Source: Pirellula sp. (GTDB lineage Bacteria > Planctomycetota > Planctomycetia > Pirellulales > Pirellulaceae). From it: DNA of 64,000 nt. This document shows, piece after piece, positions 1 to 64,000 of the stretch (position 1 is the first letter of the stretch; each line of letters begins with the position of its first letter). Where the stretch lies: positions 1 to 64,000 of the forward strand of contig JAJTFB010000015.1 in the NCBI GenBank assembly GCA_021300015.1, in the 5' to 3' direction. The position numbers and the translations under genes are program-made. The notes under the pieces were generated by a model. It was not told where the DNA came from. It ran no database searches and saw only the letters and a program-made list of their open reading frames with translations.

Positions 1-98
1 CAACCACGGAACACACCGAACACACGGAATGAAGACCAGGGCATGAGGACTGGGAAGGACCTGTTCTCTTTTTCCGTGTGGTCCGAGTATTCCGTGGT
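1..98. repeat. 98-bp repeat, copy 1 (terminal inverted repeat)
   Basis: A unit opening with CAACCACGGAA and closing with TTCCGTGGT, so the ends are inverted complements (CCACGGAA/TTCCGTGG). A second inner pair, ACACGGAA and TTCCGTGT, can also pair. Copy 2 follows at 118-215 with only a few substitutions; the copies are 117 bp apart start to start. A short open frame across both copies exists only because the unit is repeated, and I do not consider it a gene. The window begins at this unit, so more copies may lie upstream. Confidence 0.85.
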
Positions 99-117
99 AG
101 AAAATCCGCTCGGTGGT

Positions 118-215
118 CAACCACGGAACACACCGAATACACGGAATGAAAACCAGGGAATGAGGACTGGGGAGGACCTGTTCTCTTTTTCCGTGTGGTC
201 CGAGTATTCCGTGGT
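118..215. repeat. 98-bp repeat, copy 2
   Basis: Nearly identical to the copy at 1-98, with the same CCACGGAA/TTCCGTGG ends. The two differ at about four bases, for example GAAGACC against GAAAACC and GGGCATG against GGGAATG. It lies about 90 bp upstream of the first gene. There is no transposase or flanking target duplication that I can see. Confidence 0.85.
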
Positions 216-307
216 TTCCCCCTCCTGGGTTGTCTAGCTTGCCCAGGTTCACGCTGTTCTCCAAGCTCTCTTGATCAGCAGGATCGAAATTGGCTAAAAG
301 CCTCTTC

Positions 308-997
308 ATGATCCCACAACATCGATTCGCTCATTGTGCTTTTTGGCTCCTGCTAGTCGGCTTATGCCTCCAGACTGGATGCGTGCGCAAACGGATGACG
401 TTTCGTACCAATCCGGCCGGTGCGATGGTCTACGTCGACAAGCAGCCCGTTGGCTTGACTCCGGTCTCGACAGGATTCACTTACTATGGCACCCGGAGCA
501 TAGAGATCGTCAAGGACGGTTATCGCACCGAAAAATTTCTTCGCAAGATCCATGCGCCCTGGTATCAGATCCCGCCGTTGGATTTTGTCTCCGATACGTT
601 GTGGCCATTTGAATCGCGAGACGAGCGAATCATCGATGTGCAGATGACACCGGAGTTCGATGTACCCGAGGACGCCTTGATCGCCTCGGGCGAGCAGCTC
701 AGGCTCCAGGCAGGCCAAGGGATCGCGGTGAGTCCCCCACCGCCGGTCATTGGGCCCTCGACACCGATCTTGGCACCAGCTCCCGTTGGAATGGTCCCAG
801 GTGGCTATCCGGTGCCTGGTGGATATCCGGTGCCTGGTGGATATCCGGTGCCGGGTCCACCGATTCCCCAACCCCCGGCTCCATCGTTTGGTCAGCGCAT
901 GAACGATCTGTTTTTCCCTTATGGCGCTCCGTTGAGTTTCCCCTCGACGCAGGTCACCCCAGGGGGTGGCTTTAGGCCTCCAACGGACAATGAATAA
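308..997 (+). CDS. PEGA-domain lipoprotein with proline/glycine-rich tail
   Basis: A 229-residue predicted lipoprotein. The N-terminus has a hydrophobic stretch ending in a lipobox (LQTGC, Cys25), so it is expected to be exported and lipid-anchored. Residues about 30-75 fit a PEGA domain: a short beta-rich segment with NPAGAMVYVD, GLTP and a following GYRT. The C-terminal half is Pro/Gly-rich and contains three GGYPVP units encoded by an 18-bp tandem repeat at 803-856. I chose ATG 308; a TTG at 290 in the same frame would add six residues before the signal peptide. The stop overlaps the next start by 8 bp, so the two are probably translated together. PEGA domains often bind surface or envelope structures; the partner here is unknown. 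Confidence 0.75.
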   Translation: MIPQHRFAHCAFWLLLVGLCLQTGCVRKRMTFRTNPAGAMVYVDKQPVGLTPVSTGFTYYGTRSIEIVKDGYRTEKFLRKIHAPWYQIPPLDFVSDTLWPFESRDERIIDVQMTPEFDVPEDALIASGEQLRLQAGQGIAVSPPPPVIGPSTPILAPAPVGMVPGGYPVPGGYPVPGGYPVPGPPIPQPPAPSFGQRMNDLFFPYGAPLSFPSTQVTPGGGFRPPTDNE

Positions 998-1886
998 GTT
1001 GCTGCATAAGTCGCTGTTAGTGCTGAGTTTTTTAGGTTTGACGATGGGGTCGGGTTGTCGGATTTTGGCCCCTGAATCGATCGACAACTCCAAACAAAAC
1101 ATTGCGCCGGAGTTGGTCCAAGCCAACCAGATCGCGATCGAACGGGGCAAGCCACGAGTGGTACTCGATTCGGTGGGTTGGGTCGTCGGGATACCCTCGA
1201 AGCTATTGCTGTGGGATTCTCGTGTCGATAACCATCGGATTACTGAGCCTACCGAATCGGCGATTGCCGAGTATCTTGCTGCCAACGAGCTGGAGCATGT
1301 CAAAGTGCGGCTCAATCAGTACCGGCCTTGGGAGGATGCCAAGCGGTTGACAAAGAATCGTACGATGGCTTGGCCATGGCGTTACTCGATCGGGACCTTG
1401 AGTGTTCTCGGTGAGGCATTGATTCCTGGCCGGATCTTTGGCGGTGATCACTTCAACCCGTATACCCAGACGATCCATTTGTACAGCGATATCCCAGCGA
1501 TCGCCTTGCACGAAGGGGCACATGCGAAGGATTTTTCCAGGCGTAGCTACCCAGGGACTTATGCTGCGGCCTATGGATTGCCGATCGTACCTTTGTACCA
1601 TGAGTCGGTCGCTACCCGGGACGTGATCGCTTATTCGCAGCAAACCGAGGATCCGGATTTGGAGCGTCAAGCGTACAACGTTTTGTATCCGGCTTATGGA
1701 ACCTACGTCGGGGGCGCGATCGGAACGGTTCTACCCCCGGTCTCCTTTCCAGCTTACTATGGTAGCGTCATTCTCGGACATGCAGCGGGCCGATGGCAAG
1801 CCTCGACGGTGGAAACAGCAGCAAGAGAAATTACAGCCAGAGAAACTACAGCCAGAGAAACAAAAGAAATAGAAGCGACAGAATGA
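990..1886 (+). CDS. Predicted lipoprotein with HExxH zincin-like motif
   Basis: A 298-residue predicted lipoprotein with lipobox GSGC (Cys23). It carries an HEGAH motif (His174, Glu175, His178) inside a hydrophobic helix-like context, and about 26 residues later a second acidic patch, YHESVATRD (Glu205). That spacing would suit a third zinc ligand of a gluzincin-type metallopeptidase, but this is inference; I do not recognise a named family. The start is ATG 990 rather than GTG 966, because it directly precedes the signal peptide and overlaps the upstream stop. The C-terminus is a low-complexity run rich in Glu, Thr and Ala (about 25 residues). The stop overlaps the next gene as ATGA, giving a tightly packed three-gene unit. 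Confidence 0.65.
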   Translation: MNKLLHKSLLVLSFLGLTMGSGCRILAPESIDNSKQNIAPELVQANQIAIERGKPRVVLDSVGWVVGIPSKLLLWDSRVDNHRITEPTESAIAEYLAANELEHVKVRLNQYRPWEDAKRLTKNRTMAWPWRYSIGTLSVLGEALIPGRIFGGDHFNPYTQTIHLYSDIPAIALHEGAHAKDFSRRSYPGTYAAAYGLPIVPLYHESVATRDVIAYSQQTEDPDLERQAYNVLYPAYGTYVGGAIGTVLPPVSFPAYYGSVILGHAAGRWQASTVETAAREITARETTARETKEIEATE

Positions 1887-3016
1887 ATTCCGTGCAAGTT
1901 ACCCCGGTCGATGGTCGCAAGGACCGCAAGGCGTTTATGGAGCTCATTTGGAGGCTTTACCAAGGAGACCCGAATTGGATACCACCGATTCGGATGAACC
2001 AAGAGGAGCTCGTCGGGTTCCGCAAGCATCCCTTTTATGAAACCAACCGATGCCAAGCTTTTTTGGCCCGCAGGGACAACCAAGTCGTCGGTCGCATCGT
2101 AGGGATCATCAATCACGCACACAACAAACGCTACGAAGAAAAACGGGGCTTCTTTGGCTTCTTCGAGTCCATCGACGACCAGCAAGTGGCCGATGCGTTG
2201 TTTCAGACTGCGGGTCGATATCTCAAATCCCAAGGGATGACCGACGTTCGGGGACCTTGCAACCCATCGCTGAACTACGAGACCGGAACGCTCGTCGATG
2301 GCTTTACCACCCCGCCGACATTCATGATGACCTACAACCCGACTTATCACGATCGGCTCATCAAGCAATTTGGTTTTGAAAAGACCCAGGATATGTACGC
2401 TTACGATGGCAACATCGAGATGCTCAAGACGATCGATCCGAAGATCAATCAGGTTGTCGAACAGGTCCAGGAGCGGTTCAACGTCACGGTGCGTCAGGTC
2501 AGCCGCAAGAACTTCGCCAAAGAGTTGCTATTGTTCTTAAAGATCTACAACGAATCGCTGCAAGGGACATGGGGCTTTGTGCCGCTGAGCGACGGGGAGA
2601 TCAAAGCGTTAGGGATGTCGCTCAAGTTGCTGATCAATCCGGCAGCTACGAGTGTCATCGAGGTCAATGGCGAGGCCGTAGGGGTGGGGTTGGGATTACC
2701 CGACTACAATCCGATCATCAAGAAGATCGACGGGAGTCTGTTTCCCTTCGGATGGGCAAGACTCCTCTTGGACCGCAAGAAGATCACCAAGATGCGGATC
2801 ATCAGCACCAACGTGGTCCCGGAGTGGCAGCGATGGGGGTTGGGTTTGGTGCTTTTGAACCGGATGCTACCCGACGTGGTGGCCATCGGGATAACCGACG
2901 CGGAGTTTTCCTGGGTGCTTGAGAGCAACAATTTATCGCGGGGATCTTTGGAGCGAGCCGGTTTGGTTCCGTCGAAGACCTACCGACTCTACGACCGGTC
3001 GCTCTCGGACCTATAA
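1883..3016 (+). CDS. GNAT-like acetyltransferase, YghO-type
   Basis: A 377-residue cytosolic protein that resembles the large GNAT-related proteins typified by E. coli YghO. Visible support: an N-terminal part with WIPPIR and a beta strand leading to QVVGRIVGIINHAHN, a central VRGPCNPSLNYE block, and a C-terminal acyl-CoA-binding-like segment around WQRWGLGLVLLNRM. The substrate is unknown. ATG 1883 overlaps the upstream TGA in an ATGA arrangement, which supports this start over the longer frame opening at 1793. It is the last gene of the lipoprotein operon, and the combination of two envelope lipoproteins with a soluble acyltransferase-like protein is unexplained. Confidence 0.65.
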   Translation: MNSVQVTPVDGRKDRKAFMELIWRLYQGDPNWIPPIRMNQEELVGFRKHPFYETNRCQAFLARRDNQVVGRIVGIINHAHNKRYEEKRGFFGFFESIDDQQVADALFQTAGRYLKSQGMTDVRGPCNPSLNYETGTLVDGFTTPPTFMMTYNPTYHDRLIKQFGFEKTQDMYAYDGNIEMLKTIDPKINQVVEQVQERFNVTVRQVSRKNFAKELLLFLKIYNESLQGTWGFVPLSDGEIKALGMSLKLLINPAATSVIEVNGEAVGVGLGLPDYNPIIKKIDGSLFPFGWARLLLDRKKITKMRIISTNVVPEWQRWGLGLVLLNRMLPDVVAIGITDAEFSWVLESNNLSRGSLERAGLVPSKTYRLYDRSLSDL

Positions 3017-3140
3017 TCCCTCAATCCCTCATCGATCGTTCCTCTTCTGCGCGGACGCGAAAGTCGGCTACTACCAGAACGCCCATGGTATCGAGCCTTA
3101 TCGATTCCGGGCCGTTGTGCATGAGCCAACGGGAAGCGAT

Positions 3141-4178
3141 TCACTTTAAATTCAGCTTCCATTTGCTGTACTCGCCACTCAAGAGTTTCTGTGGCCAATT
3201 TCCATACCAAGCGTATCCGTTCCTCCGTTCGTATCCGATCTCTGATAGCGATCTGCGAGGAACTCCGTCGCGATCTACAAACACGGGAGCTTGGGTCCGC
3301 AGGTCGTAAAAGCGTGCCCACAGAGGAGGTGCACTCTCGTCTTGAATCACGACGCGATTGACCCCCTTGGGACCTTCTGGGTCCTTCTGCGTCTCAACGC
3401 GAATCCCCTTGATGGCCGCTTGATTAAACCATTCAATCGCCGCATCGACCGACTCGACTATTTCCTCAGATGGATTCTCAAGGCTCATAAGGAATCGAGT
3501 AATGCCTACCGATTCAGAACCGCTGAAGGTAGCTAGTTCGTAGCTTCGTGCCGATTGCGGACTGAAGTCGATCTCGTCGTGTTGGGCACACCAGACAGTT
3601 CGCTTGCCATCGATGACGATTTGGCACTTGAGGATGCATTCGATCCCAATGTCGACGGATTTAGCTGCGGCTAGACGCCGCGCCCCATCGACGAATTCAT
3701 AAGTGGTCGATGTGGCGACCTCGCGAAGGAAATCGAGTAGTCGTACCATCGCGCCATCATTGAAGGTGATGTGGCGAGCGTAACCCTTGCCCGGTGGCGA
3801 GTATTGCGGCCATCCACCGTTTGGGTACTGCCCATCGAGGATGTAAGCGAGCCCACGATCGAAAGCATCGCGATAGGCTAGCTCTTTCGTCGCGTTGTAA
3901 ATGCGGGCCAGGAACCTTAACTCATCGGTCGTCGCACCATTGTCATAAGTCCCTTTGAGTTTTGTCCGATCGCCCGCGTAAGGCTTGCTCGTCGTGTCTT
4001 GGTTTTTTGGCCACCCACCCGTTTCGCTTTGGAACGAGAGGATGTTCTCTGCGATGCGTTTGGCTTGCGGTTGGGCAAACCAGGAGTCGCTTTTCTTGAG
4101 ATAATCCCCCGGTTTGGCCAGTGCATGGCCAGCGACAAGCCCACAAGCGACCAACGCAAAAAACAATCGAATGACCAT
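3141..4178 (-). CDS. Secreted pectate lyase, PL10 type
   Basis: A 345-residue protein with an N-terminal signal peptide (about residues 1-21, ending AHALA). The rest matches the polysaccharide lyase family 10 pattern of alpha-helical pectate lyases: SETGGWPKNQD (51-61), TYDNGATTDE (77-86), NGGWPQ (120-125) and ITFNDGAM (137-144). It would cleave polygalacturonate by beta-elimination outside the cytoplasm. Length is normal for a catalytic domain without accessory binding modules. It stands alone: the neighbours are the GNAT-like gene, convergent, and a cytochrome-type gene upstream on the same strand, with a hairpin element between them. Confidence 0.85.
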   Translation of the reverse strand: MVIRLFFALVACGLVAGHALAKPGDYLKKSDSWFAQPQAKRIAENILSFQSETGGWPKNQDTTSKPYAGDRTKLKGTYDNGATTDELRFLARIYNATKELAYRDAFDRGLAYILDGQYPNGGWPQYSPPGKGYARHITFNDGAMVRLLDFLREVATSTTYEFVDGARRLAAAKSVDIGIECILKCQIVIDGKRTVWCAQHDEIDFSPQSARSYELATFSGSESVGITRFLMSLENPSEEIVESVDAAIEWFNQAAIKGIRVETQKDPEGPKGVNRVVIQDESAPPLWARFYDLRTQAPVFVDRDGVPRRSLSEIGYERRNGYAWYGNWPQKLLSGEYSKWKLNLK

Positions 4179-4259
4179 GCGATTTATTCCTTTGGCGTTC
4201 GAATGTGCTCTTTGGCTCTCGACGCAGTGCTGTTGGATGAGCCTCCCGTCGGGCTCGTC

Positions 4260-4388
4260 CCGAATGGCGTTGAATTAGTGGAAGCGGAAGTGCGCAAGCA
4301 CTCCGGTGAGTGATGGAATATCCTCGATATTGAAATGTTTTTCACCGGACGGCTTGCGCCGTTCCGCTTTTAATTCAACGCCATTCGG
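4260..4388. repeat. REPIN-like inverted repeat element
   Basis: A 129-bp near-palindrome. The outer arms are a perfect 18-bp inverted repeat: CCGAATGGCGTTGAATTA at 4260-4277 and its complement at 4371-4388. Inside lies a second pair of 27-bp arms (4283-4309 and 4342-4368). Each inner arm itself contains a small hairpin with a GCAA loop: AGTGC-GCAA-GCACT at 4289-4302, and on the other strand ACGGC-GCAA-GCCGT at 4349-4362. The arms differ from each other at positions where each small stem still pairs. Two inverted REP-like units forming one hairpin is the layout of a REPIN. It lies between two genes on the minus strand. Confidence 0.75.
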
Positions 4389-4410
4389 TATAAAGCCGAC
4401 TCTTCGGTTC

Positions 4411-7400
4411 CTAGAGCGATTGCAAATAGGCCATCAAGTCCGCTACGTCCTGAGGGGTCTTGTCCTCAAGGAGCCCCTTGGGCATGAGCGACTCGCTCGA
4501 AATTCCTTTCTGCTTGATCGCGTCGGCGTTGATCCTTAACACGTTGCCATCGGCAGCCTGCAATGTCACTCCATCCGTCGCTTGATAGATCACCAAGCCG
4601 GTCAAAATCTCGTCGTCGACCGTCAGCACGTTCATCGAACGGTATCGATCGGAAATGTCTCGGCTGGGCTCATAGATGGTCCTGAGCAAATCCACCGTTG
4701 AAAACCTCTTGGATACCCCCGTCAAGGCGGGGCCTAATGCCGTCTGCCCACCATGGCACTGGCCGCACTTGGCTTGATACAACAGCTTGCCCCGCTCGCT
4801 TTGGCCTCGGAGTTCTTGGATCTGACCTGCCAAGGCATCGAGATCGATCTGGACACCCGGCAAGACCCAGCCGGCTCGATCCGACTCGGCGATCTGGTTG
4901 GTGTAATACAGCTCCCAATCCTTCCACTGCTGGGTACTAGGCGGTTCGGGTTTCTGCAGCTCCTTGGCTACGAGCTTGGCTCGCTCAATGACCGCTGCCT
5001 TCGGCAAAGCGACATTCGAATTCAAACTCGCAGAGACCAGTTTTGCCAGCAGCGGATACTCGCGAGCAGCTTGCACCTGCGAGAGTTTCTCCAAGGCTCG
5101 CCAAGCGCTCGACCAACTCGATCGATCCGACGACTCGAGCGCGCCGACATACAGATCGTACTCGGACTCCGAGGGGTCGTTAGCAAGCAGTTCCAAGCAG
5201 ACCGGACGAAGCGTCTCGAGGTCGCATGCCTTGCGAAACGACTCTCGCATCGGTGGTTCAATTTTTCCAGTGACGGCCAGCTTGATCATGGCTACTTCCC
5301 AGCGATCGGTCGGCAAGCTCGATAGATCCCGCCGGACTCGCTGCTTGATCAAGTCCTGAATTTCCCCGGAGAAGGCATTGACGATGACCAGATCCTCTCC
5401 GGTCAGTGTTTCCGGTAGGGCCGCGTAGGCGGCACCTAAGCCTTGGTCTTTCTTCGACAGAGCGCCGATCAACTGCTTGATCCTCGTTGGCCATTGGTTG
5501 TCGGTATAGAGTCCGCGCCCTTTGACCTTTCGAACCAATTGCATCAAGGTCGATGCGGTCTTGAGGGTCTGCTCTTCGCTCCGCTTCGAGGTGCATTGCG
5601 CCAAGGTGCATAGGGTATGAAGATCCGCCGTCGGATGGCTGTTTTCGTCGATCTGCTGAAATAGATAATCGAGAATCTTCGGTTCGCTAGGCTCGAGCAT
5701 TCCGATCGTGCGAATCGCTTCGGCTTGCAGAGCGAATTGGCCGGACTTGTCGGCTTGCTGAGCAAAGTACAGAGCCCAATCGGCCCAACTATTGCGCACC
5801 GCTTCGCTCATGCGGGATGTGTAGAGGGCTCGCACCCCATCGAGCGCATCGGCCGGGACGTCCGACTGCAAGGGCAGACTTCCGCGTCGGTCACCCAAGG
5901 CCGCTTGCATGGTATGCAAGCACTCCATTTGATCTCGGGTGGTCATGCTCGCTCGATTGGCCGAAAGCCATCCACCGAGGGTCTCGAGGGCGAGGGTATC
6001 CAAGCCATTTTTGGGAGCTCCGAAGAAGAGCTTCGCTTCGATCAAATCCAATTTGTTCTCGACCGATTTGTTGGTCGGGGGTTGTTGGGTTCGGTTCAGC
6101 GCCCAGAGCCAACTGCGGCGCAGCGTGTTTCCGGATAGGTCATCTGGCACATCGAAGCGGGACCAGTTGGTCATCGGCCAACGCCTCAATCCGATCGCTT
6201 CGAGCCGATGGCGAAGTTCGGTGTTGCCGAAGATAGGCTCCCAGGGGGTGGCTTCTCCTGCCGATTCGATCGCCGATGGAGTTGGCAAACTCGCCAACTC
6301 GCGGACCAGCTTGGGTTCATCCGCTGGATTCAATGCACCTCGGCCCAGGAACCACCAAGCGGCATTCCGCGAAGCCGCCGAATCGGACTTGGCTCCCTTC
6401 AAGAGCCTATCGCTCGGTAACTTGGCACCCAAACGGGTCAGAATCTGCGATGCTCGCTGCTTGATATGAGCGATTTGAGCGGCTGGAATCGGTTCGGTGG
6501 AAGACTCCAATGAGAGTTCGCCACTGATCAATCTACCGAGCGTTTCGATGACCGCTGGAGTCGCAAGTGGCTTCCATCGGGCTTCGGACCAGGCCTCCCA
6601 TGGACAGGGAGCCTCGAGCAGTCCTGAGAGAGACTCCGCACCCGGAATGCTTGACAGCGACGTCCTTGGCGATGCCCGATTCGCATCAGCCGCCGCTTCG
6701 ATTCGGTAGATCGCTCCGGTGGTGCCTCGGCCTCCGACGCTCACGAGCAGACTTCCATCGGGAGTTACGCAAATGTCCGTCGGAGCAAAACCGATACTGC
6801 CCGAGGGCTGCATGAAGATCTCTGAGGGGAGTTTATTGGGAGTTCGCTGCTCGGTGGGAAGATTGCCTGAAGGGTAGACCGCAAGCACTCGTCCGAAGGT
6901 CCAGTCCAAGACAAAGACCGCCCCTTGGTACTTCGGTGCGAATGCATCATGCTCATAGACGGCAACGCCCGTGGGAGAACCTCGCCCGAGACGAGCCAGT
7001 GTCGTAGGCATTGTGATGCGGTAGTCATCGTCCTTCCAAGCCGAGCCGCACCAGCCTGCATCCGATCCTGGTCCCAAGGCCAAAACGCGCGTCGGGCGAT
7101 ACCACGGCAAGGTCGCTTCTCGCTCGTCGTCGGAGTCGTAGGTCACGATTTGGCCGTCGGGCAAAAAGTCAAAGTCGTAGCAGTTGCGAAGGCCGTGGGC
7201 CCATACGCCTCGCTTTGAAAAATCGGGGCTGATCCGCCAGATCGTTCCGGCTCGTGGTCGTTGTCCTGAAGCGACCGAAACTGGAGCTTGGGGATCGGAC
7301 GCGAGCTTGGAAATCGACCCTGCATAGTTGCCGACCATCAGGTACCAGTATCCGTCAGGCCCTCGGCGGATGGCGTGCGAGTCGTGTTCTCCACCCGTGG

Positions 7401-7787
7401 GTAGCTCCAGGATACGCGTGGGGGCTCGGTCTGCGACGCAATCCGAATCGCCATCCTCCGATCGCCATAGCCCCCCGTCAGAGACATAGTAGAGGGTGTT
7501 TTTTTCGACCCATAGTCCTTGAGCGCCAGCTCGGATCGAAGAGGTCCAATCGATCGAACGGTCGTAGACTCCGTCGGTGTTGTCATCGATCAAGGTTCGA
7601 AGGTAGCCCGGTCCAGAGATCACCGGTCGACCTTGCGCATCGAGGGTCATGCAAAAGCAGTCGTGCGCCAGGGAGTCGCCGGCGGCTTGCGGCCATCGGG
7701 GACCGAAAAAGGAAGCTCGACCGGCGGATTCACCTGCGCCAGAACACCGCTCGCAAAGAGTACCGTTGCCAGGAGCGATGTGGCCAT
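4411..7787 (-). pseudogene. PVC-type dehydrogenase/cytochrome c protein, frameshifted near N-terminus
   Basis: A large secreted protein with the planctomycete plan of an N-terminal beta-propeller-like dehydrogenase domain (SGPGYLRTL, GLWV, SDGGLWRSEDG, GLRNCYDFDFLPDG), a helical middle, and a C-terminal heme domain with CGQCHG starting about 118 residues from the end. The main frame has no sensible start: upstream of AAGDSLAHDC it has no signal peptide. The neighbouring frame begins at ATG 7787 with a clear signal peptide (ATSLLATVLFASGVLAQ) and runs on as VELPFSVPDG before failing. Joining the two near 7686-7697 restores the family order and needs one missing base. Either the gene is broken or the sequence has an error. 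The substrate is unknown. Confidence 0.75.
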
Positions 7788-8184
7788 GCGCCATGTACCT
7801 AGGTTCGAGGCTCGCTTGGGGCTTATCCACAATCCGACAGGATTCGACCGTGTTTCAACAGGAAAAAACACTGAGTTGACAGCCAATTGACAGGTTTTCC
7901 CCAGGGTATTCAACAGGGTGCTAAACAGGGTGCTAGACAGATATTTCGCGTAAGAACTCATGGTGGCAGTCGACGTGTTTTGGGGGTTAGATCAGAAGGA
8001 TCCAAGATCTCTAATTCATCGTATCCGATTTCGATCGGGCTGTTTGAAAGCCCCGATGGAAACTTGATGAAAAATCCTAAAGCCGCCTTGCTTGCCAAGG
8101 GCCTTTGATACCCAGCGGTCTTGCTTGGGCTTATATTGAAGTTCGGTCGGTTTTCCATTCCTCTTGTAACGGTTTGTAAGTCCC
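7788..8184. other. Divergent intergenic region, no gene seen
   Basis: About 400 bp between the minus-strand cytochrome gene and the plus-strand DUF6807 gene. It presumably holds the promoters of both, but I cannot point to convincing -35/-10 boxes. Short open frames here have no recognisable product. It contains no long inverted repeat and no tRNA-like fold. Confidence 0.5.
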
Positions 8185-9068
8185 ATGCAACACAAGCTTT
8201 TCCCCATGTTTCTGCTCGCCCTGTGCCTTGCCCTCCAGGGGGTTGCCGACGCGCAATTCAAGACCGTCCAGCAGTCGGATCGGATCGATGTGATGCGCGA
8301 CGGCAAACTGGTGACAAGCTATTTGTTTCGCTCGGGGACCAAGCCGGTGCTCTGGCCCATCCATGGCCCGGACGGTCACAAGATGACGCGCTCGTATCCC
8401 ATGGATGCGACGATCCCGAACGAGGCCCACGACCACCCCCACCACCGAGGTTTGTGGATGACGTTTGGGGAGGTCGACGGAGGGGATTGGTGGGCCGAGG
8501 GCAAGGACAAGGGAATCGTGGCGGTGGGGATGCGGATCGGACCATGATCGATTGCGAGTACCTGTGGAAGGGAGCCGATCCGACAGCATCCATCCACTTT
8601 GGAGATACCAAAGAGGGGATGTTTGCGATCCGAGTCCCCGAGACCATGCGAGGGGATAAACCTCTGGGAGAAATCCTCAATAGCGTCGGGGACAAGCAAG
8701 GTGATGCGTGGGGCAAATCAGCCCGTTGGGTTGATTACTCGGGTCCAGTCCCAACCGGTGGGGAGAACCTTTACGGCATCGCGATCTTGGTACACCCCAA
8801 AAGCTTCCACGCCGAGGGCTTATGGCACGTTCGGACCTATGGACTCTTCGCTCACAACGCCTTCGGCATTAAGGACTTCATGGGGGGGCGGACCAAGACC
8901 AAATCGGGGGAACTCCAAGCCCCTTATGAGGCCGGTGGATATACCCTCGCGCCGGGTCAATCCTTGCATTTTATGTATCGGGTAGTCCTGCATCGAAATC
9001 GATGGGATCTTCCAACCGGCGACGAACAGTGGAAGTCCTTCTCGCAAACCGAACCGAAACTGCGGTAA
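8185..9068 (+). pseudogene. DUF6807 (PmoA-like) gene with internal deletion and frameshift
   Basis: The first frame (from ATG 8185) gives a signal peptide ending VADAQ, then SYLFRSGTKPVLWPIHGPDG, PNEAHDHPHHRGLW and a WWAEG segment, as in DUF6807 proteins. It stops at about 8547. The next part of the family continues in another frame: MIDCEYLWKG, HFGDTKEGMFAIRV, ARWVDYSG, and a tail to 9068. The join falls near 8515-8545. From memory of the family, some tens of residues normally lie between these blocks, so this looks like a deletion whose length is not a multiple of three. DUF6807 proteins were once labelled methane oxygenase PmoA; their function is not established. I regard the gene as inactive unless the sequence is wrong. 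Confidence 0.7.
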
Positions 9069-9133
9069 AGTTCGCGAGGTACAAAATTCACCGTACCGAA
9101 CGAATTAGCCCTGGGCTCAACTCGACCCTGGGC

Positions 9134-11497
9134 TCAGCTCGGCTTGGTGTCGAGCCACGTGACCAGGGCTGGCAGCAGGCACAAGTTCCCTAGCAGTCCG
9201 CCGAGCATGGTCCAGGCCGCTAGGCTTCCGAACGCCACCGTCGGCAGGAAATCACTTACCGCCATCGAACCGAATCCGATCACCAGGGCCATCGTCGCCA
9301 TCAGGACGGCCATCCCAGTCTCGCTTTGTGAGCTTGCCAAGGCTTGTTCGAGACTGTTGCCCGCGGCGCGTTCCTGCCGATATCGGAACAGATAGTGCAA
9401 CGAGGAGTCGACCCCTAGGCCCATCGACACGGCGGCGATCATCGCAGCCCCGAGGTTCATTCGGACCCCCAGGGTTCCGAGGATTCCTAAGACAACCAAA
9501 CTCGGCAGGACGGCTGGTACCAAGGCCACGAGCGCGAACTTGATCGACCTCAAAGCGATCGTCATGGCGATTCCGATCCCGAGTGCTGCGGCGAGAAACG
9601 ATTTCCACTGGTCGGCCACGACATGCTCGACGAGTTTGGTCAAGAGAACGTAATAGCCTGCAACAGCCGTGTCCTCGGTGCGCACAGAACCCAGTCCCTC
9701 GCGGTGCTTTTGGACCACCTGCCTTACCCTTGCGATCAATTCGGTCTTTTGTTCCGACTCACTTCGCTCGCGTGAACGGAGCATCAATCGCAGCGCACGC
9801 GGACGATCGCCGTCGATCGATCCTCGCTGCGGTGGGCTCAACAAAGTCCCGAAGAAACTACCCATCGATTGCTGCATCCCGAGCAATCGAGCTTCGAGCG
9901 GTATCATCCTCAGGACCGCTGCGGTTCTCGCGACACGATCGGTATCGGCCAAACTCAGTGCGCTCGTGAGCTTCAGCGGCTCGGCCCCAGGCTCCTGGGA
10001 CGGGACTTCGATCGCTAGGAGTTCTTTTTCCAAGGCCAGGACACGGTCGAAGTATTCCTCGGTCATGGGCATCGGTGCCGGGATCATCACATCCCAGACC
10101 CCAGCCCCACCCAACTCGGTTTCCACGGCGCGATACGCTTGGGCGATCGGCGAGTTGCTTTGGAAGTTCTTTAAGAAATCGGTTTCGACTTTCAACCGAC
10201 TCGAGCCCAGGGATCCAAAGAGCAAGAGCAAGGCCGCTGCAGCGATCACCAAGAACCGCTGACGCGTCACGGTGTTGAGGATTTGGCGCAAGGCCACCTG
10301 GATGCCCGCTTCGCCAGGCACCGTGCCGAGCGCATAGCTGGAATGCTTACCTAAACCCATCCAACCTAATCCTAGCCCACCTAATCCTAACCAACCGAGG
10401 GGCAGCAACGCCAGAGTGGGGACCAAGGTAAAGATCCCCAGTAGGACGATCCCACATGCGATGGCCATCATACTGCCGTAGTCTTGGACCGGCCCGACGC
10501 GCGAGAGGGCCAACGAAGCAAACCCGATCGCGTCGGTCACCACGGCCCAAACGATCGGTTGCCATAATCGGGTCATCGATGCCTCCAGAGCGATTCTGGC
10601 GCGAAGCGACGGATCGCTGACATGGGCATTCGATGCATATTCCTTTTGGTAGCCGAACATCCAATGCAGTGCGGTCGCCACGCCGACGACCATGACGATC
10701 GAGGAGAGCATCGAGGAGACCATGGTCAGTTCCCAGTTGAGCAAGACCAGGACAGCACGGGTCAATATCAGCGACCATTGAACCACGACCACGACGATCA
10801 AAGCCCAGCGGATCGAACGAAAGCCCACGAGCATGAGCAAGGACAGACTGACCGTCGAGTAGATCCCCAAGCGGTTCCCATCGCGTTCGATCTCACGGAA
10901 GCCTTCGTCGACCATCGCGACATGCCCGACGAGCAACCCGCCCGGGGCACTTTGAGCCAATTGACGCAGTGATACCAGGGGTGTTGACGAATCGTCGTTG
11001 GGAGCATCCGAGGGCACAAGCTGCACGCCGATAGCAACAAGGTCGCTCTGGGCTGCATGGGTTTGGCCGGTAAACAACTCTCGGTACCTCGAAGCAAGGG
11101 TGTTGTTCGAGTCGACCAACGGCCGCTTGGATGGCGCTCCGGTGAGGGCACCAAGAAATCCAGTCGGCCCGCGCAGCGTCGTGAGCATCTCGTCGACCCG
11201 CGAAAGGTCCAGCGCGTAGGAGACTCCAGGGATCCCCTCGATTTTTTTACGCCACTGCATGGCCCGATCGATCCCCGAACCATCGCTCGACCATAGCTCT
11301 GGATCTCGGTACGCGAAGACCAGGAACTGGGAGACCCCGAAGCGTTCTTCGATCCGCTCAAACTCGAGCCGATCGGGATCGTCTGCGGGGAACATCCGCT
11401 CCAACGAGCGATCGAGCGATAGTCGCTCGGAGATAGGCCAAGCGACGGCCAGCATCAGCGAAGCGATTGCGAACCAAAGCCATCGGTATCGAATCAT
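9134..11497 (-). CDS. MMPL/RND-superfamily exporter
   Basis: A 787-residue integral membrane protein with the duplicated RND architecture: one TM helix at the N-terminus (RYRWLWFAIASLMLAVAW), a periplasmic domain, a block of about five helices (from IYSTVSLSLLMLVGF), a second lone helix (FLVIAAAALLLLFGSL), a second periplasmic domain and a final helix block (from SFLAAALGIGIAMTIAL to the C-terminus). The motif MGLGVDSSLHYLFRYR in the last block fits the sterol-sensing/MMPL group. The cargo is unknown, probably lipid-like. The start is ATG 11497, just before the first helix, 70 bp downstream of the HAD gene, so it probably belongs to the same transcript. Confidence 0.8.
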   Translation of the reverse strand: MIRYRWLWFAIASLMLAVAWPISERLSLDRSLERMFPADDPDRLEFERIEERFGVSQFLVFAYRDPELWSSDGSGIDRAMQWRKKIEGIPGVSYALDLSRVDEMLTTLRGPTGFLGALTGAPSKRPLVDSNNTLASRYRELFTGQTHAAQSDLVAIGVQLVPSDAPNDDSSTPLVSLRQLAQSAPGGLLVGHVAMVDEGFREIERDGNRLGIYSTVSLSLLMLVGFRSIRWALIVVVVVQWSLILTRAVLVLLNWELTMVSSMLSSIVMVVGVATALHWMFGYQKEYASNAHVSDPSLRARIALEASMTRLWQPIVWAVVTDAIGFASLALSRVGPVQDYGSMMAIACGIVLLGIFTLVPTLALLPLGWLGLGGLGLGWMGLGKHSSYALGTVPGEAGIQVALRQILNTVTRQRFLVIAAAALLLLFGSLGSSRLKVETDFLKNFQSNSPIAQAYRAVETELGGAGVWDVMIPAPMPMTEEYFDRVLALEKELLAIEVPSQEPGAEPLKLTSALSLADTDRVARTAAVLRMIPLEARLLGMQQSMGSFFGTLLSPPQRGSIDGDRPRALRLMLRSRERSESEQKTELIARVRQVVQKHREGLGSVRTEDTAVAGYYVLLTKLVEHVVADQWKSFLAAALGIGIAMTIALRSIKFALVALVPAVLPSLVVLGILGTLGVRMNLGAAMIAAVSMGLGVDSSLHYLFRYRQERAAGNSLEQALASSQSETGMAVLMATMALVIGFGSMAVSDFLPTVAFGSLAAWTMLGGLLGNLCLLPALVTWLDTKPS

Positions 11498-11567
11498 CGG
11501 ATTGCCAGCATCGGTGGAGACCAAGTGGGGTGAAACGGCACGGGCAAAACACGAATCTAGTAAAATC

Positions 11568-12176
11568 CTAATCTGGGGCAATGCGCTTGGATTCGAAGTA
11601 GTCTCTCACATCGAGCCAATCCATCCGAGCCCTTTTGGCCGCTTGGATCCCAAGTTCGGCGTCTTCGAAGACCAAGCATTTCTCTGGCACGACCCCCAAT
11701 CGCCGGGCGCTTTCCAGAAAGACATCCGGGTCGGGTTTGTGCTTGACGGTGTCCTCGGCGCAAACGATCGTATCGAACCAGTCGAGAATGCCGACATGGC
11801 GCAGTTGCTTTTCGATGCCAAATCGACTTCCGCCACTTGCGACGGCGATGGGTTTGAGTCCTCGTACTTTTTGAGCGACCTCGATGATGATGTGGATCGG
11901 TTCGAGCAGGTGCATGAGCTCGAAAAAGGCCTCTTCTTTCCGTTTGGCCGTCGCGTGCGCGTCGACGAGTATCTGCTGCTCATGGGCGAGCATCTCGATG
12001 ATGCGATGGGTCGGAATTCCGCCCATGGCGTAGAATCGATCTTCGGGGAATTCGATCCCGATCTCTTTCATGGTTCGATTCCAAGCCAAAAAGTGGATCG
12101 GCATCGAATCGACCAGAGTCCCGTCGCAATCGAAGATGATCGCCTCGGCCGCTTGCACTCTATCCCAGGGAATCAT
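11568..12176 (-). CDS. HAD-family hydrolase, beta-phosphoglucomutase-like
   Basis: A 202-residue cytosolic HAD phosphatase. Motif I is FDCDGTLVDS with Asp16 as the expected nucleophile and Asp18 as acid/base; motif II is ASGGS; the motif III/IV area reads HKPDPD followed by FEDAELGIQAA. The small helical cap after motif I is typical of the beta-phosphoglucomutase/GPP subgroup acting on sugar phosphates. The start overlaps the stop of the upstream protease gene by 4 bp (ATGA). The exact substrate cannot be read from the sequence. Confidence 0.85.
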   Translation of the reverse strand: MIPWDRVQAAEAIIFDCDGTLVDSMPIHFLAWNRTMKEIGIEFPEDRFYAMGGIPTHRIIEMLAHEQQILVDAHATAKRKEEAFFELMHLLEPIHIIIEVAQKVRGLKPIAVASGGSRFGIEKQLRHVGILDWFDTIVCAEDTVKHKPDPDVFLESARRLGVVPEKCLVFEDAELGIQAAKRARMDWLDVRDYFESKRIAPD

Positions 12177-13357
12177 TCGCCGGATCCTAATGTCACGGGT
12201 ATCGAAAGAACCTTGCCGGCTCGTAGGATTGTCAGCCGGACGACTTCGCCGGCTCGCTTGGTTTCGATGACGCTGAGTAGATCGTCAGCTTGTTTCACTT
12301 TGGTTTCGTCGATGGCGATGATCAAATCGGCTTGGCTATGGTCGACGGTTTCTTGTTCGATCATGCCCAAGACCGATCGGGTTTTGCGTCGTTGGATGCT
12401 CGAGCCCAGAAGGCCTGATTTTTCAGCGGGTCCACCTGGGGTCATATTGACGATCAGCAATCCATTTTCGGTTTCGAAGACTTGGAGGATACCGATCGTC
12501 GGTCTGGCGACGCGACCGGTGCTGATCAATTGGGGAACGACTCGGCTCATGGTATTGACCGGGATGGCAAATCCGATGCCGGCGTTGTCGCCGCTGCGGG
12601 TTGCGATGGCGGTATTCATGCCGATGAGTTCACCGCGAGCATTGAGCAAGGGTCCGCCGGAGTTGCCTTGATTCAGCGCCGCGTCGATTTGGATGACCGA
12701 TCGGATCGTACGGCGGGTCCTCGAGGTGATCTGTCGGTTCAGGCTCGAGATGATGCCGGTGCTCATCGTCCGTTCGAATCCGAATGGATTGCCGATGGCG
12801 ATGATGTGCTGGCCGACTCGCAATTGACTCGATTCGCCCCATCGGATCGGCAAGAGCATCTCGGCCGGTGCCGCGATGCGCAAAACGGCGATGTCGTTAT
12901 CGGGGTCTTGGCCGATAAGCTCTGCGGCGAAGGATTCGCCGTTGAACAACGTCACGTTGATGTTTCTGGCTCCCTCGATGACGTGAAAGTTCGTCAGGAT
13001 ATGGCCTTGCTGATCGATGATCGATCCGCTCCCATTGCCCTCGATTTCGGCGGCGAGCAAAAAGGCCTCGGGTCGGACGCTTCGTGTCGAAATATTGACC
13101 ACCGAGCGATTGACCGCTTCGTAGACATTCACATGAATGGCTTCCTCAGGTGTACTGGCGATAAACCCATCGGCCATTCGGACCGCATTCGGGGTCGCCA
13201 AGGGCTGAGGGAACTGCGTCGCAGGGGCGGGTTGGACGGCAGGATTTTGCGGTGCGGCTAGGGCCGAGGTGGCCTCGAAGCGGGCGTGAAAAAACCAGCC
13301 GAGCGACAACCCGATGGCTAGTACGGATCCGAAAGCAAAGGCTCGACGAATCATCAT
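12173..13357 (-). CDS. HtrA/Deg-like S1C serine protease with one PDZ domain
   Basis: A 394-residue periplasmic or membrane-anchored protease. Residues 5-22 form a signal or anchor helix. The trypsin-like domain carries the complete triad: His125 (TNFHV), Asp155 (DPDNDIAVLR) and Ser233 (QGNSGGPL). A PDZ-like domain follows (about 285-390), with a GPAEKSGL carboxylate-binding turn and an insert rich in charged residues before DLIIAID. Only one PDZ is present, as in DegS-type proteins. It would degrade or sense misfolded envelope proteins. It leads a run of overlapping genes (protease, HAD, RND). ATG 13357 is used; it is preceded by another ATG-like frame start only in shadow frames. Confidence 0.88.
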   Translation of the reverse strand: MMIRRAFAFGSVLAIGLSLGWFFHARFEATSALAAPQNPAVQPAPATQFPQPLATPNAVRMADGFIASTPEEAIHVNVYEAVNRSVVNISTRSVRPEAFLLAAEIEGNGSGSIIDQQGHILTNFHVIEGARNINVTLFNGESFAAELIGQDPDNDIAVLRIAAPAEMLLPIRWGESSQLRVGQHIIAIGNPFGFERTMSTGIISSLNRQITSRTRRTIRSVIQIDAALNQGNSGGPLLNARGELIGMNTAIATRSGDNAGIGFAIPVNTMSRVVPQLISTGRVARPTIGILQVFETENGLLIVNMTPGGPAEKSGLLGSSIQRRKTRSVLGMIEQETVDHSQADLIIAIDETKVKQADDLLSVIETKRAGEVVRLTILRAGKVLSIPVTLGSGE

Positions 13358-13381
13358 TGCGTTCCTGATAGGTGAATCGGT

Positions 13382-14482
13382 TCAGCGAAGTTGGACCAAA
13401 GGAGGGGACGCCGCCAGGGAGCTACGGTAGGCATGCTTGGCAGCAAGCACGACGCGAGCCGCATCGAGTTGGTTCATGCAATTGGCATGTCGCAAATGGC
13501 AATCGTAAGAGCCGCAGGGCTGGCAGGCCAAGCCCATGGTCAGAATAGTCTCCGGAATGTTGTAGCTGCGTGTAAGCCCCGGATCGATCGATCCGAACAA
13601 CGAGACGACCGGTTTGTTCATCGCCACAGCGATATGCCTTGGCCCCGAATCGGTCGAAACGACCAACCGTGATCGAGCGATGAGGGCTTTGCTCAATCCC
13701 AGGGGAAGCTCGTCGAATCGGCCCATGCTCTTGACCCGAGGGTGATCGCACAACGCCTCGATCGCGTTGGCATTCTGACGCTCAGCCGGCCCGCAATGGA
13801 CGACGACCGAAAGGTCCAGATCATCGGCAAGGGCCACGGCCGCCGCCGCGGCTTGCTCGATCGGCCAACGCTTCGTCGGGGCCGTGGCAGCCCCGGTATT
13901 GATCACGAGCAACGGGAGCTGGCTCGAAAGACCGATCGATTCCAAACATCGATTCGCAATCGCCTCGTCGCGAGGCAATAGGCCAAGCTCCGTGTGGCGA
14001 TCGACCGCTCGGCAGCCGACGGATTGCACCAATCGCAGGTAGTTGTCGATGCAAGGATCCTTGCGCGCATCGGCGGTGCCACTGCGGACCGAAACTCGAT
14101 CGCTCAATAGCCAGGAGCGATAGTCGCGTGCGTATCCGATACGGCGTCGAATGCCAGCCAGGGCACCGATCAATGCCGTCGAGAGACTGTTCGTCAGGTA
14201 GAGAATCGCATCGAAGCGTTCTTTGCGGAGGGCTCGGACCAACCCTCGCCGATTCAAAACCAAAGGCACCCCAGAGCTGCTTGCAGAAGGGGGCTTTGCG
14301 CGGGGCTTGTAGCACAGGGTGGTGTCGGCCCAAGGGAGACCTTCGAGGACCGCCAGGGGACCGGGTCGAGCCACCCAGCAGATTTGTGTCGGTTCAGGAA
14401 GCTCAGTGCGCAAAGCGCGCAGGGCTGGGGTAGCCATGCAAGCATCCCCGACCCAATTTGGAAGCATCACCGCGAGTTTCAT
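13382..14482 (-). CDS. Glycosyltransferase family 9, heptosyltransferase II-like
   Basis: A 366-residue ADP-heptose:LPS heptosyltransferase-type protein. It shows the family landmarks: N-terminal LPNWVGDACMATPAL, an ARxGxxA-like sugar loop (VINTGAATAPTKRWP), and a C-terminal nucleotide site with STDSGPRHIAVAMNKPVVSLFGSIDP. The C-terminal CQPCGSYDCHLRHANC is a cysteine cluster also common in this subfamily. It would add heptose to the LPS inner core at the cytoplasmic face, which agrees with a lipopolysaccharide-bearing outer membrane. The start is ATG 14482 (MKLAV); the frame extends 13 codons further upstream without a better start. Confidence 0.85.
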   Translation of the reverse strand: MKLAVMLPNWVGDACMATPALRALRTELPEPTQICWVARPGPLAVLEGLPWADTTLCYKPRAKPPSASSSGVPLVLNRRGLVRALRKERFDAILYLTNSLSTALIGALAGIRRRIGYARDYRSWLLSDRVSVRSGTADARKDPCIDNYLRLVQSVGCRAVDRHTELGLLPRDEAIANRCLESIGLSSQLPLLVINTGAATAPTKRWPIEQAAAAAVALADDLDLSVVVHCGPAERQNANAIEALCDHPRVKSMGRFDELPLGLSKALIARSRLVVSTDSGPRHIAVAMNKPVVSLFGSIDPGLTRSYNIPETILTMGLACQPCGSYDCHLRHANCMNQLDAARVVLAAKHAYRSSLAASPPLVQLR

Positions 14483-14712
14483 AATGCGGGCTTTGTACAA
14501 AATGCGCAATCTCCGCGTCAAGCTGGCTTCTATCGATGCGGTAATCCCGACGGTATTCCCTAAGGTAACTCTTACGTGCGCGGCAGCCTCGTTGTCCGGA
14601 AAAAGCTGTGCATCCGGAAAATCTTACCAAATCCGAACAGTCGGCCTTATCGATACCCCTGGGGCCAGTCGATTGGACCCATAAGTATTTTCCTCGAACC
14701 GACAGGTACCTC

Positions 14713-17643
14713 ATGGACGGCGTACAACGAAACCGAAACCGGCTCAAATCCCTGATCCGAAATGCTTGCATTTCGGCTATGGTGGTTTCATGGATTCCAG
14801 CAGCGATGACCGGTTGCAATCGGGCTCACTATCGGACCAACGCGGACGAGGAGGTCCGAAATCTCATCGAGGAGAAGGTCTGCGACTCGGCGATGCCATC
14901 GATACCGGATATCCAGGTAGACCGAGCTTCGCGGATGTTCGATCCGTTCAACCCCGATCGTCCCCCGATGCCCGAGGACGATGGAGTGGCGCATCAGTAC
15001 ATGCGATTGGTCAATGGTAAGAAGCATTATCCGTTGTGGGACGTCAACGGTCGGACCAACACGTCGGAGAATCCGGTGTGGTGGCAGTATTTGCCGCTCG
15101 ACGAGCGGGGAGTTTTGGTGCTCGATGCCGATACGGCTGTTCGTGTTGCGACGTTGCACAATACGAATTACCAAGCGGAGATCGAGACGCTGTATCTGTC
15201 CGCCTTGGATGTGAGCACCGAGCGTTTCCTTTTGAGCAATCAGTTGTTTGCTGGATACGGATCGATTTACACGGCTGGTCGAACTTCGGGTGACGGAATC
15301 GCCAGCAATTCGAGTTCGACGTTTTCCAACAGTACCTTTTCTCGCGGTCCGCGAGGGCTGGCTCTGCGTCGTCAGTTCACGACAGGGGCCGATTTGATCA
15401 TAGGCTTTGCCAACACGCTGACTTGGCAATTGTCGGGTCCGGATTCGCAGGCGGCCAATTCGTTGATCGATTTCAGTTTCGTCCAACCCCTTCTTCGAGG
15501 TGCAGGTCGGGATGTGGTCATGGAGCGATTGACGCTTGCAGAACGGACGTTGCTTTACAATGTGCGGGCCTTTGAGCGGTATCGCACCGGATTTTACACC
15601 ACGGTGACCGTTGGGCGGCAGGCTGAGGCAGGTCCGACGCGACGTGGGGGATTGTTCGGTGGAGCGGGTTTGCAAGGTTTTACTGGCCTTGGGGGTGGAT
15701 TTGGAACCGTTGGGAACGTCCAGAACAATGCGGGTGGAGCGGGCTTCGGTGGCGGGGGTGCGGTCCCGCAGGTCGGCGGCTTTTTGGGTCTGGTTCAAAA
15801 CCAGTTGCAGATCCGAAACGCGGAGGAGAACGTCGCTCGGCTTCGAGACAATTTGGCTCGCTTTGAAGACACACTGCGCGAGCAGATGACGATCATTCCG
15901 CCGACCCAAGACACGATTCCCAGCCAGCAGCTTCAGGTGGCCCAAGCGCGCCAGGCGTTGATCTCGGCACAGGCGAGTTTGTTGCAGCAAAAATTCAACT
16001 ACGAGCAAACCCTCGATAACTTCAAGAGCACTCTAGGACTTCCGCCTTACGTGTGCATCGAGGTCAAGGATCCGATACTCGATCAATTCAACTTGATCAG
16101 CAGTGAGCTCAAAGAGCGTCGCAACAAGGTCGCGGATCTTCGAGATGAAATTGGAAACGACAACACCAAACTGCTCGAGCAAAGTCCCGTTGAAACCGAT
16201 CCTGCCACCGGCAAGAAGGAGCGGTCGCTGGCCAGGGGAAGCGAAACGACTCAGGCCATCGAGAGGATCGATCGGCAGGCGCAAACGCTTGAGGATGTCC
16301 GAAAGACACTCCTTTCGAAAGACTTTCCGCTGGTCCGCCAGGACATCGACAAACTCAAACAGGTTTTGCCGCAACGCATCGAGGAACTCAAGCGTTTGCG
16401 CAAGGTCTACGAGGAGGAACGCTCGATGATCTGCAACCTGCTTCCTATCGAAACCCTCGACGCGGCCTTGATCGACTCGACCGAGCTGGAAACGCTGACC
16501 GAGAAGTTGAGCAAGGATGTCGATACCCTAGAGCAACGCTTTTTGAATCGGTCCAAACGAATCGAGAAGCTTCAGGACGATGCCAAAAAATCGTTGGCGA
16601 GCACTGGTCCTGGGGGCAAAGAGCAGTTCAAGAGCCTTCGCGATGAAGTGATTCTACCAAGCCAGTCTCTACTGGCCGAGTTCGCCGAGGATGTGCTCGC
16701 ACTTCAGGTCCTCCAAGCCCGAGCGAGGGTCGAAAGCGTGAATTTGCCAGAGGTCGATTTGCAGCCTGAAGAAGCCGTCCAGATTGCCCGACAGCAGCGA
16801 TTGGATTGGATGAATGCTCGCGCGCAATTGGTGGACTCATGGCGATCGATCGAGGTCGTGGCCGACAACCTCGAGAGCTCCTTGGACGTGGTATTCACTG
16901 GTGATGTGCAGGAAAACAACGACAATCCGTTGTCGCTTCGTAGGCGAACCGGTCGCTTGCGAGCCGGTTTCCAATGGGACACGGCCTTGACCCGTATGAA
17001 CGAACGCAACCAGTACCGACAAGTGCTTATCGAGTGGCAGCAAGCCAAACGGAACTACTACCGATTCGAAGACGGCATCTGGCAAACCCTTCGATCGCAA
17101 CTTCGTAATATTCGCTACAATCAATACAACTTTGAATTGCAGCGCTATGCGGTTCGGATCGCAGCCCAACAGATCACGATCAATGAGGATCTGCGTCAGA
17201 TCCGAGAGAGTTTGAATCAAGCCTCTGGGCCGACGGCCGCTCGGGATAGCATCTCGGCGTTGCAGGATTTGCTCAACGCCCAGAATACCTTTCTGGGGGT
17301 ATGGGTTTTCTACGAAGCCCAACGACGGAACCTGGATCAAGATCTAGGAACGATCCGCGTCGATGCCGAGAACATCTGGGTCGATCCGGGTCCGATCACC
17401 TCGGAGATCTATGGGTTCGATGGACAGGGGACTTATTGCCCTCCTTGCGAGCCGCAATTCGGTCAACCCGACCTGCGAGAACAGGCCCCGTTTGAGCCGG
17501 GCCAGTTTCAACCGGGCCAGTTTGAACCCGAGAGCATCCAGCCGATGATCGAACCGCCCGTCGAGGTCGTCACCCCGGCTGGGTACCAGATTCGCCCGGT
17601 ACCCAGAAAGGACGCGACCCTTCAGGAATATGTCAAGCCATGA
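14713..17643 (+). CDS. TolC-like outer membrane efflux lipoprotein, very long
   Basis: A 976-residue protein with a lipobox (AAMTGC, Cys35) and the helical TolC pattern: VAQARQALISAQASLLQQKFNYEQTLDNFKSTLGLPP in the first half and QYRQVLIEWQQAKRNYYRFED in the second, ending with LLNAQNTFLGVWVFYEAQRRNL. Typical TolC-family lipoproteins are about 450-500 residues, so this is about twice as long. The extra length includes a Gly-rich stretch around 330-395 and a long coiled-coil block (about residues 465-680: LKERRNKVADLRDEI, LEQRFLNRSKRIEKLQDD). The C-terminal tail has repeated FEPGQF/FQPGQF units. No inner-membrane pump or adaptor gene is adjacent. ATG 14713 was chosen just ahead of the signal region. 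Confidence 0.75.
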   Translation: MDGVQRNRNRLKSLIRNACISAMVVSWIPAAMTGCNRAHYRTNADEEVRNLIEEKVCDSAMPSIPDIQVDRASRMFDPFNPDRPPMPEDDGVAHQYMRLVNGKKHYPLWDVNGRTNTSENPVWWQYLPLDERGVLVLDADTAVRVATLHNTNYQAEIETLYLSALDVSTERFLLSNQLFAGYGSIYTAGRTSGDGIASNSSSTFSNSTFSRGPRGLALRRQFTTGADLIIGFANTLTWQLSGPDSQAANSLIDFSFVQPLLRGAGRDVVMERLTLAERTLLYNVRAFERYRTGFYTTVTVGRQAEAGPTRRGGLFGGAGLQGFTGLGGGFGTVGNVQNNAGGAGFGGGGAVPQVGGFLGLVQNQLQIRNAEENVARLRDNLARFEDTLREQMTIIPPTQDTIPSQQLQVAQARQALISAQASLLQQKFNYEQTLDNFKSTLGLPPYVCIEVKDPILDQFNLISSELKERRNKVADLRDEIGNDNTKLLEQSPVETDPATGKKERSLARGSETTQAIERIDRQAQTLEDVRKTLLSKDFPLVRQDIDKLKQVLPQRIEELKRLRKVYEEERSMICNLLPIETLDAALIDSTELETLTEKLSKDVDTLEQRFLNRSKRIEKLQDDAKKSLASTGPGGKEQFKSLRDEVILPSQSLLAEFAEDVLALQVLQARARVESVNLPEVDLQPEEAVQIARQQRLDWMNARAQLVDSWRSIEVVADNLESSLDVVFTGDVQENNDNPLSLRRRTGRLRAGFQWDTALTRMNERNQYRQVLIEWQQAKRNYYRFEDGIWQTLRSQLRNIRYNQYNFELQRYAVRIAAQQITINEDLRQIRESLNQASGPTAARDSISALQDLLNAQNTFLGVWVFYEAQRRNLDQDLGTIRVDAENIWVDPGPITSEIYGFDGQGTYCPPCEPQFGQPDLREQAPFEPGQFQPGQFEPESIQPMIEPPVEVVTPAGYQIRPVPRKDATLQEYVKP

Positions 17644-17693
17644 TGCTAGTAACCACCGTGCTCATCGATATCGGTGGCGACTTCGGTGCACTA

Positions 17694-17933
17694 CTTTGTT
17701 CGTTCTCTTCTCGTACTCGTACTCAGTCCGCCGTGGCGGACGGTACTCGTACTCGAACCTATCTAGGGTAGCAATTCGGCTCATTGGTCTGCAAGTTACC
17801 GCAAACGGCATCGATCAACGATCGGCATCGCCGCAGTTCAAACAGCCATCGAGTACGAGTACCGTTTCACTGAGTACGAGTACCGTTTCACTGAGTACGG
17901 GGAAATCAGATGCGATGCACGATCGCATGATGC
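17694..17933. repeat. GTACTC-rich dispersed repeat, copy A (with insert)
   Basis: Rich in GAGTAC/GTACTC hexamers. The segment 17818-17933 and the segment 17694-17727 both match the reverse complement of 53109-53249: TTTGTTCGT...TCTCGTACTCGTACTCAG, then CATCGCCGCAGTTCAAACAGCC, then GAGTACGAGTACCGTTTCACT (here twice), then GAAATCAGATGCGATGCACGAT. In this copy about 95 bp are inserted between CTCAG and CATCGCC. It sits between the convergent ends of the TolC-like and SulP genes and reaches the SulP stop codon, so it may supply the transcript ends of both. Otherwise this gap holds no gene. Confidence 0.75.
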
Positions 17934-17935
17934 TT

Positions 17936-19933
17936 TCAAACATGATGCTGTGAGGGACCTGTACCGACCTCTGGTTGGGTGAATTGGTCCGGCAAGAGCA
18001 CCTCGATCGTCTCGATCGAAACGGTCGCATGGTATTTGGTCATCACTTCCTCACGAAGGTACTTCAGGAGTCCCTCGCTGACCTGGAACGGGACGATCGT
18101 TTCCAATCGGATGCCGTTGGTCGTCACCCAAGTCCCGTCGTGGACATTGTGCCGACCGACGCCTCGCGAGGGGGTTACGGTAAATCCGCTGGCTCCACGG
18201 GCTAGGCATTCGCGTTGCAGGAGATCTTCGCAGTCCGGTTCGGCCACGATCGTGATGCGTCGCAGCCGAGCCAAGCCTCGCTTTCGGGCCGCCTCGGCAT
18301 GATCGCTCAGGGCTCGATGCTGTTCGAGGCCCACAATTTCTAGTTTCAAGCCTTCGGCTGTAAACTCGGATTGCGTCTCATGAAGTTTCTCCATCACCGT
18401 ATGATCGATGAGCTTGGCGTCCGACACATCGATGATCAGGTTCTTGCGTTGGACCAATCCGATGTGCTCGATTTGGCGTTTGAATGGGATCCAGTTGCTA
18501 AAGACAGCCGATTCGCTTGCCCGGATCTTGACCGTATCGGGCGAGACCTCCTCGATGTCCAGGTAGGCTTTGAAGAAAGATTTGATCGGAACACCGTTGA
18601 TCAGGTGAATCAGGAACTTGAGTCCGATCCCTGCGGCCACTCCGACCAAAAGGTCGGTAGCCAGCGTCACGATCAGGGTCGTAACGAAGATGACGAATTG
18701 CTCGCGTCCGACTTGGTACATGTGGGAGAACTCGCTAGGGTGTGCGAGCCGAAATCCGGTGTAGATCAGCATCGCTGCCAAAGCCGACTTGGGAATCAAG
18801 TGGAGGGTGGCGGGCAGGATTGCAACGCAGACCAACAGAAACACTCCGTGCCACATGTTGGCAAATCGGGTCCGAGCCCCGTTGTCGATATTGGCTTTGC
18901 TTCGGACGATCTCTGAGATCATCGGCAAGCCACCGAACATCGAAGCGCAGAGGTTCGCGCAGCCTACAGCCAACACGTCACGGTTCATGTCGGTCTTGCG
19001 CTTCCACGGGTCGATCGAGTCGATCGCTTTGGCGCTGAGGATCGACTCGAGACTGCCGATGATGAAAAACATCCCAATCCATTTCCATGCGACCCATTGC
19101 TTGAGGACGCCGAAATCCGGTAGGGTAATTTGATCGAGAATGCCAAACATTTTCGAAGGGAGCGGAACGAGATACTGGTCCCCCAATTTGTATTCGTGCC
19201 CGAAGAGCTTGTACTGGTGGTTCTCGAGCAGATTCAAATACAACCCGATCAGAACCGCTACGACCAAGACGATCAATTGCGGAGGGATCGCTGAGATGGC
19301 TCGGAGCTTCTTCTTGATCGTGGGCCATAGGGCCAGCAAACCGAGGCTCAAAATGCCGATCGATGCGATCGCAGGGTTGGCCTCGGAGATCATATGCGGA
19401 ATCTCGGCAAGCAGTTCCAAGGGCTCTTGCTTGTCAGTCGAAACCCCCAACGCATTGGGAATCTGCTTGGCGATGATGATCACACCGATGGCCGAAAGCA
19501 TGCCGTGTATGGCCGACTTGGGGAAGAACTCGCTGAGAATCCCGGCTCGAAACAACCCAAAGAGGATCTGCAAGACCGCAGCGACCACCCCGACGGCCAA
19601 GCAGGCTCGGTAGGCATCGAAGTCACCGGGGCCTTGGCCATCGGAAAAACCGTTTCCACCGAAGTCCTTGATGCAACCCAAGACGATCACGATCAAGCCC
19701 GCTGCGGGTCCTTTGATCGTCAACTCGGAATTGCTGATGAAGGTCGTCAAGATACTGCCGATGACGGCAGTCATGATGCCAGCCATGGCTGGATAGCCAC
19801 TGGCAAGCGAGATCGCCAAGCACAGGGGCAAAGCGATGATAAAAACCATAAGGCCTGAGATCAGGTCCTCTTTGAAATAGCGCACAAATCCCGCAGCGTT
19901 TCCGCGCGGCGTCTCAACATTGCTAACAGACAC
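17936..19933 (-). CDS. SulP anion/bicarbonate transporter with STAS and SbtB-like PII domain
   Basis: A 665-residue membrane protein. Residues about 10-430 form a SulP transporter core ([78 protein letters not shown]). A STAS-like domain follows at about 445-555 ([20 protein letters not shown]). Residues about 558-650 (DNA 17984-18262) then resemble a PII-like SbtB protein: [42 protein letters not shown] and EVLLPDQF. SbtB proteins gate the SbtA bicarbonate transporter, so the fusion suggests a bicarbonate or sulfate carrier with a built-in nucleotide sensor; this is inference. The upstream neighbour is a small secreted protein 85 bp away. Confidence 0.75.
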
Positions 19934-20018
19934 GTTTGAATTCCAATTGCTTATGAATAAAGTTAGACCTGCGATTGCCCATAGGGCGCTCGCACACGCG
20001 ATGCATGCCGTGGTCTAC

Positions 20019-20336
20019 TTACGCCGGTGGAGGACGTTGCAATTGGGGTCTAAGGAACGCATCATCGACCCCGAGCCTTGGCCGGTCCGATAGGTGCAAA
20101 GTCCAAAACGAGACGGGCTGCCAAACTTGGCTGGCCTCATAGAAAACCGTTTCGCGGAACTCATCGTGCCGAAATTCTTCGGCGTCCGTTTCGACCTCTT
20201 CGAGCACCGTGGCTGCGACCAAAGAAGGATCCGAGGTTATCCATGGATCGAAGACACCGATTGCGGAGGAAAGCAGTAGCAATCCAACGATCAGCGCAGC
20301 GAATCTGCCTGTAGAAAAACAACGAATCATATTCAA
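20019..20336 (-). CDS. Small secreted or anchored hypothetical protein
   Basis: 105 residues, with a hydrophobic N-terminal segment (FAALIVGLLLLSSAIGVF, about residues 12-29) that is either a signal peptide or an anchor. The rest is acidic in the middle (LEEVETDAEEFRHDEF) and has no family I recognise. It lies 85 bp upstream of the SulP gene on the same strand, so co-transcription is possible. The 188 bp between it and the next upstream gene contain nothing I can name. The start is ATG 20336; a second Met two codons later is equally possible. Confidence 0.5.
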   Translation of the reverse strand: MNMIRCFSTGRFAALIVGLLLLSSAIGVFDPWITSDPSLVAATVLEEVETDAEEFRHDEFRETVFYEASQVWQPVSFWTLHLSDRPRLGVDDAFLRPQLQRPPPA

Positions 20337-20524
20337 CTTCCAGGAAGTACGACTGCAGTGACCACCGGTGGGTCACGAGCCCGTACGCTTGAAATTATAG
20401 ACAGATCTGGGAACCAAACAGGATCCAATTTCGGTTCTTCGCTATTTCCGCCTAGATAACAGAGACGTCATTAGAGCGTATGGATTCGCGAATGCAGGCT
20501 CTCTTTGGGATTCTGCCGATCGGA

Positions 20525-22012
20525 TTACTTTTTGATCGAATTCTGGTTGGATGCCGATTCGCTCGCCGCAGATTGCGCTTCAAGAGATTCGCTCGCGGCT
20601 GATTCGAGGGAATCGCGATCGAGTTTCGTGGGCCATTCGAGCAGCTCGAGCGTATCGACAATCTGAGAGTCTTGCTCGCCGAAGAGTTCGAGGGAGGATT
20701 CGTCGGTCGTAAAGACCAACGAGAGCCGTCTGCCCGAATCGTTGGAAACGTGGTAGTGCACCCAACGCAACGCGATTCCCTCGGTGCTTCCGGACATGGT
20801 GATTCGCATCATTCGATGCTTGCTGCTAGTCAATCGCTCGGTGGCTTCGAGAACATCTCGGCCTGTCCGAGAGGCCAGTCGTTCCATGTCGGCTTGGAAC
20901 CCCTCGAGGGTCAACTGCTCGCCGGCTTGGAAGTCGACAAGGTTAGTGACGTTGCATTGAGCGATCCGGCGATTGTTGACGATGTACCGCAAGGTGGCTT
21001 CCTCGCCGTTGTCGCGATAGGTCGACCATCGGCGATCGGCAAGGAAACGATAAAAGCCCAAGTCGGATTGGAACTGAAGCAATTCGGCGCTTGCGGCACT
21101 TGGGACCTGGGTCCAGACCTCAGCGAGCGATTTGCCCGAAGTCATGGCTTGGATCGGAGCTCGCAGGACTCGGATCTGGGCTGTGACTTTGAAACCCGGT
21201 TCGGCTTCTCCAATCTCGCGTGTCTCATCGATTTGAATCGCAAGCCACGAGACAAAGCCACCCTTGCGGTCCATGAGTGCCTTGCCCCGGATCTCCAGCT
21301 CGCTAGCCACATCGTGCGCGGTGGCTTGGAGTTTTCCAGTGATCTCCAGGTGGGCTTTTTCCTCATCGGTATCGACCAAACATACGATCAGATCCCCTTC
21401 GAGAATCGCATCGAGATGCAAAAGCCTTGCGGCCAAAACTCGATCGACAATCCATTTGTCAGCAATCGCTACATCCTTCTCCGTCAGTAGCTGGTCCAAG
21501 TACATCGAGTCGACCGCCCCATTGACCAACTCTCGCTCGGCTGCAAAAAGCGGAGCGTTGAGCGCTGCGGGATCCAACCCCCGGGCTGTCGGTAGCTTGA
21601 CGATCTCCCTGCAGTTGTCCCGAAGGACCGTCTGCGTCGTATGACGATCGACCGTGATCTGCGAATGGGCTTCGTGGAAATACAGATAGCCCCGTGTCTG
21701 ATCTTCGTTGTTTCCCAAATCGTATTGCTGATCGAAGTCCAAGGTCGATTTCGATTCGACCGGCGCTTTTCTGGCCACCATCGGCTTGCCGTCGCTGCGA
21801 CTCGAGGTGGCGTTCTGCGCTTTGAGGTGGACTTCGCCGGTAAGCTCGATCATCGATCGGACGCGGAATGCCAAGGGCGCTTGGCTATCGGTTTGGCTAT
21901 TCGTTTGGCCATGGACTTTGGCAAACGTATCGGACCGCAGGAGCAACCCTGCACACAGCGCCTTGCCAAGCCATTGACGACGGGTCGATCGGAATAGGGC
22001 ATTTGCTAGCAT
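20525..22012 (-). CDS. Secreted hypothetical protein
   Basis: 495 residues from ATG 22012. The N-terminus STRRQWLGKALCAGLLL has a twin-arginine-like pair before a hydrophobic stretch, so export is likely, possibly by Tat. The body has no cysteine motif or catalytic signature I recognise; it is predicted to be mixed alpha/beta with several segments such as GDLIVCLVDTDEEKAHLEITGKL. The C-terminus is Ser/Ala-rich (SAASESLEAQSAASES). The open frame continues 64 codons upstream but that part has no hydrophobic leader, and the shorter start leaves 58 bp to the asparaginase gene. Planctomycetes carry many such unique secreted proteins; I cannot give a function. Confidence 0.6.
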   Translation of the reverse strand: MLANALFRSTRRQWLGKALCAGLLLRSDTFAKVHGQTNSQTDSQAPLAFRVRSMIELTGEVHLKAQNATSSRSDGKPMVARKAPVESKSTLDFDQQYDLGNNEDQTRGYLYFHEAHSQITVDRHTTQTVLRDNCREIVKLPTARGLDPAALNAPLFAAERELVNGAVDSMYLDQLLTEKDVAIADKWIVDRVLAARLLHLDAILEGDLIVCLVDTDEEKAHLEITGKLQATAHDVASELEIRGKALMDRKGGFVSWLAIQIDETREIGEAEPGFKVTAQIRVLRAPIQAMTSGKSLAEVWTQVPSAASAELLQFQSDLGFYRFLADRRWSTYRDNGEEATLRYIVNNRRIAQCNVTNLVDFQAGEQLTLEGFQADMERLASRTGRDVLEATERLTSSKHRMMRITMSGSTEGIALRWVHYHVSNDSGRRLSLVFTTDESSLELFGEQDSQIVDTLELLEWPTKLDRDSLESAASESLEAQSAASESASNQNSIKK

Positions 22013-22070
22013 AGAAGGAACCTTAAGAGGTACACGAAATCCTACCGTGCTAGATCGGAACGGATCGGTG

Positions 22071-23312
22071 TTATCGTTGAGAGGAATCGTCAGGACCCGC
22101 AAAGTCGGCCAAGCCAACGCGGAAAAGGCCTTCGCTGTTGGCTTGTCCTCGGGCCATGATCGGCGTGTTGTAGATCGTCTCGATGTTGCCTTGGGCATCG
22201 ACACAGATCACGCCACCGGAGTCCTTCGGGAGAGTTTTTTCGATCGCATGGCGAGCCGCATCGCGCAGGGATTCCTTGAGGAATTCCATACGTGAGGAAA
22301 TTGCCGAGGCGATATGGTTTCGGATAAACAGTTCGCCGACGCCTGTGCAACTGACGGCGAGGGTCGAGTTGTTGGCGTAGGTCCCGGCTCCGATGATCGG
22401 AGTGTCGCCGATTCGACCGTATTTCTTGCCGAGCAAGCCGCCGGTGCTGGTCGCTGCGGCGAGATTTCCTTGGGTGTCCATCGCCACGCAGCCGACGGTT
22501 CCAAGATAGAACAGTCGGTCTTGGCCTCGGTCGTGATCGAACCGCGAGGTGGCCTGTGGTTTGGTCGCTTGACGTTTCTTCCACTCGTTCCAGCTTTCGA
22601 TTTGCTCTTGGGTTTTGAAGTATTGGCTCTCTTCGGTGGGCAGTTGACATTGGATGCCAAAGGCGTCGGCTTCTTCGCCGACGAGAAAAACGTGTGGGGT
22701 TTTGTCCCTTACGGCCCGTGCAAGTGAGATTGGGTTGCGCGATTTGCGCACGTTGGCGACCGCACCGCAGGAGAGGTCTGAGCCGTCCATGAGGCTCGCA
22801 TCGAGCGAATGTTCGCCGATTTCGTTCAGGACGGCGCCGCGGCCGGCGTTGAAGTTCGGATCGTCTTCGAGAACCCGTACGACGGCTTCGACCACATCGA
22901 TGGCTTTGGCGGATTTTTCGAGCAACTGCGTCCCGGTACGCAGGGCTTTGGCAAGACCCTCGAGGCGAATTTGTCGCTGCGCCGGTGTCCAACGATCGAG
23001 GTCACCTCCTGCACCGCCATGGATGGCGATCGTCCAGCGGGGTTGGTTTGACGTTGTCGGATTCGGTTTGGATTCGGTCACGGTGCAGGTTAACTCGGTA
23101 GACTGGACGTTGGTAGACTGGACTTCGGTAGAATTTTGACCATAGCACGGCACAGCGAGCGACAGCAGGCTTATCAGCAGACCTGCCAGCATTCCGGCCA
23201 GCAGACTTGTTAGCCGAACGGGACTCTGGGCAAGTCGACTGCTGGAATGACGAGCGGGAATCTCGCTGGGAATCGCGTTGGGAATTGCGATAGGTTGGAG
23301 CTTCCGATGCAT
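22071..23312 (-). CDS. Secreted isoaspartyl peptidase/L-asparaginase (Ntn hydrolase)
   Basis: 413 residues. It begins with a long N-terminal region containing a hydrophobic helix (about 37-55), suggesting export, and a short tandem stretch STEVQSTNVQSTEL. The type 2 asparaginase fold starts at IAIHGGAG (96-102), with NFNAGRGAVLN and LDASLMDG following. The autocleavage site is Gly271-Thr272 (LGTVGCVAMD), with Thr272 as the nucleophile after self-processing, and the substrate-site pattern GGLLGKKYGRIGDTPIIGAGTYA is complete. It would remove isoaspartate from peptides or hydrolyse asparagine. It lies 9 bp downstream of the PSD1 cytochrome gene. Confidence 0.87.
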   Translation of the reverse strand: MHRKLQPIAIPNAIPSEIPARHSSSRLAQSPVRLTSLLAGMLAGLLISLLSLAVPCYGQNSTEVQSTNVQSTELTCTVTESKPNPTTSNQPRWTIAIHGGAGGDLDRWTPAQRQIRLEGLAKALRTGTQLLEKSAKAIDVVEAVVRVLEDDPNFNAGRGAVLNEIGEHSLDASLMDGSDLSCGAVANVRKSRNPISLARAVRDKTPHVFLVGEEADAFGIQCQLPTEESQYFKTQEQIESWNEWKKRQATKPQATSRFDHDRGQDRLFYLGTVGCVAMDTQGNLAAATSTGGLLGKKYGRIGDTPIIGAGTYANNSTLAVSCTGVGELFIRNHIASAISSRMEFLKESLRDAARHAIEKTLPKDSGGVICVDAQGNIETIYNTPIMARGQANSEGLFRVGLADFAGPDDSSQR

Positions 23313-23321
23313 CGTGTTGGT

Positions 23322-25964
23322 TTACTCCCGGCATAAGGCTTCGTCGAGATTCATCAGGGTCAAGCATACGTTGCACAGCGAGGCCAGTTCGATCGGGTCG
23401 AGGGCCGAGCTAGGCTTGCTTTCCCCGTTGTTCAGGAGTGCTATGGCCGAATCGCGATCCAAGCCGAAGAGGGTTTGTTGTTTGTCCAGGGCCTTGCGCA
23501 GGATGGGTAGTTCCTGTTGGCTGAGATTTCGCGCAAGGAGTCGTCGTGCCATGAATTGCAATCGATCTGTCGGATCGGCGGTCTCCTGGACTGCAAGAAT
23601 CGCGAGGTTCTTGGCCGCTTCGACCCAGGTCGGATCGTTCAGAGTCGTCAGGGCATGGAGTGGAGTGCTTGTTTGCGAGGCTCGTACGCGGCAGGCTTGA
23701 CGGTTCGAGGCATCGAACATGTTGGCAGGTCCAACGGTCCTTCGCCAGAAGGTGTACAAGCTTTTTCGGTAGAGATTCGCACCGGTGGATTTTGGATAAG
23801 TAAAATCGCGTTCTTTGGTGATCGCAAGCGAATCCCAGATCCCTTCGGGTTGGTAGGGATAGACTGGGACTCCACCGACACGAGAGACCATCAAATCCGA
23901 GGAGGCCAATGCCCAATCTCGCAGGACCATCGCGGGCATGCGAAAGCGGCCTGCGCGGGCAACCCATTGGTTCTCAGGGTCCTTGGACCGCTCTTGATGG
24001 GTCGTCCGGCTCGATTGCCTGTAGGTTGCACTCAGGACCAAACTGCGTTGAAGGCGTTTGGTATCCCATCCCTCATCGCGGTACTCGGCCGAGAGGTAAT
24101 CGAGCAGTGGGCCATGGACCGGATACTGGCTTTGGACCCCAAAGTCCTCGGTGGTCTTGATGAGACCTATACCGAAAAAATGCTGCCAGATGCGGTTGAC
24201 GGCCACGCGTGCCGTCAGCGGGTGTTCGGGTGCGATGAGCCATTGGGCAAAGCCGAGCCGATTACGGGGAGCGTTCTCCGGAAGTTTTGGCAAAAAGGCG
24301 GGAGTATCAAAGGCGATGGGATCACCGGGTTTGAGGTATTCGCCCCGTTCGAGAATGTGCGTTTGACGCGGTTGCGCGTCGCTCATGATCATGGCCCGAG
24401 GGATTTGATCGGCGCGGTACGCATTGAGTTCATTTCGGATCGGTTGCTGTGCGGCAAGCGGTTGGATTTTGGCCGTCAGGTTGCTCAAAACCTTCTCATC
24501 GAAATGCTTCCGGAGCGAGGGCTCGAGATTCTTTTTCTCCTCATCGGACCGGTCGGCTTCGGCCTTGTTGAGCACCGCGAGGATCGCTTCGGGTATGGCC
24601 GGGGTGCTTGGGCTGACTCCCAGTCGCCAGCCGTTGAAGGCCGCATCGATCAGGGGTTGGGCTTCTTTTTGAAGTCCTGCGAGCTTGGCTTCATACTCCG
24701 CGATGCGCCTTTGGTTCTCTTCGGTGGGGAGTTCGAGCAACGGGGGAGCGACTCGGATACGGCTGGAGAAATACTGCGGCACGCCGCTTTCGGGGACCCG
24801 GTTAAAAGCGTCCATCATCGCATAGTAATCCCGCATGGTGATCGGATCGTATTTGTGGTCATGGCACTGGGCGCAGGCCATCGTCAGACCAAGCCAGGTG
24901 GTGGCTGTCGTGTCGATCCGATCGAAGAGAATCACATAGCGTTGCTCCTCGGCAATCGCACCACCTTCTCCGTTGAGCAAATGGTTGCGATTGAATCCGC
25001 TGGCGATCTTTTGATCGATGGTCGCATCGGGCAACAGGTCGCCGGCAAGTTGCCAGAGGGTGAACTGGTCGAAGGGAAGGTTTTCATTCAGGGCCCGTAC
25101 CACCCAATCGCGCCAAAGCCATTGCCATGTATCGCCGTCTTGTTGGAATCCATTGCTATCGGCATAGCGGGCAGCATCGAGCCATGAGAGGCTCATGCGT
25201 TCGCCGTAAGCGGGATCGGCAAGGAGTTGGTCGACGATCCGTTCGTAGGCCATAGGATCGGTGTCCTCGGCAAATCGGTCGACGGATTTCGGATCGGGTG
25301 GCAATCCGATAAGGTCAGCATAGAGGCGTTTGATCAGTGTACGTCGCTCGGCCGGTTCGCTCGGCCGGAGGCCTTGCTGACGGTGCCCTTGTGCGATGAA
25401 CGCATCGAGGGGCTCATTGGCCCATCTGCCGCCGTCTGCATTGCCAGCATCTGTATTGCCAGCATCTGCATTGCCAGCATCAATGCTGCCAGTATCTGCT
25501 AGAGAATCGATCGGGATCGCAGGGCGGCGGGGGGATTCAAAGGCCCAGTGTTTGGAATACGTCGCGCCGCTTGCGATCCAGCGTTTGAGGAGATCCTTTT
25601 GAGCCTCATTGAGTCGCCGATTGGACTTCGGGGGGGGCATGAGGGTCTCTGGGTCGGTCGATTCGATGCGATCGACGATTTGGTCGACTGCATCGGTGGG
25701 TTGATCGAGTCGCAAATCGGCCTGCCGTTTGTTGGCGTCTTGGCCGTGGCAGTAAAGACAGTTCTCTGAGAGGATCGGTCGGATATCCCTATTGAAATCG
25801 ATCGCTTCGAGATTGCCTGTATTGGGGTTGCCTGTATTGGGGTTGCCTGTATTGGGGTTGCCTGTATTGGGGTCTGGGGCTTGTCCGAATATCGATCCGC
25901 AGCACTCCAAGAGCAGGACTGCAACGAAGGTTGCCACAAGACGGTACGTTGAGGTGGTCCACAT
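23322..25964 (-). CDS. PSD1-type planctomycete cytochrome c, DUF1549/DUF1553 protein
   Basis: 880 residues with a signal peptide (to about residue 28). A cytochrome-like motif CLYCHGQD (about 73-80) lies in the N-terminal PSD1 segment (FNRDIRPILSENC). DUF1549 follows (RRTLIKRLYADLIGLPP, DPAYGERMSLSWLDAARYADSNG), and CAQCHDHKYDPI is present in the middle. DUF1553 is at the C-terminus (NRLGFAQWLIAPEHPLTARVAVNRIWQHFFG). Two stretches are low complexity: NTGNP repeated four times (DNA 25800-25870, 15-bp units) and DAGNA-like units near 25436-25496. In planctomycetes such genes usually pair with DUF1501; here the neighbour is the asparaginase and no DUF1501 gene is adjacent. The function is not established. 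Confidence 0.85.
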   Translation of the reverse strand: MWTTSTYRLVATFVAVLLLECCGSIFGQAPDPNTGNPNTGNPNTGNPNTGNLEAIDFNRDIRPILSENCLYCHGQDANKRQADLRLDQPTDAVDQIVDRIESTDPETLMPPPKSNRRLNEAQKDLLKRWIASGATYSKHWAFESPRRPAIPIDSLADTGSIDAGNADAGNTDAGNADGGRWANEPLDAFIAQGHRQQGLRPSEPAERRTLIKRLYADLIGLPPDPKSVDRFAEDTDPMAYERIVDQLLADPAYGERMSLSWLDAARYADSNGFQQDGDTWQWLWRDWVVRALNENLPFDQFTLWQLAGDLLPDATIDQKIASGFNRNHLLNGEGGAIAEEQRYVILFDRIDTTATTWLGLTMACAQCHDHKYDPITMRDYYAMMDAFNRVPESGVPQYFSSRIRVAPPLLELPTEENQRRIAEYEAKLAGLQKEAQPLIDAAFNGWRLGVSPSTPAIPEAILAVLNKAEADRSDEEKKNLEPSLRKHFDEKVLSNLTAKIQPLAAQQPIRNELNAYRADQIPRAMIMSDAQPRQTHILERGEYLKPGDPIAFDTPAFLPKLPENAPRNRLGFAQWLIAPEHPLTARVAVNRIWQHFFGIGLIKTTEDFGVQSQYPVHGPLLDYLSAEYRDEGWDTKRLQRSLVLSATYRQSSRTTHQERSKDPENQWVARAGRFRMPAMVLRDWALASSDLMVSRVGGVPVYPYQPEGIWDSLAITKERDFTYPKSTGANLYRKSLYTFWRRTVGPANMFDASNRQACRVRASQTSTPLHALTTLNDPTWVEAAKNLAILAVQETADPTDRLQFMARRLLARNLSQQELPILRKALDKQQTLFGLDRDSAIALLNNGESKPSSALDPIELASLCNVCLTLMNLDEALCRE

Positions 25965-25977
25965 GGTTTGGTCCGAC

Positions 25978-26889
25978 TCAAGAGGGGGCTGAGGGTGGGA
26001 TGGAGGTTCGGCATGCCTCCAGCAGTGCGATCATTCGCTCGACGGTTAATTGTTCGGCTCGCAGGTTTGGTTCGAGGTTTTCCTGGGCCAGGACCGCATC
26101 GACCTGTTCTTTGGTCAGGAGTTCCTGCATGGCCGAGATGACTTGGCTGCGGAGGAATTTGCGACGGTGCAGGAACATCGCCCGGAGTCGAGTGTGGAAG
26201 AACTCCAGATCGACGATTCTTGCGCGTTTAACAGCGTTGGGAATGATTCGGATGATGGCCGAGTCGACGTTGGGTCGTGGCCAAAAAACACTCGGGGGCA
26301 AAATTCGCAAGATTTCGCAATCGCACTGCGACTGCATCCAGATCGAAAGGGCGCTGTAGTCTTTGCAGGAAGGTGGAGCGATGATCCTTTCGCCGAGTTC
26401 CTTTTGGATCGTCACGACCATCCGTTCGACGAGGGGAGTTTCGTTCAGCAAATTGCTGATGATAGGGGTCGCGACGTTGTAGGGGAGGTTCGCGACGAGT
26501 TTGAATTTCGATCCAGGGATCCGCGACATCGCCTCGCGGATATTGTCGAGCAGTTCGGCTCGCAAGTGGTTCTTATTGCGCAAGGCATCGCAACAGAGGA
26601 GTCGCACGTTCGGATGGGAAGCCAGTTCGCGGGCCGCGATCGCTTGGAGGTCCCGGTCGACCTCGACGGTCAAAACCGCACCGGCGCGAGTCGCAAGGGC
26701 TTTGGTCAGCGAGCCCATCCCGGTCCCGATTTCCAGTACGACATCGCTCGTCGAGAGTTCTGCGCCGTCGACCAGCAGATTGAGCAGATTCAGGTCGATC
26801 AAAAAATTTTGACCGTACTTGGTTTTCGGCTGAAGGCCTGCGCGTTGGAGCGTCCGGGAAAGAAAGCTGAGTGTTTGCCGATCGCTCAT
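25978..26889 (-). CDS. rsmA: 16S rRNA adenine(1518/1519)-N6-dimethyltransferase RsmA
   Basis: 303 residues, normal for the family. SAM-binding motif I is VLEIGTGMGSLTKAL (51-65), motif X is TKYGQNFLID (23-32), and the adenine site NLPYNVATPI (134-143) is intact, followed by the C-terminal rRNA-binding helices (FHTRLRAMFLHRRKFLRSQ). It dimethylates two adenines in the 3' hairpin of 16S rRNA during ribosome maturation. The neighbour upstream is the RidA gene, with a 6-bp gap; downstream lies the PSD1 gene, 13 bp away, so several functions share a transcript. Confidence 0.93.
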   Translation of the reverse strand: MSDRQTLSFLSRTLQRAGLQPKTKYGQNFLIDLNLLNLLVDGAELSTSDVVLEIGTGMGSLTKALATRAGAVLTVEVDRDLQAIAARELASHPNVRLLCCDALRNKNHLRAELLDNIREAMSRIPGSKFKLVANLPYNVATPIISNLLNETPLVERMVVTIQKELGERIIAPPSCKDYSALSIWMQSQCDCEILRILPPSVFWPRPNVDSAIIRIIPNAVKRARIVDLEFFHTRLRAMFLHRRKFLRSQVISAMQELLTKEQVDAVLAQENLEPNLRAEQLTVERMIALLEACRTSIPPSAPS

Positions 26890-26895
26890 CAGGGC

Positions 26896-27372
26896 TTATT
26901 CTGCAAGAGGCTTGATCTCGAATATCGCTTCGACCTCTACCGCCATGCCGTTGGGCAGCGAGTTGGTCCCAAGGGCGCTTCGGGCTCCGATTCCTAGGTC
27001 GTTGCCGAGCAGGTCGACGAAGACTTGGCTAAAGCCGTTGATGACCAGCGGACTTTGTCCAAAGTCATCGGTGCAACGGACCAGTCCTAGGGTCTTGACG
27101 ATGCGGACAAGACGATCCAGGCTCGAGAGTTCTCTTCGCAAGGTAGCGAGCATGGCTAGGGCCGTCTGCCTAGCGGCGGCTTGGCCCGCTGTGACGTCCA
27201 GGTCCAGACCGACGCGTCCGAGCATCAGCGAGCCATCGGGAAGAAGCGGGCCGTGTCCCGAGACGTACGCGAGGTTGCCGACAATCAAGACGGGTTTGTA
27301 GAGCCCAACGGGCTTGGGAGCAGGGGGTAGAGTCCAGCCTAAGGACTCGAGTTTTGTTTCGAGAGATTCCAT
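26896..27372 (-). CDS. RidA/YjgF family deaminase-like protein
   Basis: 158 residues. The RidA-like core is plain: LIVGNLAYVSGHGPLLPDG, LDVTAGQAAARQTALAML, IVKTLGLVRCTDDFG, and the end NGMAVEVEAIFEIK. RidA proteins hydrolyse reactive enamine/imine intermediates from amino acid metabolism; this divergent form, about 30 residues longer than usual, may act on another substrate. ATG 27372 was chosen because the family starts there; the frame continues 63 codons upstream but those encode a repetitive Ser/Thr stretch. It sits in a tight cluster before rsmA. Confidence 0.82.
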   Translation of the reverse strand: MESLETKLESLGWTLPPAPKPVGLYKPVLIVGNLAYVSGHGPLLPDGSLMLGRVGLDLDVTAGQAAARQTALAMLATLRRELSSLDRLVRIVKTLGLVRCTDDFGQSPLVINGFSQVFVDLLGNDLGIGARSALGTNSLPNGMAVEVEAIFEIKPLAE

Positions 27373-27436
27373 GGTTCGGTGCAGGAGAGTTGCTGGTTGG
27401 CCCGTGCTTGTTTCCGGGTTAGTTTCCGTGTTTGGC

Positions 27437-27934
27437 TCAGCCGACGAGATGATTGAGAATTTGAAGGATCCCATTGAGGTGGGCCATGCGCGGACCGAAG
27501 CGATCGAGGAAGTCGGCGAACATGTATTCACTATCGACGAGTTGGTCTTGGGAGTCTTCAACTTCCGAGGTCATCTTCGCTAAGAAATCGGTTTGGACGG
27601 CCGAGAGCGTCTCGAGGGCCGAGCGGCAGGCTTGGACCAACTCCGGATGAGCGCTTCGCCACTGGTTCATTTCGTTTTGGCGTTGGGTCGATGCTTGCTG
27701 GGTGTTTTGAAGGACCTGGCGGTTGATTTGCAGCATTTGCTCGACCATCTGATTTTGACGGTTTTGAGCATCGACCAATTGCCTCATCAGGGCGATCATC
27801 GCCGTGCCGACATCAGGGTTTCGGTTCGCAGTCGGGGCGTTGGGAGCCTGAGCAGGAGCATTTTGCCCGCTGGAGGCGTCGGCCGAGACATTGATCGAAA
27901 AAATGGGGGAAAAAGGTCCTGGGTCGTTAGACAT
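27437..27934 (-). CDS. Cytosolic coiled-coil hypothetical protein
   Basis: 165 residues starting MSNDPGPF. After a Pro/Ala/Asn-rich N-terminus it is almost entirely helical: LMRQLVDAQNRQNQMVEQ, ILQINRQVLQNTQQ-like heptads, then a helical C-terminus ending FADFLDRFGPRMAHLNGILQ. No enzyme motif and no membrane segment. The start at 27934 is preferred over 27973 since the shorter form begins right after a change in composition. It lies 64 bp upstream of the RidA gene. The role is unknown. Confidence 0.6.
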   Translation of the reverse strand: MSNDPGPFSPIFSINVSADASSGQNAPAQAPNAPTANRNPDVGTAMIALMRQLVDAQNRQNQMVEQMLQINRQVLQNTQQASTQRQNEMNQWRSAHPELVQACRSALETLSAVQTDFLAKMTSEVEDSQDQLVDSEYMFADFLDRFGPRMAHLNGILQILNHLVG

Positions 27935-28194
27935 CGTGATTTGCTTGCAAAGAGGCTCGAGATGAAGAAACAAGCCGGAGATCGCCCGAAAGCCCGCTGA
28001 ATATCCAGTATATCGCCGAGGGTGCTCAAAAGTCGAGTTTTCGGAACGAGTGGCTTGTTAATTTGGCGAATTTGTGTCGACAAGTCGGCTTGGGAGGCGA
28101 TGTCTGGACAGATCCGGCTCGGCGCGTCGAAGCTTAGGGCGGGGTCTTTGACCTTCAATCGCAGACGGTTTCGCAAGATTCACAACATAGACGC

Positions 28195-28821
28195 ATGGCA
28201 TCAGACAACGTTTCGTCACAGAAATCCCTGGGTTTCGTCTCGGTCCGGCATCGCTTGGACCAAGGCTACTTCGGTGGCTATTTGCTGATCAACAGCGTGG
28301 CCCGACCCCTGGAATTCCATTGCACGGTGCCGGTTCAGCCGACCCGGGCTCAGTCGATCCTCTTTGGGCCGACTCTCGAGGAATTTCTCTGCGGTGAGCA
28401 GATTTGCAGAGCGTTGCTCTCGCGAGCCAAGCTTCAGCCCCAGGTGGTTTTGGTCGATTCTCCGGCGGCCCTGTGCGTTCGCCATTGGATCGACTTGCCG
28501 ATCCTATGGGTCCAGGCCGGTGGAGCCTCAGGTGGAGCTTCAGGGGGGACAAGCTTGGAGCAATCGTCCACCGGAGAGCTCCTGAGTCCGACGAGCCTTG
28601 AGCATGGCTTTCAAACCCCTAGCCAACAGCGGAATGCTTCTGAATACGCGGAAAGATCCTCGGAGCACTACCGGTTTTGCTGCTTGGAATCCTACCGCAG
28701 CGACCTCGACGCGGTCGATTGGCTCAACGAATCCTATGCGATCGAACATGATTTGCGCGAACCCTTCGAGCGGATCATCGAAGCGTTGTCCGAGGCGCAT
28801 CCCCGAACCAAGGCAGCTTGA
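28195..28821 (+). CDS. Hypothetical protein preceding SNF2 ATPase
   Basis: 208 residues, soluble, with no family I recognise. The N-terminal half (FVSVRHRLDQGYFGGYLLIN, LEFHCTVPVQPTRAQSILFG, VVLVDSPAALCVRH) looks like a compact alpha/beta fold; the C-terminal half is looser, with Gly/Ser runs (GGASGGASGG). It is followed after 2 bp by the SNF2 ATPase gene, and both are transcribed away from the divergent gene at 27934. That near-coupled arrangement suggests the two proteins act together or need matched amounts. The start is ATG 28195. Confidence 0.6.
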   Translation: MASDNVSSQKSLGFVSVRHRLDQGYFGGYLLINSVARPLEFHCTVPVQPTRAQSILFGPTLEEFLCGEQICRALLSRAKLQPQVVLVDSPAALCVRHWIDLPILWVQAGGASGGASGGTSLEQSSTGELLSPTSLEHGFQTPSQQRNASEYAERSSEHYRFCCLESYRSDLDAVDWLNESYAIEHDLREPFERIIEALSEAHPRTKAA

Positions 28822-28823
28822 GC

Positions 28824-30689
28824 ATGAACGACTCCCAGGGGTCTGTGCCTCTTGAGGTTCTCTCGGAGTTCTATCCGACGATTCCCTTGAGCGAACTTGC
28901 AGAAATACCTGCAGTCGCCGGTTGGCAAAGCGAGCTTGTGACCGAAACTCTCCCGCGAATGCACAATGCATTGGCCGAGTACTCTGGACTTTGTGCGGCT
29001 CCTGCCCCGAAGGTCCTTGCAATTCAGCTTGCGCATCCGCTCCCCAAGACGATCGGTTTTTCGTTCCCAGAGTCGCCTCATTGGACGCTCAAGACCCCGC
29101 TGCTGAGCGGTCCCAACGATGGCAAGGGGTCGGAGGCTCAGGCTCCAGGTTCGGAGGATTCGAGCGCCAAGGATCCGCAAACCGATTCGGGGCCAGAGGG
29201 ACTGGGCAACCATGGGGCAAACAGCACCGGCAAGAAGACTCGGATCAAGCCGCCGAGGAATCTGATCCGCCTTGAGGACCGTTTGTACTACGTTTTGCAA
29301 CCTCCGCTGGAGTCGATTGTTCAGAATGCAAAATTGACGTTCCCGTTCCAGCCGTTTCCTTATCAGATGGATGGCATCGCATTTCTCTATGCGCGATCCT
29401 CGGCGATCCTTGCCGATGAGATGGGATTGGGCAAGACGATGCAAGCGATCACCGCCATCCGGATGCTCTTGCTATCGGGCGAGATTCGCAACGCGCTGTT
29501 GGTCTGTCCGAAACCTTTGGTGACCAATTGGATGCGCGAGTTTCGGCAGTGGGCCCCTGAGATCCCCATCGCTGTGATCGAAGGGGACTCGAGCAAAAGG
29601 GCCTGGGTCTGGTCGAACCCACAAGCACCGGTGAAAATCGCCAACTACGAGTTGATGCTCAAGGACTCGTCGATCATCGACGGCGAATCGCTCTATTTTG
29701 ACTTGGTGCTTTTGGACGAAGCGCAACGGATCAAGAATCGCAACAGCACGACGAGCGAAGTGGTCCGATCGATCCCACGAAGCCGTTCATGGGCGTTGAC
29801 TGGAACGCCGATCGAAAACTCGGTCGAGGATCTCGTGAGCATCTTCGAATTTCTCTCGCCAGGGCACTTGCGCGATGACATGCATTTGAAGTCGCTTGGT
29901 CATGCGACGCGCGACCATATCTTGCGCCGGACCAAAGACAAGGTGCTCAAGGACATGCCGCCGCGTCTTTACCGCAATGCGGATCTGGAGCTGACCCCCG
30001 AGCAACGCGCAAGCTACAAGATCGCCGAGGAGGAGGGTGTCGTGCATCTTGCCGATCTTGGCGAATCGGTGACCGTTCAGCACGTTTTCGAATTGGTGCT
30101 AAGGCTCAAGCAAATCTGCAACTTCGATCCGGTCAGCGGCTCGAGCAGCAAACTCGAACGGTTGGAAGCCGACATGGAGGAGATCGCAGCGAGCGGTCAA
30201 AAAGCGATTGTTTTCAGCCAGTGGGTTTCGACCCTGGATGTGATTTCCGAACGGCTTGCGCGATTCAATCCGGTCGAGTACCACGGTCGTATCCCATCGA
30301 ACCGTCGCGATGGCGTGATCGAACGGTTCCGCAATGATCCTTCGTGCAACGTGATCCTCATGAGCTACGGGGCAGGGGCCGTGGGCCTGAACTTGCAGTT
30401 TTGCCATTACGTGTTCCTGTTCGATCGCTGGTGGAATCCTGCCGTCGAAGACCAAGCCATCAATCGCGCGCATCGCTTGGGGGTCAAGAAGGCCGTGACG
30501 GTCACTCGGATGATGGCCGTCGAGACGATTGAACAGCGGATCGATGCGGTCTTGTCGGAGAAAAGAGAACTCCTCAGAACCCTCTTTGCAGAAGCCGGCA
30601 CGCCGACGAATCTGGGGCTCAATCGGAACGAAATCTTCGGCCTCTTCGGCCTGAACGTCCCGCCCCGCTTCAAAGGATTTGCAGCTTAG
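28824..30689 (+). CDS. SNF2-family DNA-dependent ATPase/helicase-like protein
   Basis: 621 residues. Superfamily 2 motifs are all visible: Walker A ADEMGLGKTMQ (about 197-207), LLVCPKPLVTNW, the DEAQ box LLDEAQRIKN, SWALTGTPIEN (motif III), then in the second lobe KAIVFSQWVSTLDVI, VILMSYGAGAVGLNLQ, and DRWWNPAVEDQAINRAHRLGV (motif VI). SNF2 proteins use ATP to track along DNA and remodel bound proteins; the bacterial role is unclear. It starts 2 bp after the small upstream gene. The frame also opens at TTG 28818, two codons earlier; ATG 28824 is preferred. The C-terminus overlaps the convergent DUF2752 gene by 20 bp. A low-complexity region lies at about 100-140. Confidence 0.88.
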   Translation: MNDSQGSVPLEVLSEFYPTIPLSELAEIPAVAGWQSELVTETLPRMHNALAEYSGLCAAPAPKVLAIQLAHPLPKTIGFSFPESPHWTLKTPLLSGPNDGKGSEAQAPGSEDSSAKDPQTDSGPEGLGNHGANSTGKKTRIKPPRNLIRLEDRLYYVLQPPLESIVQNAKLTFPFQPFPYQMDGIAFLYARSSAILADEMGLGKTMQAITAIRMLLLSGEIRNALLVCPKPLVTNWMREFRQWAPEIPIAVIEGDSSKRAWVWSNPQAPVKIANYELMLKDSSIIDGESLYFDLVLLDEAQRIKNRNSTTSEVVRSIPRSRSWALTGTPIENSVEDLVSIFEFLSPGHLRDDMHLKSLGHATRDHILRRTKDKVLKDMPPRLYRNADLELTPEQRASYKIAEEEGVVHLADLGESVTVQHVFELVLRLKQICNFDPVSGSSSKLERLEADMEEIAASGQKAIVFSQWVSTLDVISERLARFNPVEYHGRIPSNRRDGVIERFRNDPSCNVILMSYGAGAVGLNLQFCHYVFLFDRWWNPAVEDQAINRAHRLGVKKAVTVTRMMAVETIEQRIDAVLSEKRELLRTLFAEAGTPTNLGLNRNEIFGLFGLNVPPRFKGFAA

Positions 30690-31110
30690 TCGTTACCAAG
30701 TTCCAAGCCCACAGCCCCAAGGCGATGGCCATCGATACAACCGATCCGCTCATGGCAAAGAGTCCCCATTGATCTCGGAGTCGAGAGCTCGCTGTCCATA
30801 TCACACCAACGAGCCATGGGACCGATAAGGCGGCTACGAGAAACAGCATCGAGCCTCCGAGATTCGCCCGGATCGCTTCGGGGACTCGGCCCTCGATCAT
30901 CAGGGCCCAGGAAGTCGTCATCCCGCAGGCCGGGCAGCGAATCCCAAGAATCGCGACCGATGTGCAAGCAGGCAATCCCAGTTGCTGGTGAGTGCCCAAG
31001 CCGCTCGGGTCGGGGGCCAACCAAGCTGCAATGCTCAGGACGGCGACCAAGCCTGCCGTCAGGACCGCAAGACTGATCCGTTCCTTCTTGCCCAGCAATT
31101 GGCCTGACAT
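30670..31110 (-). CDS. DUF2752 membrane protein
   Basis: 146 residues with three to four TM helices (ISLAVLTAGLVAVLSIAAWLA, SMLFLVAALSVPWLVGVIW, FAMSGSVVSMAIALGLWAW). The signature of the DUF2752 family is present: GIRCPACGMTTSWA, with a CPxCG pair. The function is unknown in the family. Its start overlaps the stop of the HemN-like gene by one base (TGATG), so the two are probably translated together. Its end overlaps the convergent SNF2 gene by 20 bp. Confidence 0.85.
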   Translation of the reverse strand: MSGQLLGKKERISLAVLTAGLVAVLSIAAWLAPDPSGLGTHQQLGLPACTSVAILGIRCPACGMTTSWALMIEGRVPEAIRANLGGSMLFLVAALSVPWLVGVIWTASSRLRDQWGLFAMSGSVVSMAIALGLWAWNLVTTKLQIL

Positions 31111-32495
31111 CAGGTGTACCGAACGTTGCGAAACTGCGGCTCAAAAAACGCTGGCAACAGAGCGTCGACTCGCAGCAGACCGTCGCTGGTCAATCGGATC
31201 TGAGCGTCTTGAGAACTCGAATCCGAAGGCAATTGGACATATCCATCGGCAGCATAAGCATTCCATTCGGATTGCCAGTGCTCGAGGATGTCGACCTGGA
31301 ATTTTTGTCGGAAGTACTCGACGTGCAGGTATCCTTTTTTGAGTTGCAAAATCATCTCGCGGATCAAACGCTGTTGCGGTGTTGGGCGATAAGCGCGTCC
31401 GATGGGAAGTCGATTCTCATCGAGGATGATGCTCAAGTAACGCTCCCATTCCGGGACGTTTTGGTAATGGACTCCGCCGACATGTCCAAAGCTCGCGATG
31501 CCTGTTGCAAGCAGATCCGATCCTCTCCAAAGGTTATCCCGGTACGAGAAACTGACCTTCGTCGGATCCTTGACGACTGTATACGCACTGCTGATCGAGT
31601 AACCGTTTTCCTGAAAGACATCGAAGGCGTATCGGACCCAGTCCCGCTTGGTCGGCCAAGTCGCTACGGCCGACTCGCTTTGGGACTCGAGCATCCCCTT
31701 GGAGTAGACGGTATTGAAGGGGAGTTCCATCTGATAGATGGTCACACTCTCGGGCGATAGCTCAAGGGTCTTTTGAATGTTCTGCTTCCAGTTCTCCCAG
31801 GTCTCACCGACCATGCCCGAGATCAGGTCGATGTTCACGTTGGCAAAGCCCGCCTTGGCGATCCATTCCCAAGCTCGGTACACCTCCTTGGAAAGATGGG
31901 CTCGACCGTTTTCTTCGAGGATCGCATCGGAGAAGTTTTCGACCCCGAGGCTCAAGCGAGTTACGCCGAGTTCCTTAAGGATCTGTACCTTCGATTCACT
32001 GAGCGTTCCTGGCTCGCACTCAAAGGTAACCTCCTCGGCCCCATTCCAGGATACATGGCGGTGCAGGCGGTCCATCAGAGACTGAAGTTGCTTGACCGAT
32101 AGAAAGCTCGGGGTGCCCCCGCCGAAGTAGACGAAGCGGAACTGGCGGTCTTGCATCAGAGGTTGCTGGGCGACAAGGCTGATTTCCTGGCACAGGGCCG
32201 AGACGTAACGCTCGATGGCTTCGGCGTTGACGTTGGTGAAAACTTTGAAGTAACAGAACTTGCAACGCTTGCGGCAAAACGGGATGTGCAGGTAGAGCCC
32301 CAACGGGGGGAGCCCTTCGGTTTGCCCTGGGAAAGCTTGCCCAGGGATAGCTTGCCCTGGGATACTCGTCGTGGCTGGACAGGTGCCCAGGGCGCTGAGG
32401 GCTTCGGGGATCGCCTCGGGGGTCCACTGCGAATAAGGTGGGTAATTCGAGATGAAGTAGCTTCCCACTTCGGTCTTGGTGGCTTCGGTCGACAT
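31110..32495 (-). CDS. HemN/HemW-like radical SAM protein
   Basis: 461 residues. The radical SAM cluster motif is canonical: CRKRCKFC (Cys74, Cys78, Cys81) after LYLHIPF. The rest follows the HemN/HemW plan: FGGGTPSFLS, VTRLSLGVENFSDAIL, NVNIDLISGMVGETWENW, QMELPFNTVYSKG and a C-terminal HemN domain. HemN performs oxygen-independent coproporphyrinogen III decarboxylation, while HemW is a heme chaperone; I cannot choose between these or a third role. The N-terminus has a short repeat (IPGQAIPGQAFPGQT, residues 45-59). It is coupled to the DUF2752 gene. ATG 32495 is the first in-frame start. The 206 bp upstream, divergent from the FliF-like gene, hold nothing I can name. Confidence 0.85.
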   Translation of the reverse strand: MSTEATKTEVGSYFISNYPPYSQWTPEAIPEALSALGTCPATTSIPGQAIPGQAFPGQTEGLPPLGLYLHIPFCRKRCKFCYFKVFTNVNAEAIERYVSALCQEISLVAQQPLMQDRQFRFVYFGGGTPSFLSVKQLQSLMDRLHRHVSWNGAEEVTFECEPGTLSESKVQILKELGVTRLSLGVENFSDAILEENGRAHLSKEVYRAWEWIAKAGFANVNIDLISGMVGETWENWKQNIQKTLELSPESVTIYQMELPFNTVYSKGMLESQSESAVATWPTKRDWVRYAFDVFQENGYSISSAYTVVKDPTKVSFSYRDNLWRGSDLLATGIASFGHVGGVHYQNVPEWERYLSIILDENRLPIGRAYRPTPQQRLIREMILQLKKGYLHVEYFRQKFQVDILEHWQSEWNAYAADGYVQLPSDSSSQDAQIRLTSDGLLRVDALLPAFFEPQFRNVRYT

Positions 32496-32701
32496 GCCTA
32501 GTGGATAGTTCGTTTTAGTGTTGAGGGCTTGCTCGGAACTCCCCCTAATTTACCTTAGCTCTCCATTTTCTGCACCCTTTGGAGCGACCCTGAGGCTGAA
32601 TTGTCCAGGCCGTCGGCTCGAATTCGCAATCGGCTGGTTGGAATTTACCGGCAGGTGGGCTAGGACTGACCCCTGACGATTTGCTAAAGATCTACGGGAG
32701 T

Positions 32702-34285
32702 ATGAAAAGCCTCATCCAAATCTCTGAATCGCTTCGAATCCTGTTTATTCGCAGCAATCTCCAAACCCGTATGGCGATGGTCTTCTGCACGGCGCTGCTT
32801 GCAGTGGGCTTGGGACTGTTGGTCCAAAATGCCAACCTCCTTTCGAATCGGATGGAGTATTTGCTCGACGGCCAGGATTTTGCGCCCGAACAACTCGACC
32901 AATTCGAATTGGCTTTCAGCGGTGCGAGCCTGCGGAATTACGAACGGGTCGGAAACCGTATGCGTGTCCCTTCGAACTCCAAGGATGCTTACCTCAAGGC
33001 GTTGGCTCAAGCCAAGTGTTTGCCGGTTCGCTTGGAACAGGATATCGCAGGTTCGAGCGATCCATTGAGGTTCCTCGAACCCCGAATCGTCGCCCAGGAA
33101 CGCGAGCGCAAAGAGAGGATCATGCAGATCCAAAACACGCTCAAAGAGTTCCCTTTTGTACGCCACGCCGTGGTGACTTACGACGAAAAATCCGAAGGCT
33201 TTTCGGCTGACAAAAAACGTGCAGCGACCGTCGCGATCCACCCGAAAAACAAACCTTATCTTTCTCGCGCCGAACGCAGGAATATCCTGAGACTCGTCCA
33301 CATGCACTTCCCGGGCCTGAGAGCCTCCGAAGTCGCATTGGTCGACCTGGGCCTCGGTGAAACCTTCACCGAACCGAGCCTTGGCCAAAGCGATAGCCTT
33401 TGGACCGACCGACGCCGGGAGCACGAAGAGGACCTGAAAAGAAAAGCGGCAGAACTATTGGTTGGCTACGGCGATGTGCAAATCGTCATTTCGAGCGAAC
33501 CGGTCGGCCCGGCCGACTTGGTCGAAAATCCCTCGAAGACCTCTTCGACAGGTAGTTCCGAGAACGATCCAAGCCCCACTTTGATCGCTAACCGCAAAGC
33601 CCGACTTAGCGAATTTGTGTCGACCAACCCAACATCCCAAACGCCAATCCTCTACAGTAGCCGCATCGCAGTCTCCATCCCTTCTTCCTATTACCATCGA
33701 GCCTATCGGCAAACGTGGCTTGCATCGGAGGGAAACAACGATCCTGCGAACGCTTCGGATCGCTCGGCTAGCACGGATAGCGCGGATAGCACGGATAGCA
33801 CGGACTCGTCCCTCGGTCCGACCATGTCGGCCGTCGCATCGCACCTCCCGCCGATCACCCAACGGGCTTTGGATCAAATCAAGACCCAGACGGTGCAAGC
33901 CGTTCGCGAGAAGCTCACTCCCTTGGTGGCCACCACCTGGATGACGAGCAAGGAAATCGAAAGTCGCATCAGCATCACCGATCATTTCGACGCGATCGAA
34001 TCGACTCCGATGGCCTCGAGTCCTTGGCAAGCCGCTAGACTGTGGCTTGCCGAATCCTGGAAGACACTTGGGCTCTTTGGATTGGTGATGCTAGCAATGC
34101 TTCTGTTGCGTTCGGTCGTTGTCCAAAAAGCAAACGGCCCATCGCTTTTGGATCTCAGAGAGCAAGCCCCTTTGATCGAAAACGATGAGCCGTCGCTGAA
34201 GCCTTCGTGGAAACTCCACGAAAAGATCCGATCGCAACCCGAGCAGGTCGCATCGAGATTGGCCTCTTGGATCTCGCAAAACTAA
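32702..34285 (+). CDS. FliF-like (YscJ/FliF) ring protein, isolated
   Basis: 527 residues with a topology like the flagellar MS-ring protein: an N-terminal TM helix (AMVFCTALLAVGLGLLVQNA), the YscJ/FliF ring-building motif (YLLDGQDFAPEQLDQFELAF, RMRVPSNSKDAYLKALAQAKCLP), a second ring domain (VRHAVVTYDEKS, TVAIHP), a long Ser/Asp-rich loop (STDSADSTDSTDS, near 360-375), a second TM helix (WKTLGLFGLVMLAMLLLRSVVV) and a C-terminal end PEQVASRLASWI resembling the FliG-binding tail. Length is close to FliF (about 550). It may form a ring in the inner membrane, but no other flagellar or secretion gene is nearby. ATG 32702 is chosen; TTG 32681 is an alternative. Confidence 0.7.
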   Translation: MKSLIQISESLRILFIRSNLQTRMAMVFCTALLAVGLGLLVQNANLLSNRMEYLLDGQDFAPEQLDQFELAFSGASLRNYERVGNRMRVPSNSKDAYLKALAQAKCLPVRLEQDIAGSSDPLRFLEPRIVAQERERKERIMQIQNTLKEFPFVRHAVVTYDEKSEGFSADKKRAATVAIHPKNKPYLSRAERRNILRLVHMHFPGLRASEVALVDLGLGETFTEPSLGQSDSLWTDRRREHEEDLKRKAAELLVGYGDVQIVISSEPVGPADLVENPSKTSSTGSSENDPSPTLIANRKARLSEFVSTNPTSQTPILYSSRIAVSIPSSYYHRAYRQTWLASEGNNDPANASDRSASTDSADSTDSTDSSLGPTMSAVASHLPPITQRALDQIKTQTVQAVREKLTPLVATTWMTSKEIESRISITDHFDAIESTPMASSPWQAARLWLAESWKTLGLFGLVMLAMLLLRSVVVQKANGPSLLDLREQAPLIENDEPSLKPSWKLHEKIRSQPEQVASRLASWISQN

Positions 34286-34289
34286 AAAA

Positions 34290-34940
34290 TCAGTCCAGTT
34301 GGAACGACAATTCGCCAAGAAGGATCGGATCGACGGCCAGCCTTCCTAGCTCGTCTTGCGGGCGACGGTTTGCGTTGGTTTGCCAAGCGCGAACGGTGCT
34401 CAGTTCGGGCATCAGCTCGACGAGTTGATGCTTGAGCATATCGAGCAATCGGATCAAGCGTTTGCTGACGACGATCTCTCGGACTGAGGCGACCGTTTTC
34501 ATGATCTTGATCAGACTGGCTCGCGATTGGATCGATTCACAGATCGATACATCGCGATCCATCAGCAGGTGTTCGAGGGGTACCTCGAGGGCCTCTTTCC
34601 AGATATAGAGATCTTTGAGACTGAGGTTCGCGCTGGGTCGTTCTTGGACCCGGAGCTCTCGCACCGGAAGTCCTGTTCTGCGAGAAATAGTTCGCAGCGA
34701 TAATCCTTGCTGAACGCGCACCTCTGCGATCCGATTCAAAAGAAATGCGTGCTTGGATTCCGACATCTTTCGATCAACCCGTTTCCTAGCAGTAGGCTGC
34801 CGGGGGGCAGTTTTCCTGGTAGCAGGTTTCGAAAGTTGTGGTTTCCCGGCAGCGGATCTTTGATTCTTGGCGCTGGGGGGCGTTTCGGAAGGCTGGCCGT
34901 CCTGAGGTTGGCCGCAAATAGGTAGGCTCTTTTTTTCCAT
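34290..34940 (-). CDS. HTH protein with basic, disordered N-terminus
   Basis: 216 residues. The first 58 are rich in Lys, Arg, Pro, Ala and Ser (AAGKPQLSKPATRKTAPRQP), likely disordered and able to bind nucleic acid. Residues 59-125 contain a helix-turn-helix-like segment, NRIAEVRVQQGLSLRTISRR followed by TGLPVRELRVQERP, similar to XRE-type or RodZ-like HTH. The C-terminal half is helical (SIQSRASLIKIMKTVASV). It is probably a transcription regulator. Its stop lies 4 bp from the convergent FliF-like stop. A start at 34766 (Met59) would remove the basic tail. Target genes are unknown. Confidence 0.6.
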   Translation of the reverse strand: MEKKSLPICGQPQDGQPSETPPSAKNQRSAAGKPQLSKPATRKTAPRQPTARKRVDRKMSESKHAFLLNRIAEVRVQQGLSLRTISRRTGLPVRELRVQERPSANLSLKDLYIWKEALEVPLEHLLMDRDVSICESIQSRASLIKIMKTVASVREIVVSKRLIRLLDMLKHQLVELMPELSTVRAWQTNANRRPQDELGRLAVDPILLGELSFQLD

Positions 34941-35104
34941 GAGCTAAGACGAAATGCTAAGTTGCTTCGTCGGTATCAGTGTGTGTTCTGACCCTTCCAG
35001 TGCCTATCGTTCGCGGCATGGGCAAGTAAAGACAACCCCCCCAATTGGCAAATCTTTCCGTTTTTTCAAGCTTACCCAGCCTCTCCAGGTTGGGCAGGGC
35101 TGTA

Positions 35105-37975
35105 CTACGGTTGACTCGGGGGTTCATAGCTCGACATCGGTGGGCAGGCGCACACCAGGTTTCGGTCGCCATAGACATTGTCGATCCGAGCCACCGAGGG
35201 CCAGTATTTCGAGCCTTTAGACTCGCGGTCCGGAACGGCGGCCAACTCTCGGGGGTAGCCCAAGCCTGACTCGGAGAGGATGTCCTGGAGTGTATGGGGT
35301 GCGTTTTTCAAGGGGTTATTGCTAGGATCCCATTCCCCGGAGCGGACTTTTAGGTACTCGCTGTGGATCAAGATCATCGCGCGGCAGAACCGTTCGAGTT
35401 CCTGGAGCGACTCGCTTTCGGTGGGCTCGATCATGAGCGTCCCACCGACGGGAAAGGACATCGTCGGTGCATGGAATCCGTAATCGATCAACCTCTTGGC
35501 GATGTCGTCGACTCCGATGTGCGCATCGCGGTCCATGGGACGCGTGTCGATGATGCACTCGTGCGCGATGAGTCCATCGTTGCCGGTATAGAGAATGGGG
35601 TAGTAGTCTTTGAGTTTCCAAGCGACATAGTTGGCGCTGAGGATGGCGACTTGGGTGGCTCGTTTTAAACCTTCAGCTCCCATCATCCGGATGTACATCC
35701 AGGAGATCGGCAGAATGCTGGCCGAGCCGAATGCGGAGGCTGAGACCATCGGTCCGCGGCGGTGGGTATGGACTCCATCGCGGGGAAGGAAGGGAGCCAA
35801 GTGCTTTTTGACTCCGACGGGTCCGACCCCAGGTCCTCCGCCACCGTGGGGTATGCAGAAGGTTTTGTGGAGGTTCAAGTGCGAGACGTCCCCTCCGAAC
35901 TTCCCGGGTCTTGCCACGCCGACGAGCGCGTTGAGATTCGCGCCATCGATGTAAACTTGTCCTCCAACCGCGTGGACTTTTTCACAGATTGCCGTGACCC
36001 CTTCCTCGAAGACTCCGTGGGTCGACGGGTAGGTGATCATGATCGCGGCGATTTTGGTTCCATACTGCTGGATCTTTTGATCCAAGTCCAACAAGTCGAC
36101 ATTTCCTTGGGAGTCGCATGCGACGACGACGACTTGCATGTTGGCCATCTGAGCGCTGGCTGGATTGGTACCGTGGGCCGAGCTTGGGATCAAGCAGATG
36201 TTTCGGTCCCCTTGGCCTTGCGATTCGTGGTATTGCATGATGGCCAGCAATCCTGCGTACTCGCCTTGGGAACCGGCGTTGGGTTGCAAGGAGATCTCGT
36301 CGTATCCGGTCGCTTCGCACAGCATCGCTTCGAGTTGATCGATCAAGATCCGATAACCTTCGGTCTGATCGGCTGGAGCCAAAGGATGGATGGCATTGAA
36401 CTCGGGCCAGGTCACCCCGGTCAATTCGGAGGCGGAATTGAGTTTCATGGTGCATGAACCCAACGGTATCATGGCGCGATCCAAGGCGATGTCTTTATCG
36501 GACAAGGATCGGACGTAGCGCATCATTTCGGTTTCGCTTCGGTACCGATGGAAGACTTCTTGGGTCAGAACATCATCGGAGCGGAAGGTATCCTCATTCA
36601 GGATACTTGAATCGTCGTGGTGGAGTTGCTCGATCCCTAGGGCTTTGGCTACCAGCGCGACGTCTTGGTCGGTGGTGGTCTCATCGAAACTCACCCCGAG
36701 CGTATCTGCATCGAGCTTGCGGAGATTGATTCCGAGATTCACGGCGGCTTGGATCAACGCATCGGCCCGACCGGGGACTTCGATGGCCAGTGTGTCGAAG
36801 AATCGGTCGCTTTTGCATTTCAGGCCAGCGGCTTTGAGGGTGCGAAAGAGCCTCGAGGTTTTTCGATGGGCTCTTAGGGCGATTTGACGGAGTCCCTCTG
36901 GACCGTGGTAGCAGGCATAGAGCGTCGCGAGGATCGCAAGGAGTGCTTGGGCTGTGCAGATGTTCGAGGTGGCTTTTTCTCGACGGATGTGCTGCTCGCG
37001 GGTTTGGAGCGCCAGACGATAAGCTCGATTGCCGTGTCGGTCGATCGATTGGCCGACCAAGCGCCCGGGGATGGTCCGTTTGAGCGAGTCGCGGGTGGCG
37101 AAAAAAGCTGCGTGGGGACCGCCGAACCCCAGCGGGATGCCGAAGCGTTGCGAGGACCCTACGGCCACATCGGCGCCTAGGGCACCCGGGGACTCCAAGA
37201 GCATCAGCGAGAGCAAGTCGCTTGCTAGGATCACCAAAACCGAGTGCTTCTTGGCACTTGCGATCCAATCCTTGGGACAGAGGACTCGGCCATCGGTGGT
37301 CGGATATTGGGCTAGTACGCCAAAGACGTTTTCCCAAGAATCAGGGCCGAGGGTCTCATCGAACTCGACGACCTGGACATCCAAAGCCGCCGCGCGTGTA
37401 CGCACGACGTCGATCGTCTGCGGATGGCACCATTTGGAGATCAAAAACCGCTTGCCTGTTTTCGCGTTTCTGAGTGCAAAGGCCATGGCTTCAGCCGCCG
37501 CTGTGGCTTCGTCTAGCAACGATGCATTGGCGATATCCATGCCGGTCAATTCGCACACCATGGTCTGATAGTAGAACAGAACTTCCAAACGACCTTGGGA
37601 GATTTCTGGCTGGTAGGGTGTGTAAGCGGTGTACCAAGCTGGATTTTCAAGTACGTTGCGTTGAAGGACTTTCGGAAGGTAGGCGTTGTAGTAACCTGCA
37701 CCGATCCATGATTTGAGGATTCGGTTCTTGCTGGCGATCTGATGGAGCTGCGCCAGGGCTTCTTCTTCGCTCAGGGCTTGTGCGAGATTCATGGGACTAA
37801 GGTCCAGGATGCGTTCGGGGATGACGCGCTGGGTCAGTTCGTCGAGGCTCGCATAGCCGAGCTTGCCGAGCATCTCTTGGATTTCGTCTTCGCGAGGACC
37901 GATGTGTCGGCCGACAAACGGTGCATAGGCATGCACAGGCGCGGAGGTTTTCGAAGCAGGATGGGCTGAGTTCAT
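35105..37975 (-). CDS. gcvP: Glycine dehydrogenase (decarboxylating), single-chain P-protein
   Basis: 956 residues, the usual length of the homodimeric P-protein. N-terminal part: [17 protein letters not shown]. The C-terminal part carries the PLP lysine Lys704 in [18 protein letters not shown]. It decarboxylates glycine and passes the aminomethyl group to lipoyl-GcvH. gcvT and gcvH are not adjacent. The 95 bp between this start and the tandem glycine riboswitch at 38071-38283 should hold the expression platform, so the gene is expected to switch on when glycine is abundant. The upstream epimerase gene is on the same strand but beyond the riboswitch. Confidence 0.95.
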
Positions 37976-38070
37976 GAGCGGATCGAATTGGGGTTAGGGT
38001 ACAAGTTCCCCGGGTCGGCGGAGGACGGATTCGCTTTTGCAAAACGCGTCGAACGCTTGTCGGTTGCTTG

Positions 38071-38283
38071 CCCCTCTGTCCAATTGACCTGAGAGATTCA
38101 CCTTTCCGAGACACCTGGCCATGAGCCGTAGTGTCCAGACTGGTTTGCCCCTTCGGTGGGTCGCCTAGGCTTCTAGGGCGACCGCTCTCCAGAGATTCTG
38201 TATCGGTCCAGCGGTCCTTTTGCCTGAGTGTTTGTGGGACACTTTACACCTTCGGCGGCTCGTAGGAGCCCTCTCGCGCTGGA
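38071..38283 (-). promoter_or_regulatory. Tandem glycine riboswitch upstream of gcvP
   Basis: Read on the minus strand, the leader shows two glycine aptamers in series. Aptamer 1: GCGAGAGGGCTCC, then GCCGCCGAAGGTGTAA, then CACTCAGGCAAAAGGACCG. Aptamer 2: CTCTGGAGAGCGG, then CCACCGAAGGGGCAAAC, then AATCTCTCAGGTCAATTGGACAGAGGGGC. The conserved cores CCGAAGG and CTCAGG appear in both, in the right order, as in the classic Bacillus and Vibrio elements. No uridine run follows at once, so it may act on translation initiation or a distal terminator. It is located 96 bp before gcvP, the expected target. Confidence 0.93.
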
Positions 38284-38356
38284 CGTTCAGATATGCCATC
38301 ATAATAGCCTAAATCCCAATCGGCTTCAACACTCGCTTTTTCAAGAAACGAGCCTC

Positions 38357-39415
38357 TTAGGATCGCTCGGCCCGATGGATTTCTTCGCTTTGGATCATCT
38401 CGTGAAGGATCTGCTCCAATCCGATCCGGACTCGCCATTCGGGATAGTCTCGCTCCAGTTTTCTGCAGTCGGAAATGTAGCAAATGTGGTCGCCGACTCG
38501 GTTTTGGTCGCTCAAGCGTACTTCGAGCCGATAAGGACTGAGCTTTTCGATCCAATCGATGCATTCGAGCACCGATGCAGAGTTTGCACGCCCACCCCCA
38601 AGATTGTAAACCTCCCCAGGACGTGGATTGCGCGAAAACGCCTCCAACGCTGCGATCACATCCGTACTGTCGATCTGATCGCGCACCTGCTTGCCTCCAT
38701 ACCCGAAGATCGTATAAGGCTTTCCATGGACTGCAACGTGGACCAAATAGGATAGAAACCCATGCAATTCTACGCCGCAGTGGGCCCGGCCGGTCAAGCA
38801 TCCACCCCGAAACACCCCGACCTTGAGCCCATAGTACCTGCCGTACTCCTGGGCCATCACATCGGCGGCGGTCTTCGATGCACCAAAGACCGAATGCAAG
38901 GTCCGATCGATACGACAGGTCTCGTCGATCCCATGGTGATCCTCTTTGCGGGAGTAGTCGAATCGGGTCGCATGCTCGGTCATCGGCACCTCGTTGGGCG
39001 CATCCCCATAGACTTTGTTGGTGCTCATGTGGCAAAACACTGCGTCCGGGGAATGCCGCCTTACTCCCTCGAGCATGTTGAGCGTCCCGACGGCGTTGAC
39101 CTCGAAGTCGACCAGCGGAATCTCTCTGGCTTTATCGTGCGAGGGTTGCGCCGCGCAGTGGATGACCAACTCGGGCCGGTGCTTGCCTATCAGATCGAAA
39201 ATCGCCTCGCGATCTCTCACGTCGATCGCATGCGATTCAAATCGCTTGGTCTGCGCTTTGAGCAAATCGAGATTCCTGAGCGTGCTGCCCTTGTCCCCAA
39301 AAAACACCCCCCGCATGTCGTTGTCGACACCGATGACCTGCGCTCCTTGGGCATCCCAATGCCTTACCGCCGTCGAACCGATCAGTCCGCTAGATCCTGT
39401 GACCAAGACTTTCAT
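38357..39415 (-). CDS. NAD-dependent epimerase, CDP-paratose 2-epimerase-like
   Basis: 352 residues of the extended SDR type. The NAD site is TGSSGLIGS (6-14). Body motifs: VIHCAAQPSHD, MSTNKVYGDAPNE, GGCLTGRAHCGVELHGFLSYLVH, and YNLGGGRANSASVLE, which resemble CDP-paratose/tyvelose 2-epimerases. The usual catalytic YxxxK reads FGASK here, with Phe at the Tyr position; I believe related sequences share this, but it needs checking. It probably makes a deoxysugar for surface polysaccharide. The FAD oxidoreductase gene ends 6 bp upstream, on the same strand, so the two form an operon. Confidence 0.8.
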   Translation of the reverse strand: MKVLVTGSSGLIGSTAVRHWDAQGAQVIGVDNDMRGVFFGDKGSTLRNLDLLKAQTKRFESHAIDVRDREAIFDLIGKHRPELVIHCAAQPSHDKAREIPLVDFEVNAVGTLNMLEGVRRHSPDAVFCHMSTNKVYGDAPNEVPMTEHATRFDYSRKEDHHGIDETCRIDRTLHSVFGASKTAADVMAQEYGRYYGLKVGVFRGGCLTGRAHCGVELHGFLSYLVHVAVHGKPYTIFGYGGKQVRDQIDSTDVIAALEAFSRNPRPGEVYNLGGGRANSASVLECIDWIEKLSPYRLEVRLSDQNRVGDHICYISDCRKLERDYPEWRVRIGLEQILHEMIQSEEIHRAERS

Positions 39416-39421
39416 AATGCA

Positions 39422-40675
39422 TCAGTCCCGGAACCGATCGACCGAGGCGTGCTCAAGGTCAATGCTCGTCGGCTCGCCACTGAGGATCTGACCGACAAGC
39501 GCGCCGGTGATCGGTCCGAGGCTCACACCCATCATCGCATGACCTGTGGCGACCACCAGATTTTTGAGCCCTTTGGGGCGACCGATGTAAGGCAATCCAT
39601 CCGGCGATACCGGACGCAGGCCGACCCAAGGCTCAATCCCCTCGAAGTGTGACGACTTGAACTTGGGCATGTACTGAGGAATGCTCTTTAAAATTCCACT
39701 CAATCGCCTCGGATCGATCGACTCGTTGAGTTCCCCAAGCTGCATGGTGCCGCCGAAGCGAAGCGACGATCCGATCGGAGTGACGGCGACCTTGGACTCC
39801 ACCAAGATCGAACAGACCTTCGGCAACTCCACCGGATCCGGAAGCGTCAGCGAATAACCCTTGCCCGGCTGCATCGGGATCTTCAACCCCAAGGACCTCG
39901 ACATCCCATCGGACCATACGCCCGTGCTGAGCACGAATTCGTCGGCTTGAAACTCTCCGTGACTCGTCCGAACTGCCCGAAGCGATCCGGATCGCTCATC
40001 CCATCCGACCACATGTTCTCCGTAGACGAATTTGCCGCCGAGCGAATCGATTTTGCTCCGCAAGGATGCGATCAATTGGCCAGGATTCAAATGGCAATCC
40101 TTGGGGTAGTACACACTCCCTCGGACCGTCATCGTGATGTTCGGATCCAAGGCCACTGTCTCTTGAGGATCGAGCACCGATGCTGGGATCCCCAGCTCTC
40201 GGGCCTTGTGCGCCAACTCAGCTTCCTCCTCGAGACCATGGTCGCTCTTGCAGAGCATCAACAAACCTCGTGTGGCAAGCGAACAGTCAATCCCCTCGTC
40301 TTGCCACTGACAATAAAGTTCGCGAGATGCTAAATGCATTTCTTTCAAAAAGGCAGATCCGGCCGTTACCTGATCTTTGTGGGTCGCCATGTAGAAACGC
40401 ATCCCCCACTTCATCAAATCCCAACTCAAACGGGGCTGCACATAAAACGGACTCTCCGGGTCCCGCATCCATCGTAACCCCTGGGAGATCACGCCGGGCT
40501 GTGCCAAGGGTGCAAAGTGACTCGGGACTACCATTCCCGAATTCCCAAAGGAGCAGTTTTCAATGTGCTCTGCGTTGCGGTCCAGGACCGTCACGTCGTA
40601 TCCTCGACGCAACGCCGAGAGCGCTGAAGACAAACCGATGATGCCGTTTCCGATGATCAAGACGCGTTTGGTCAT
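39422..40675 (-). CDS. D-amino acid dehydrogenase-like FAD oxidoreductase
   Basis: About 417 residues of the DAO/DadA family. The FAD motif is VLIIGNGIIGLSSA at the N-terminus (GxGxxG), with CSFGNSGMVVPSH and a C-terminal GLRPVSPDGLPYIGR and ATGHAMMGVSLGPITGALV as in DadA/ThiO-type enzymes. It would oxidise a D-amino acid or glycine-like amine. ATG 40675 is chosen (MTKRVLIIG); ATG 40681 and TTG 40687 are in frame. It is followed after 6 bp by the epimerase gene. The gcvP gene nearby hints at amino-acid catabolism, but that is only neighbourhood evidence. Confidence 0.8.
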   Translation of the reverse strand: MTKRVLIIGNGIIGLSSALSALRRGYDVTVLDRNAEHIENCSFGNSGMVVPSHFAPLAQPGVISQGLRWMRDPESPFYVQPRLSWDLMKWGMRFYMATHKDQVTAGSAFLKEMHLASRELYCQWQDEGIDCSLATRGLLMLCKSDHGLEEEAELAHKARELGIPASVLDPQETVALDPNITMTVRGSVYYPKDCHLNPGQLIASLRSKIDSLGGKFVYGEHVVGWDERSGSLRAVRTSHGEFQADEFVLSTGVWSDGMSRSLGLKIPMQPGKGYSLTLPDPVELPKVCSILVESKVAVTPIGSSLRFGGTMQLGELNESIDPRRLSGILKSIPQYMPKFKSSHFEGIEPWVGLRPVSPDGLPYIGRPKGLKNLVVATGHAMMGVSLGPITGALVGQILSGEPTSIDLEHASVDRFRD

Positions 40676-40723
40676 TCCCATTGCCAATCTATCCTCGTGC
40701 GAATCCTAAATTGCTGCTGTGGT

Positions 40724-41866
40724 TTATACTCGATCTTCATCGCCCGTTGTACCGGCCAAGCGTCGACGCTGCTCGACCAAGAAAGAATGGTAATCACCCC
40801 GCTCGATCGCTTGTCTAGCCCGGTGCATCAATCGCTGATAAAACGTCAAATTGTGAATGGATAGCAAGGTCGGACCGAGCATCTCGTCGGCTTGGAACAA
40901 ATGACGAATATAAGCCCTGCTGTGCCGACATGCGATGCACGGACAGTCGGCCTCGATCGGCGATGGGTCCTGCGCATGGCACTGGTTTCGCATCCGAAGC
41001 GGTCCGTCGGCGGTAAACGCAAGCGCGTTTCGCCCATTTCGAGTCGGCATCACGCAATCGAACATGTCCACCCCTCGCGCGACCCCCTCGACCAAATCGA
41101 TCGGTCGACCCACCCCCATCAAATACCGCGGCTGGTCCTCTGGCAGCACCGGACACACCTCCTGAAGCATCCGGTACATCTCCGCAGGCGGCTCTCCGAC
41201 ACTCAATCCACCGATGGCATAGCCGTCGAATCCGATCTGCTGCAATCCCTCGGCGCTCTGGCAACGCAATCCGGCATCGAGTCCCCCCTGGACAATTCCA
41301 AACATCGCCTGATCGCTTCGAGTCCTGGCCTCCTGGCATCGTCGCGCCCAACGCAATGAACGCTCCATCGCGTCGCGAACCTCCTGGATGCTCGCCGGCA
41401 AGGCCACCACATGGTCGAGCACCATCGCGATGTCGCTGCCGAGCTCCTGCTGGATCCGCACGGAATCCTCGGGCCGCAAATGCACCATCGAGCCATCCAA
41501 ATGGGACTTGAACGTCGCACCATCCTCGCCCACCTTGGTCATGTCCCCGAGCGAGAAAATCTGAAACCCTCCACTGTCGGTCAAAATCGGTCGATCCCAA
41601 CCCATGAAACGATGCAACCCCCCCAAGTCTGCCACCCGCTGACTCCCAGGACGCAACGACAAATGGTAAGTGTTGCCCAACAAAATGTCCGCACCGGTCG
41701 CCAAAATCTGATCGATCGAAAGGCCCTTGACCGTCCCCTGGGTCCCGACTGGCATAAACGCCGGCGTCTGGACTTGGCCATGCGGTAAGCTCAACACCCC
41801 TCGACGGGCCGAAGTCGATGGGTCCTGGGCGATCATTTCAAAGGGGAATCGCGGGTTATAAACCAT
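40724..41866 (-). CDS. tgt: Queuine tRNA-ribosyltransferase
   Basis: 380 residues, family-typical. It shows [15 protein letters not shown], the substrate-site aspartate in [11 protein letters not shown], the FGIVQGG loop, RYLMGVG and the second aspartate in [14 protein letters not shown]. The zinc ligands CPCIAC with a downstream His (SIHNL) are present. It exchanges guanine-34 for preQ1 in tRNAs with GUN anticodons. ATG 41866 is used; the longer frame to 41929 adds an unrelated extension. Upstream lies the divergent NMT1-type lipoprotein gene, with about 270 bp between the starts that contains no gene I recognise. Confidence 0.93.
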
Positions 41867-42135
41867 AGACGAGCAAATATCCAAGCAAATGGTGGAGCGA
41901 CAAACCGGCCAGTCGTTTTGGAATCCCACGGTTTGGGAATCCCATGCGATGCGGATTTTAAACCAGCCTTACGCTTCGCCAACATCGATTCGCGAAATCC
42001 CTGAGCAACTTTCCAAGAGTTTCCCGGCTAGACAGATCGCATACCCTATGATGATGCTGACTCGCCTCAGCAAACTCGCGACCAACAAACCGAACCCTAC
42101 CCCCCAGACGACTTCTACCGAGCCGTGACTTTCCC

Positions 42136-43221
42136 ATGAATCTTTCGAGAAATCTCGCCAGAGAACCCCAGAACCCCACTTTTTTATCCGTTATCGCGGC
42201 AGGTTTCAGCATCGCCATGCGGTCGATGATCGGGCTTTTGGCCTGCGTCGGGATCCTAGCCTCGGCAGGCTGCGATTCGAAACCCAAGGCCAACACCTCG
42301 GCCGTTTCGGACTCCAAGCAGCCTTTGACCAAGGTCGCTTTGGTATTGAACTGGTACCCGGAAGCCGAACACGGCGGCTTCTACGCAGCCAAAGTCCACG
42401 GCATCTTCGAAAAGTACGGGTTGGACGTCGCGATCCAGCCCGGAGGTAAAACCACCGTCGTGCCTCAGACCCTGACCCTCGGACGCGCTGAGTTCGGAGT
42501 GATCAATGCCGACGATGTCCTCATGGCCCGAAATCAACAAGCCCCCATCGTGGCCCTGATGGCACCCATCCAAAATGGACCTCGATGCATTATGGTCCGC
42601 GCCGATTCGGGCATCCGAACGTTCGAGGAACTCAAAAACATCACCCTCCAAATCGATGAGGGACGACCGTATGTCCCGTTCCTCAAAAGCAAGGGCCTGC
42701 TAGACGATTCGGTCAAACTGGCTCCTTACTTCGGCAGCGTCGCCCAAATCGTCGCTGGACCTGGATTTGCAGCCCAAGGCTATTCGTTCAGCGAACCGTT
42801 CATGGCCAAAGCGCAGGGGATTGAAGTTCATCAGTTGATGATGTCCGATATAGGGTACAACCCCTATGCAAGCCTCTTGGTCAGCACCGAGTCCTACGTC
42901 AAAGACCATGCCGATATCAGCCAACGGATGGTCAAAGCCTGTGTCGAAGGTTGGCAAAAATACTTGAGCGATCCTCAAGAGACCAACGCCGTGATCTTGG
43001 CCGCCAACAAACAAGGACTCACCAAGGAGGCCCTCGAGTACGGTGTCGAGGCCCTCAAGCCATTGTGTTATGAGAACAACGACATGAGCCTCATCGGAGC
43101 GATGAGCGCCGAACGTTGGACGCAGCTTGCCCAAACCCTAGTCGATCTGAAATTGATCGATCCGGCCAACCTCAATATCCCCGCTTCCTTCTCAAGCCAG
43201 TACTTGGCTCCTAGCCCATAA
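42136..43221 (+). CDS. NMT1/THI5-type substrate-binding lipoprotein
   Basis: 361 residues. A lipobox (LASAGC, Cys46) follows a hydrophobic stretch, so this is an extracytoplasmic lipoprotein. The mature part fits the THI5/NMT1 SBP family: VALVLNWYPEAEHGGFYAAKVHGIFEKYGLDV, TVVPQTLTLGRAEFGVINADDVL, and GFAAQGYSFSEPF. Such proteins bind pyrimidine or aromatic thiamine precursors or similar ligands for an ABC importer. No permease or ATPase gene is adjacent on either side, so it would need components encoded elsewhere. ATG 42136 is taken; ATG 42217 (MRSMIGLLACVGI) is an alternative that fits a shorter signal peptide. Confidence 0.8.
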   Translation: MNLSRNLAREPQNPTFLSVIAAGFSIAMRSMIGLLACVGILASAGCDSKPKANTSAVSDSKQPLTKVALVLNWYPEAEHGGFYAAKVHGIFEKYGLDVAIQPGGKTTVVPQTLTLGRAEFGVINADDVLMARNQQAPIVALMAPIQNGPRCIMVRADSGIRTFEELKNITLQIDEGRPYVPFLKSKGLLDDSVKLAPYFGSVAQIVAGPGFAAQGYSFSEPFMAKAQGIEVHQLMMSDIGYNPYASLLVSTESYVKDHADISQRMVKACVEGWQKYLSDPQETNAVILAANKQGLTKEALEYGVEALKPLCYENNDMSLIGAMSAERWTQLAQTLVDLKLIDPANLNIPASFSSQYLAPSP

Positions 43222-43324
43222 GCTCCAAGAGTCCGCGGCCGGCCACAAGGGTCTTGGCTGGCCCGTCCCCGAAGACACCCAAAAGGCCAATCGCATCGGT
43301 AGCGACTTCTCGAACTGCCTCTCT

Positions 43325-45706
43325 ATGCAACCCATTCTCCTTACGCCTCTTCGGAACATGGTACTTGCCATTCTCGGCCTTTGGGCGTGGCCAGCTCATG
43401 GCCTCACCTGGGCGCAAAGCCTTTCACCTGAACGCACCGAATCGAATCTTCTACCTCAAAACGAGCCTTATGCCGACGAGCCTCATGGCGATACGAGCAA
43501 GGTGAGTTTTCACCATCGTATCGACGAAGTTCTAGATGCGATCCACTTTGGTCCCGAGATCCCCTTGGCCAGCGACGAGGAGTTCCAACGCCGGATTTAC
43601 CTCGATTTGCTCGGGCACGGACCGACAGTCGCTGAGTCGGAGCGTTTTTTTAAACGGCTCGGCGAATCACCAGAACTCAGCACCCAGGCAAGGGAGGAAT
43701 TGATCGACGATCTGTTGGCGCGAGACGAATTTGCTCGCTACTACGCCAAAGTTCTCGAGGTCATGTTCACCGAGCGACGCGAGGTCATCGGGGTCCTCGA
43801 AGTCCGAGCGATGATCTACCAATGGCTCAAGGACCAACGTCCTATCAACGAGCTTTGCATGGAGATCCTCGCGGCCGATGGGACCGAAGCATCGCCTCGC
43901 GCGGCGGCCTGTTTTTTCCTCAACCGCAATGCCGACCCAAATCTAGTAACCCGCGATGTGGCTCGTATCTTCTTGGGTCGCGATATCCAATGCGCTCAGT
44001 GCCACGACCATCCTCTGTTCTCTGATTACAAGCAGTCCGAGTACTACGGAATTCTCTCGCTGGTCAATCGCACGTACTTGTTCAAGGACGAGAAACGAGG
44101 CAATCTTCTATACCTAGGGGAAAAAGCAGAAGGCTCATTGGAATTCGCATCGGTCTTCGAGCCCCAGGCAGGTAAGTCGACCGCCCAACCAATGCTTCCG
44201 ACGGCCATGGCCATGGATTCCGAACCGGACTTTGTCGATTCAAGCGATGCCTACATCGTCGCCCCTGAAAAGGACCAGCGCGGAGTGCCGCGTTATAGCA
44301 GAAGGCAGCAACTGGCCGTACTGGCGACCCATCCTGAAAATCAAGCGTTCAACCGAAACTTAGCCAACCGCCTTTGGGCCAACATGATGGGCTTGGGGCT
44401 GGTTCATCCAGTCGACATGCACCATTCGGGCAACCCCGCCTCTTCCGCTCAACTGCTCGAAACTCTCTCAGGCCAACTGGTCGAGGGTCAGTACGACTTG
44501 CGAGAGTTTCTCCGGCAGATCGCCCGTTCCAAAGCTTACCAACGCTCCGTCCTCGCGCCGGACCTAAACCTTTGGGACGGTCCCCCGGGTGGGATAGAAG
44601 CCCTCTCCGAACGGAGTGCTGCGTTCGAGGCCACGGTGCGGGATTTGGCCCCCAAGCTCCAGAGCCAGCAAATCGAACTGCAGGAAGCTGCGAAGAAACT
44701 CGCCAACTCCCAAGCCGATGTTCAAAAGCTCCAGCTTCAAATCGATCAAGCCAAGGAACTCTACGGGCAAAGGATCCAGCAGCGCGATCAAGAACTCGCC
44801 AAGCAGCCGTTAGAGACCCAGACTCCTGAGCAAAAGGAAATCCTTCAGGCCGCCCAAGAACGGCTCGAAGACCAACGCAACCGCATCGTCGCGTTGGTCA
44901 ATCGACGTTTGGCTCTCGGGGAGTTTGTAGCCCAAGCAAGAGGACTTCAGCGCAGCGTGCAAAGACGCTTCCAAGCAATCCTCGATGAGCAATCCGATTG
45001 CAAGCAGCAACAAGCCAGGATTCAAGCTCTCATAGAGTGGCTCGAGGCGCGACGTCGCATTCCGAATCATGAATCCAAAGTGGATCCAGAGTCGACAAGC
45101 CAATCGCTTGCCCAGTTCGAATCGCAAAGCTTCGAGCTGATCGAATCGTGGCGCCGCGGCAGTGCGCTGCGCACCGTGCGGAGCTTGACTCCCGAACAAG
45201 TCGCTGGAGCGACGTACTTTGCTCTCGAAATGGATCAACCTGTGCGGATCAAAACCCAGGCCGATTGGCAAGCAAGCCATCGAGAAGTTCCCAATGGCTC
45301 AGAGGATCCCAAAAAATACGATCAATCGCTCAGCGCTGCGCTAGCCGGGAATATGTGGGAAACCGTCGAAGACCTCATCGTCACAAAGTTTTCCGCCCCC
45401 GCTGGTGCTCCTCAGGATTCCTTCTTCGCCACCGTCGATCAGGCATTGATGATCCAAAACGACCCGAGTTACCAATCGTGGCTCAAAGCCAACCAAAGCC
45501 ATCTGATCGATCGCCTCATCGGGATGCAAGAGCACCAGCAAATCGCCGAGCAACTCTACCTGTGCGTGCTGTGCCGAATGCCGGAACCGCAAGAGGTTCA
45601 ACGCGTCGGTACGCTCTTGGATCAATTTCCAGACCAACGCACCGCGATCGTCCAAGAACTCGTTTGGGGCCTACTGGCATCGTCCGAATTCCGTTTCTCC
45701 ATGTGA
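43325..45706 (+). CDS. DUF1549/DUF1553 planctomycete protein
   Basis: 793 residues with a probable signal peptide (about residues 1-31). DUF1549: DEEFQRRIYLDLLGHGPTV, DDLLARDEFARYYAKVLEVMF. A CAQCHDHPL motif in the middle can bind heme c, and FNRNLANRLWANMMGLGLVHPVD marks DUF1553. From about 435 to 600 it is coiled coil (LQSQQIELQEAAKKLANSQ, RDQELAKQPLETQTPEQKE), an unusually long insert. No separate PSD1 domain is present. The stop lies 7 bp before the DUF1501 gene, the standard partner. Function of the pair remains unknown; a role in handling complex polysaccharides has been suggested for this group. Confidence 0.82.
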   Translation: MQPILLTPLRNMVLAILGLWAWPAHGLTWAQSLSPERTESNLLPQNEPYADEPHGDTSKVSFHHRIDEVLDAIHFGPEIPLASDEEFQRRIYLDLLGHGPTVAESERFFKRLGESPELSTQAREELIDDLLARDEFARYYAKVLEVMFTERREVIGVLEVRAMIYQWLKDQRPINELCMEILAADGTEASPRAAACFFLNRNADPNLVTRDVARIFLGRDIQCAQCHDHPLFSDYKQSEYYGILSLVNRTYLFKDEKRGNLLYLGEKAEGSLEFASVFEPQAGKSTAQPMLPTAMAMDSEPDFVDSSDAYIVAPEKDQRGVPRYSRRQQLAVLATHPENQAFNRNLANRLWANMMGLGLVHPVDMHHSGNPASSAQLLETLSGQLVEGQYDLREFLRQIARSKAYQRSVLAPDLNLWDGPPGGIEALSERSAAFEATVRDLAPKLQSQQIELQEAAKKLANSQADVQKLQLQIDQAKELYGQRIQQRDQELAKQPLETQTPEQKEILQAAQERLEDQRNRIVALVNRRLALGEFVAQARGLQRSVQRRFQAILDEQSDCKQQQARIQALIEWLEARRRIPNHESKVDPESTSQSLAQFESQSFELIESWRRGSALRTVRSLTPEQVAGATYFALEMDQPVRIKTQADWQASHREVPNGSEDPKKYDQSLSAALAGNMWETVEDLIVTKFSAPAGAPQDSFFATVDQALMIQNDPSYQSWLKANQSHLIDRLIGMQEHQQIAEQLYLCVLCRMPEPQEVQRVGTLLDQFPDQRTAIVQELVWGLLASSEFRFSM

Positions 45707-45713
45707 TCACACC

Positions 45714-47024
45714 ATGAGTAACCCCCAATACAAACCCTGTGGAACGGTCGATCATCGGATCGCTCGCAGGCAATTCATGGGCGAGTTCTTCACAGGACTC
45801 GGGCTCACAGGACTCGGGGTCACAGCAGGCACGAGTCTATTTTCGCACCCGCTCGGTGCCAGCCAAGTCGCCAAGGCTGGCAAGTCGGTGGTGGTGGTCT
45901 ATTTGAACGGTGGGGTCAGTCAGTTCGAATCCTGGGACCCCAAGTCCGATCTGCAGACCGGCGGTCCGTTCAAATCCATCGCCACGAGCGTGCCGGGTAT
46001 CCGCGTGTCGGAACTGATTCCGCATACGGCCAAGCAGATGCATCACATGGCATTGATACGGAGCATCAGCACCGATCTTGACGACCATGCCCTGTCGAAC
46101 AACATCGTACGCAGCGGACGAACCACCCGCTCTGCGACCGAGTATCCCGAGTTGGGAGCCGTCGTTGCCAAGGGTTTGGAGCGAGCGGATTTTCCGCTGC
46201 CAGGTCACATCACGACCATGCTTGGCGGGATCGGTGGGCGATCCAACAATGCAGCCTACCTGGGACCTCGCTATGCCAGCGTGGCCGTCGGAGCTGAGAA
46301 AGGTGGAATCGTCAATTCCCAGCTTCCCGATGGGATGTCGGTTCAGGTCGATAGCCGACGTCACGATTGGCGGCGGTTCGTCAACAGCCAACATCGCAGC
46401 AAGGTGCAATCGGCCGAGATCGACGCCTACACCCAGAGCTATGAACAAGCCTTGCGATTGATGGAGAAACGAGATCTGTTCGATATCTCCCGGGAACCCG
46501 AAGCCTATCAGCAAGCCTACGGCAAGACCGAATTCGGCAAGCAATTGCTCCTGGCTAGGCGGTTGGTCGAACAGGAAGTCCCCTTCATTGAAATCCAACA
46601 CGGCGGATGGGATTTCCATCACAACAACTTCGAGTTTCACTTGCACTATGTCGCTGACTTCGATCGGCCTTTTGCATATTTCATCGAAGACCTTTCTCAG
46701 CGCGGATTGCTCGAAAGGACGCTCGTAATTGTCATGACCGAGTTTGGGCGAACCCCGACGATCAACGCAGGATACGGTCGGGATCATTATCCCAAGGCCT
46801 GGTCGATCGCTCTGGCAGGCTCCGGGATCCAGCACGGCGCTGTCATCGGTAGTACGGACGCCAAAGGGGTCGAGGTGACGGAACGGAAAGTCGACCATCG
46901 ACACTTATTTCATACCTACCTGCGCGCCGTCGGAATCGATTCCTCAGGCGAATTCGAAGTAGCCGGCAGGAAATTCCCCATCGCCGATCCGGCCTTTGGA
47001 CCTATTGAGGAGTTGCTGGCATGA
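45714..47024 (+). CDS. DUF1501 protein with Tat-like signal
   Basis: 436 residues, an alkaline-phosphatase-like/sulfatase-related fold known as DUF1501. The N-terminus RRQFMGEFFTGLGLTGLGV has a twin-arginine motif (RRQFMG, about 18-23). Body motifs: VVVVYLNGGVSQFESWDPKSD, HHMALIRSISTD, EIQHGGWDFHHNN, VIVMTEFGRTPTI and GRDHYPKAWSIALAGSG. It is encoded directly after the DUF1549/1553 gene (7 bp) and overlaps the WD40 gene by 4 bp (ATGA), forming a three-gene operon common in planctomycetes. Confidence 0.87.
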   Translation: MSNPQYKPCGTVDHRIARRQFMGEFFTGLGLTGLGVTAGTSLFSHPLGASQVAKAGKSVVVVYLNGGVSQFESWDPKSDLQTGGPFKSIATSVPGIRVSELIPHTAKQMHHMALIRSISTDLDDHALSNNIVRSGRTTRSATEYPELGAVVAKGLERADFPLPGHITTMLGGIGGRSNNAAYLGPRYASVAVGAEKGGIVNSQLPDGMSVQVDSRRHDWRRFVNSQHRSKVQSAEIDAYTQSYEQALRLMEKRDLFDISREPEAYQQAYGKTEFGKQLLLARRLVEQEVPFIEIQHGGWDFHHNNFEFHLHYVADFDRPFAYFIEDLSQRGLLERTLVIVMTEFGRTPTINAGYGRDHYPKAWSIALAGSGIQHGAVIGSTDAKGVEVTERKVDHRHLFHTYLRAVGIDSSGEFEVAGRKFPIADPAFGPIEELLA

Positions 47025-48079
47025 ATTTCCCAAACCCCAAGAACTTGGCATCAACAGACCCGCCAACAAAACAGCCCGACGAGCTACCTCGATTCGATCC
47101 TGTCGGAGCCAAGCCCCTTGCCGATTGGGAGCACGCGTCGAAGCTCTTATGCTGTCGAGTCGATCCGACGGGTACTTATGTCGTCGCAGGCGGAATCGAC
47201 CAAGCCATCCAGCGTTGGCAGATCGCTACGGGATTCAAAACAACGCTTCTGGGGCACGAGAATTGGGTTCGTACCCTAGGGTTCTCGCCCGATGGTCAAC
47301 GCCTTTATTCCGGCGGTTACGACGGACGTTGGATCGCCTGGGACATCGCATCCGAAGCGCCAAAGCCCCTGACGATCGTCGATGCGCATCGCGGGTGGCT
47401 GCGCAGCTTGGCCGTCAGTCCTGATGGCCAACGGATCGTCACTTGCGGTAACGACCGATTGGTTAAGCTATGGTCGGCAGACGACGGGCGGCAGATTCAG
47501 CAATGGTCGACGGAGCCGAATATCCCCTACTGCACACTGTTTGTTCCGGGGGCGGATCCGACACACAGCGGGGATATTCTCTGCGGGGATGTTGTCGGAA
47601 ACGTGTACCATTGGACTCATCCAAGAGCGGAAGTACAGCGTAGATTCGATGCAAGCGAGCTGTTTTTCCACATCGGCGATATTGCCCCTTTCGGGGGGAT
47701 CATCAATATGGCGTTTAGCCCAGATGGAAAACATCTGACGGTTGTCGGACTGCACCAATGCACCAACGCCCCGGCGGGCAACCGACGCGCTGTAGCCATG
47801 AGCTTCGATTGGCAAACCGGCCAAAAGGGTCTCAAGCAGGAGTGTTTGAAGAAGGAGCTCGACGCGACCCTATGGCGAGGGGTGTATCATTCGAGCGGCA
47901 CGTTGATCGGGATCCTCGAAAAGGAGATCGCCTTTTGGAATTCCGGTACTCCCGATGTTTTCCACCTAGTTACAACTCCAAGTGAGATCTTCGACTGCGA
48001 CTTGCACCCCAACCAAATCGATCTTTACACCGCGCATTTCGACGGCCATGTCCGTTCGACACGTCTGGGCAGTCTCTAG
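47021..48079 (+). CDS. WD40-repeat protein
   Basis: 352 residues. At least four WD-like repeats are visible: LLGHENWVRTLGFSPDGQRLYSGGYDGRWIAWD, VDAHRGWLRSLAVSPDGQRIVTCGNDRLVKLWS, a weaker one at GDILCGDVVGNVYHW, and GGIINMAFSPDGKHLTVVG. Together they would make a beta-propeller for protein binding. There is no signal peptide, so it appears cytosolic although its partners in the operon are exported. It overlaps the DUF1501 stop by four bases. Confidence 0.85.
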   Translation: MNFPNPKNLASTDPPTKQPDELPRFDPVGAKPLADWEHASKLLCCRVDPTGTYVVAGGIDQAIQRWQIATGFKTTLLGHENWVRTLGFSPDGQRLYSGGYDGRWIAWDIASEAPKPLTIVDAHRGWLRSLAVSPDGQRIVTCGNDRLVKLWSADDGRQIQQWSTEPNIPYCTLFVPGADPTHSGDILCGDVVGNVYHWTHPRAEVQRRFDASELFFHIGDIAPFGGIINMAFSPDGKHLTVVGLHQCTNAPAGNRRAVAMSFDWQTGQKGLKQECLKKELDATLWRGVYHSSGTLIGILEKEIAFWNSGTPDVFHLVTTPSEIFDCDLHPNQIDLYTAHFDGHVRSTRLGSL

Positions 48080-48196
48080 TTCGATCACTCGCTCGATAAA
48101 CGACCTGATTCGATGGGAAACCGTCGGATTTGCCAAGGTGGACAAATCAAGGGCAAGAGGTAAAATCAAGACAGATCGCCCAGCGGCGGTCTTGAT

Positions 48197-48270
48197 GCCC
48201 TAGTAGCTCAGTTGGATAGAGCGCGGCTTTCCTAAAGCTGAGGTCGCAGGTTCGAATCCTGCCTGGGGTA
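48197..48270 (+). tRNA. tRNA-Arg (anticodon CCU)
   Basis: Folds into a full cloverleaf of 74 nt: acceptor GCCCTAG/CTGGGGT with two wobble pairs, D arm GCTC...GAGC, anticodon stem CGGCT/AGCTG with loop TTCCTAA giving anticodon CCU, and T arm GCAGG-TTCGAAT-CCTGC. The discriminator is A; CCA is not encoded. It reads AGG codons. It marks the start of the accessory region that extends to about 53250. Confidence 0.95.
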
Positions 48271-48295
48271 CTCGGTAGCATAGCCCTCACCATCA

Positions 48296-48441
48296 GTCGC
48301 CCGTAGCCACCTGTCGCCAGACGGTGAAAGCCCTCCTCGCAGCGCCCCACCGCTTGGCAGCCGATGGCTACGATTCGCCGCGTCGCCCGTCGCCACCTGT
48401 CGCCAGACGGTGGAAGCCCTCCTCGTACCGCCCCACCGCTT
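48296..48441. repeat. Two 60-bp direct repeats, 86 bp apart
   Basis: The units at 48296-48355 and 48382-48441 differ at about five positions. Each starts GTCGCCCGT and ends CCCCACCGCTT, and contains CCACCTGTCGCCAGACGGTG, whose ends can pair. They begin 26 bp after the tRNA-Arg gene. The region 48271-48503 has no gene I can support. Confidence 0.75.
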
Positions 48442-48503
48442 ATTGGAGAAATACGATCTTACGAAAACTGGAAAGCGGACTCCGCCTGTCCGGTGTTATC
48501 GCA

Positions 48504-48881
48504 CTAGTACTTCCAATCCTCGTGCCTGACGGGCAACCTATTGAGGAGCTGCCGGTGCTCGTGCTACTGTGGCATGCAGCGATCCATCAAGCCGATGAAA
48601 CGTGCATTGTGGGTCGGTTCGAGCAAATGCATCATCTCGTGCACCACGATGTACTCAAGGCACTGAGCCGTTTTTTTTAGCCAAATCGGTGTTCAAGCGA
48701 ATGCTGGCGGTCGCCGGATTGCAGCTCCCCAACGCGTCTTCATCCTCTGAACGAAAAATCGTTCGAGGATCTTTTGTCTTTGGCCGCGTTCGATGTTCGC
48801 TTGTTCCACTTTGAAGCTCTGCATCGATCCCTGGAGCGTTCGATAGACAGTCACGTCGGCTGGGCTATTTTGCGATTTCAC
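48504..48881 (-). pseudogene. YgjP-like M48 metallopeptidase remnant
   Basis: Translating in three frames recovers a YgjP/DUF45-type C-terminal half: ERFFVQRMKTRWG (frame from 48881), GSCNPATASIRLNTDLAKK, then CLEYIVVHEMMHLLEPTHN with the zinc motif HEMMH, then FIGLMDRCMPQ and finally NRLPVRHEDWKY ending at TAG 48504-48506. Three lesions separate the pieces: one missing base near 48726-48730 (TGGGGAGC), one extra A in an eight-A run at 48671-48678, and an in-frame TAG at 48564-48566 where family members usually have Trp. The N-terminal half is missing. In many genomes ygjP-like genes follow hsdR in type I restriction loci. Confidence 0.8.
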
Positions 48882-48893
48882 TTGTGCACACGA

Positions 48894-50096
48894 TCATGGT
48901 GTCTCGTCCTGCCCGGTTTGGTCGCGGAACAGGTCGATGTAACTTTGATACATGAACTTGCGATTGCGAGCTTGACCGGTGATTTCGCGGAGAATTCCCG
49001 TGCTGACGAATTTGGCGACCAACTCGTTGGCGGCTGGGTACGTTGTGCCGATCAGATCTCGAACTTCGTTTGCAGACAGAATGGGATGCTCGTAAAGATA
49101 CTCCAGGACACGATGCCCATTGCCCGCAGCACGACCGAAGTTCTCCGTGATGGTTGACCGATGGTTTTCACGTAGCGTCAAGATGCGTCGGGCTGTTTCG
49201 GTGGCTTGCTTGCTGACTTCGATTACGCCGCGAAGGAAAAACTCCATCCAGTCTTCCCAGGTACCTCGGTCACGCACCGACTGCAGTTGGTCGTAATACT
49301 CCTGCCGGTGCTGTTTGAAGTAGTGTGAGAGATACAACACGGGTTTCAAAAGGATCTCCTGTTCGCAGAGCAGGAAGGCTATCAGTAGGCGACCTACGCG
49401 ACCATTTCCATCGAGAAATGGGTGAATGGTCTCGAACTGGACGTGCGCCAGTCCAATTCGCATCAGCATTGGGAGTTGTATGTCGGAGTGCAAGAACTTC
49501 TCTAGATCTCCCAAATGCTGAACGACTTCATGGTGTGGAGGTGGAACAAAGGTTGCTTCGTTGAGCGAACAACCACCTGGCCCAATCCAGTTTTGGCTTG
49601 TGCGAATTTCTCCGGGAGTAAGGTGCTGCCCGCGTACACCCCTGAGCAATTCCGCGTGAATCTCCCGAATCAATCGAACAGAAACCGGTAACTCCTTTAA
49701 TCGTCCCAGACCGTAGTTCATAGCCCGCACATAATTCACGACCTCGTCGACATCCTGTGGACGATCTGGGCTTAGGATTTGGGCCTCGGCTGCGAGGACA
49801 TCTTGAAGCGAACTCTGCGTCCCCTCAATCTGGCTCGAAAGCACGGCTTCTTTGCGGACATACATGAAAACGAATAGGTCTGGGTGTGGTAGCGTCTGAA
49901 TCGATCCGTCAAGTCGCCCAAGAGCGCGATCAGCTTTCGATAGCAGAACCTGCATTTCGGGGCTAACTGCGACGGGCGGGTCGGGGGGCAACGGGCTAGG
50001 GATGAAGGCTCGGTAGCCTGCAGGTTGTCGAACGTATCGACCAGCCCGATGCACTCTGGTTTCATTGACGTCACCCATAATCGGCTTTCCAATCAT
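48894..50096 (-). CDS. Fic-family AMP-transferase with N-terminal inhibitory motif
   Basis: 400 residues, apparently intact. The Fic motif HPFLDGNGRVGR (225-236) is complete, with catalytic His225. An inhibitory helix motif SSQIEG (87-92; pattern S/TxxxEG/N with Glu91) lies N-terminal, typical of class II Fic proteins that self-inhibit. The C-terminus is a winged-helix-like domain (GHRVLEYLYEHPILSANEVRD). Fic enzymes transfer AMP to Tyr/Ser/Thr of a target protein. Such Fic genes are commonly found inside type I restriction operons, which fits the remnants on both sides. The start is the first Met; Met7 is an alternative. Confidence 0.87.
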   Translation of the reverse strand: MIGKPIMGDVNETRVHRAGRYVRQPAGYRAFIPSPLPPDPPVAVSPEMQVLLSKADRALGRLDGSIQTLPHPDLFVFMYVRKEAVLSSQIEGTQSSLQDVLAAEAQILSPDRPQDVDEVVNYVRAMNYGLGRLKELPVSVRLIREIHAELLRGVRGQHLTPGEIRTSQNWIGPGGCSLNEATFVPPPHHEVVQHLGDLEKFLHSDIQLPMLMRIGLAHVQFETIHPFLDGNGRVGRLLIAFLLCEQEILLKPVLYLSHYFKQHRQEYYDQLQSVRDRGTWEDWMEFFLRGVIEVSKQATETARRILTLRENHRSTITENFGRAAGNGHRVLEYLYEHPILSANEVRDLIGTTYPAANELVAKFVSTGILREITGQARNRKFMYQSYIDLFRDQTGQDETP

Positions 50097-50287
50097 TCAT
50101 CTTCTGAGGGGAAACTATGCAACCTAGCCCATAACATGGGGAAGGATAATCGCTGTATTATAGGCAGCCTTTAACATGGGAGCTAGTTGGCCGCATGCTG
50201 CGCTCTGCCTATAACAAGAGGGTCGATCCGCCAATGATCTCTGCTAGCATTCCTTCGGTTTCTTGCTCTAGAGCCAGGATGTCGGCA

Positions 50288-50470
50288 CGGATTGGGCTTG
50301 CGATTGGACCAGACTCAGAGATAGGTGGCGATGCCAATATTGTGGAACATGTTCAGCTGCAACGCGACGATGGCCTCCAGCCAGTCGTTTTCGATGATCC
50401 AACGGCGGATGTTGCTTTCGCCTTGGCCAACCGTCCCGGCTTACGTTTCTATCAAAACGGTTCCATTTGG
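50288..50470 (-). pseudogene. HsdM (type I methyltransferase) remnant
   Basis: On the minus strand, 50422-50315 reads [21 protein letters not shown], then HNIGIATYL before TGA, a characteristic stretch of type I restriction methylase HsdM. The next codons continue VWSNRKP, so the TGA at 50315-50317 sits where intact proteins have an aromatic residue (often Trp). Just upstream the frame contains a TAA, preceded by NGTVL where HsdM has NGSPLF. Only about 60 codons remain recognisable, with at least two stops. It is a decayed fragment lying upstream of the Fic gene on the same strand. Confidence 0.78.
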
Positions 50471-50493
50471 CCGCGTTGCGATCAAGTGGCTAC

Positions 50494-50706
50494 CTACGGG
50501 AAGACGACCCCGTAGTCGGGACCTGGTTTGTTTGGGTGCCCGATCGGCTCGGTGTACATACCCGGACGCGATCGCTTGACACGACACTGTTTCCTGGGGC
50601 AGATCCGATTCGTTCGACCCTTCGGCTTGAACTCCTGTCCGCACGACAGGCATTTGCGATTGGGTAAGGACACCTCGCCCTCCGTCTGCTTTTTCTTTTT
50701 CGACAC
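50494..50706 (-). CDS. Small zinc-ribbon-like protein
   Basis: 70 codons from GTG 50706. It has four cysteines spaced as a zinc ribbon: CLSCGQEF and, 16 residues later, CPRKQC, with a Lys-rich start (SKKKKQ). It may bind nucleic acid. The initiator is not ATG, although a GGG run lies about 8 bases upstream. No family recognised. It overlaps a region where HsdM decay is still detectable further downstream, so it could also be chance coding. Confidence 0.35.
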   Translation of the reverse strand: MSKKKKQTEGEVSLPNRKCLSCGQEFKPKGRTNRICPRKQCRVKRSRPGMYTEPIGHPNKPGPDYGVVFP

Positions 50707-50846
50707 TTGATAACCCTTGATTGCTCGACATTGTGAAATCTCTACCGTCTACACGACAAAAAAACCGACTTGGACCCTGCCAGGAGTCAAACGAACCGAT
50801 CGAAGGCGTGACTTTGAAATGCATGGGCTTCGCCCACTTCTAAATC

Positions 50847-51248
50847 TTAATACTCCCCGTAGCACTCGTCCCACCCGTGCGTTCCGTAGAAGTCGGCAAG
50901 GCTGAGGGAGCACCCTGCTTCTTTGCTTGCGTCCTCCATTCGTTGCTCAAAGTCACTTTTTTCATAGCCTTCAACTCCAATGTACTTGTATTGATAGACT
51001 CGACCCACATTTGGACATAAGCGATACGAACCCTGATACTCGTAAGTGCCTTCAAAGACGCACCATCTCAGCACACGCGGATCGCCGTCGTAAACAGACA
51101 CGTTGGCCACGTTGGTGATGAGTGCGAACCGACGATCCATTCGCAAAACAAGACCGTCCTGAGCGCCCCCGCCCGTCAACTCGCAAAAAACATTGCCGTG
51201 ATCACTAGGGCTAAACTCCAAATCCTCTTCGTAAAATCTGCTAGACAT
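50847..51248 (-). CDS. Hypothetical acidic protein
   Basis: 133 residues from ATG 51248 (MSSRFYEEDLEF). Acidic, Tyr/Gly/Cys-bearing, without signal peptide or TM helix. Segments such as CELTGGGAQDGLVLRMD and LRWCVFEGTYEYQGSYRLCPNVGRVYQYKYIG suggest a beta-rich compact fold. I do not recognise a family; its placement among defense-like remnants makes an immunity or accessory protein conceivable, but nothing shows it. The frame begins 13 codons earlier at 51287 without a better start. Confidence 0.5.
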   Translation of the reverse strand: MSSRFYEEDLEFSPSDHGNVFCELTGGGAQDGLVLRMDRRFALITNVANVSVYDGDPRVLRWCVFEGTYEYQGSYRLCPNVGRVYQYKYIGVEGYEKSDFEQRMEDASKEAGCSLSLADFYGTHGWDECYGEY

Positions 51249-51582
51249 CGCCACGTCTCCATAGGCATAAAAAATGAACCAAATCAAGGCAACCTTGTTT
51301 ACCTATTCCCGATCCGACAACCGAACTAAACGAGCCCCGCGGAGATTTCTTCAGATCCTTCCAAAAGGTAACCGTCCAGGCACCTTGGGTAGATCTATAG
51401 AAGGTCAGGCTTGTTGATAGGCCCAAGGCCTGTTAGAGGCTCTAAATAGATGCTGCGGTTCTTAGCTCTGCGGGGCCAGCATTGTGGCGGCAAGCGATCC
51501 GCCACAGACGCACGTCGCCCATGATCATTGAAGTTGCGCTATTGCTATATCTCGGAGTTTCAATCGATGTTTCCCATGGCTT

Positions 51583-51640
51583 TTCGTACTCGTACTCAGC
51601 GAAGCGGTACTCGTACTCGAAGTTACTGCACCGAGTACGA
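51583..51640. repeat. GTACTC-rich dispersed repeat, copy B (short)
   Basis: Core TCGTACTCGTACTCAGCGAAG, then CGGTACTCGTACTCGAAG and a final CCGAGTACGAC. The core is nearly the same as in copy C at 53140-53192. It lies in the roughly 450-bp gap between the hypothetical gene starting at 51248 and the end of the SIR2 gene. That gap also has a 7-bp inverted repeat at about 51482-51503 (GTGGCGG/CCGCCAC) but no gene I can support. Confidence 0.7.
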
Positions 51641-51697
51641 CAAAAGCCAAAACATCGCAACTTCAAAACCCATTTAGGGGCTCTGTCTACCAAGCAG

Positions 51698-52849
51698 CTA
51701 TTCACCCTTCAAAATCTTCTCGATCCATTCGACAAAACCGCCGGAATACGTGAAAATGTTATTCACATCCATGCGATTTATGTACCGGAAGCAACCTTGC
51801 AAACGTTCCTCCAATAAGTTTTGGTCGGTGTAGTCGATGTAGAAAATCGACTTGCCATGAACATCTCGGAGATCCTCCGCAAATTGCCTGATCAGAAACC
51901 GAAGTAGTGCGTCTTCTTCCGAAAGGCTATATCCAACGATTACCAGCACATCGCTTTCTTGGAGCAACCTAACAGCTTTCGGGAAAATCGAGGAAAAATA
52001 GGGATTGATGTAATTCTGCTCCTTCGATGGCATCATGATCTCTGGCGCGTTAGCCCGAACTTGCTCGAAAGATCGCTTTCGATAGTCGATGTCATAGCCA
52101 TTAGTGCCGGGCACGATCTCGAACCCCCCATTGATCTTGATCAATGAATTGACCGACCATCGGTCTTGTACGACATTGTTGTTTCTTTTGCCATTGATCA
52201 GAGCCGGTGTGATCCCACGGTAGGTATTCCTCAGCGCACCCCGCTCTCCGACGTTATCAAGAATGGTCTCGATGACATAGTCGTAATTCGTCGACAGGAA
52301 TTGCGTATGTACACCGCGACCAGCGCCATTCTGCTGGGATTGGTGGCCACTCATCCATTCGAAAAACTCGAGGATCTTTGATTGGTTCGCCGTCGGATTG
52401 GAGGGAGCGGGAAAACGGTTCAAAGCTTCATCGTAGTAGTTCAGGTTGCTCATCGTTTCAAAACGCCTGTGCACCACGGCCTTGATCTCGTCGATAACGA
52501 GTTGAATGCTGATTTCATCCATGTAACGGGTCCGAATACCTGGATACTTCAACTGCATGCTCAGGTTGTACAGCAGCTCTTTGAATGCCGGGGGAGCGGC
52601 ATCGTCGATAGACGGGTATCCAGGAAGCGCAAGCAGTTCGTCGATCTCGATGTTGTCGGCCATCTCCTCAAGGAATGCTTTGGGAAAAGTAAAAAGCTCG
52701 TTCCCGGTCGGAGACGTCGAATCCCAGGTCTTGGAAAAGCCAGCACCGACAAAAAAAGCAACATTGACCAACCCAGCATTGTCTGCTGTTTGACTTGAGT
52801 GTCGCGTGACGATCTTTCGAAATGCCTGTGCTGCGTCTTGATCCGCCAT
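51698..52849 (-). CDS. Stand-alone SIR2-domain protein
   Basis: 383 residues. SIR2-like motifs: FFVGAGFSKTWDS with TGNELF (GAGxS, 34-39 region), FLSTNYDYVIE (TNYD, 187-190), and LVIVGYSLSEEDALLRFLI (about 307-325). Between them, where SIR2 hydrolases usually have a His-Gly pair (KxHG), the sequence is IKINGG. If that alignment is right, the catalytic His is replaced by Asn. Such SIR2 proteins in bacteria often act in anti-phage defense by depleting NAD. No partner gene (Argonaute, HerA, SLOG or TIR) is adjacent. Flanked by GTACTC repeats on both sides. Confidence 0.8.
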   Translation of the reverse strand: MADQDAAQAFRKIVTRHSSQTADNAGLVNVAFFVGAGFSKTWDSTSPTGNELFTFPKAFLEEMADNIEIDELLALPGYPSIDDAAPPAFKELLYNLSMQLKYPGIRTRYMDEISIQLVIDEIKAVVHRRFETMSNLNYYDEALNRFPAPSNPTANQSKILEFFEWMSGHQSQQNGAGRGVHTQFLSTNYDYVIETILDNVGERGALRNTYRGITPALINGKRNNNVVQDRWSVNSLIKINGGFEIVPGTNGYDIDYRKRSFEQVRANAPEIMMPSKEQNYINPYFSSIFPKAVRLLQESDVLVIVGYSLSEEDALLRFLIRQFAEDLRDVHGKSIFYIDYTDQNLLEERLQGCFRYINRMDVNNIFTYSGGFVEWIEKILKGE

Positions 52850-52983
52850 AGTGAGGAGTTCCTGGTACTTCCTTGCGAGGTAATTCTATTCGAACGCAGA
52901 AATCATGTTTCAAAATAAGCTCGGCGGATTGTAGCAATCACCATGGCTATTGGAAATCCCTCTTCTCGACGGCAAGCCGGTTT

Positions 52984-53018
52984 CATCACACCGTTGCATC
53001 ACACCGTTGCATCACACC
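52984..53018. repeat. 13-bp tandem repeat, 2.7 copies
   Basis: CATCACACCGTTG repeated at 52984-52996 and 52997-53009, then a partial CATCACACC. It lies in the 430-bp gap upstream of the SIR2 gene; apart from this and copy C of the GTACTC repeat I see nothing in that gap. It may include the SIR2 promoter. Confidence 0.7.
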
Positions 53019-53108
53019 TTAAGTGCAGCCAGTACATCACTACGACCCCAAATCTGGCGTGCTTTGTCCCGCATTGAAGTTGACGATTGCTGTCCTTAGT
53101 TCTAGATA

Positions 53109-53249
53109 TCAGGCAATCGTGCCTCGCATCGGATTTCGTCGTACTCGTACTCAGCGAAGCGGTACTCAGTGAAACGGTACTCGTACTCGATGGCTGTTCG
53201 AACTTCGGCGATGCTGAGTACGAGTACGAGAAGAAGCACGAACAAAGCA
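53109..53249. repeat. GTACTC-rich dispersed repeat, copy C
   Basis: Opposite in orientation to copy A at 17694-17933. On the minus strand it reads TTTGTTCGTGCTTCTTCTCG, then TACTCGTACTCAGCATCGCC, GAAGTTCGAACAGCC and GAGTACGAGTACCGTTTCACT, ending GAAATCCGATGCGAGGCACGAT. Copy A differs by substitutions and by an insert of about 95 bp. The unit lies between the SIR2 gene and the stop of the MMPL exporter. Confidence 0.78.
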
Positions 53250-53280
53250 TAGTAGGCAGAGGCAGGTCAGGGACCGGATG

Positions 53281-55548
53281 CTAGTCCCTCGTGCGTGCGG
53301 TTCGTCCCAGAGGGCTCAAGAGCAGCGCGGGCAAGAGGACCAAGTCCCCTAGGATCGAACTGCTCATCATGGCGATCATCAATGTTGCGAATTGACGTGT
53401 CGGATTGAACTCCGCAAAGAGGAATGGCAACATCGAGCAGCAACTGATAAGCATCGTATGGACCATCGCCCTACCGCAATTCGAAAACGAATCGGCGATG
53501 GCTTGTTCTCGCGTGTCACCGACCTCCAGGCGGTGGCTGTACCAGTTGACAAAATGCAGGGTATCGTTGACAGCGATTCCCATGGCAACCGAGGCAGTGA
53601 GGATCCCCGCGATATCGATCGAGTAGCCGAACCATGCCATCATGCCAAAGACGAGGGTCTCAGGAAGTATGTTCGGAACCATGATCAACAATCCGGCTCG
53701 GACTCCTCTTGCGATAAGCATCATGACCGGGGTGATCAGCAGAAACGCTGTTGAGAAGCTTGATCCTAGATCGTCCAACAGTGCCAATTGAGTGTCGTGC
53801 ATCACCGGCGATAGTCCGGTGTAGATGGCATCGAAGGCCTGTTGTTCCCTCTGAATCGGTTCGACGACTTGACGTACGCGCTCGGTCAATTGACCGTAAT
53901 CGAGTTTCGATAGCGCCGAGACCTTAGCCGTGATGCGCCAAGCCGTCGAGTCGGCATCCTGGGCCACTAGATTGCGATCGATGAGTTGATCGAATTGCTT
54001 GCCTACCTCCGTTCGTAGAACCGCACGTTTCGAAACGTCCCGTATCCGTCCTCCGCTGGGCAGTTTCGGCAAAAACGTCGCGGCGCTGATGACCCCGCCG
54101 ATCTCCGGGTTCCCCTTAAGCTCCTGCGTCAGCCGATCGACCCAAACGAGTTGGTCATAAGGTTCCAACGCATTGGGCTTGGGGAACTTCACCAGCACCT
54201 CGACCGATGCGATCGGACCGAGATGCTCCTCGATCCAAGCCATCGACTGCCTAGTTTCGCTTTGCTCGGGAAACATATCGTCGAATTTGGTCGAGGATTT
54301 CAGATGCCAAAGCCCGTAGAAACTTACGGCTAGAAGCGCAAAGCCCAAGATGCAGATCACTCGGTGATGGGATTTGACCCAAGCGGCATAGTTCCTTGCC
54401 CACGCGGAAACCGGTGGGGAGGAATCCTGAGCGCCGAGCCTTTCGGGGGAGTCCATCTGGCTGTCGCCCGATTGGATCGCTCGGTAGCGACTCTTGCACA
54501 ACCAATCGGATAGTTTGGGAAAGGCTAGGAACAGGACAATTGTTGCGATGCACAGGCAGCAGGCTGAGTAGAGGCCGAAGGTTCTCACTGGGGCGAGCTG
54601 ACTCGTGGCCAGCGCGATCATGCCCAACGATGTCGTCAGGGTGGCCAACGCGCTGGGCTTGAGTCCGAGCAGGATCGCGCGCGCGCCGAGGTGATCGCGG
54701 TGGGAATAAGCCACATCGCCGTAGTAGTTCATGAAGTGGACGGCAGCCGATAAGGTCAGCATGAAGACCAACGTAGGCAATACGATCAAAACTGCGCTGA
54801 ATTGGCCTCCTGTCGATGCGACCAATGCGACTGCAATCAATTGACCCACACCGGCGATCACTAGCACGGTGATCGCCCCTCGCACACTTCTAAGGCACAG
54901 CCAGGCCAGCACCACCCCCATGATGCTCGAAGGGATCACCAGGCGTTTAAGACTCTTCTCGGCCGCTTCATCGACCGCATAGCCTTCGTAAATACTTCCG
55001 ACCATTTGCAACTGACTGCGCCCGAGGCCCTCGACACGATCGGCCGCTGCGCGGACAAGTTCGATCGAACTCTTTTGTGAAGCGATTCCTAGGGGGTTAA
55101 AGCGAATGAAGATCGCAGCCGTTCCGTCCTTGCCGATGATGGAGCCTTCGAGCCGAGCCCGAGCCGCAAGCGGGGGCAGGGAAAGAGGGGGCGAGACCAA
55201 TCCCTTGAAAATCTCTTCGGAGGTCTGAAGCGATTCGACGAGCGGTTCGGTCCGGGAGTCGAGGTCTTGGATACTTTGAGCAAGTGCACTGAGACGTGGA
55301 TCGGAAAGGGTCAGGTTTTCCCAGGATGCGATCAAGTACTGATCCGAGCCGAAATGGTCGATGAACCACTCGTATCGGGCGCGTTCCACCCGCCCCTCGG
55401 GGAGCCAAGCATGGGCCGAAGCAGACCCAATCTTGATGTGCGACGCAGCCCAGAGAATCACAGGCATTAGCAAGGCCAAGAGGACCAGGAACCAGAATGA
55501 GATTCGGTCTAATTGCTTTGCTCGGGAAGCTTGCTCGCTTGTCGACAC
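53281..55548 (-). CDS. MMPL/RND-superfamily exporter (second)
   Basis: 755 residues with the RND layout: TM1 (FWFLVLLALLMPVILWAA), periplasmic domain, TM2-6 (LVIPSSIMGVVLAWL through CCLCIATIVLFLAFP), TM7 (VICILGFALLAVSFYGLWHL), second periplasmic domain, and TM8-12 (AFLLITPVMMLIARG to ILGDLVLLPALLL). ASVAMGIAVNDTLHFVNWYS in the last part matches the MMPL pattern. Related to, but clearly different from, the exporter at 9134-11497. Cargo unknown. It ends next to repeat copy C and starts 31 bp from the lptB-like gene stop, so co-transcription is likely. Confidence 0.8.
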   Translation of the reverse strand: MSTSEQASRAKQLDRISFWFLVLLALLMPVILWAASHIKIGSASAHAWLPEGRVERARYEWFIDHFGSDQYLIASWENLTLSDPRLSALAQSIQDLDSRTEPLVESLQTSEEIFKGLVSPPLSLPPLAARARLEGSIIGKDGTAAIFIRFNPLGIASQKSSIELVRAAADRVEGLGRSQLQMVGSIYEGYAVDEAAEKSLKRLVIPSSIMGVVLAWLCLRSVRGAITVLVIAGVGQLIAVALVASTGGQFSAVLIVLPTLVFMLTLSAAVHFMNYYGDVAYSHRDHLGARAILLGLKPSALATLTTSLGMIALATSQLAPVRTFGLYSACCLCIATIVLFLAFPKLSDWLCKSRYRAIQSGDSQMDSPERLGAQDSSPPVSAWARNYAAWVKSHHRVICILGFALLAVSFYGLWHLKSSTKFDDMFPEQSETRQSMAWIEEHLGPIASVEVLVKFPKPNALEPYDQLVWVDRLTQELKGNPEIGGVISAATFLPKLPSGGRIRDVSKRAVLRTEVGKQFDQLIDRNLVAQDADSTAWRITAKVSALSKLDYGQLTERVRQVVEPIQREQQAFDAIYTGLSPVMHDTQLALLDDLGSSFSTAFLLITPVMMLIARGVRAGLLIMVPNILPETLVFGMMAWFGYSIDIAGILTASVAMGIAVNDTLHFVNWYSHRLEVGDTREQAIADSFSNCGRAMVHTMLISCCSMLPFLFAEFNPTRQFATLMIAMMSSSILGDLVLLPALLLSPLGRTARTRD

Positions 55549-55579
55549 GAATGATGGATTCCCGAAACGAGGGGTTGAA

Positions 55580-56419
55580 TCAAGGGGAGCGTCGACGAGG
55601 GATCAAGCGGTCGAAGAGCCCTTTTTTGGGGGCGGGGACCGTCGAGGCCGTTTCTCTGGGGTGATCGACCCGTTGGTGGGCCGTGCTGACGATCTCTAGA
55701 TCCGCCAACTCACCGAGATACTTTTTGCGGACCTGGGGGTCTTTGCGCACCGTGTCGGGATCTCCCTCGCAGAAGACTTTCCCTTCATCGATCACGTAGC
55801 AACGATTGACGCTTTTGAGGATCTCTTGGGCATCGTGGTCGGTGATCAACACCGAGATGCCAGCGGCGCGCAACTGATGGATGATGGGCCTCATCGATTG
55901 GACGGTCACCGGATCGACCCCGGCGTAGGGTTCGTCGAGCATGATGATTTTGGGATTGGAGACCAAGCATCTTGCGATTTCCAATCGACGGCGTTCCCCG
56001 CCCGAGAGCGTGCCGGCCTTGGAGGTTCGGATGTGTTTGATATTGAGCAGTTCGAGCAACTCGTCGGTCCGTTTGCTGCGGTCTCGCCATGAATGGCCAA
56101 GCATCTCCAAAATCGCCGAGATGTTCTGCTCGACGGACAGCTTTTTAAAGACGCTCGGCTCTTGGGCCAAATATCCCATTCCGCCGTCGCGGGCTCGCAG
56201 GAACATCGGCCAGCGGGTCACGTCGTCTGGCCCCAAGAAAACTTTGCCATTATCGGGTTGGACCAACCCGCAGGTCATCTTGAAGGAGGTCGATTTGCCA
56301 GCGCCGTTAGGACCTAGGAGCCCAACGATTTCACCTGCTGCAACGCGAAAGGAAACGCCTTGGACGACCTTGCGCCGCCCGAAGGTTTTCTCTAGATTTT
56401 CGACTCGTAGAACGTCCAT
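55580..56419 (-). CDS. lptB: ABC transporter ATPase, LptB-like
   Basis: 280 residues. Walker A GPNGAGKST, Q-loop region YLAQEPSVFKKLSVEQNI, signature LSGGERRRLEIA, Walker B IIMLDEPYAGVDP and the switch HDAQEIL are all present. The Q-loop surroundings and the H-loop spacing match LptB, the ATPase that powers LPS transport to the outer membrane. A C-terminal tail (HQRVDHPRETASTVPAP) is longer than usual. ATG 56419 is used; the open frame further upstream overlaps the signal peptidase gene and lacks homology. It lies 20 bp after lepB. Confidence 0.87.
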   Translation of the reverse strand: MDVLRVENLEKTFGRRKVVQGVSFRVAAGEIVGLLGPNGAGKSTSFKMTCGLVQPDNGKVFLGPDDVTRWPMFLRARDGGMGYLAQEPSVFKKLSVEQNISAILEMLGHSWRDRSKRTDELLELLNIKHIRTSKAGTLSGGERRRLEIARCLVSNPKIIMLDEPYAGVDPVTVQSMRPIIHQLRAAGISVLITDHDAQEILKSVNRCYVIDEGKVFCEGDPDTVRKDPQVRKKYLGELADLEIVSTAHQRVDHPRETASTVPAPKKGLFDRLIPRRRSP

Positions 56420-56439
56420 GCTCCAGCGAATTCCTTGGG

Positions 56440-58248
56440 TTAGCGAATCAGGCTCATGCGTTGGAAGTTGGGGATGAATGGGATTCCGCCATAGGTCCAA
56501 TAGTGGGGCCAGAAGACCATAACGGCTCGACCGATCATCAAACGGCCTGGTTGCCCGGCCTCTTGGCGGACGTTCCACATCCGAGCGTCGGAGGATGCTT
56601 GGGTGTTGTCCCCCATCGGGAAATAGTCCCCTGGACCGAGTTGGTAGATCAATCCCTCTGGCGACCAGTCGGATTGCGATGCACCCTTTGCCATACGGTA
56701 GGGTTCCTTGGTGTTCCTGACGTTGATCGGGTCGTCATAGCTGGATGAGGAGCTACCCCCGAAGGTCGTTGCGGTGTAGAAGATATCTCGGAAGACCTGG
56801 GCTTGAAGAATCTTACCACTGCCACCCTGGATGCCGATTCCCAGAGGAGCCGCATCGAGAGGATTCTCTGGGCGATGGACCGGAAGATGGCGATAGTTTT
56901 CCACGGCAGCCTGGATCGAGTATCCGCCGTCGATTCCCCAAGGGATCGATTTGCCATCGACCCACAATCGCAACGAATCGTCGACGTTGGCATAGCGGAT
57001 GCGATGCGTCGAACCGGATCGTACGGGGGTTTGCGCTTCGAGCGTCGGTGCAAAGCCTTGCGTCGCTTCGAACACCGAAATGGCCTTGCCATCATGCAAC
57101 GCTCTTACGGTCGCTTTGCCCGTGCTTAAATCGATCTGGCAGAGGAATTCGACTCCCCCCTCGACGAGCAGGAGTTCAAGAGCTTGGGTTCCTTTGGACG
57201 TAGAGATGTGCCACTGGCCTGCCAAGTCTCCTACCCAATGCGCTCCGTCGGTTTCAATCATGTCGGAGCGACCGTTTGCGGTTCGAAAGGTCTTCTGGTT
57301 GTAGGCCGTAAAGTCGGTGATGAATCGGAAGTCGCCGGAGTTTGGCGATGTCCCCGAGCGGCTCGATTCGTCGAGCCGATGGGTAAACCGCAGCATGGCC
57401 GTCGAGCCTTCAGGCACATCGGAAACCTGTGCGTCCCAGCGGTACTTCGAGGAGCGATTCGTTGGCGTCGCTTGTATCTGAGTTTGCCACTTAGGGATCG
57501 ATTCCTTCGAGGCGTCCTGCCATGAATCTTCGAGGCGCCCTTCGCCCACGGCCGGCGAAAGATGCTCGGTGTCGGCGATGGCCTGAAGAGTCGCACCGAC
57601 GACCGAAGGTGGTTTGCGAGCTATCCGGAATCCGTCAGCCGATTCGTAGGTGGATATCCCGTTGGGGTATTTAGGGTTCTTGATGTAGATATCGCCGTGC
57701 CAAATTTTGAGGGTCTCGCCTGGCAATCCTACGCAGCGTTTGATGTAGTTTAACTTGGCCTGCTCGATGAACTTAAAAACGATGACTTCCCATCGCTTCG
57801 GATCGCTCAGCGCATAGGTCAGTTTGCTCACAAGGATCCGATCGCCTGAGAAGGTGGCGTGATTCTTGTTCTTCTCGATGTCCATGGACTCGCGTTTGCG
57901 GCAAAGCGGGCAGATCGTCTCGACGACCATCACCTCTTTGCGAGCTCCCGTGCTGCTGTCGAACTCTTCGCTCGCTCCACTTTGGTACTGGTAGCCGCAA
58001 TGCTCGCACTGGATGTCTTTGTGGGCACCCATGAGCGTCGGAGCCATCGACCCGGTCGGGATGATGAACGCGTCGGCAACGAAGGACTTGAAGAGCAGAG
58101 CGAGGATAAAAGCGACAGCCAAGCTTTCGATGGTTTCGCGAAAGACCTGAACCGGCGGTTGGGACTCAGCCGCAGAATCGGCCCCTGGTTCAGCTTGGGG
58201 TTGGCTTGCAGAGGCCGAGGAATTGGATTTCGTTGAGGACAAGGCCAT
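56440..58248 (-). CDS. lepB: Signal peptidase I, enlarged, with zinc-ribbon and large insert
   Basis: 602 residues; usual SPase I enzymes have 200-320. A TM helix (about 39-58) leads to the catalytic Ser67 (IIPTGSMAPTL). Lys170 in NYIKRCVGLPGE is the general base. Between them CEHCG (81-85) and CPLCR (113-117) form a zinc-ribbon-like insert. After the Lys, a further insert of about 330 residues (about 190-540) includes a beta-rich part similar to laminin-G/concanavalin-like folds (ALELLLVEGGVEFLCQID, SLRLWVDGKSI). The conserved box GDNTQASSDARMW closes the enzyme. It removes signal peptides from exported proteins at the outer face of the inner membrane. Confidence 0.87.
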   Translation of the reverse strand: MALSSTKSNSSASASQPQAEPGADSAAESQPPVQVFRETIESLAVAFILALLFKSFVADAFIIPTGSMAPTLMGAHKDIQCEHCGYQYQSGASEEFDSSTGARKEVMVVETICPLCRKRESMDIEKNKNHATFSGDRILVSKLTYALSDPKRWEVIVFKFIEQAKLNYIKRCVGLPGETLKIWHGDIYIKNPKYPNGISTYESADGFRIARKPPSVVGATLQAIADTEHLSPAVGEGRLEDSWQDASKESIPKWQTQIQATPTNRSSKYRWDAQVSDVPEGSTAMLRFTHRLDESSRSGTSPNSGDFRFITDFTAYNQKTFRTANGRSDMIETDGAHWVGDLAGQWHISTSKGTQALELLLVEGGVEFLCQIDLSTGKATVRALHDGKAISVFEATQGFAPTLEAQTPVRSGSTHRIRYANVDDSLRLWVDGKSIPWGIDGGYSIQAAVENYRHLPVHRPENPLDAAPLGIGIQGGSGKILQAQVFRDIFYTATTFGGSSSSSYDDPINVRNTKEPYRMAKGASQSDWSPEGLIYQLGPGDYFPMGDNTQASSDARMWNVRQEAGQPGRLMIGRAVMVFWPHYWTYGGIPFIPNFQRMSLIR

Positions 58249-58372
58249 CGTCGAGGGAACGCTTCGGATAGATAGATTAAGGGTTATAACATCAGCGGTG
58301 GATTGGCTATTGTAGTTTTTAAGCCGGGAGCAGACTGCGCTGATTGCCGGAAATCGTTGGGGTTTGGGGCAT

Positions 58373-58410
58373 AAAAAAAGCCTCGGGACCTTTCGGGTTC
58401 CGAGGCTTTT
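58373..58410 (-). terminator. Rho-independent terminator
   Basis: Stem GCCTCGGAACC / GGTCCCGAGGC on the minus strand (one A-C mismatch, which becomes a G-U pair on the plus strand) with a short CGAA loop, then seven T. It ends the transcript of the small CxxC-rich protein at 58465. The plus-strand side has four T, so weak termination in the other direction is possible. Confidence 0.88.
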
Positions 58411-58417
58411 GTAGTTT

Positions 58418-58453
58418 GGATCAGTCGGATCAGTCGGATCAGTCGGATCAGTC
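58418..58453. repeat. Four tandem copies of a 9-bp unit
   Basis: GGATCAGTC repeated four times without change, located between the stop codon at 58465 and the terminator. As the unit is a multiple of three it is open in some frames, but no gene is indicated. Confidence 0.9.
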
Positions 58454-58464
58454 CGATCTGAATA

Positions 58465-58911
58465 CTACTTAGCAGCCTTGGCGAACTTGGCCTTGCCGTA
58501 AGCTTCTTCGCCGAAAAGGTTAGCAACCTTGTCGTCGTCGCTCATCTTTTCTGCTTTGCCTTTGCAATTGTTGCAGCAGAAAGAAACCTTGGCACCCTTG
58601 AACTCAACGGTCGCGTCCTTGTTAAGTTCTCCGCCGGAGAATGGGCAAGCCTTCTGGGTCACTTGGCCAGTTGCGATCAACTGGTGATTGGCCTTGGCTG
58701 CCATGGCCTTTTTGTCTGCATCGAACTTGCCTTTGCAGTTATCGCAGCAGAAGTAGACTTTGCACTCTTTCCATTCGCTGGACTTGGCTTCCTTGGCTGC
58801 AGCGCCCGATACCATGCACTTGACCTTGGCGAAATCGATTTTTTCAGCGTAAGCGGTAACGGCTGAGAAAGCGACCAAAGCGGCGAAAGCCGCGGCAAAA
58901 AGATTCTTCAT
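58465..58911 (-). CDS. Small secreted CxxC-rich protein, TRASH/YHS-like duplicated domain
   Basis: 148 residues with a signal peptide (cleaved after TAYA, about residue 22). The mature part is a tandem duplication: KCMVSG...ECKVYFCCDNCKGKF and ACPFSG...KGAKVSFCCNNCKGKA. Each half ends with FCCxNCKGK, similar to TRASH/YHS metal-binding segments, so the protein may bind a metal ion outside the cytoplasm. The codon choice is more uniform than in neighbours (many AAG, GCC/GCT, GTC), as in strongly expressed genes. It has its own terminator. The metal and role are unknown. Confidence 0.8.
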   Translation of the reverse strand: MKNLFAAAFAALVAFSAVTAYAEKIDFAKVKCMVSGAAAKEAKSSEWKECKVYFCCDNCKGKFDADKKAMAAKANHQLIATGQVTQKACPFSGGELNKDATVEFKGAKVSFCCNNCKGKAEKMSDDDKVANLFGEEAYGKAKFAKAAK

Positions 58912-59037
58912 TGTGAACTGACTCCATAAGGAATAAGCGGTGACGAAACAAAACGATTCTGGTCATATGGTAGGGTGCGCACAATCCCGATGTCAATCTC
59001 GCAACGGTAAAAACCGGGAAATAAGCATCGTTTTTGC

Positions 59038-60870
59038 TTATGCCATTCGAGCCATAAGAAGTTCGTGTTGGCATAGAAGTTCTTTGGGCATGGAGTGGTA
59101 GAGCTTCAAAAAGAACTGGTTTTGGCTCGTGATTTCGGCCAAGAAGTCCTCGCGGCGGAATTCCATGGCCGCATCGAATTGGTCGTGGGTAAAGCCCTCG
59201 AGTCCTTCGACGCAGAAGTCCTCCCAATCCGGGGTCCAACCGATGGGGGTTTCATGTCCTGGGATGCGTCCATGGCATCGTTTGACGATCCACTCGAGGA
59301 CGCGGATATTTTGTCGGAAGCCGGGCCAAAGGAAATTGCCTTGGGCGTCTTTTCGAAACCAATTGACGTGGAAGATTCTCGGGAGACGGCGGATATGTTT
59401 TCGCATATCGAGCCAGTGGGCAAAGTAGTCCCCCATGTTGTAGCCGCAGAACGGGAGCATCGCCATCGGATCGCGGCGGACGGTTCCGACCGTACCGCTT
59501 GCGGCCGCGGTCGTCTCGGAGCCTTGGGTGGCCCCGAGGAATACGCCGTGGGTCCAGTCGAAGGCTTGGAAGATCAGGGGCATGGTTGTCGGTCGACGTC
59601 CACCGAAGACGATCGCATCGATAGGCACCCCTTCGGGGTTTTGCCATTCGGGGTCGATATTGGGGCATTGGTCGGCCGGCGCGGTGAATCGGGAGTTGGC
59701 ATGGGCGGCGAGTCGACCCGACTGCGGGGTCCAGTCCTGCCCGGTCCAATCGATCAGATGGCTCGGTGGGGCCGAGAGGCCTTCCCACCACACGCCGTTT
59801 TGGTCCGTTAGAGCGACGTTGGTGAAGATCGTATTTTTCGACAAAGCGTGCATCGCATTTGGGTTGGATTGCCAGGAGGTACCCGGCGCGACGCCGAAGA
59901 ACCCGGTCTCGGGGTTGATCGCATGGAGTTTGCCTGACTTGCCAGGCCAGAGCCAAGCGATATCGTCTCCGACGAGGGTGGTTTTCCAGCCGGCCTTTTG
60001 GTAGTCCTCCGGAGGCGTGATCATCGCCAAGTTGGTTTTGCCGCAGGAGCTAGGGAAGGCCGCCGTGAGATAGGTTTTGACCCCATCGGGGCTTTCGAGT
60101 CCCATGATGAGCATATGTTCTGCCATCCAACCGTGATCTCGGGCGATGGTGCTGGCGATCCGCAATGCGACGCATTTTTTACCGAGCAGAGCATTGCCGC
60201 CGTACCCGCTCCCGAAGGACCAAACCTCGCGGGTCTCGGGGAAGTGGACGATGTACTTTTCATCGTTGCAGGGCCAAGCCGAATCGGATTGGCCTTTGGC
60301 AAGCGGAGCACCGACACTGTGCAAGCAGGGGATAAACGCTCCGTGAGCACCGAGCTTGCGGAATACTTTTTGCCCCATGTGGCACATGATCTTCATGCTG
60401 ACGACGACATAGGGCGAGTCGGTCAGTTCGACTCCTACAAGTGCCAACGGACTATCGATCGGTCCCATGCAAAACGGGACGACATACATCGTCCGTCCTT
60501 GCATGGAACCTTGGAATTTGTCCCTGAGAAGCGCTTTCATTTTTTCCGGATGTCGCCAATGGTTCGTCGGACCGGCGTCGGATTCTCGAAGCGAGCAGAT
60601 GAAGGTACGGTCTTCGACGCGGGCAGTATCGGAAGGATGGCTGCGGGCCAAGAACGAGTTTGGATGCAGCTTCGGGTCGAGCCGAATCAGAGTCTTGGAC
60701 TCGACAAGTTGGTCCGTCAGCGCGTCCCATTCCTGATCGCTGCCATCGCACAGGACGATGCGGTCGGGTTGGCACACAACGGCCATCTTGCGGATCCACT
60801 TCTCAAGCGCGACGTTGGGGCAATCGAAGGGCAGTTTTTCAAATTCGTTGGTGTTCATGTTGGCATTCAT
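59038..60870 (-). CDS. pckG: Phosphoenolpyruvate carboxykinase (GTP)
   Basis: 610 residues, the expected length for the GTP-dependent form. P-loop-like kinase motif [11 protein letters not shown], the metal site GDDIAWLW, the substrate region [13 protein letters not shown], and [22 protein letters not shown] are intact. It converts oxaloacetate to phosphoenolpyruvate, the entry to gluconeogenesis. ATG 60870 is chosen; the reading frame extends to 60963 without family similarity. No paired metabolic gene is adjacent. Confidence 0.93.
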
Positions 60871-61101
60871 TCTTTCAGATCGGCGGATCGGACCGTTCGG
60901 AGTCTCATGAGGAATTCTAACGGTAGCGAAAACTGGAACGCTTGAGAATGCGAGCCGCAGCAAAGCCCTGGCGGATTTCGAAAATCGGCGGATTTCCGAC
61001 TCGGTTCGATCGCTTAACGAAATGTTATCTGTGAGTCTTTAAGCAATAACTCCGAATCCGAGTTTCCGCCATCGCAGTAGACGTCCTATAATCGATCCGG
61101 C
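60871..61101. other. Divergent intergenic region
   Basis: About 230 bp between the starts of pckG (minus) and dabA (plus), which must hold the promoters of both. It contains TATAAT-like TCCTATAATCG at about 61084-61094, close upstream of the dabA start, with no confident -35 box. No gene seen. Confidence 0.45.
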
Positions 61102-64000
61102 GTGGAAGACCATCCCGGACCCAACACGTGCCGCAATACTGAAGAAACAAAATTGGATACCAAAACGTCAGCCTTCTCGCCCGAGCAGGTTCAACATGCC
61201 ATCGAGCATGCGATCCACTATCTGCCCTCTCAAGGTCCGATTGCGGTGTTTGTTCACCACAACACGTTGCACGCCTTTGAGCATCTACCGTTTGAATTAG
61301 CGGTTATCGAAGGCTGGAAAAAATACGGCGCGGAGCCTTATCTGTCTGAGGATCGATACCGCCATGAGTTACTTCGAGGACGCATCGCACGCGAAGATAT
61401 CGAGCAGGTTCTAGCCAAGGACTTGGGCCAGCGCGCCGAGGAACCGATCGTGCTTGGCACGACGCGGTATGAGCTTCGATTGGCCATGCTGATCCACCCG
61501 ATTCGAAATGCTCCGGTGGAGGAACTCCGGTGGTTCATCGCCGAGACCAAAGCCCTTAGGGAGTTCCGCGAGGATGTATCCCCTAACGTTGAATCGAGGG
61601 TCCTGCGTTCCGTACAGGAATGGATGGAGCGGAATTCGAAAGTCACACAGCAACTCACACAGCAACTCACATTGGGGTCCAAAAGCGAGGATCCGACGGC
61701 GGCTTCCTCTCCAGAGCAATGGACAGCCTGGACATTGGCATGGCTGCACCGAGTCTGCATCAAGGGCGCATCGCTCGTCGGCGAAGTTCTCAACGATGTT
61801 CTCAAAGACGCGATCCCGGTCCGTCGCCATCGGGATATCGTGCTGGGCTCGCACGGCATCGATTGCGATGTGTGTGTCAACGAGCAATTGATTCGATTTT
61901 TGGGCAGCGCGACCGACCAAGGCTTTGCGCAATGGGGACTGCCTGATCGGGATCGACCCTTGTTCGAGCTGTTTCAAGAGCTCTACGGCGTACGCTCGAT
62001 TTTTCAGCCAGGTTGGCTCAAGGAGCTTTCGGATCTGATCGCACAGGACCGTGCATCGGATCGAAGTTCGATCGAGTCGATCGTCCACTCTTTGGAATCG
62101 CTTGGATTGCGGGAGTATGGACTCGATGATTTCATCGATAGCACCTTGCTGAGCTTGCCGGGTTGGACCGGAATGATTTGGCAACTCGAGACCAACGCCG
62201 AATGGACCCCTCGCCCCTTGCGCGCCGGTTCGCTTCAAGACTACCTTGCAATCCGACTTCTGCTCGACCGCGCCAGTCTCCGCTCGGCCCTGGGGCAAAT
62301 CGCGGAAATCGAGGACCAGCCGTCGCTCCTGCAGGGGAGTTTGTCGATGGAGCGATTGGCTCAGGTCCTTGCGTTTCATCAAAGACGAAATGTTCGCCAG
62401 ACCGTAGAGCAGCGAGCGTTTGTCCTTTTTCAGGTCGCTCAACTATTGGGTTGGGCTCCCAACGAACTCGAGTCCCTCTCGGCCACCGAGTGGCAGAGCC
62501 TGATGGACGAGATCAGCCACTGCGGGACCATGGAACGACGCCGTTTGCTCCACCTTGCTTACGAACGGCATTACCGCAACGAAGCCCTCGATGCGATCGC
62601 ATCGCAACCTGCCCCCGTTCCTAGTGCAATGCCTGCAAAGGCTCCTGGGCCGATCTCGTTCCAACTCATCACGTGCATCGACGACCGAGAGGAGTCCTTT
62701 CGGCGTATCCTCGAGGAGATCGACCCGGCGATCGAGACGTTTGGAGCCGCAGGTTTTTTTTCCGTACCGATGTACTTTCGTTCCAGTTCCGATGCTCACT
62801 ACATCCCGCTCTGTCCGGTCGTGATCAAACCCAAACACTTCGTCGACGAGATCGGGCAACTGTCCCAACAAGAGCTTCAAAGGCGGCAGGCCGAAGCCAG
62901 GCGGGTCCTCGGCCACGCCTCGCATCGTCTGCACATGGGGAGTCGATCGTTGGCTGCAGGAACTCTCACGAGCCTGCTCGGTTCCCTGGCCAGCCTTCCG
63001 ATGGTCGCTCGCGTGCTCGCTCCTCGGCTGACGTCCCGCATCCGCGAGTTGGTCGCCAAGGTGGTAAAGCCCAGCCAAGCGACATTGCTTCTTATCGAAA
63101 GGATCGTGCCCGAGATGAGCATCGAGTCGGCTGCATCGGAGTCGGCTGCAGCGGAGTCGGCTCAGCGTCGCGAAGCGAAGCTCGATCAGGAAGCGAAGCT
63201 CAATCAGGGCTTTACGCTCGAGGAGATGGCCAACATGGTCGAGCGCCTTTTAGGGGATCTGGGACTCCATCGCTTTGCACGCTTGGTATTTATTCTGGGA
63301 CATGGTTCCTCGAGTTTGAACAATCCCCACGAGTCGGCTTATAACTGCGGGGCATGCGGGGGAGGGCGAGGCGGCCCGAACGCTCGCGCGTTTGCGATGA
63401 TGGCCAACGACTATCGGGTTCGTAAAATCCTCCAATCGCGCGGTTTGGAAATTCCCGAATCGACTTGTTTTGTCGGCGGGTATCACAACACATGCACCGA
63501 TTCGGTCGAGTTTTTTGACATCGACCGTTTGGCACCGAGTTGCCATATGGACTTTTTGCAAGCTCAATCTCTGATCGATCAGGCTCGTGAGCGCAACGCC
63601 TCGGAAAGGAGCCGTCGATTCACTTCGGCTTCCTTGGGGCTCAAGCCTCCCGAGGCGCTCAAGCATGTCGAGGCCCGCGCGGAGGATTTGGCGCAAGCCC
63701 GTCCGGAGTACAACCATGCGAGCAACGCGGTCTGCTTTGTCGGGCGGCGATTGCGGACCCGGGGGTTGTTCATGGATCGCCGATCCTTTTTGACGTCGTA
63801 CGACCCTACGAGGGATGGGCCCGGCTCGGAGATTCTCACGAGGATCCTTCAAGCGGTCATTCCGGTGTGCGCTGGGATCTCCTTGGAGTATTACTTTTCG
63901 ACCGTCGACAACGCGGTTTATGGATGCGGTTCGAAGTTGCCGCACAACATCACCTCGCTTTTGGGGGTCATGGAGGGTGCTGCGAGCGACTTGAGGACGG
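61102..64000 (+). CDS. dabA: DabA (DUF2309) inorganic carbon transporter subunit, 3' truncated
   Basis: About 966 codons without a stop, running off the window. The N-terminus shows PIAVFVHHNTLHAFEHLPF, the family start. The beta-carbonic-anhydrase-like zinc site can be traced: Cys and Asp in ITCIDDREESF and, later, His and Cys in LGHGSSSLNNPHESAYNCGACGGG. DabA works with the proton-driven membrane protein DabB to hydrate and trap CO2 as bicarbonate. No dabB is upstream (pckG is); it may lie beyond the end. GTG 61102 gives the longest start; TTG 61153 is also possible, as neither has a strong ribosome binding site. Confidence 0.88.
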   Translation, partial: MEDHPGPNTCRNTEETKLDTKTSAFSPEQVQHAIEHAIHYLPSQGPIAVFVHHNTLHAFEHLPFELAVIEGWKKYGAEPYLSEDRYRHELLRGRIAREDIEQVLAKDLGQRAEEPIVLGTTRYELRLAMLIHPIRNAPVEELRWFIAETKALREFREDVSPNVESRVLRSVQEWMERNSKVTQQLTQQLTLGSKSEDPTAASSPEQWTAWTLAWLHRVCIKGASLVGEVLNDVLKDAIPVRRHRDIVLGSHGIDCDVCVNEQLIRFLGSATDQGFAQWGLPDRDRPLFELFQELYGVRSIFQPGWLKELSDLIAQDRASDRSSIESIVHSLESLGLREYGLDDFIDSTLLSLPGWTGMIWQLETNAEWTPRPLRAGSLQDYLAIRLLLDRASLRSALGQIAEIEDQPSLLQGSLSMERLAQVLAFHQRRNVRQTVEQRAFVLFQVAQLLGWAPNELESLSATEWQSLMDEISHCGTMERRRLLHLAYERHYRNEALDAIASQPAPVPSAMPAKAPGPISFQLITCIDDREESFRRILEEIDPAIETFGAAGFFSVPMYFRSSSDAHYIPLCPVVIKPKHFVDEIGQLSQQELQRRQAEARRVLGHASHRLHMGSRSLAAGTLTSLLGSLASLPMVARVLAPRLTSRIRELVAKVVKPSQATLLLIERIVPEMSIESAASESAAAESAQRREAKLDQEAKLNQGFTLEEMANMVERLLGDLGLHRFARLVFILGHGSSSLNNPHESAYNCGACGGGRGGPNARAFAMMANDYRVRKILQSRGLEIPESTCFVGGYHNTCTDSVEFFDIDRLAPSCHMDFLQAQSLIDQARERNASERSRRFTSASLGLKPPEALKHVEARAEDLAQARPEYNHASNAVCFVGRRLRTRGLFMDRRSFLTSYDPTRDGPGSEILTRILQAVIPVCAGISLEYYFSTVDNAVYGCGSKLPHNITSLLGVMEGAASDLRT

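Follow-up and report, generated by a model that had tools for sequence, protein, structure and literature searches.

SulP is a broad family of anion carriers. Fusions of SulP carriers to carbonic anhydrase were reportedly noted by Felce and Saier in 2004; to our knowledge the SulP carrier BicA has no PII domain, and we know of no discussion of the Planctomycetes in connection with the SulP, SbtB or DAB inorganic-carbon systems. SulP-carbonic anhydrase fusions are in the published record (PMC6458275), and BicA is described in a 2026 review as a dimer that interacts with unknown regulatory proteins (PMC13159521). PII-type control of carriers by separate trimeric pairs is known from SbtA-SbtB, beside which AmtB-GlnK is named; SbtA and SbtB are both trimers, and when AMP-bound SbtB pushes its T-loop into the carrier, SbtA is inward-open (PMC8352866). 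The R43xxR46 pair in the SbtB T-loop grips the outer phosphates of ATP or ADP and is required for apyrase activity (PMC10117731), and a C-terminal CGPxGC R-loop is kept in only some SbtB proteins (PMC8352866). For the DAB proteins a role as energy-coupled carbonic anhydrases has been put forward (PMC8438413).

The protein described here resembles BicA in its SulP fold, its putative C-terminal STAS-like domain and its proposed substrate, bicarbonate. It resembles the SbtA-SbtB pair in having a carrier and an SbtB-like PII domain, although there the carrier is SbtA, Na+-dependent for bicarbonate, and its PII-like regulator is a separate protein, whereas here the carrier is a SulP protein and the domain is covalently attached. 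Like the SulP-carbonic anhydrase fusions (one of which, L002, with a Pro_CA match of 119.4 bits, is also encoded by this genome) it is a SulP protein with a carbon-related C-terminal domain, catalytic there and a PII domain here. The DAB system (DabA/DabB), a set of separate proteins that here includes two ND5-like genes, is its operon partner in many relatives. Within the window (the whole stretch of 64,000 nucleotides that was analysed) the gene and its parts lie as follows:

17936..19933, minus strand: SulP-STAS-PII fusion gene, 665 aa, GTG start, stop codon included
18677..19876, minus strand: SulP (SLC26) transmembrane domain, Pfam Sulfate_transp, residues 20-419
18311..18565, minus strand: STAS-like domain, residues ~457-541 in the AlphaFold model (Pfam span 463-537)
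17996..18262, minus strand: SbtB-like PII domain, residues 558-646, from Pfam, profile search, model and fold searches
18122..18163, minus strand: T-loop region, residues ~591-604, starting GVGRHNVH, from the inter-strand loop of the model, profile alignment and motif comparison

The initial annotation had read this frame, for which it gave no strand, as a SulP core followed by a STAS-like and a PII domain, and Pfam and AlphaFold agree on the SulP and PII parts of that architecture. The Sulfate_transp match (210.7 bits against a cut-off of 23.2) places the protein in the SulP/SLC26 family, and SLC26 structures head the fold search with the full-length model (pLDDT 82.7, pTM 0.78). The STAS assignment is weak, with 16.4 bits at residues 463-537 (under the Pfam cut-off of 22.6), and the strand and helix pattern of the model is compatible with it. 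The SbtB motifs that had been recognised by eye at residues ~558-650 are all present in the order given, and Pfam matches P-II at residues 558-646 in the whole protein (40.3 bits, cut-off 25, E = 4.3e-10); the score rises to 44.8 bits when only the C-terminal 116 aa are searched. A search of the C-terminus against NCBIfam gave no PII-family match.

Structure prediction of the C-terminus and comparison with SbtB had been set beforehand as the test of the assignment, and the outcome was a confident PII fold that matched SbtB. The AlphaFold model of residues 541-665 (46 sequences) has a pLDDT of 84.4, with core block means of 91-97 and a T-loop mean of 77, and its strand-helix-strand-strand-helix-strand succession is the PII order, so the C-terminus of the fusion protein is predicted to have a PII fold. 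Foldseek placed 2cz4 (TTHA0516 of Thermus thermophilus, a putative PII-like protein) first at 5.3e-10, then SbtB (6mm2, 1.9e-8) and CPII, and VIA-align gave Z scores of 15.9 for 2cz4 (92 residues, 1.9 A), 15.3 for CPII and 14.0 for SbtB; by fold alone, then, CPII is at least as close as SbtB. In sequence searches of the PDB the C-terminus by itself found TTHA0516 at 4.4e-12 and SbtB at 0.48, and a profile built from 46 fused domains that bear the motifs found TTHA0516 at 4.6e-23, SbtB at 3.5e-10, canonical PII at 8.2e-7 at best and CPII at 0.023 and 0.073. CPII thus ranks lower by sequence and is tied with TTHA0516 by fold (15.3 vs 15.9). A canonical nitrogen PII identity was rejected, since it scores lower in the profile search than TTHA0516 and SbtB. 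Judged by the profile, the closest kin of the fused domain are in the SbtB/TTHA0516 group, ahead of canonical PII and CPII. Alignment A3, which underlies the PDB profile as well as the searches of genomes and the model of the domain, omits 17 of 62 fused domains (L064, L072, L075, L076, L080, L085, L090, L091, L092, L093, L096, L110, L084, L087, L094, L103 and L107); a second alignment (A4) omits 9 of 62. Sequence, Foldseek and VIA-align all point to TTHA0516 as the closest solved structure, and the length of its T-loop stretch is similar to that of the fused domains; it differs in being a free chain of 119 residues with its RxxR pair kept, whereas the fused domain is attached to SulP and, in the window, lacks the pair.

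The residues that SbtB uses at its binding site tell another part of the story. In a pattern reading of 63 fused domains, the window's included, 49 are readable at R43xxR46, of which 3 retain the pair and 46 have lost it, and the window's domain has histidine at both arginine places (GVGRHNVH in its T-loop region, against GEGSRNVR in Cyanobium SbtB). None of the 63 fused tails, the window's among them, has the cysteine R-loop (CGPxGC). The arginine directly after G-x-G is present in 45 of 49 readable fused domains. From G-x-G-x to the R/K-x-E/D of the next strand there are 14 residues in 36 of 47 fused domains; in Cyanobium SbtB the same stretch has 18, against 13 in TTHA0516 (counted from the profile alignment). 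A stricter core-motif pattern is missed by 15 of 62 fused tails, three of them (L094, L103, L107) narrowly. Among stand-alone proteins with a readable pair, R43xxR46 is kept in 9 of 9 outside the fused side of the PII tree (below) and in 0 of 8 on that side. The likeness to SbtB proposed in the initial annotation stands as kinship, in that the profile ranks SbtB above canonical PII and CPII, and does not extend to R43xxR46 and the R-loop; with both absent, ligand and mechanism may differ from those of SbtB, and the ligand and contact mode of the fused domain are probably unlike those of the cyanobacterial protein.

Orthology to BicA was tried and rejected (128.4 bits with the NCBIfam BicA model, whose cut-off is 880). 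A PDB sequence search gave prestin 78.6, SLC26Dg 78.1 and BicA 77.4 bits, so that BicA is no nearer than the others.

It had been suggested that SulP proteins with C-terminal PII domains be sought across the planctomycetes, and they proved plentiful: the best 80 of at least 580 relatives, taken from named records, include 62 fused proteins, 17 unfused SulP proteins that stop soon after the linker and one (L099) that is cut by a contig end. No separate PII gene was found beside an unfused SulP gene when ORFs of at least 40 aa in the 80 loci were searched with a profile of the 62 fused tails, and the sole extra match outside the SulP genes is one of 65 aa (E 6e-5) at a fused locus, L058. A check across the phylum, covering 246 genomes, yielded 19 with a match at E <= 1e-8, and 11 of these seem fused, judged by frame length alone (650-810 aa). 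Fusions also occur in metagenome-assembled genomes labelled Methylococcaceae (L046), Verrucomicrobia (L074) and Alphaproteobacteria (L103), the taxon being in each case the label of the assembly only.

A quick PII tree was made from 119 alignment columns of 75 domains; many of its forks are unresolved, and the first twelve of the A3 omissions listed above, L064 to L110, were left out as weak in motif. In it the 51 fused domains lie on one side of a branch with SH-aLRT 95, beside stand-alone proteins; the neighbours of the fused clade are planctomycete SbtB-like stand-alone proteins, most of them sbtA-linked. Since the fused domains form one clade in this tree, a single fusion event behind SulP-PII is likely, if not proven. 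On the SulP tree of 83 rows (64 fused, 17 unfused, 2 outgroup), also quick and with long branches, the fused label requires 9 changes, 7 of them forced by starred branches, and gain and loss are not separable on it; so many changes suggest that the PII domain is often dispensable. Repeated loss following one gain would fit the single PII clade, and transfer is also possible.

Where the domain is present in close relatives of the window it is under purifying selection. Against L034, L035 and L008 its dN/dS is 0.055, 0.018 and 0.052, close to that of the transmembrane part (0.040, 0.026 and 0.032); against the more distant L036/L037, where dS is ~1.6, the values are 0.19 for the PII part and 0.14 for the transmembrane part. 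L036 against L037 gives 0.30, a figure based on 4 changes and too few to use.

Among the best 80 of at least 580 relatives the gene order dabA-ND5-ND5-SulP recurs: 26 of the 62 fused loci have it, as do L099 and 5 of the 17 unfused loci, some contigs ending before these genes could appear. SulP precedes dabA at 5 further unfused loci of the same 80. An ND5-like gene lies directly upstream of SulP in 33 of 57 fused loci, L099 being counted as fused, and in 6 of 17 unfused loci (loci of the same 80 with at least 800 bases upstream). The 24 of 57 fused loci without it include the window's close relatives L034-L037, where no dab genes were found within the fetched stretch. Pfam confirmed dab-type neighbours in sampled genes; a Rhodopirellula baltica strain (L078) has the complete order, and the unfused SulP genes of L068, L069, L070, L077 and L081 lie in operons that keep dabA and ND5 without a PII domain. 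Unfused SulP genes before dabA were seen in metagenome-assembled genomes labelled Acidobacteria, Arenicellaceae and Gammaproteobacteria (L105, L112 and L113); at L105 Pfam recognises, besides DabA, the Mrp-type subunits MNHE, MnhB and an Oxidored_q2 protein, and at L112 and L113 homologues were identified by BLAST only. The contig that carries the window's fusion has dab genes too, as follows:

61102..64000, plus strand: dabA (ends at contig position 64302), Pfam DabA 746.8 bits, the one DabA match in the assembly
64309-65682 and 65610-67121 (contig positions): two ND5-like genes after dabA, Pfam Proton_antipo_M for both

This dabA is 41 kb from the fusion gene and on the opposite strand, so the fusion lies outside the dab operon; we infer a functional link between them from the relatives in which both are neighbours. 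(Beside dabA and divergent from it, at window 59038-60963 on the minus strand, is a gene for a GTP-type PEP carboxykinase.) At the level of genomes, a DabA search matched 198 of 297 in the class. Among the matches listed, DabA accompanies a fused frame of 600 aa or longer in 49 of 50 genomes, and 149 of the remaining 247 have it (Fisher p 6e-9, a value inflated by shared descent). Two frames, one of 407 aa in G299 and one of 328 aa in G305, both genomes with DabA, were omitted as partial, and the one fusion genome without a DabA match, G149, has weakly similar ND5-like ORFs nearby.

The fused-domain profile matches 128 of 297 genomes of the class at E <= 0.001, in frames some of which are 640-760 aa and many ~100-145 aa long; the weakest of these matches are probably canonical PII proteins. 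Twenty stand-alone loci were picked by hand from the profile matches (they are not a random sample): all 20 have the PII ORF, and the fetched stretch of 16 also includes an SbtA homologue, with Sbt_1 confirmed by Pfam in seven (L154, L157, L158, L162, L163, L167 and L171). No SbtA homologue was found in the fetched stretches of L153, L155, L161 and L164; the SbtB-like genes of L153 and L155 thus stand without one nearby, and a neighbour in L153 gives a weak Mg-chelatase match. At L165 (2796-6548) one SbtB-like gene is flanked by two SbtA homologues. The window's genome assembly (81% complete) has three other P-II matches and no SbtA match, so the window's domain, which is fused to SulP, is not a PII gene paired with sbtA as SbtB is. 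L173 (G240:C43, 1333-8818, minus strand) has the order dabA-ND5-ND5-sbtA-sbtB, assigned by BLAST against confirmed genes, and to judge from this order an SbtA-SbtB pair there takes the slot of SulP-PII.

Many relatives lie in an operon with the DAB carbon-uptake system, and the fusion is therefore probably a self-regulated bicarbonate carrier. The reading we prefer, with a probability of roughly two in three, is that this SulP/SLC26 protein carries anions, bicarbonate being the likeliest, and that the attached SbtB-like PII domain controls its activity. The initial annotation's idea of a carbon-uptake control unit is supported independently by the dabA-ND5-ND5-SulP order in relatives. Substrate, ligand and gating we infer as follows. 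The SulP part would move bicarbonate beside the DAB system, whose proposed activity is CO2 hydration coupled to energy; the PII domains would bind an adenine nucleotide or similar ligand, which would alter the short T-loop, and the changed T-loop could then act on the cytoplasmic side of the carrier or on its STAS domain. PII-like proteins are trimers and BicA is a dimer, which rules out for the fusion an arrangement copied directly from the SbtA-SbtB complex; its PII domains would need either to come together between SulP dimers or to function in some other oligomeric state. A more elaborate version, in which a single SbtB-like fusion gave the Planctomycetes a self-regulated bicarbonate carrier that partners DAB, PII assembly across SulP dimers switches carriers in clusters and ligand preference is unlike that of cyanobacterial SbtB, is tentative and, taken whole, somewhat doubtful.

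Other readings were weighed, and their odds overlap, one of them (regulation of DAB) being compatible with the preferred reading. Given the breadth of the SulP family, the carrier might move sulfate or another anion, with the PII domain reporting general energy or nitrogen state and the adjacency to dabA an accident of descent. The failure of BicA orthology, the lack of any special sequence nearness to BicA and the 41 kb between the window's fusion and dabA agree with this, but an accident sits poorly with the gene order of fused (26 of 62) and unfused (5 of 17) relatives (and SulP before dabA in 5 more unfused, in the best 80 of at least 580), with DabA in 49 of 50 fusion genomes (among the matches listed), with SbtA-SbtB in the same slot in L173 or with stand-alone kin near sbtA in 16 of 20 picked loci, and we think it unlikely. 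The PII domain might instead mainly regulate the neighbouring DAB complex (DabA and the ND5-like subunits), with SulP as membrane anchor or partner. The position of SulP-PII in relatives, immediately behind dabA and its two ND5-like genes, speaks for this; against it, five operons (L068, L069, L070, L077 and L081) keep those genes beside a SulP without PII, and the window's fusion is outside the dab operon, and we think it quite improbable. The purifying selection measured against the three nearest relatives tested (dN/dS 0.018-0.055) and the arginine after G-x-G in 45 of 49 readable domains argue against a domain that is a mere remnant, binding no ligand and serving assembly or stability only. 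The strict motif missing from 15 of 62 tails, the loss of R43xxR46 in 46 of 49 and the repeated loss or gain of the domain on the SulP tree are what such a remnant might leave, and we give it the least credence of all.

In the literature searched, most subscription journals not being covered by it, no description was found of a SulP-PII fusion or of a dabA-ND5-ND5-SulP operon. The parts are of known kinds; what appears new, as far as that search goes, is their combination and its place, in relatives, in a dab operon. The fusion ties together three inorganic-carbon systems, SulP, SbtB and DAB. If the preferred reading is true, a PII domain built into a SulP carrier offers a one-gene test of nucleotide gating of an SLC26-type protein, and the mismatch between dimeric BicA and trimeric PII-like proteins poses a clear structural question.

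A small ORF of 105 aa without a Pfam match lies upstream of the window's fusion gene (window 20019-20336, minus strand), and similar small ORFs, in frames of 140-166 aa, are upstream of the fusion in L034-L037. In L011 (G008:C97), a relative of the same genus, the PII and SulP parts are in different frames, reflecting either a broken gene or an assembly error. The otherwise near-identical genes of L036 (6001-7986) and L037 (3104-5089) have a dS of 0.64 in the STAS segment vs 0.02 in the transmembrane part, perhaps the result of recombination.
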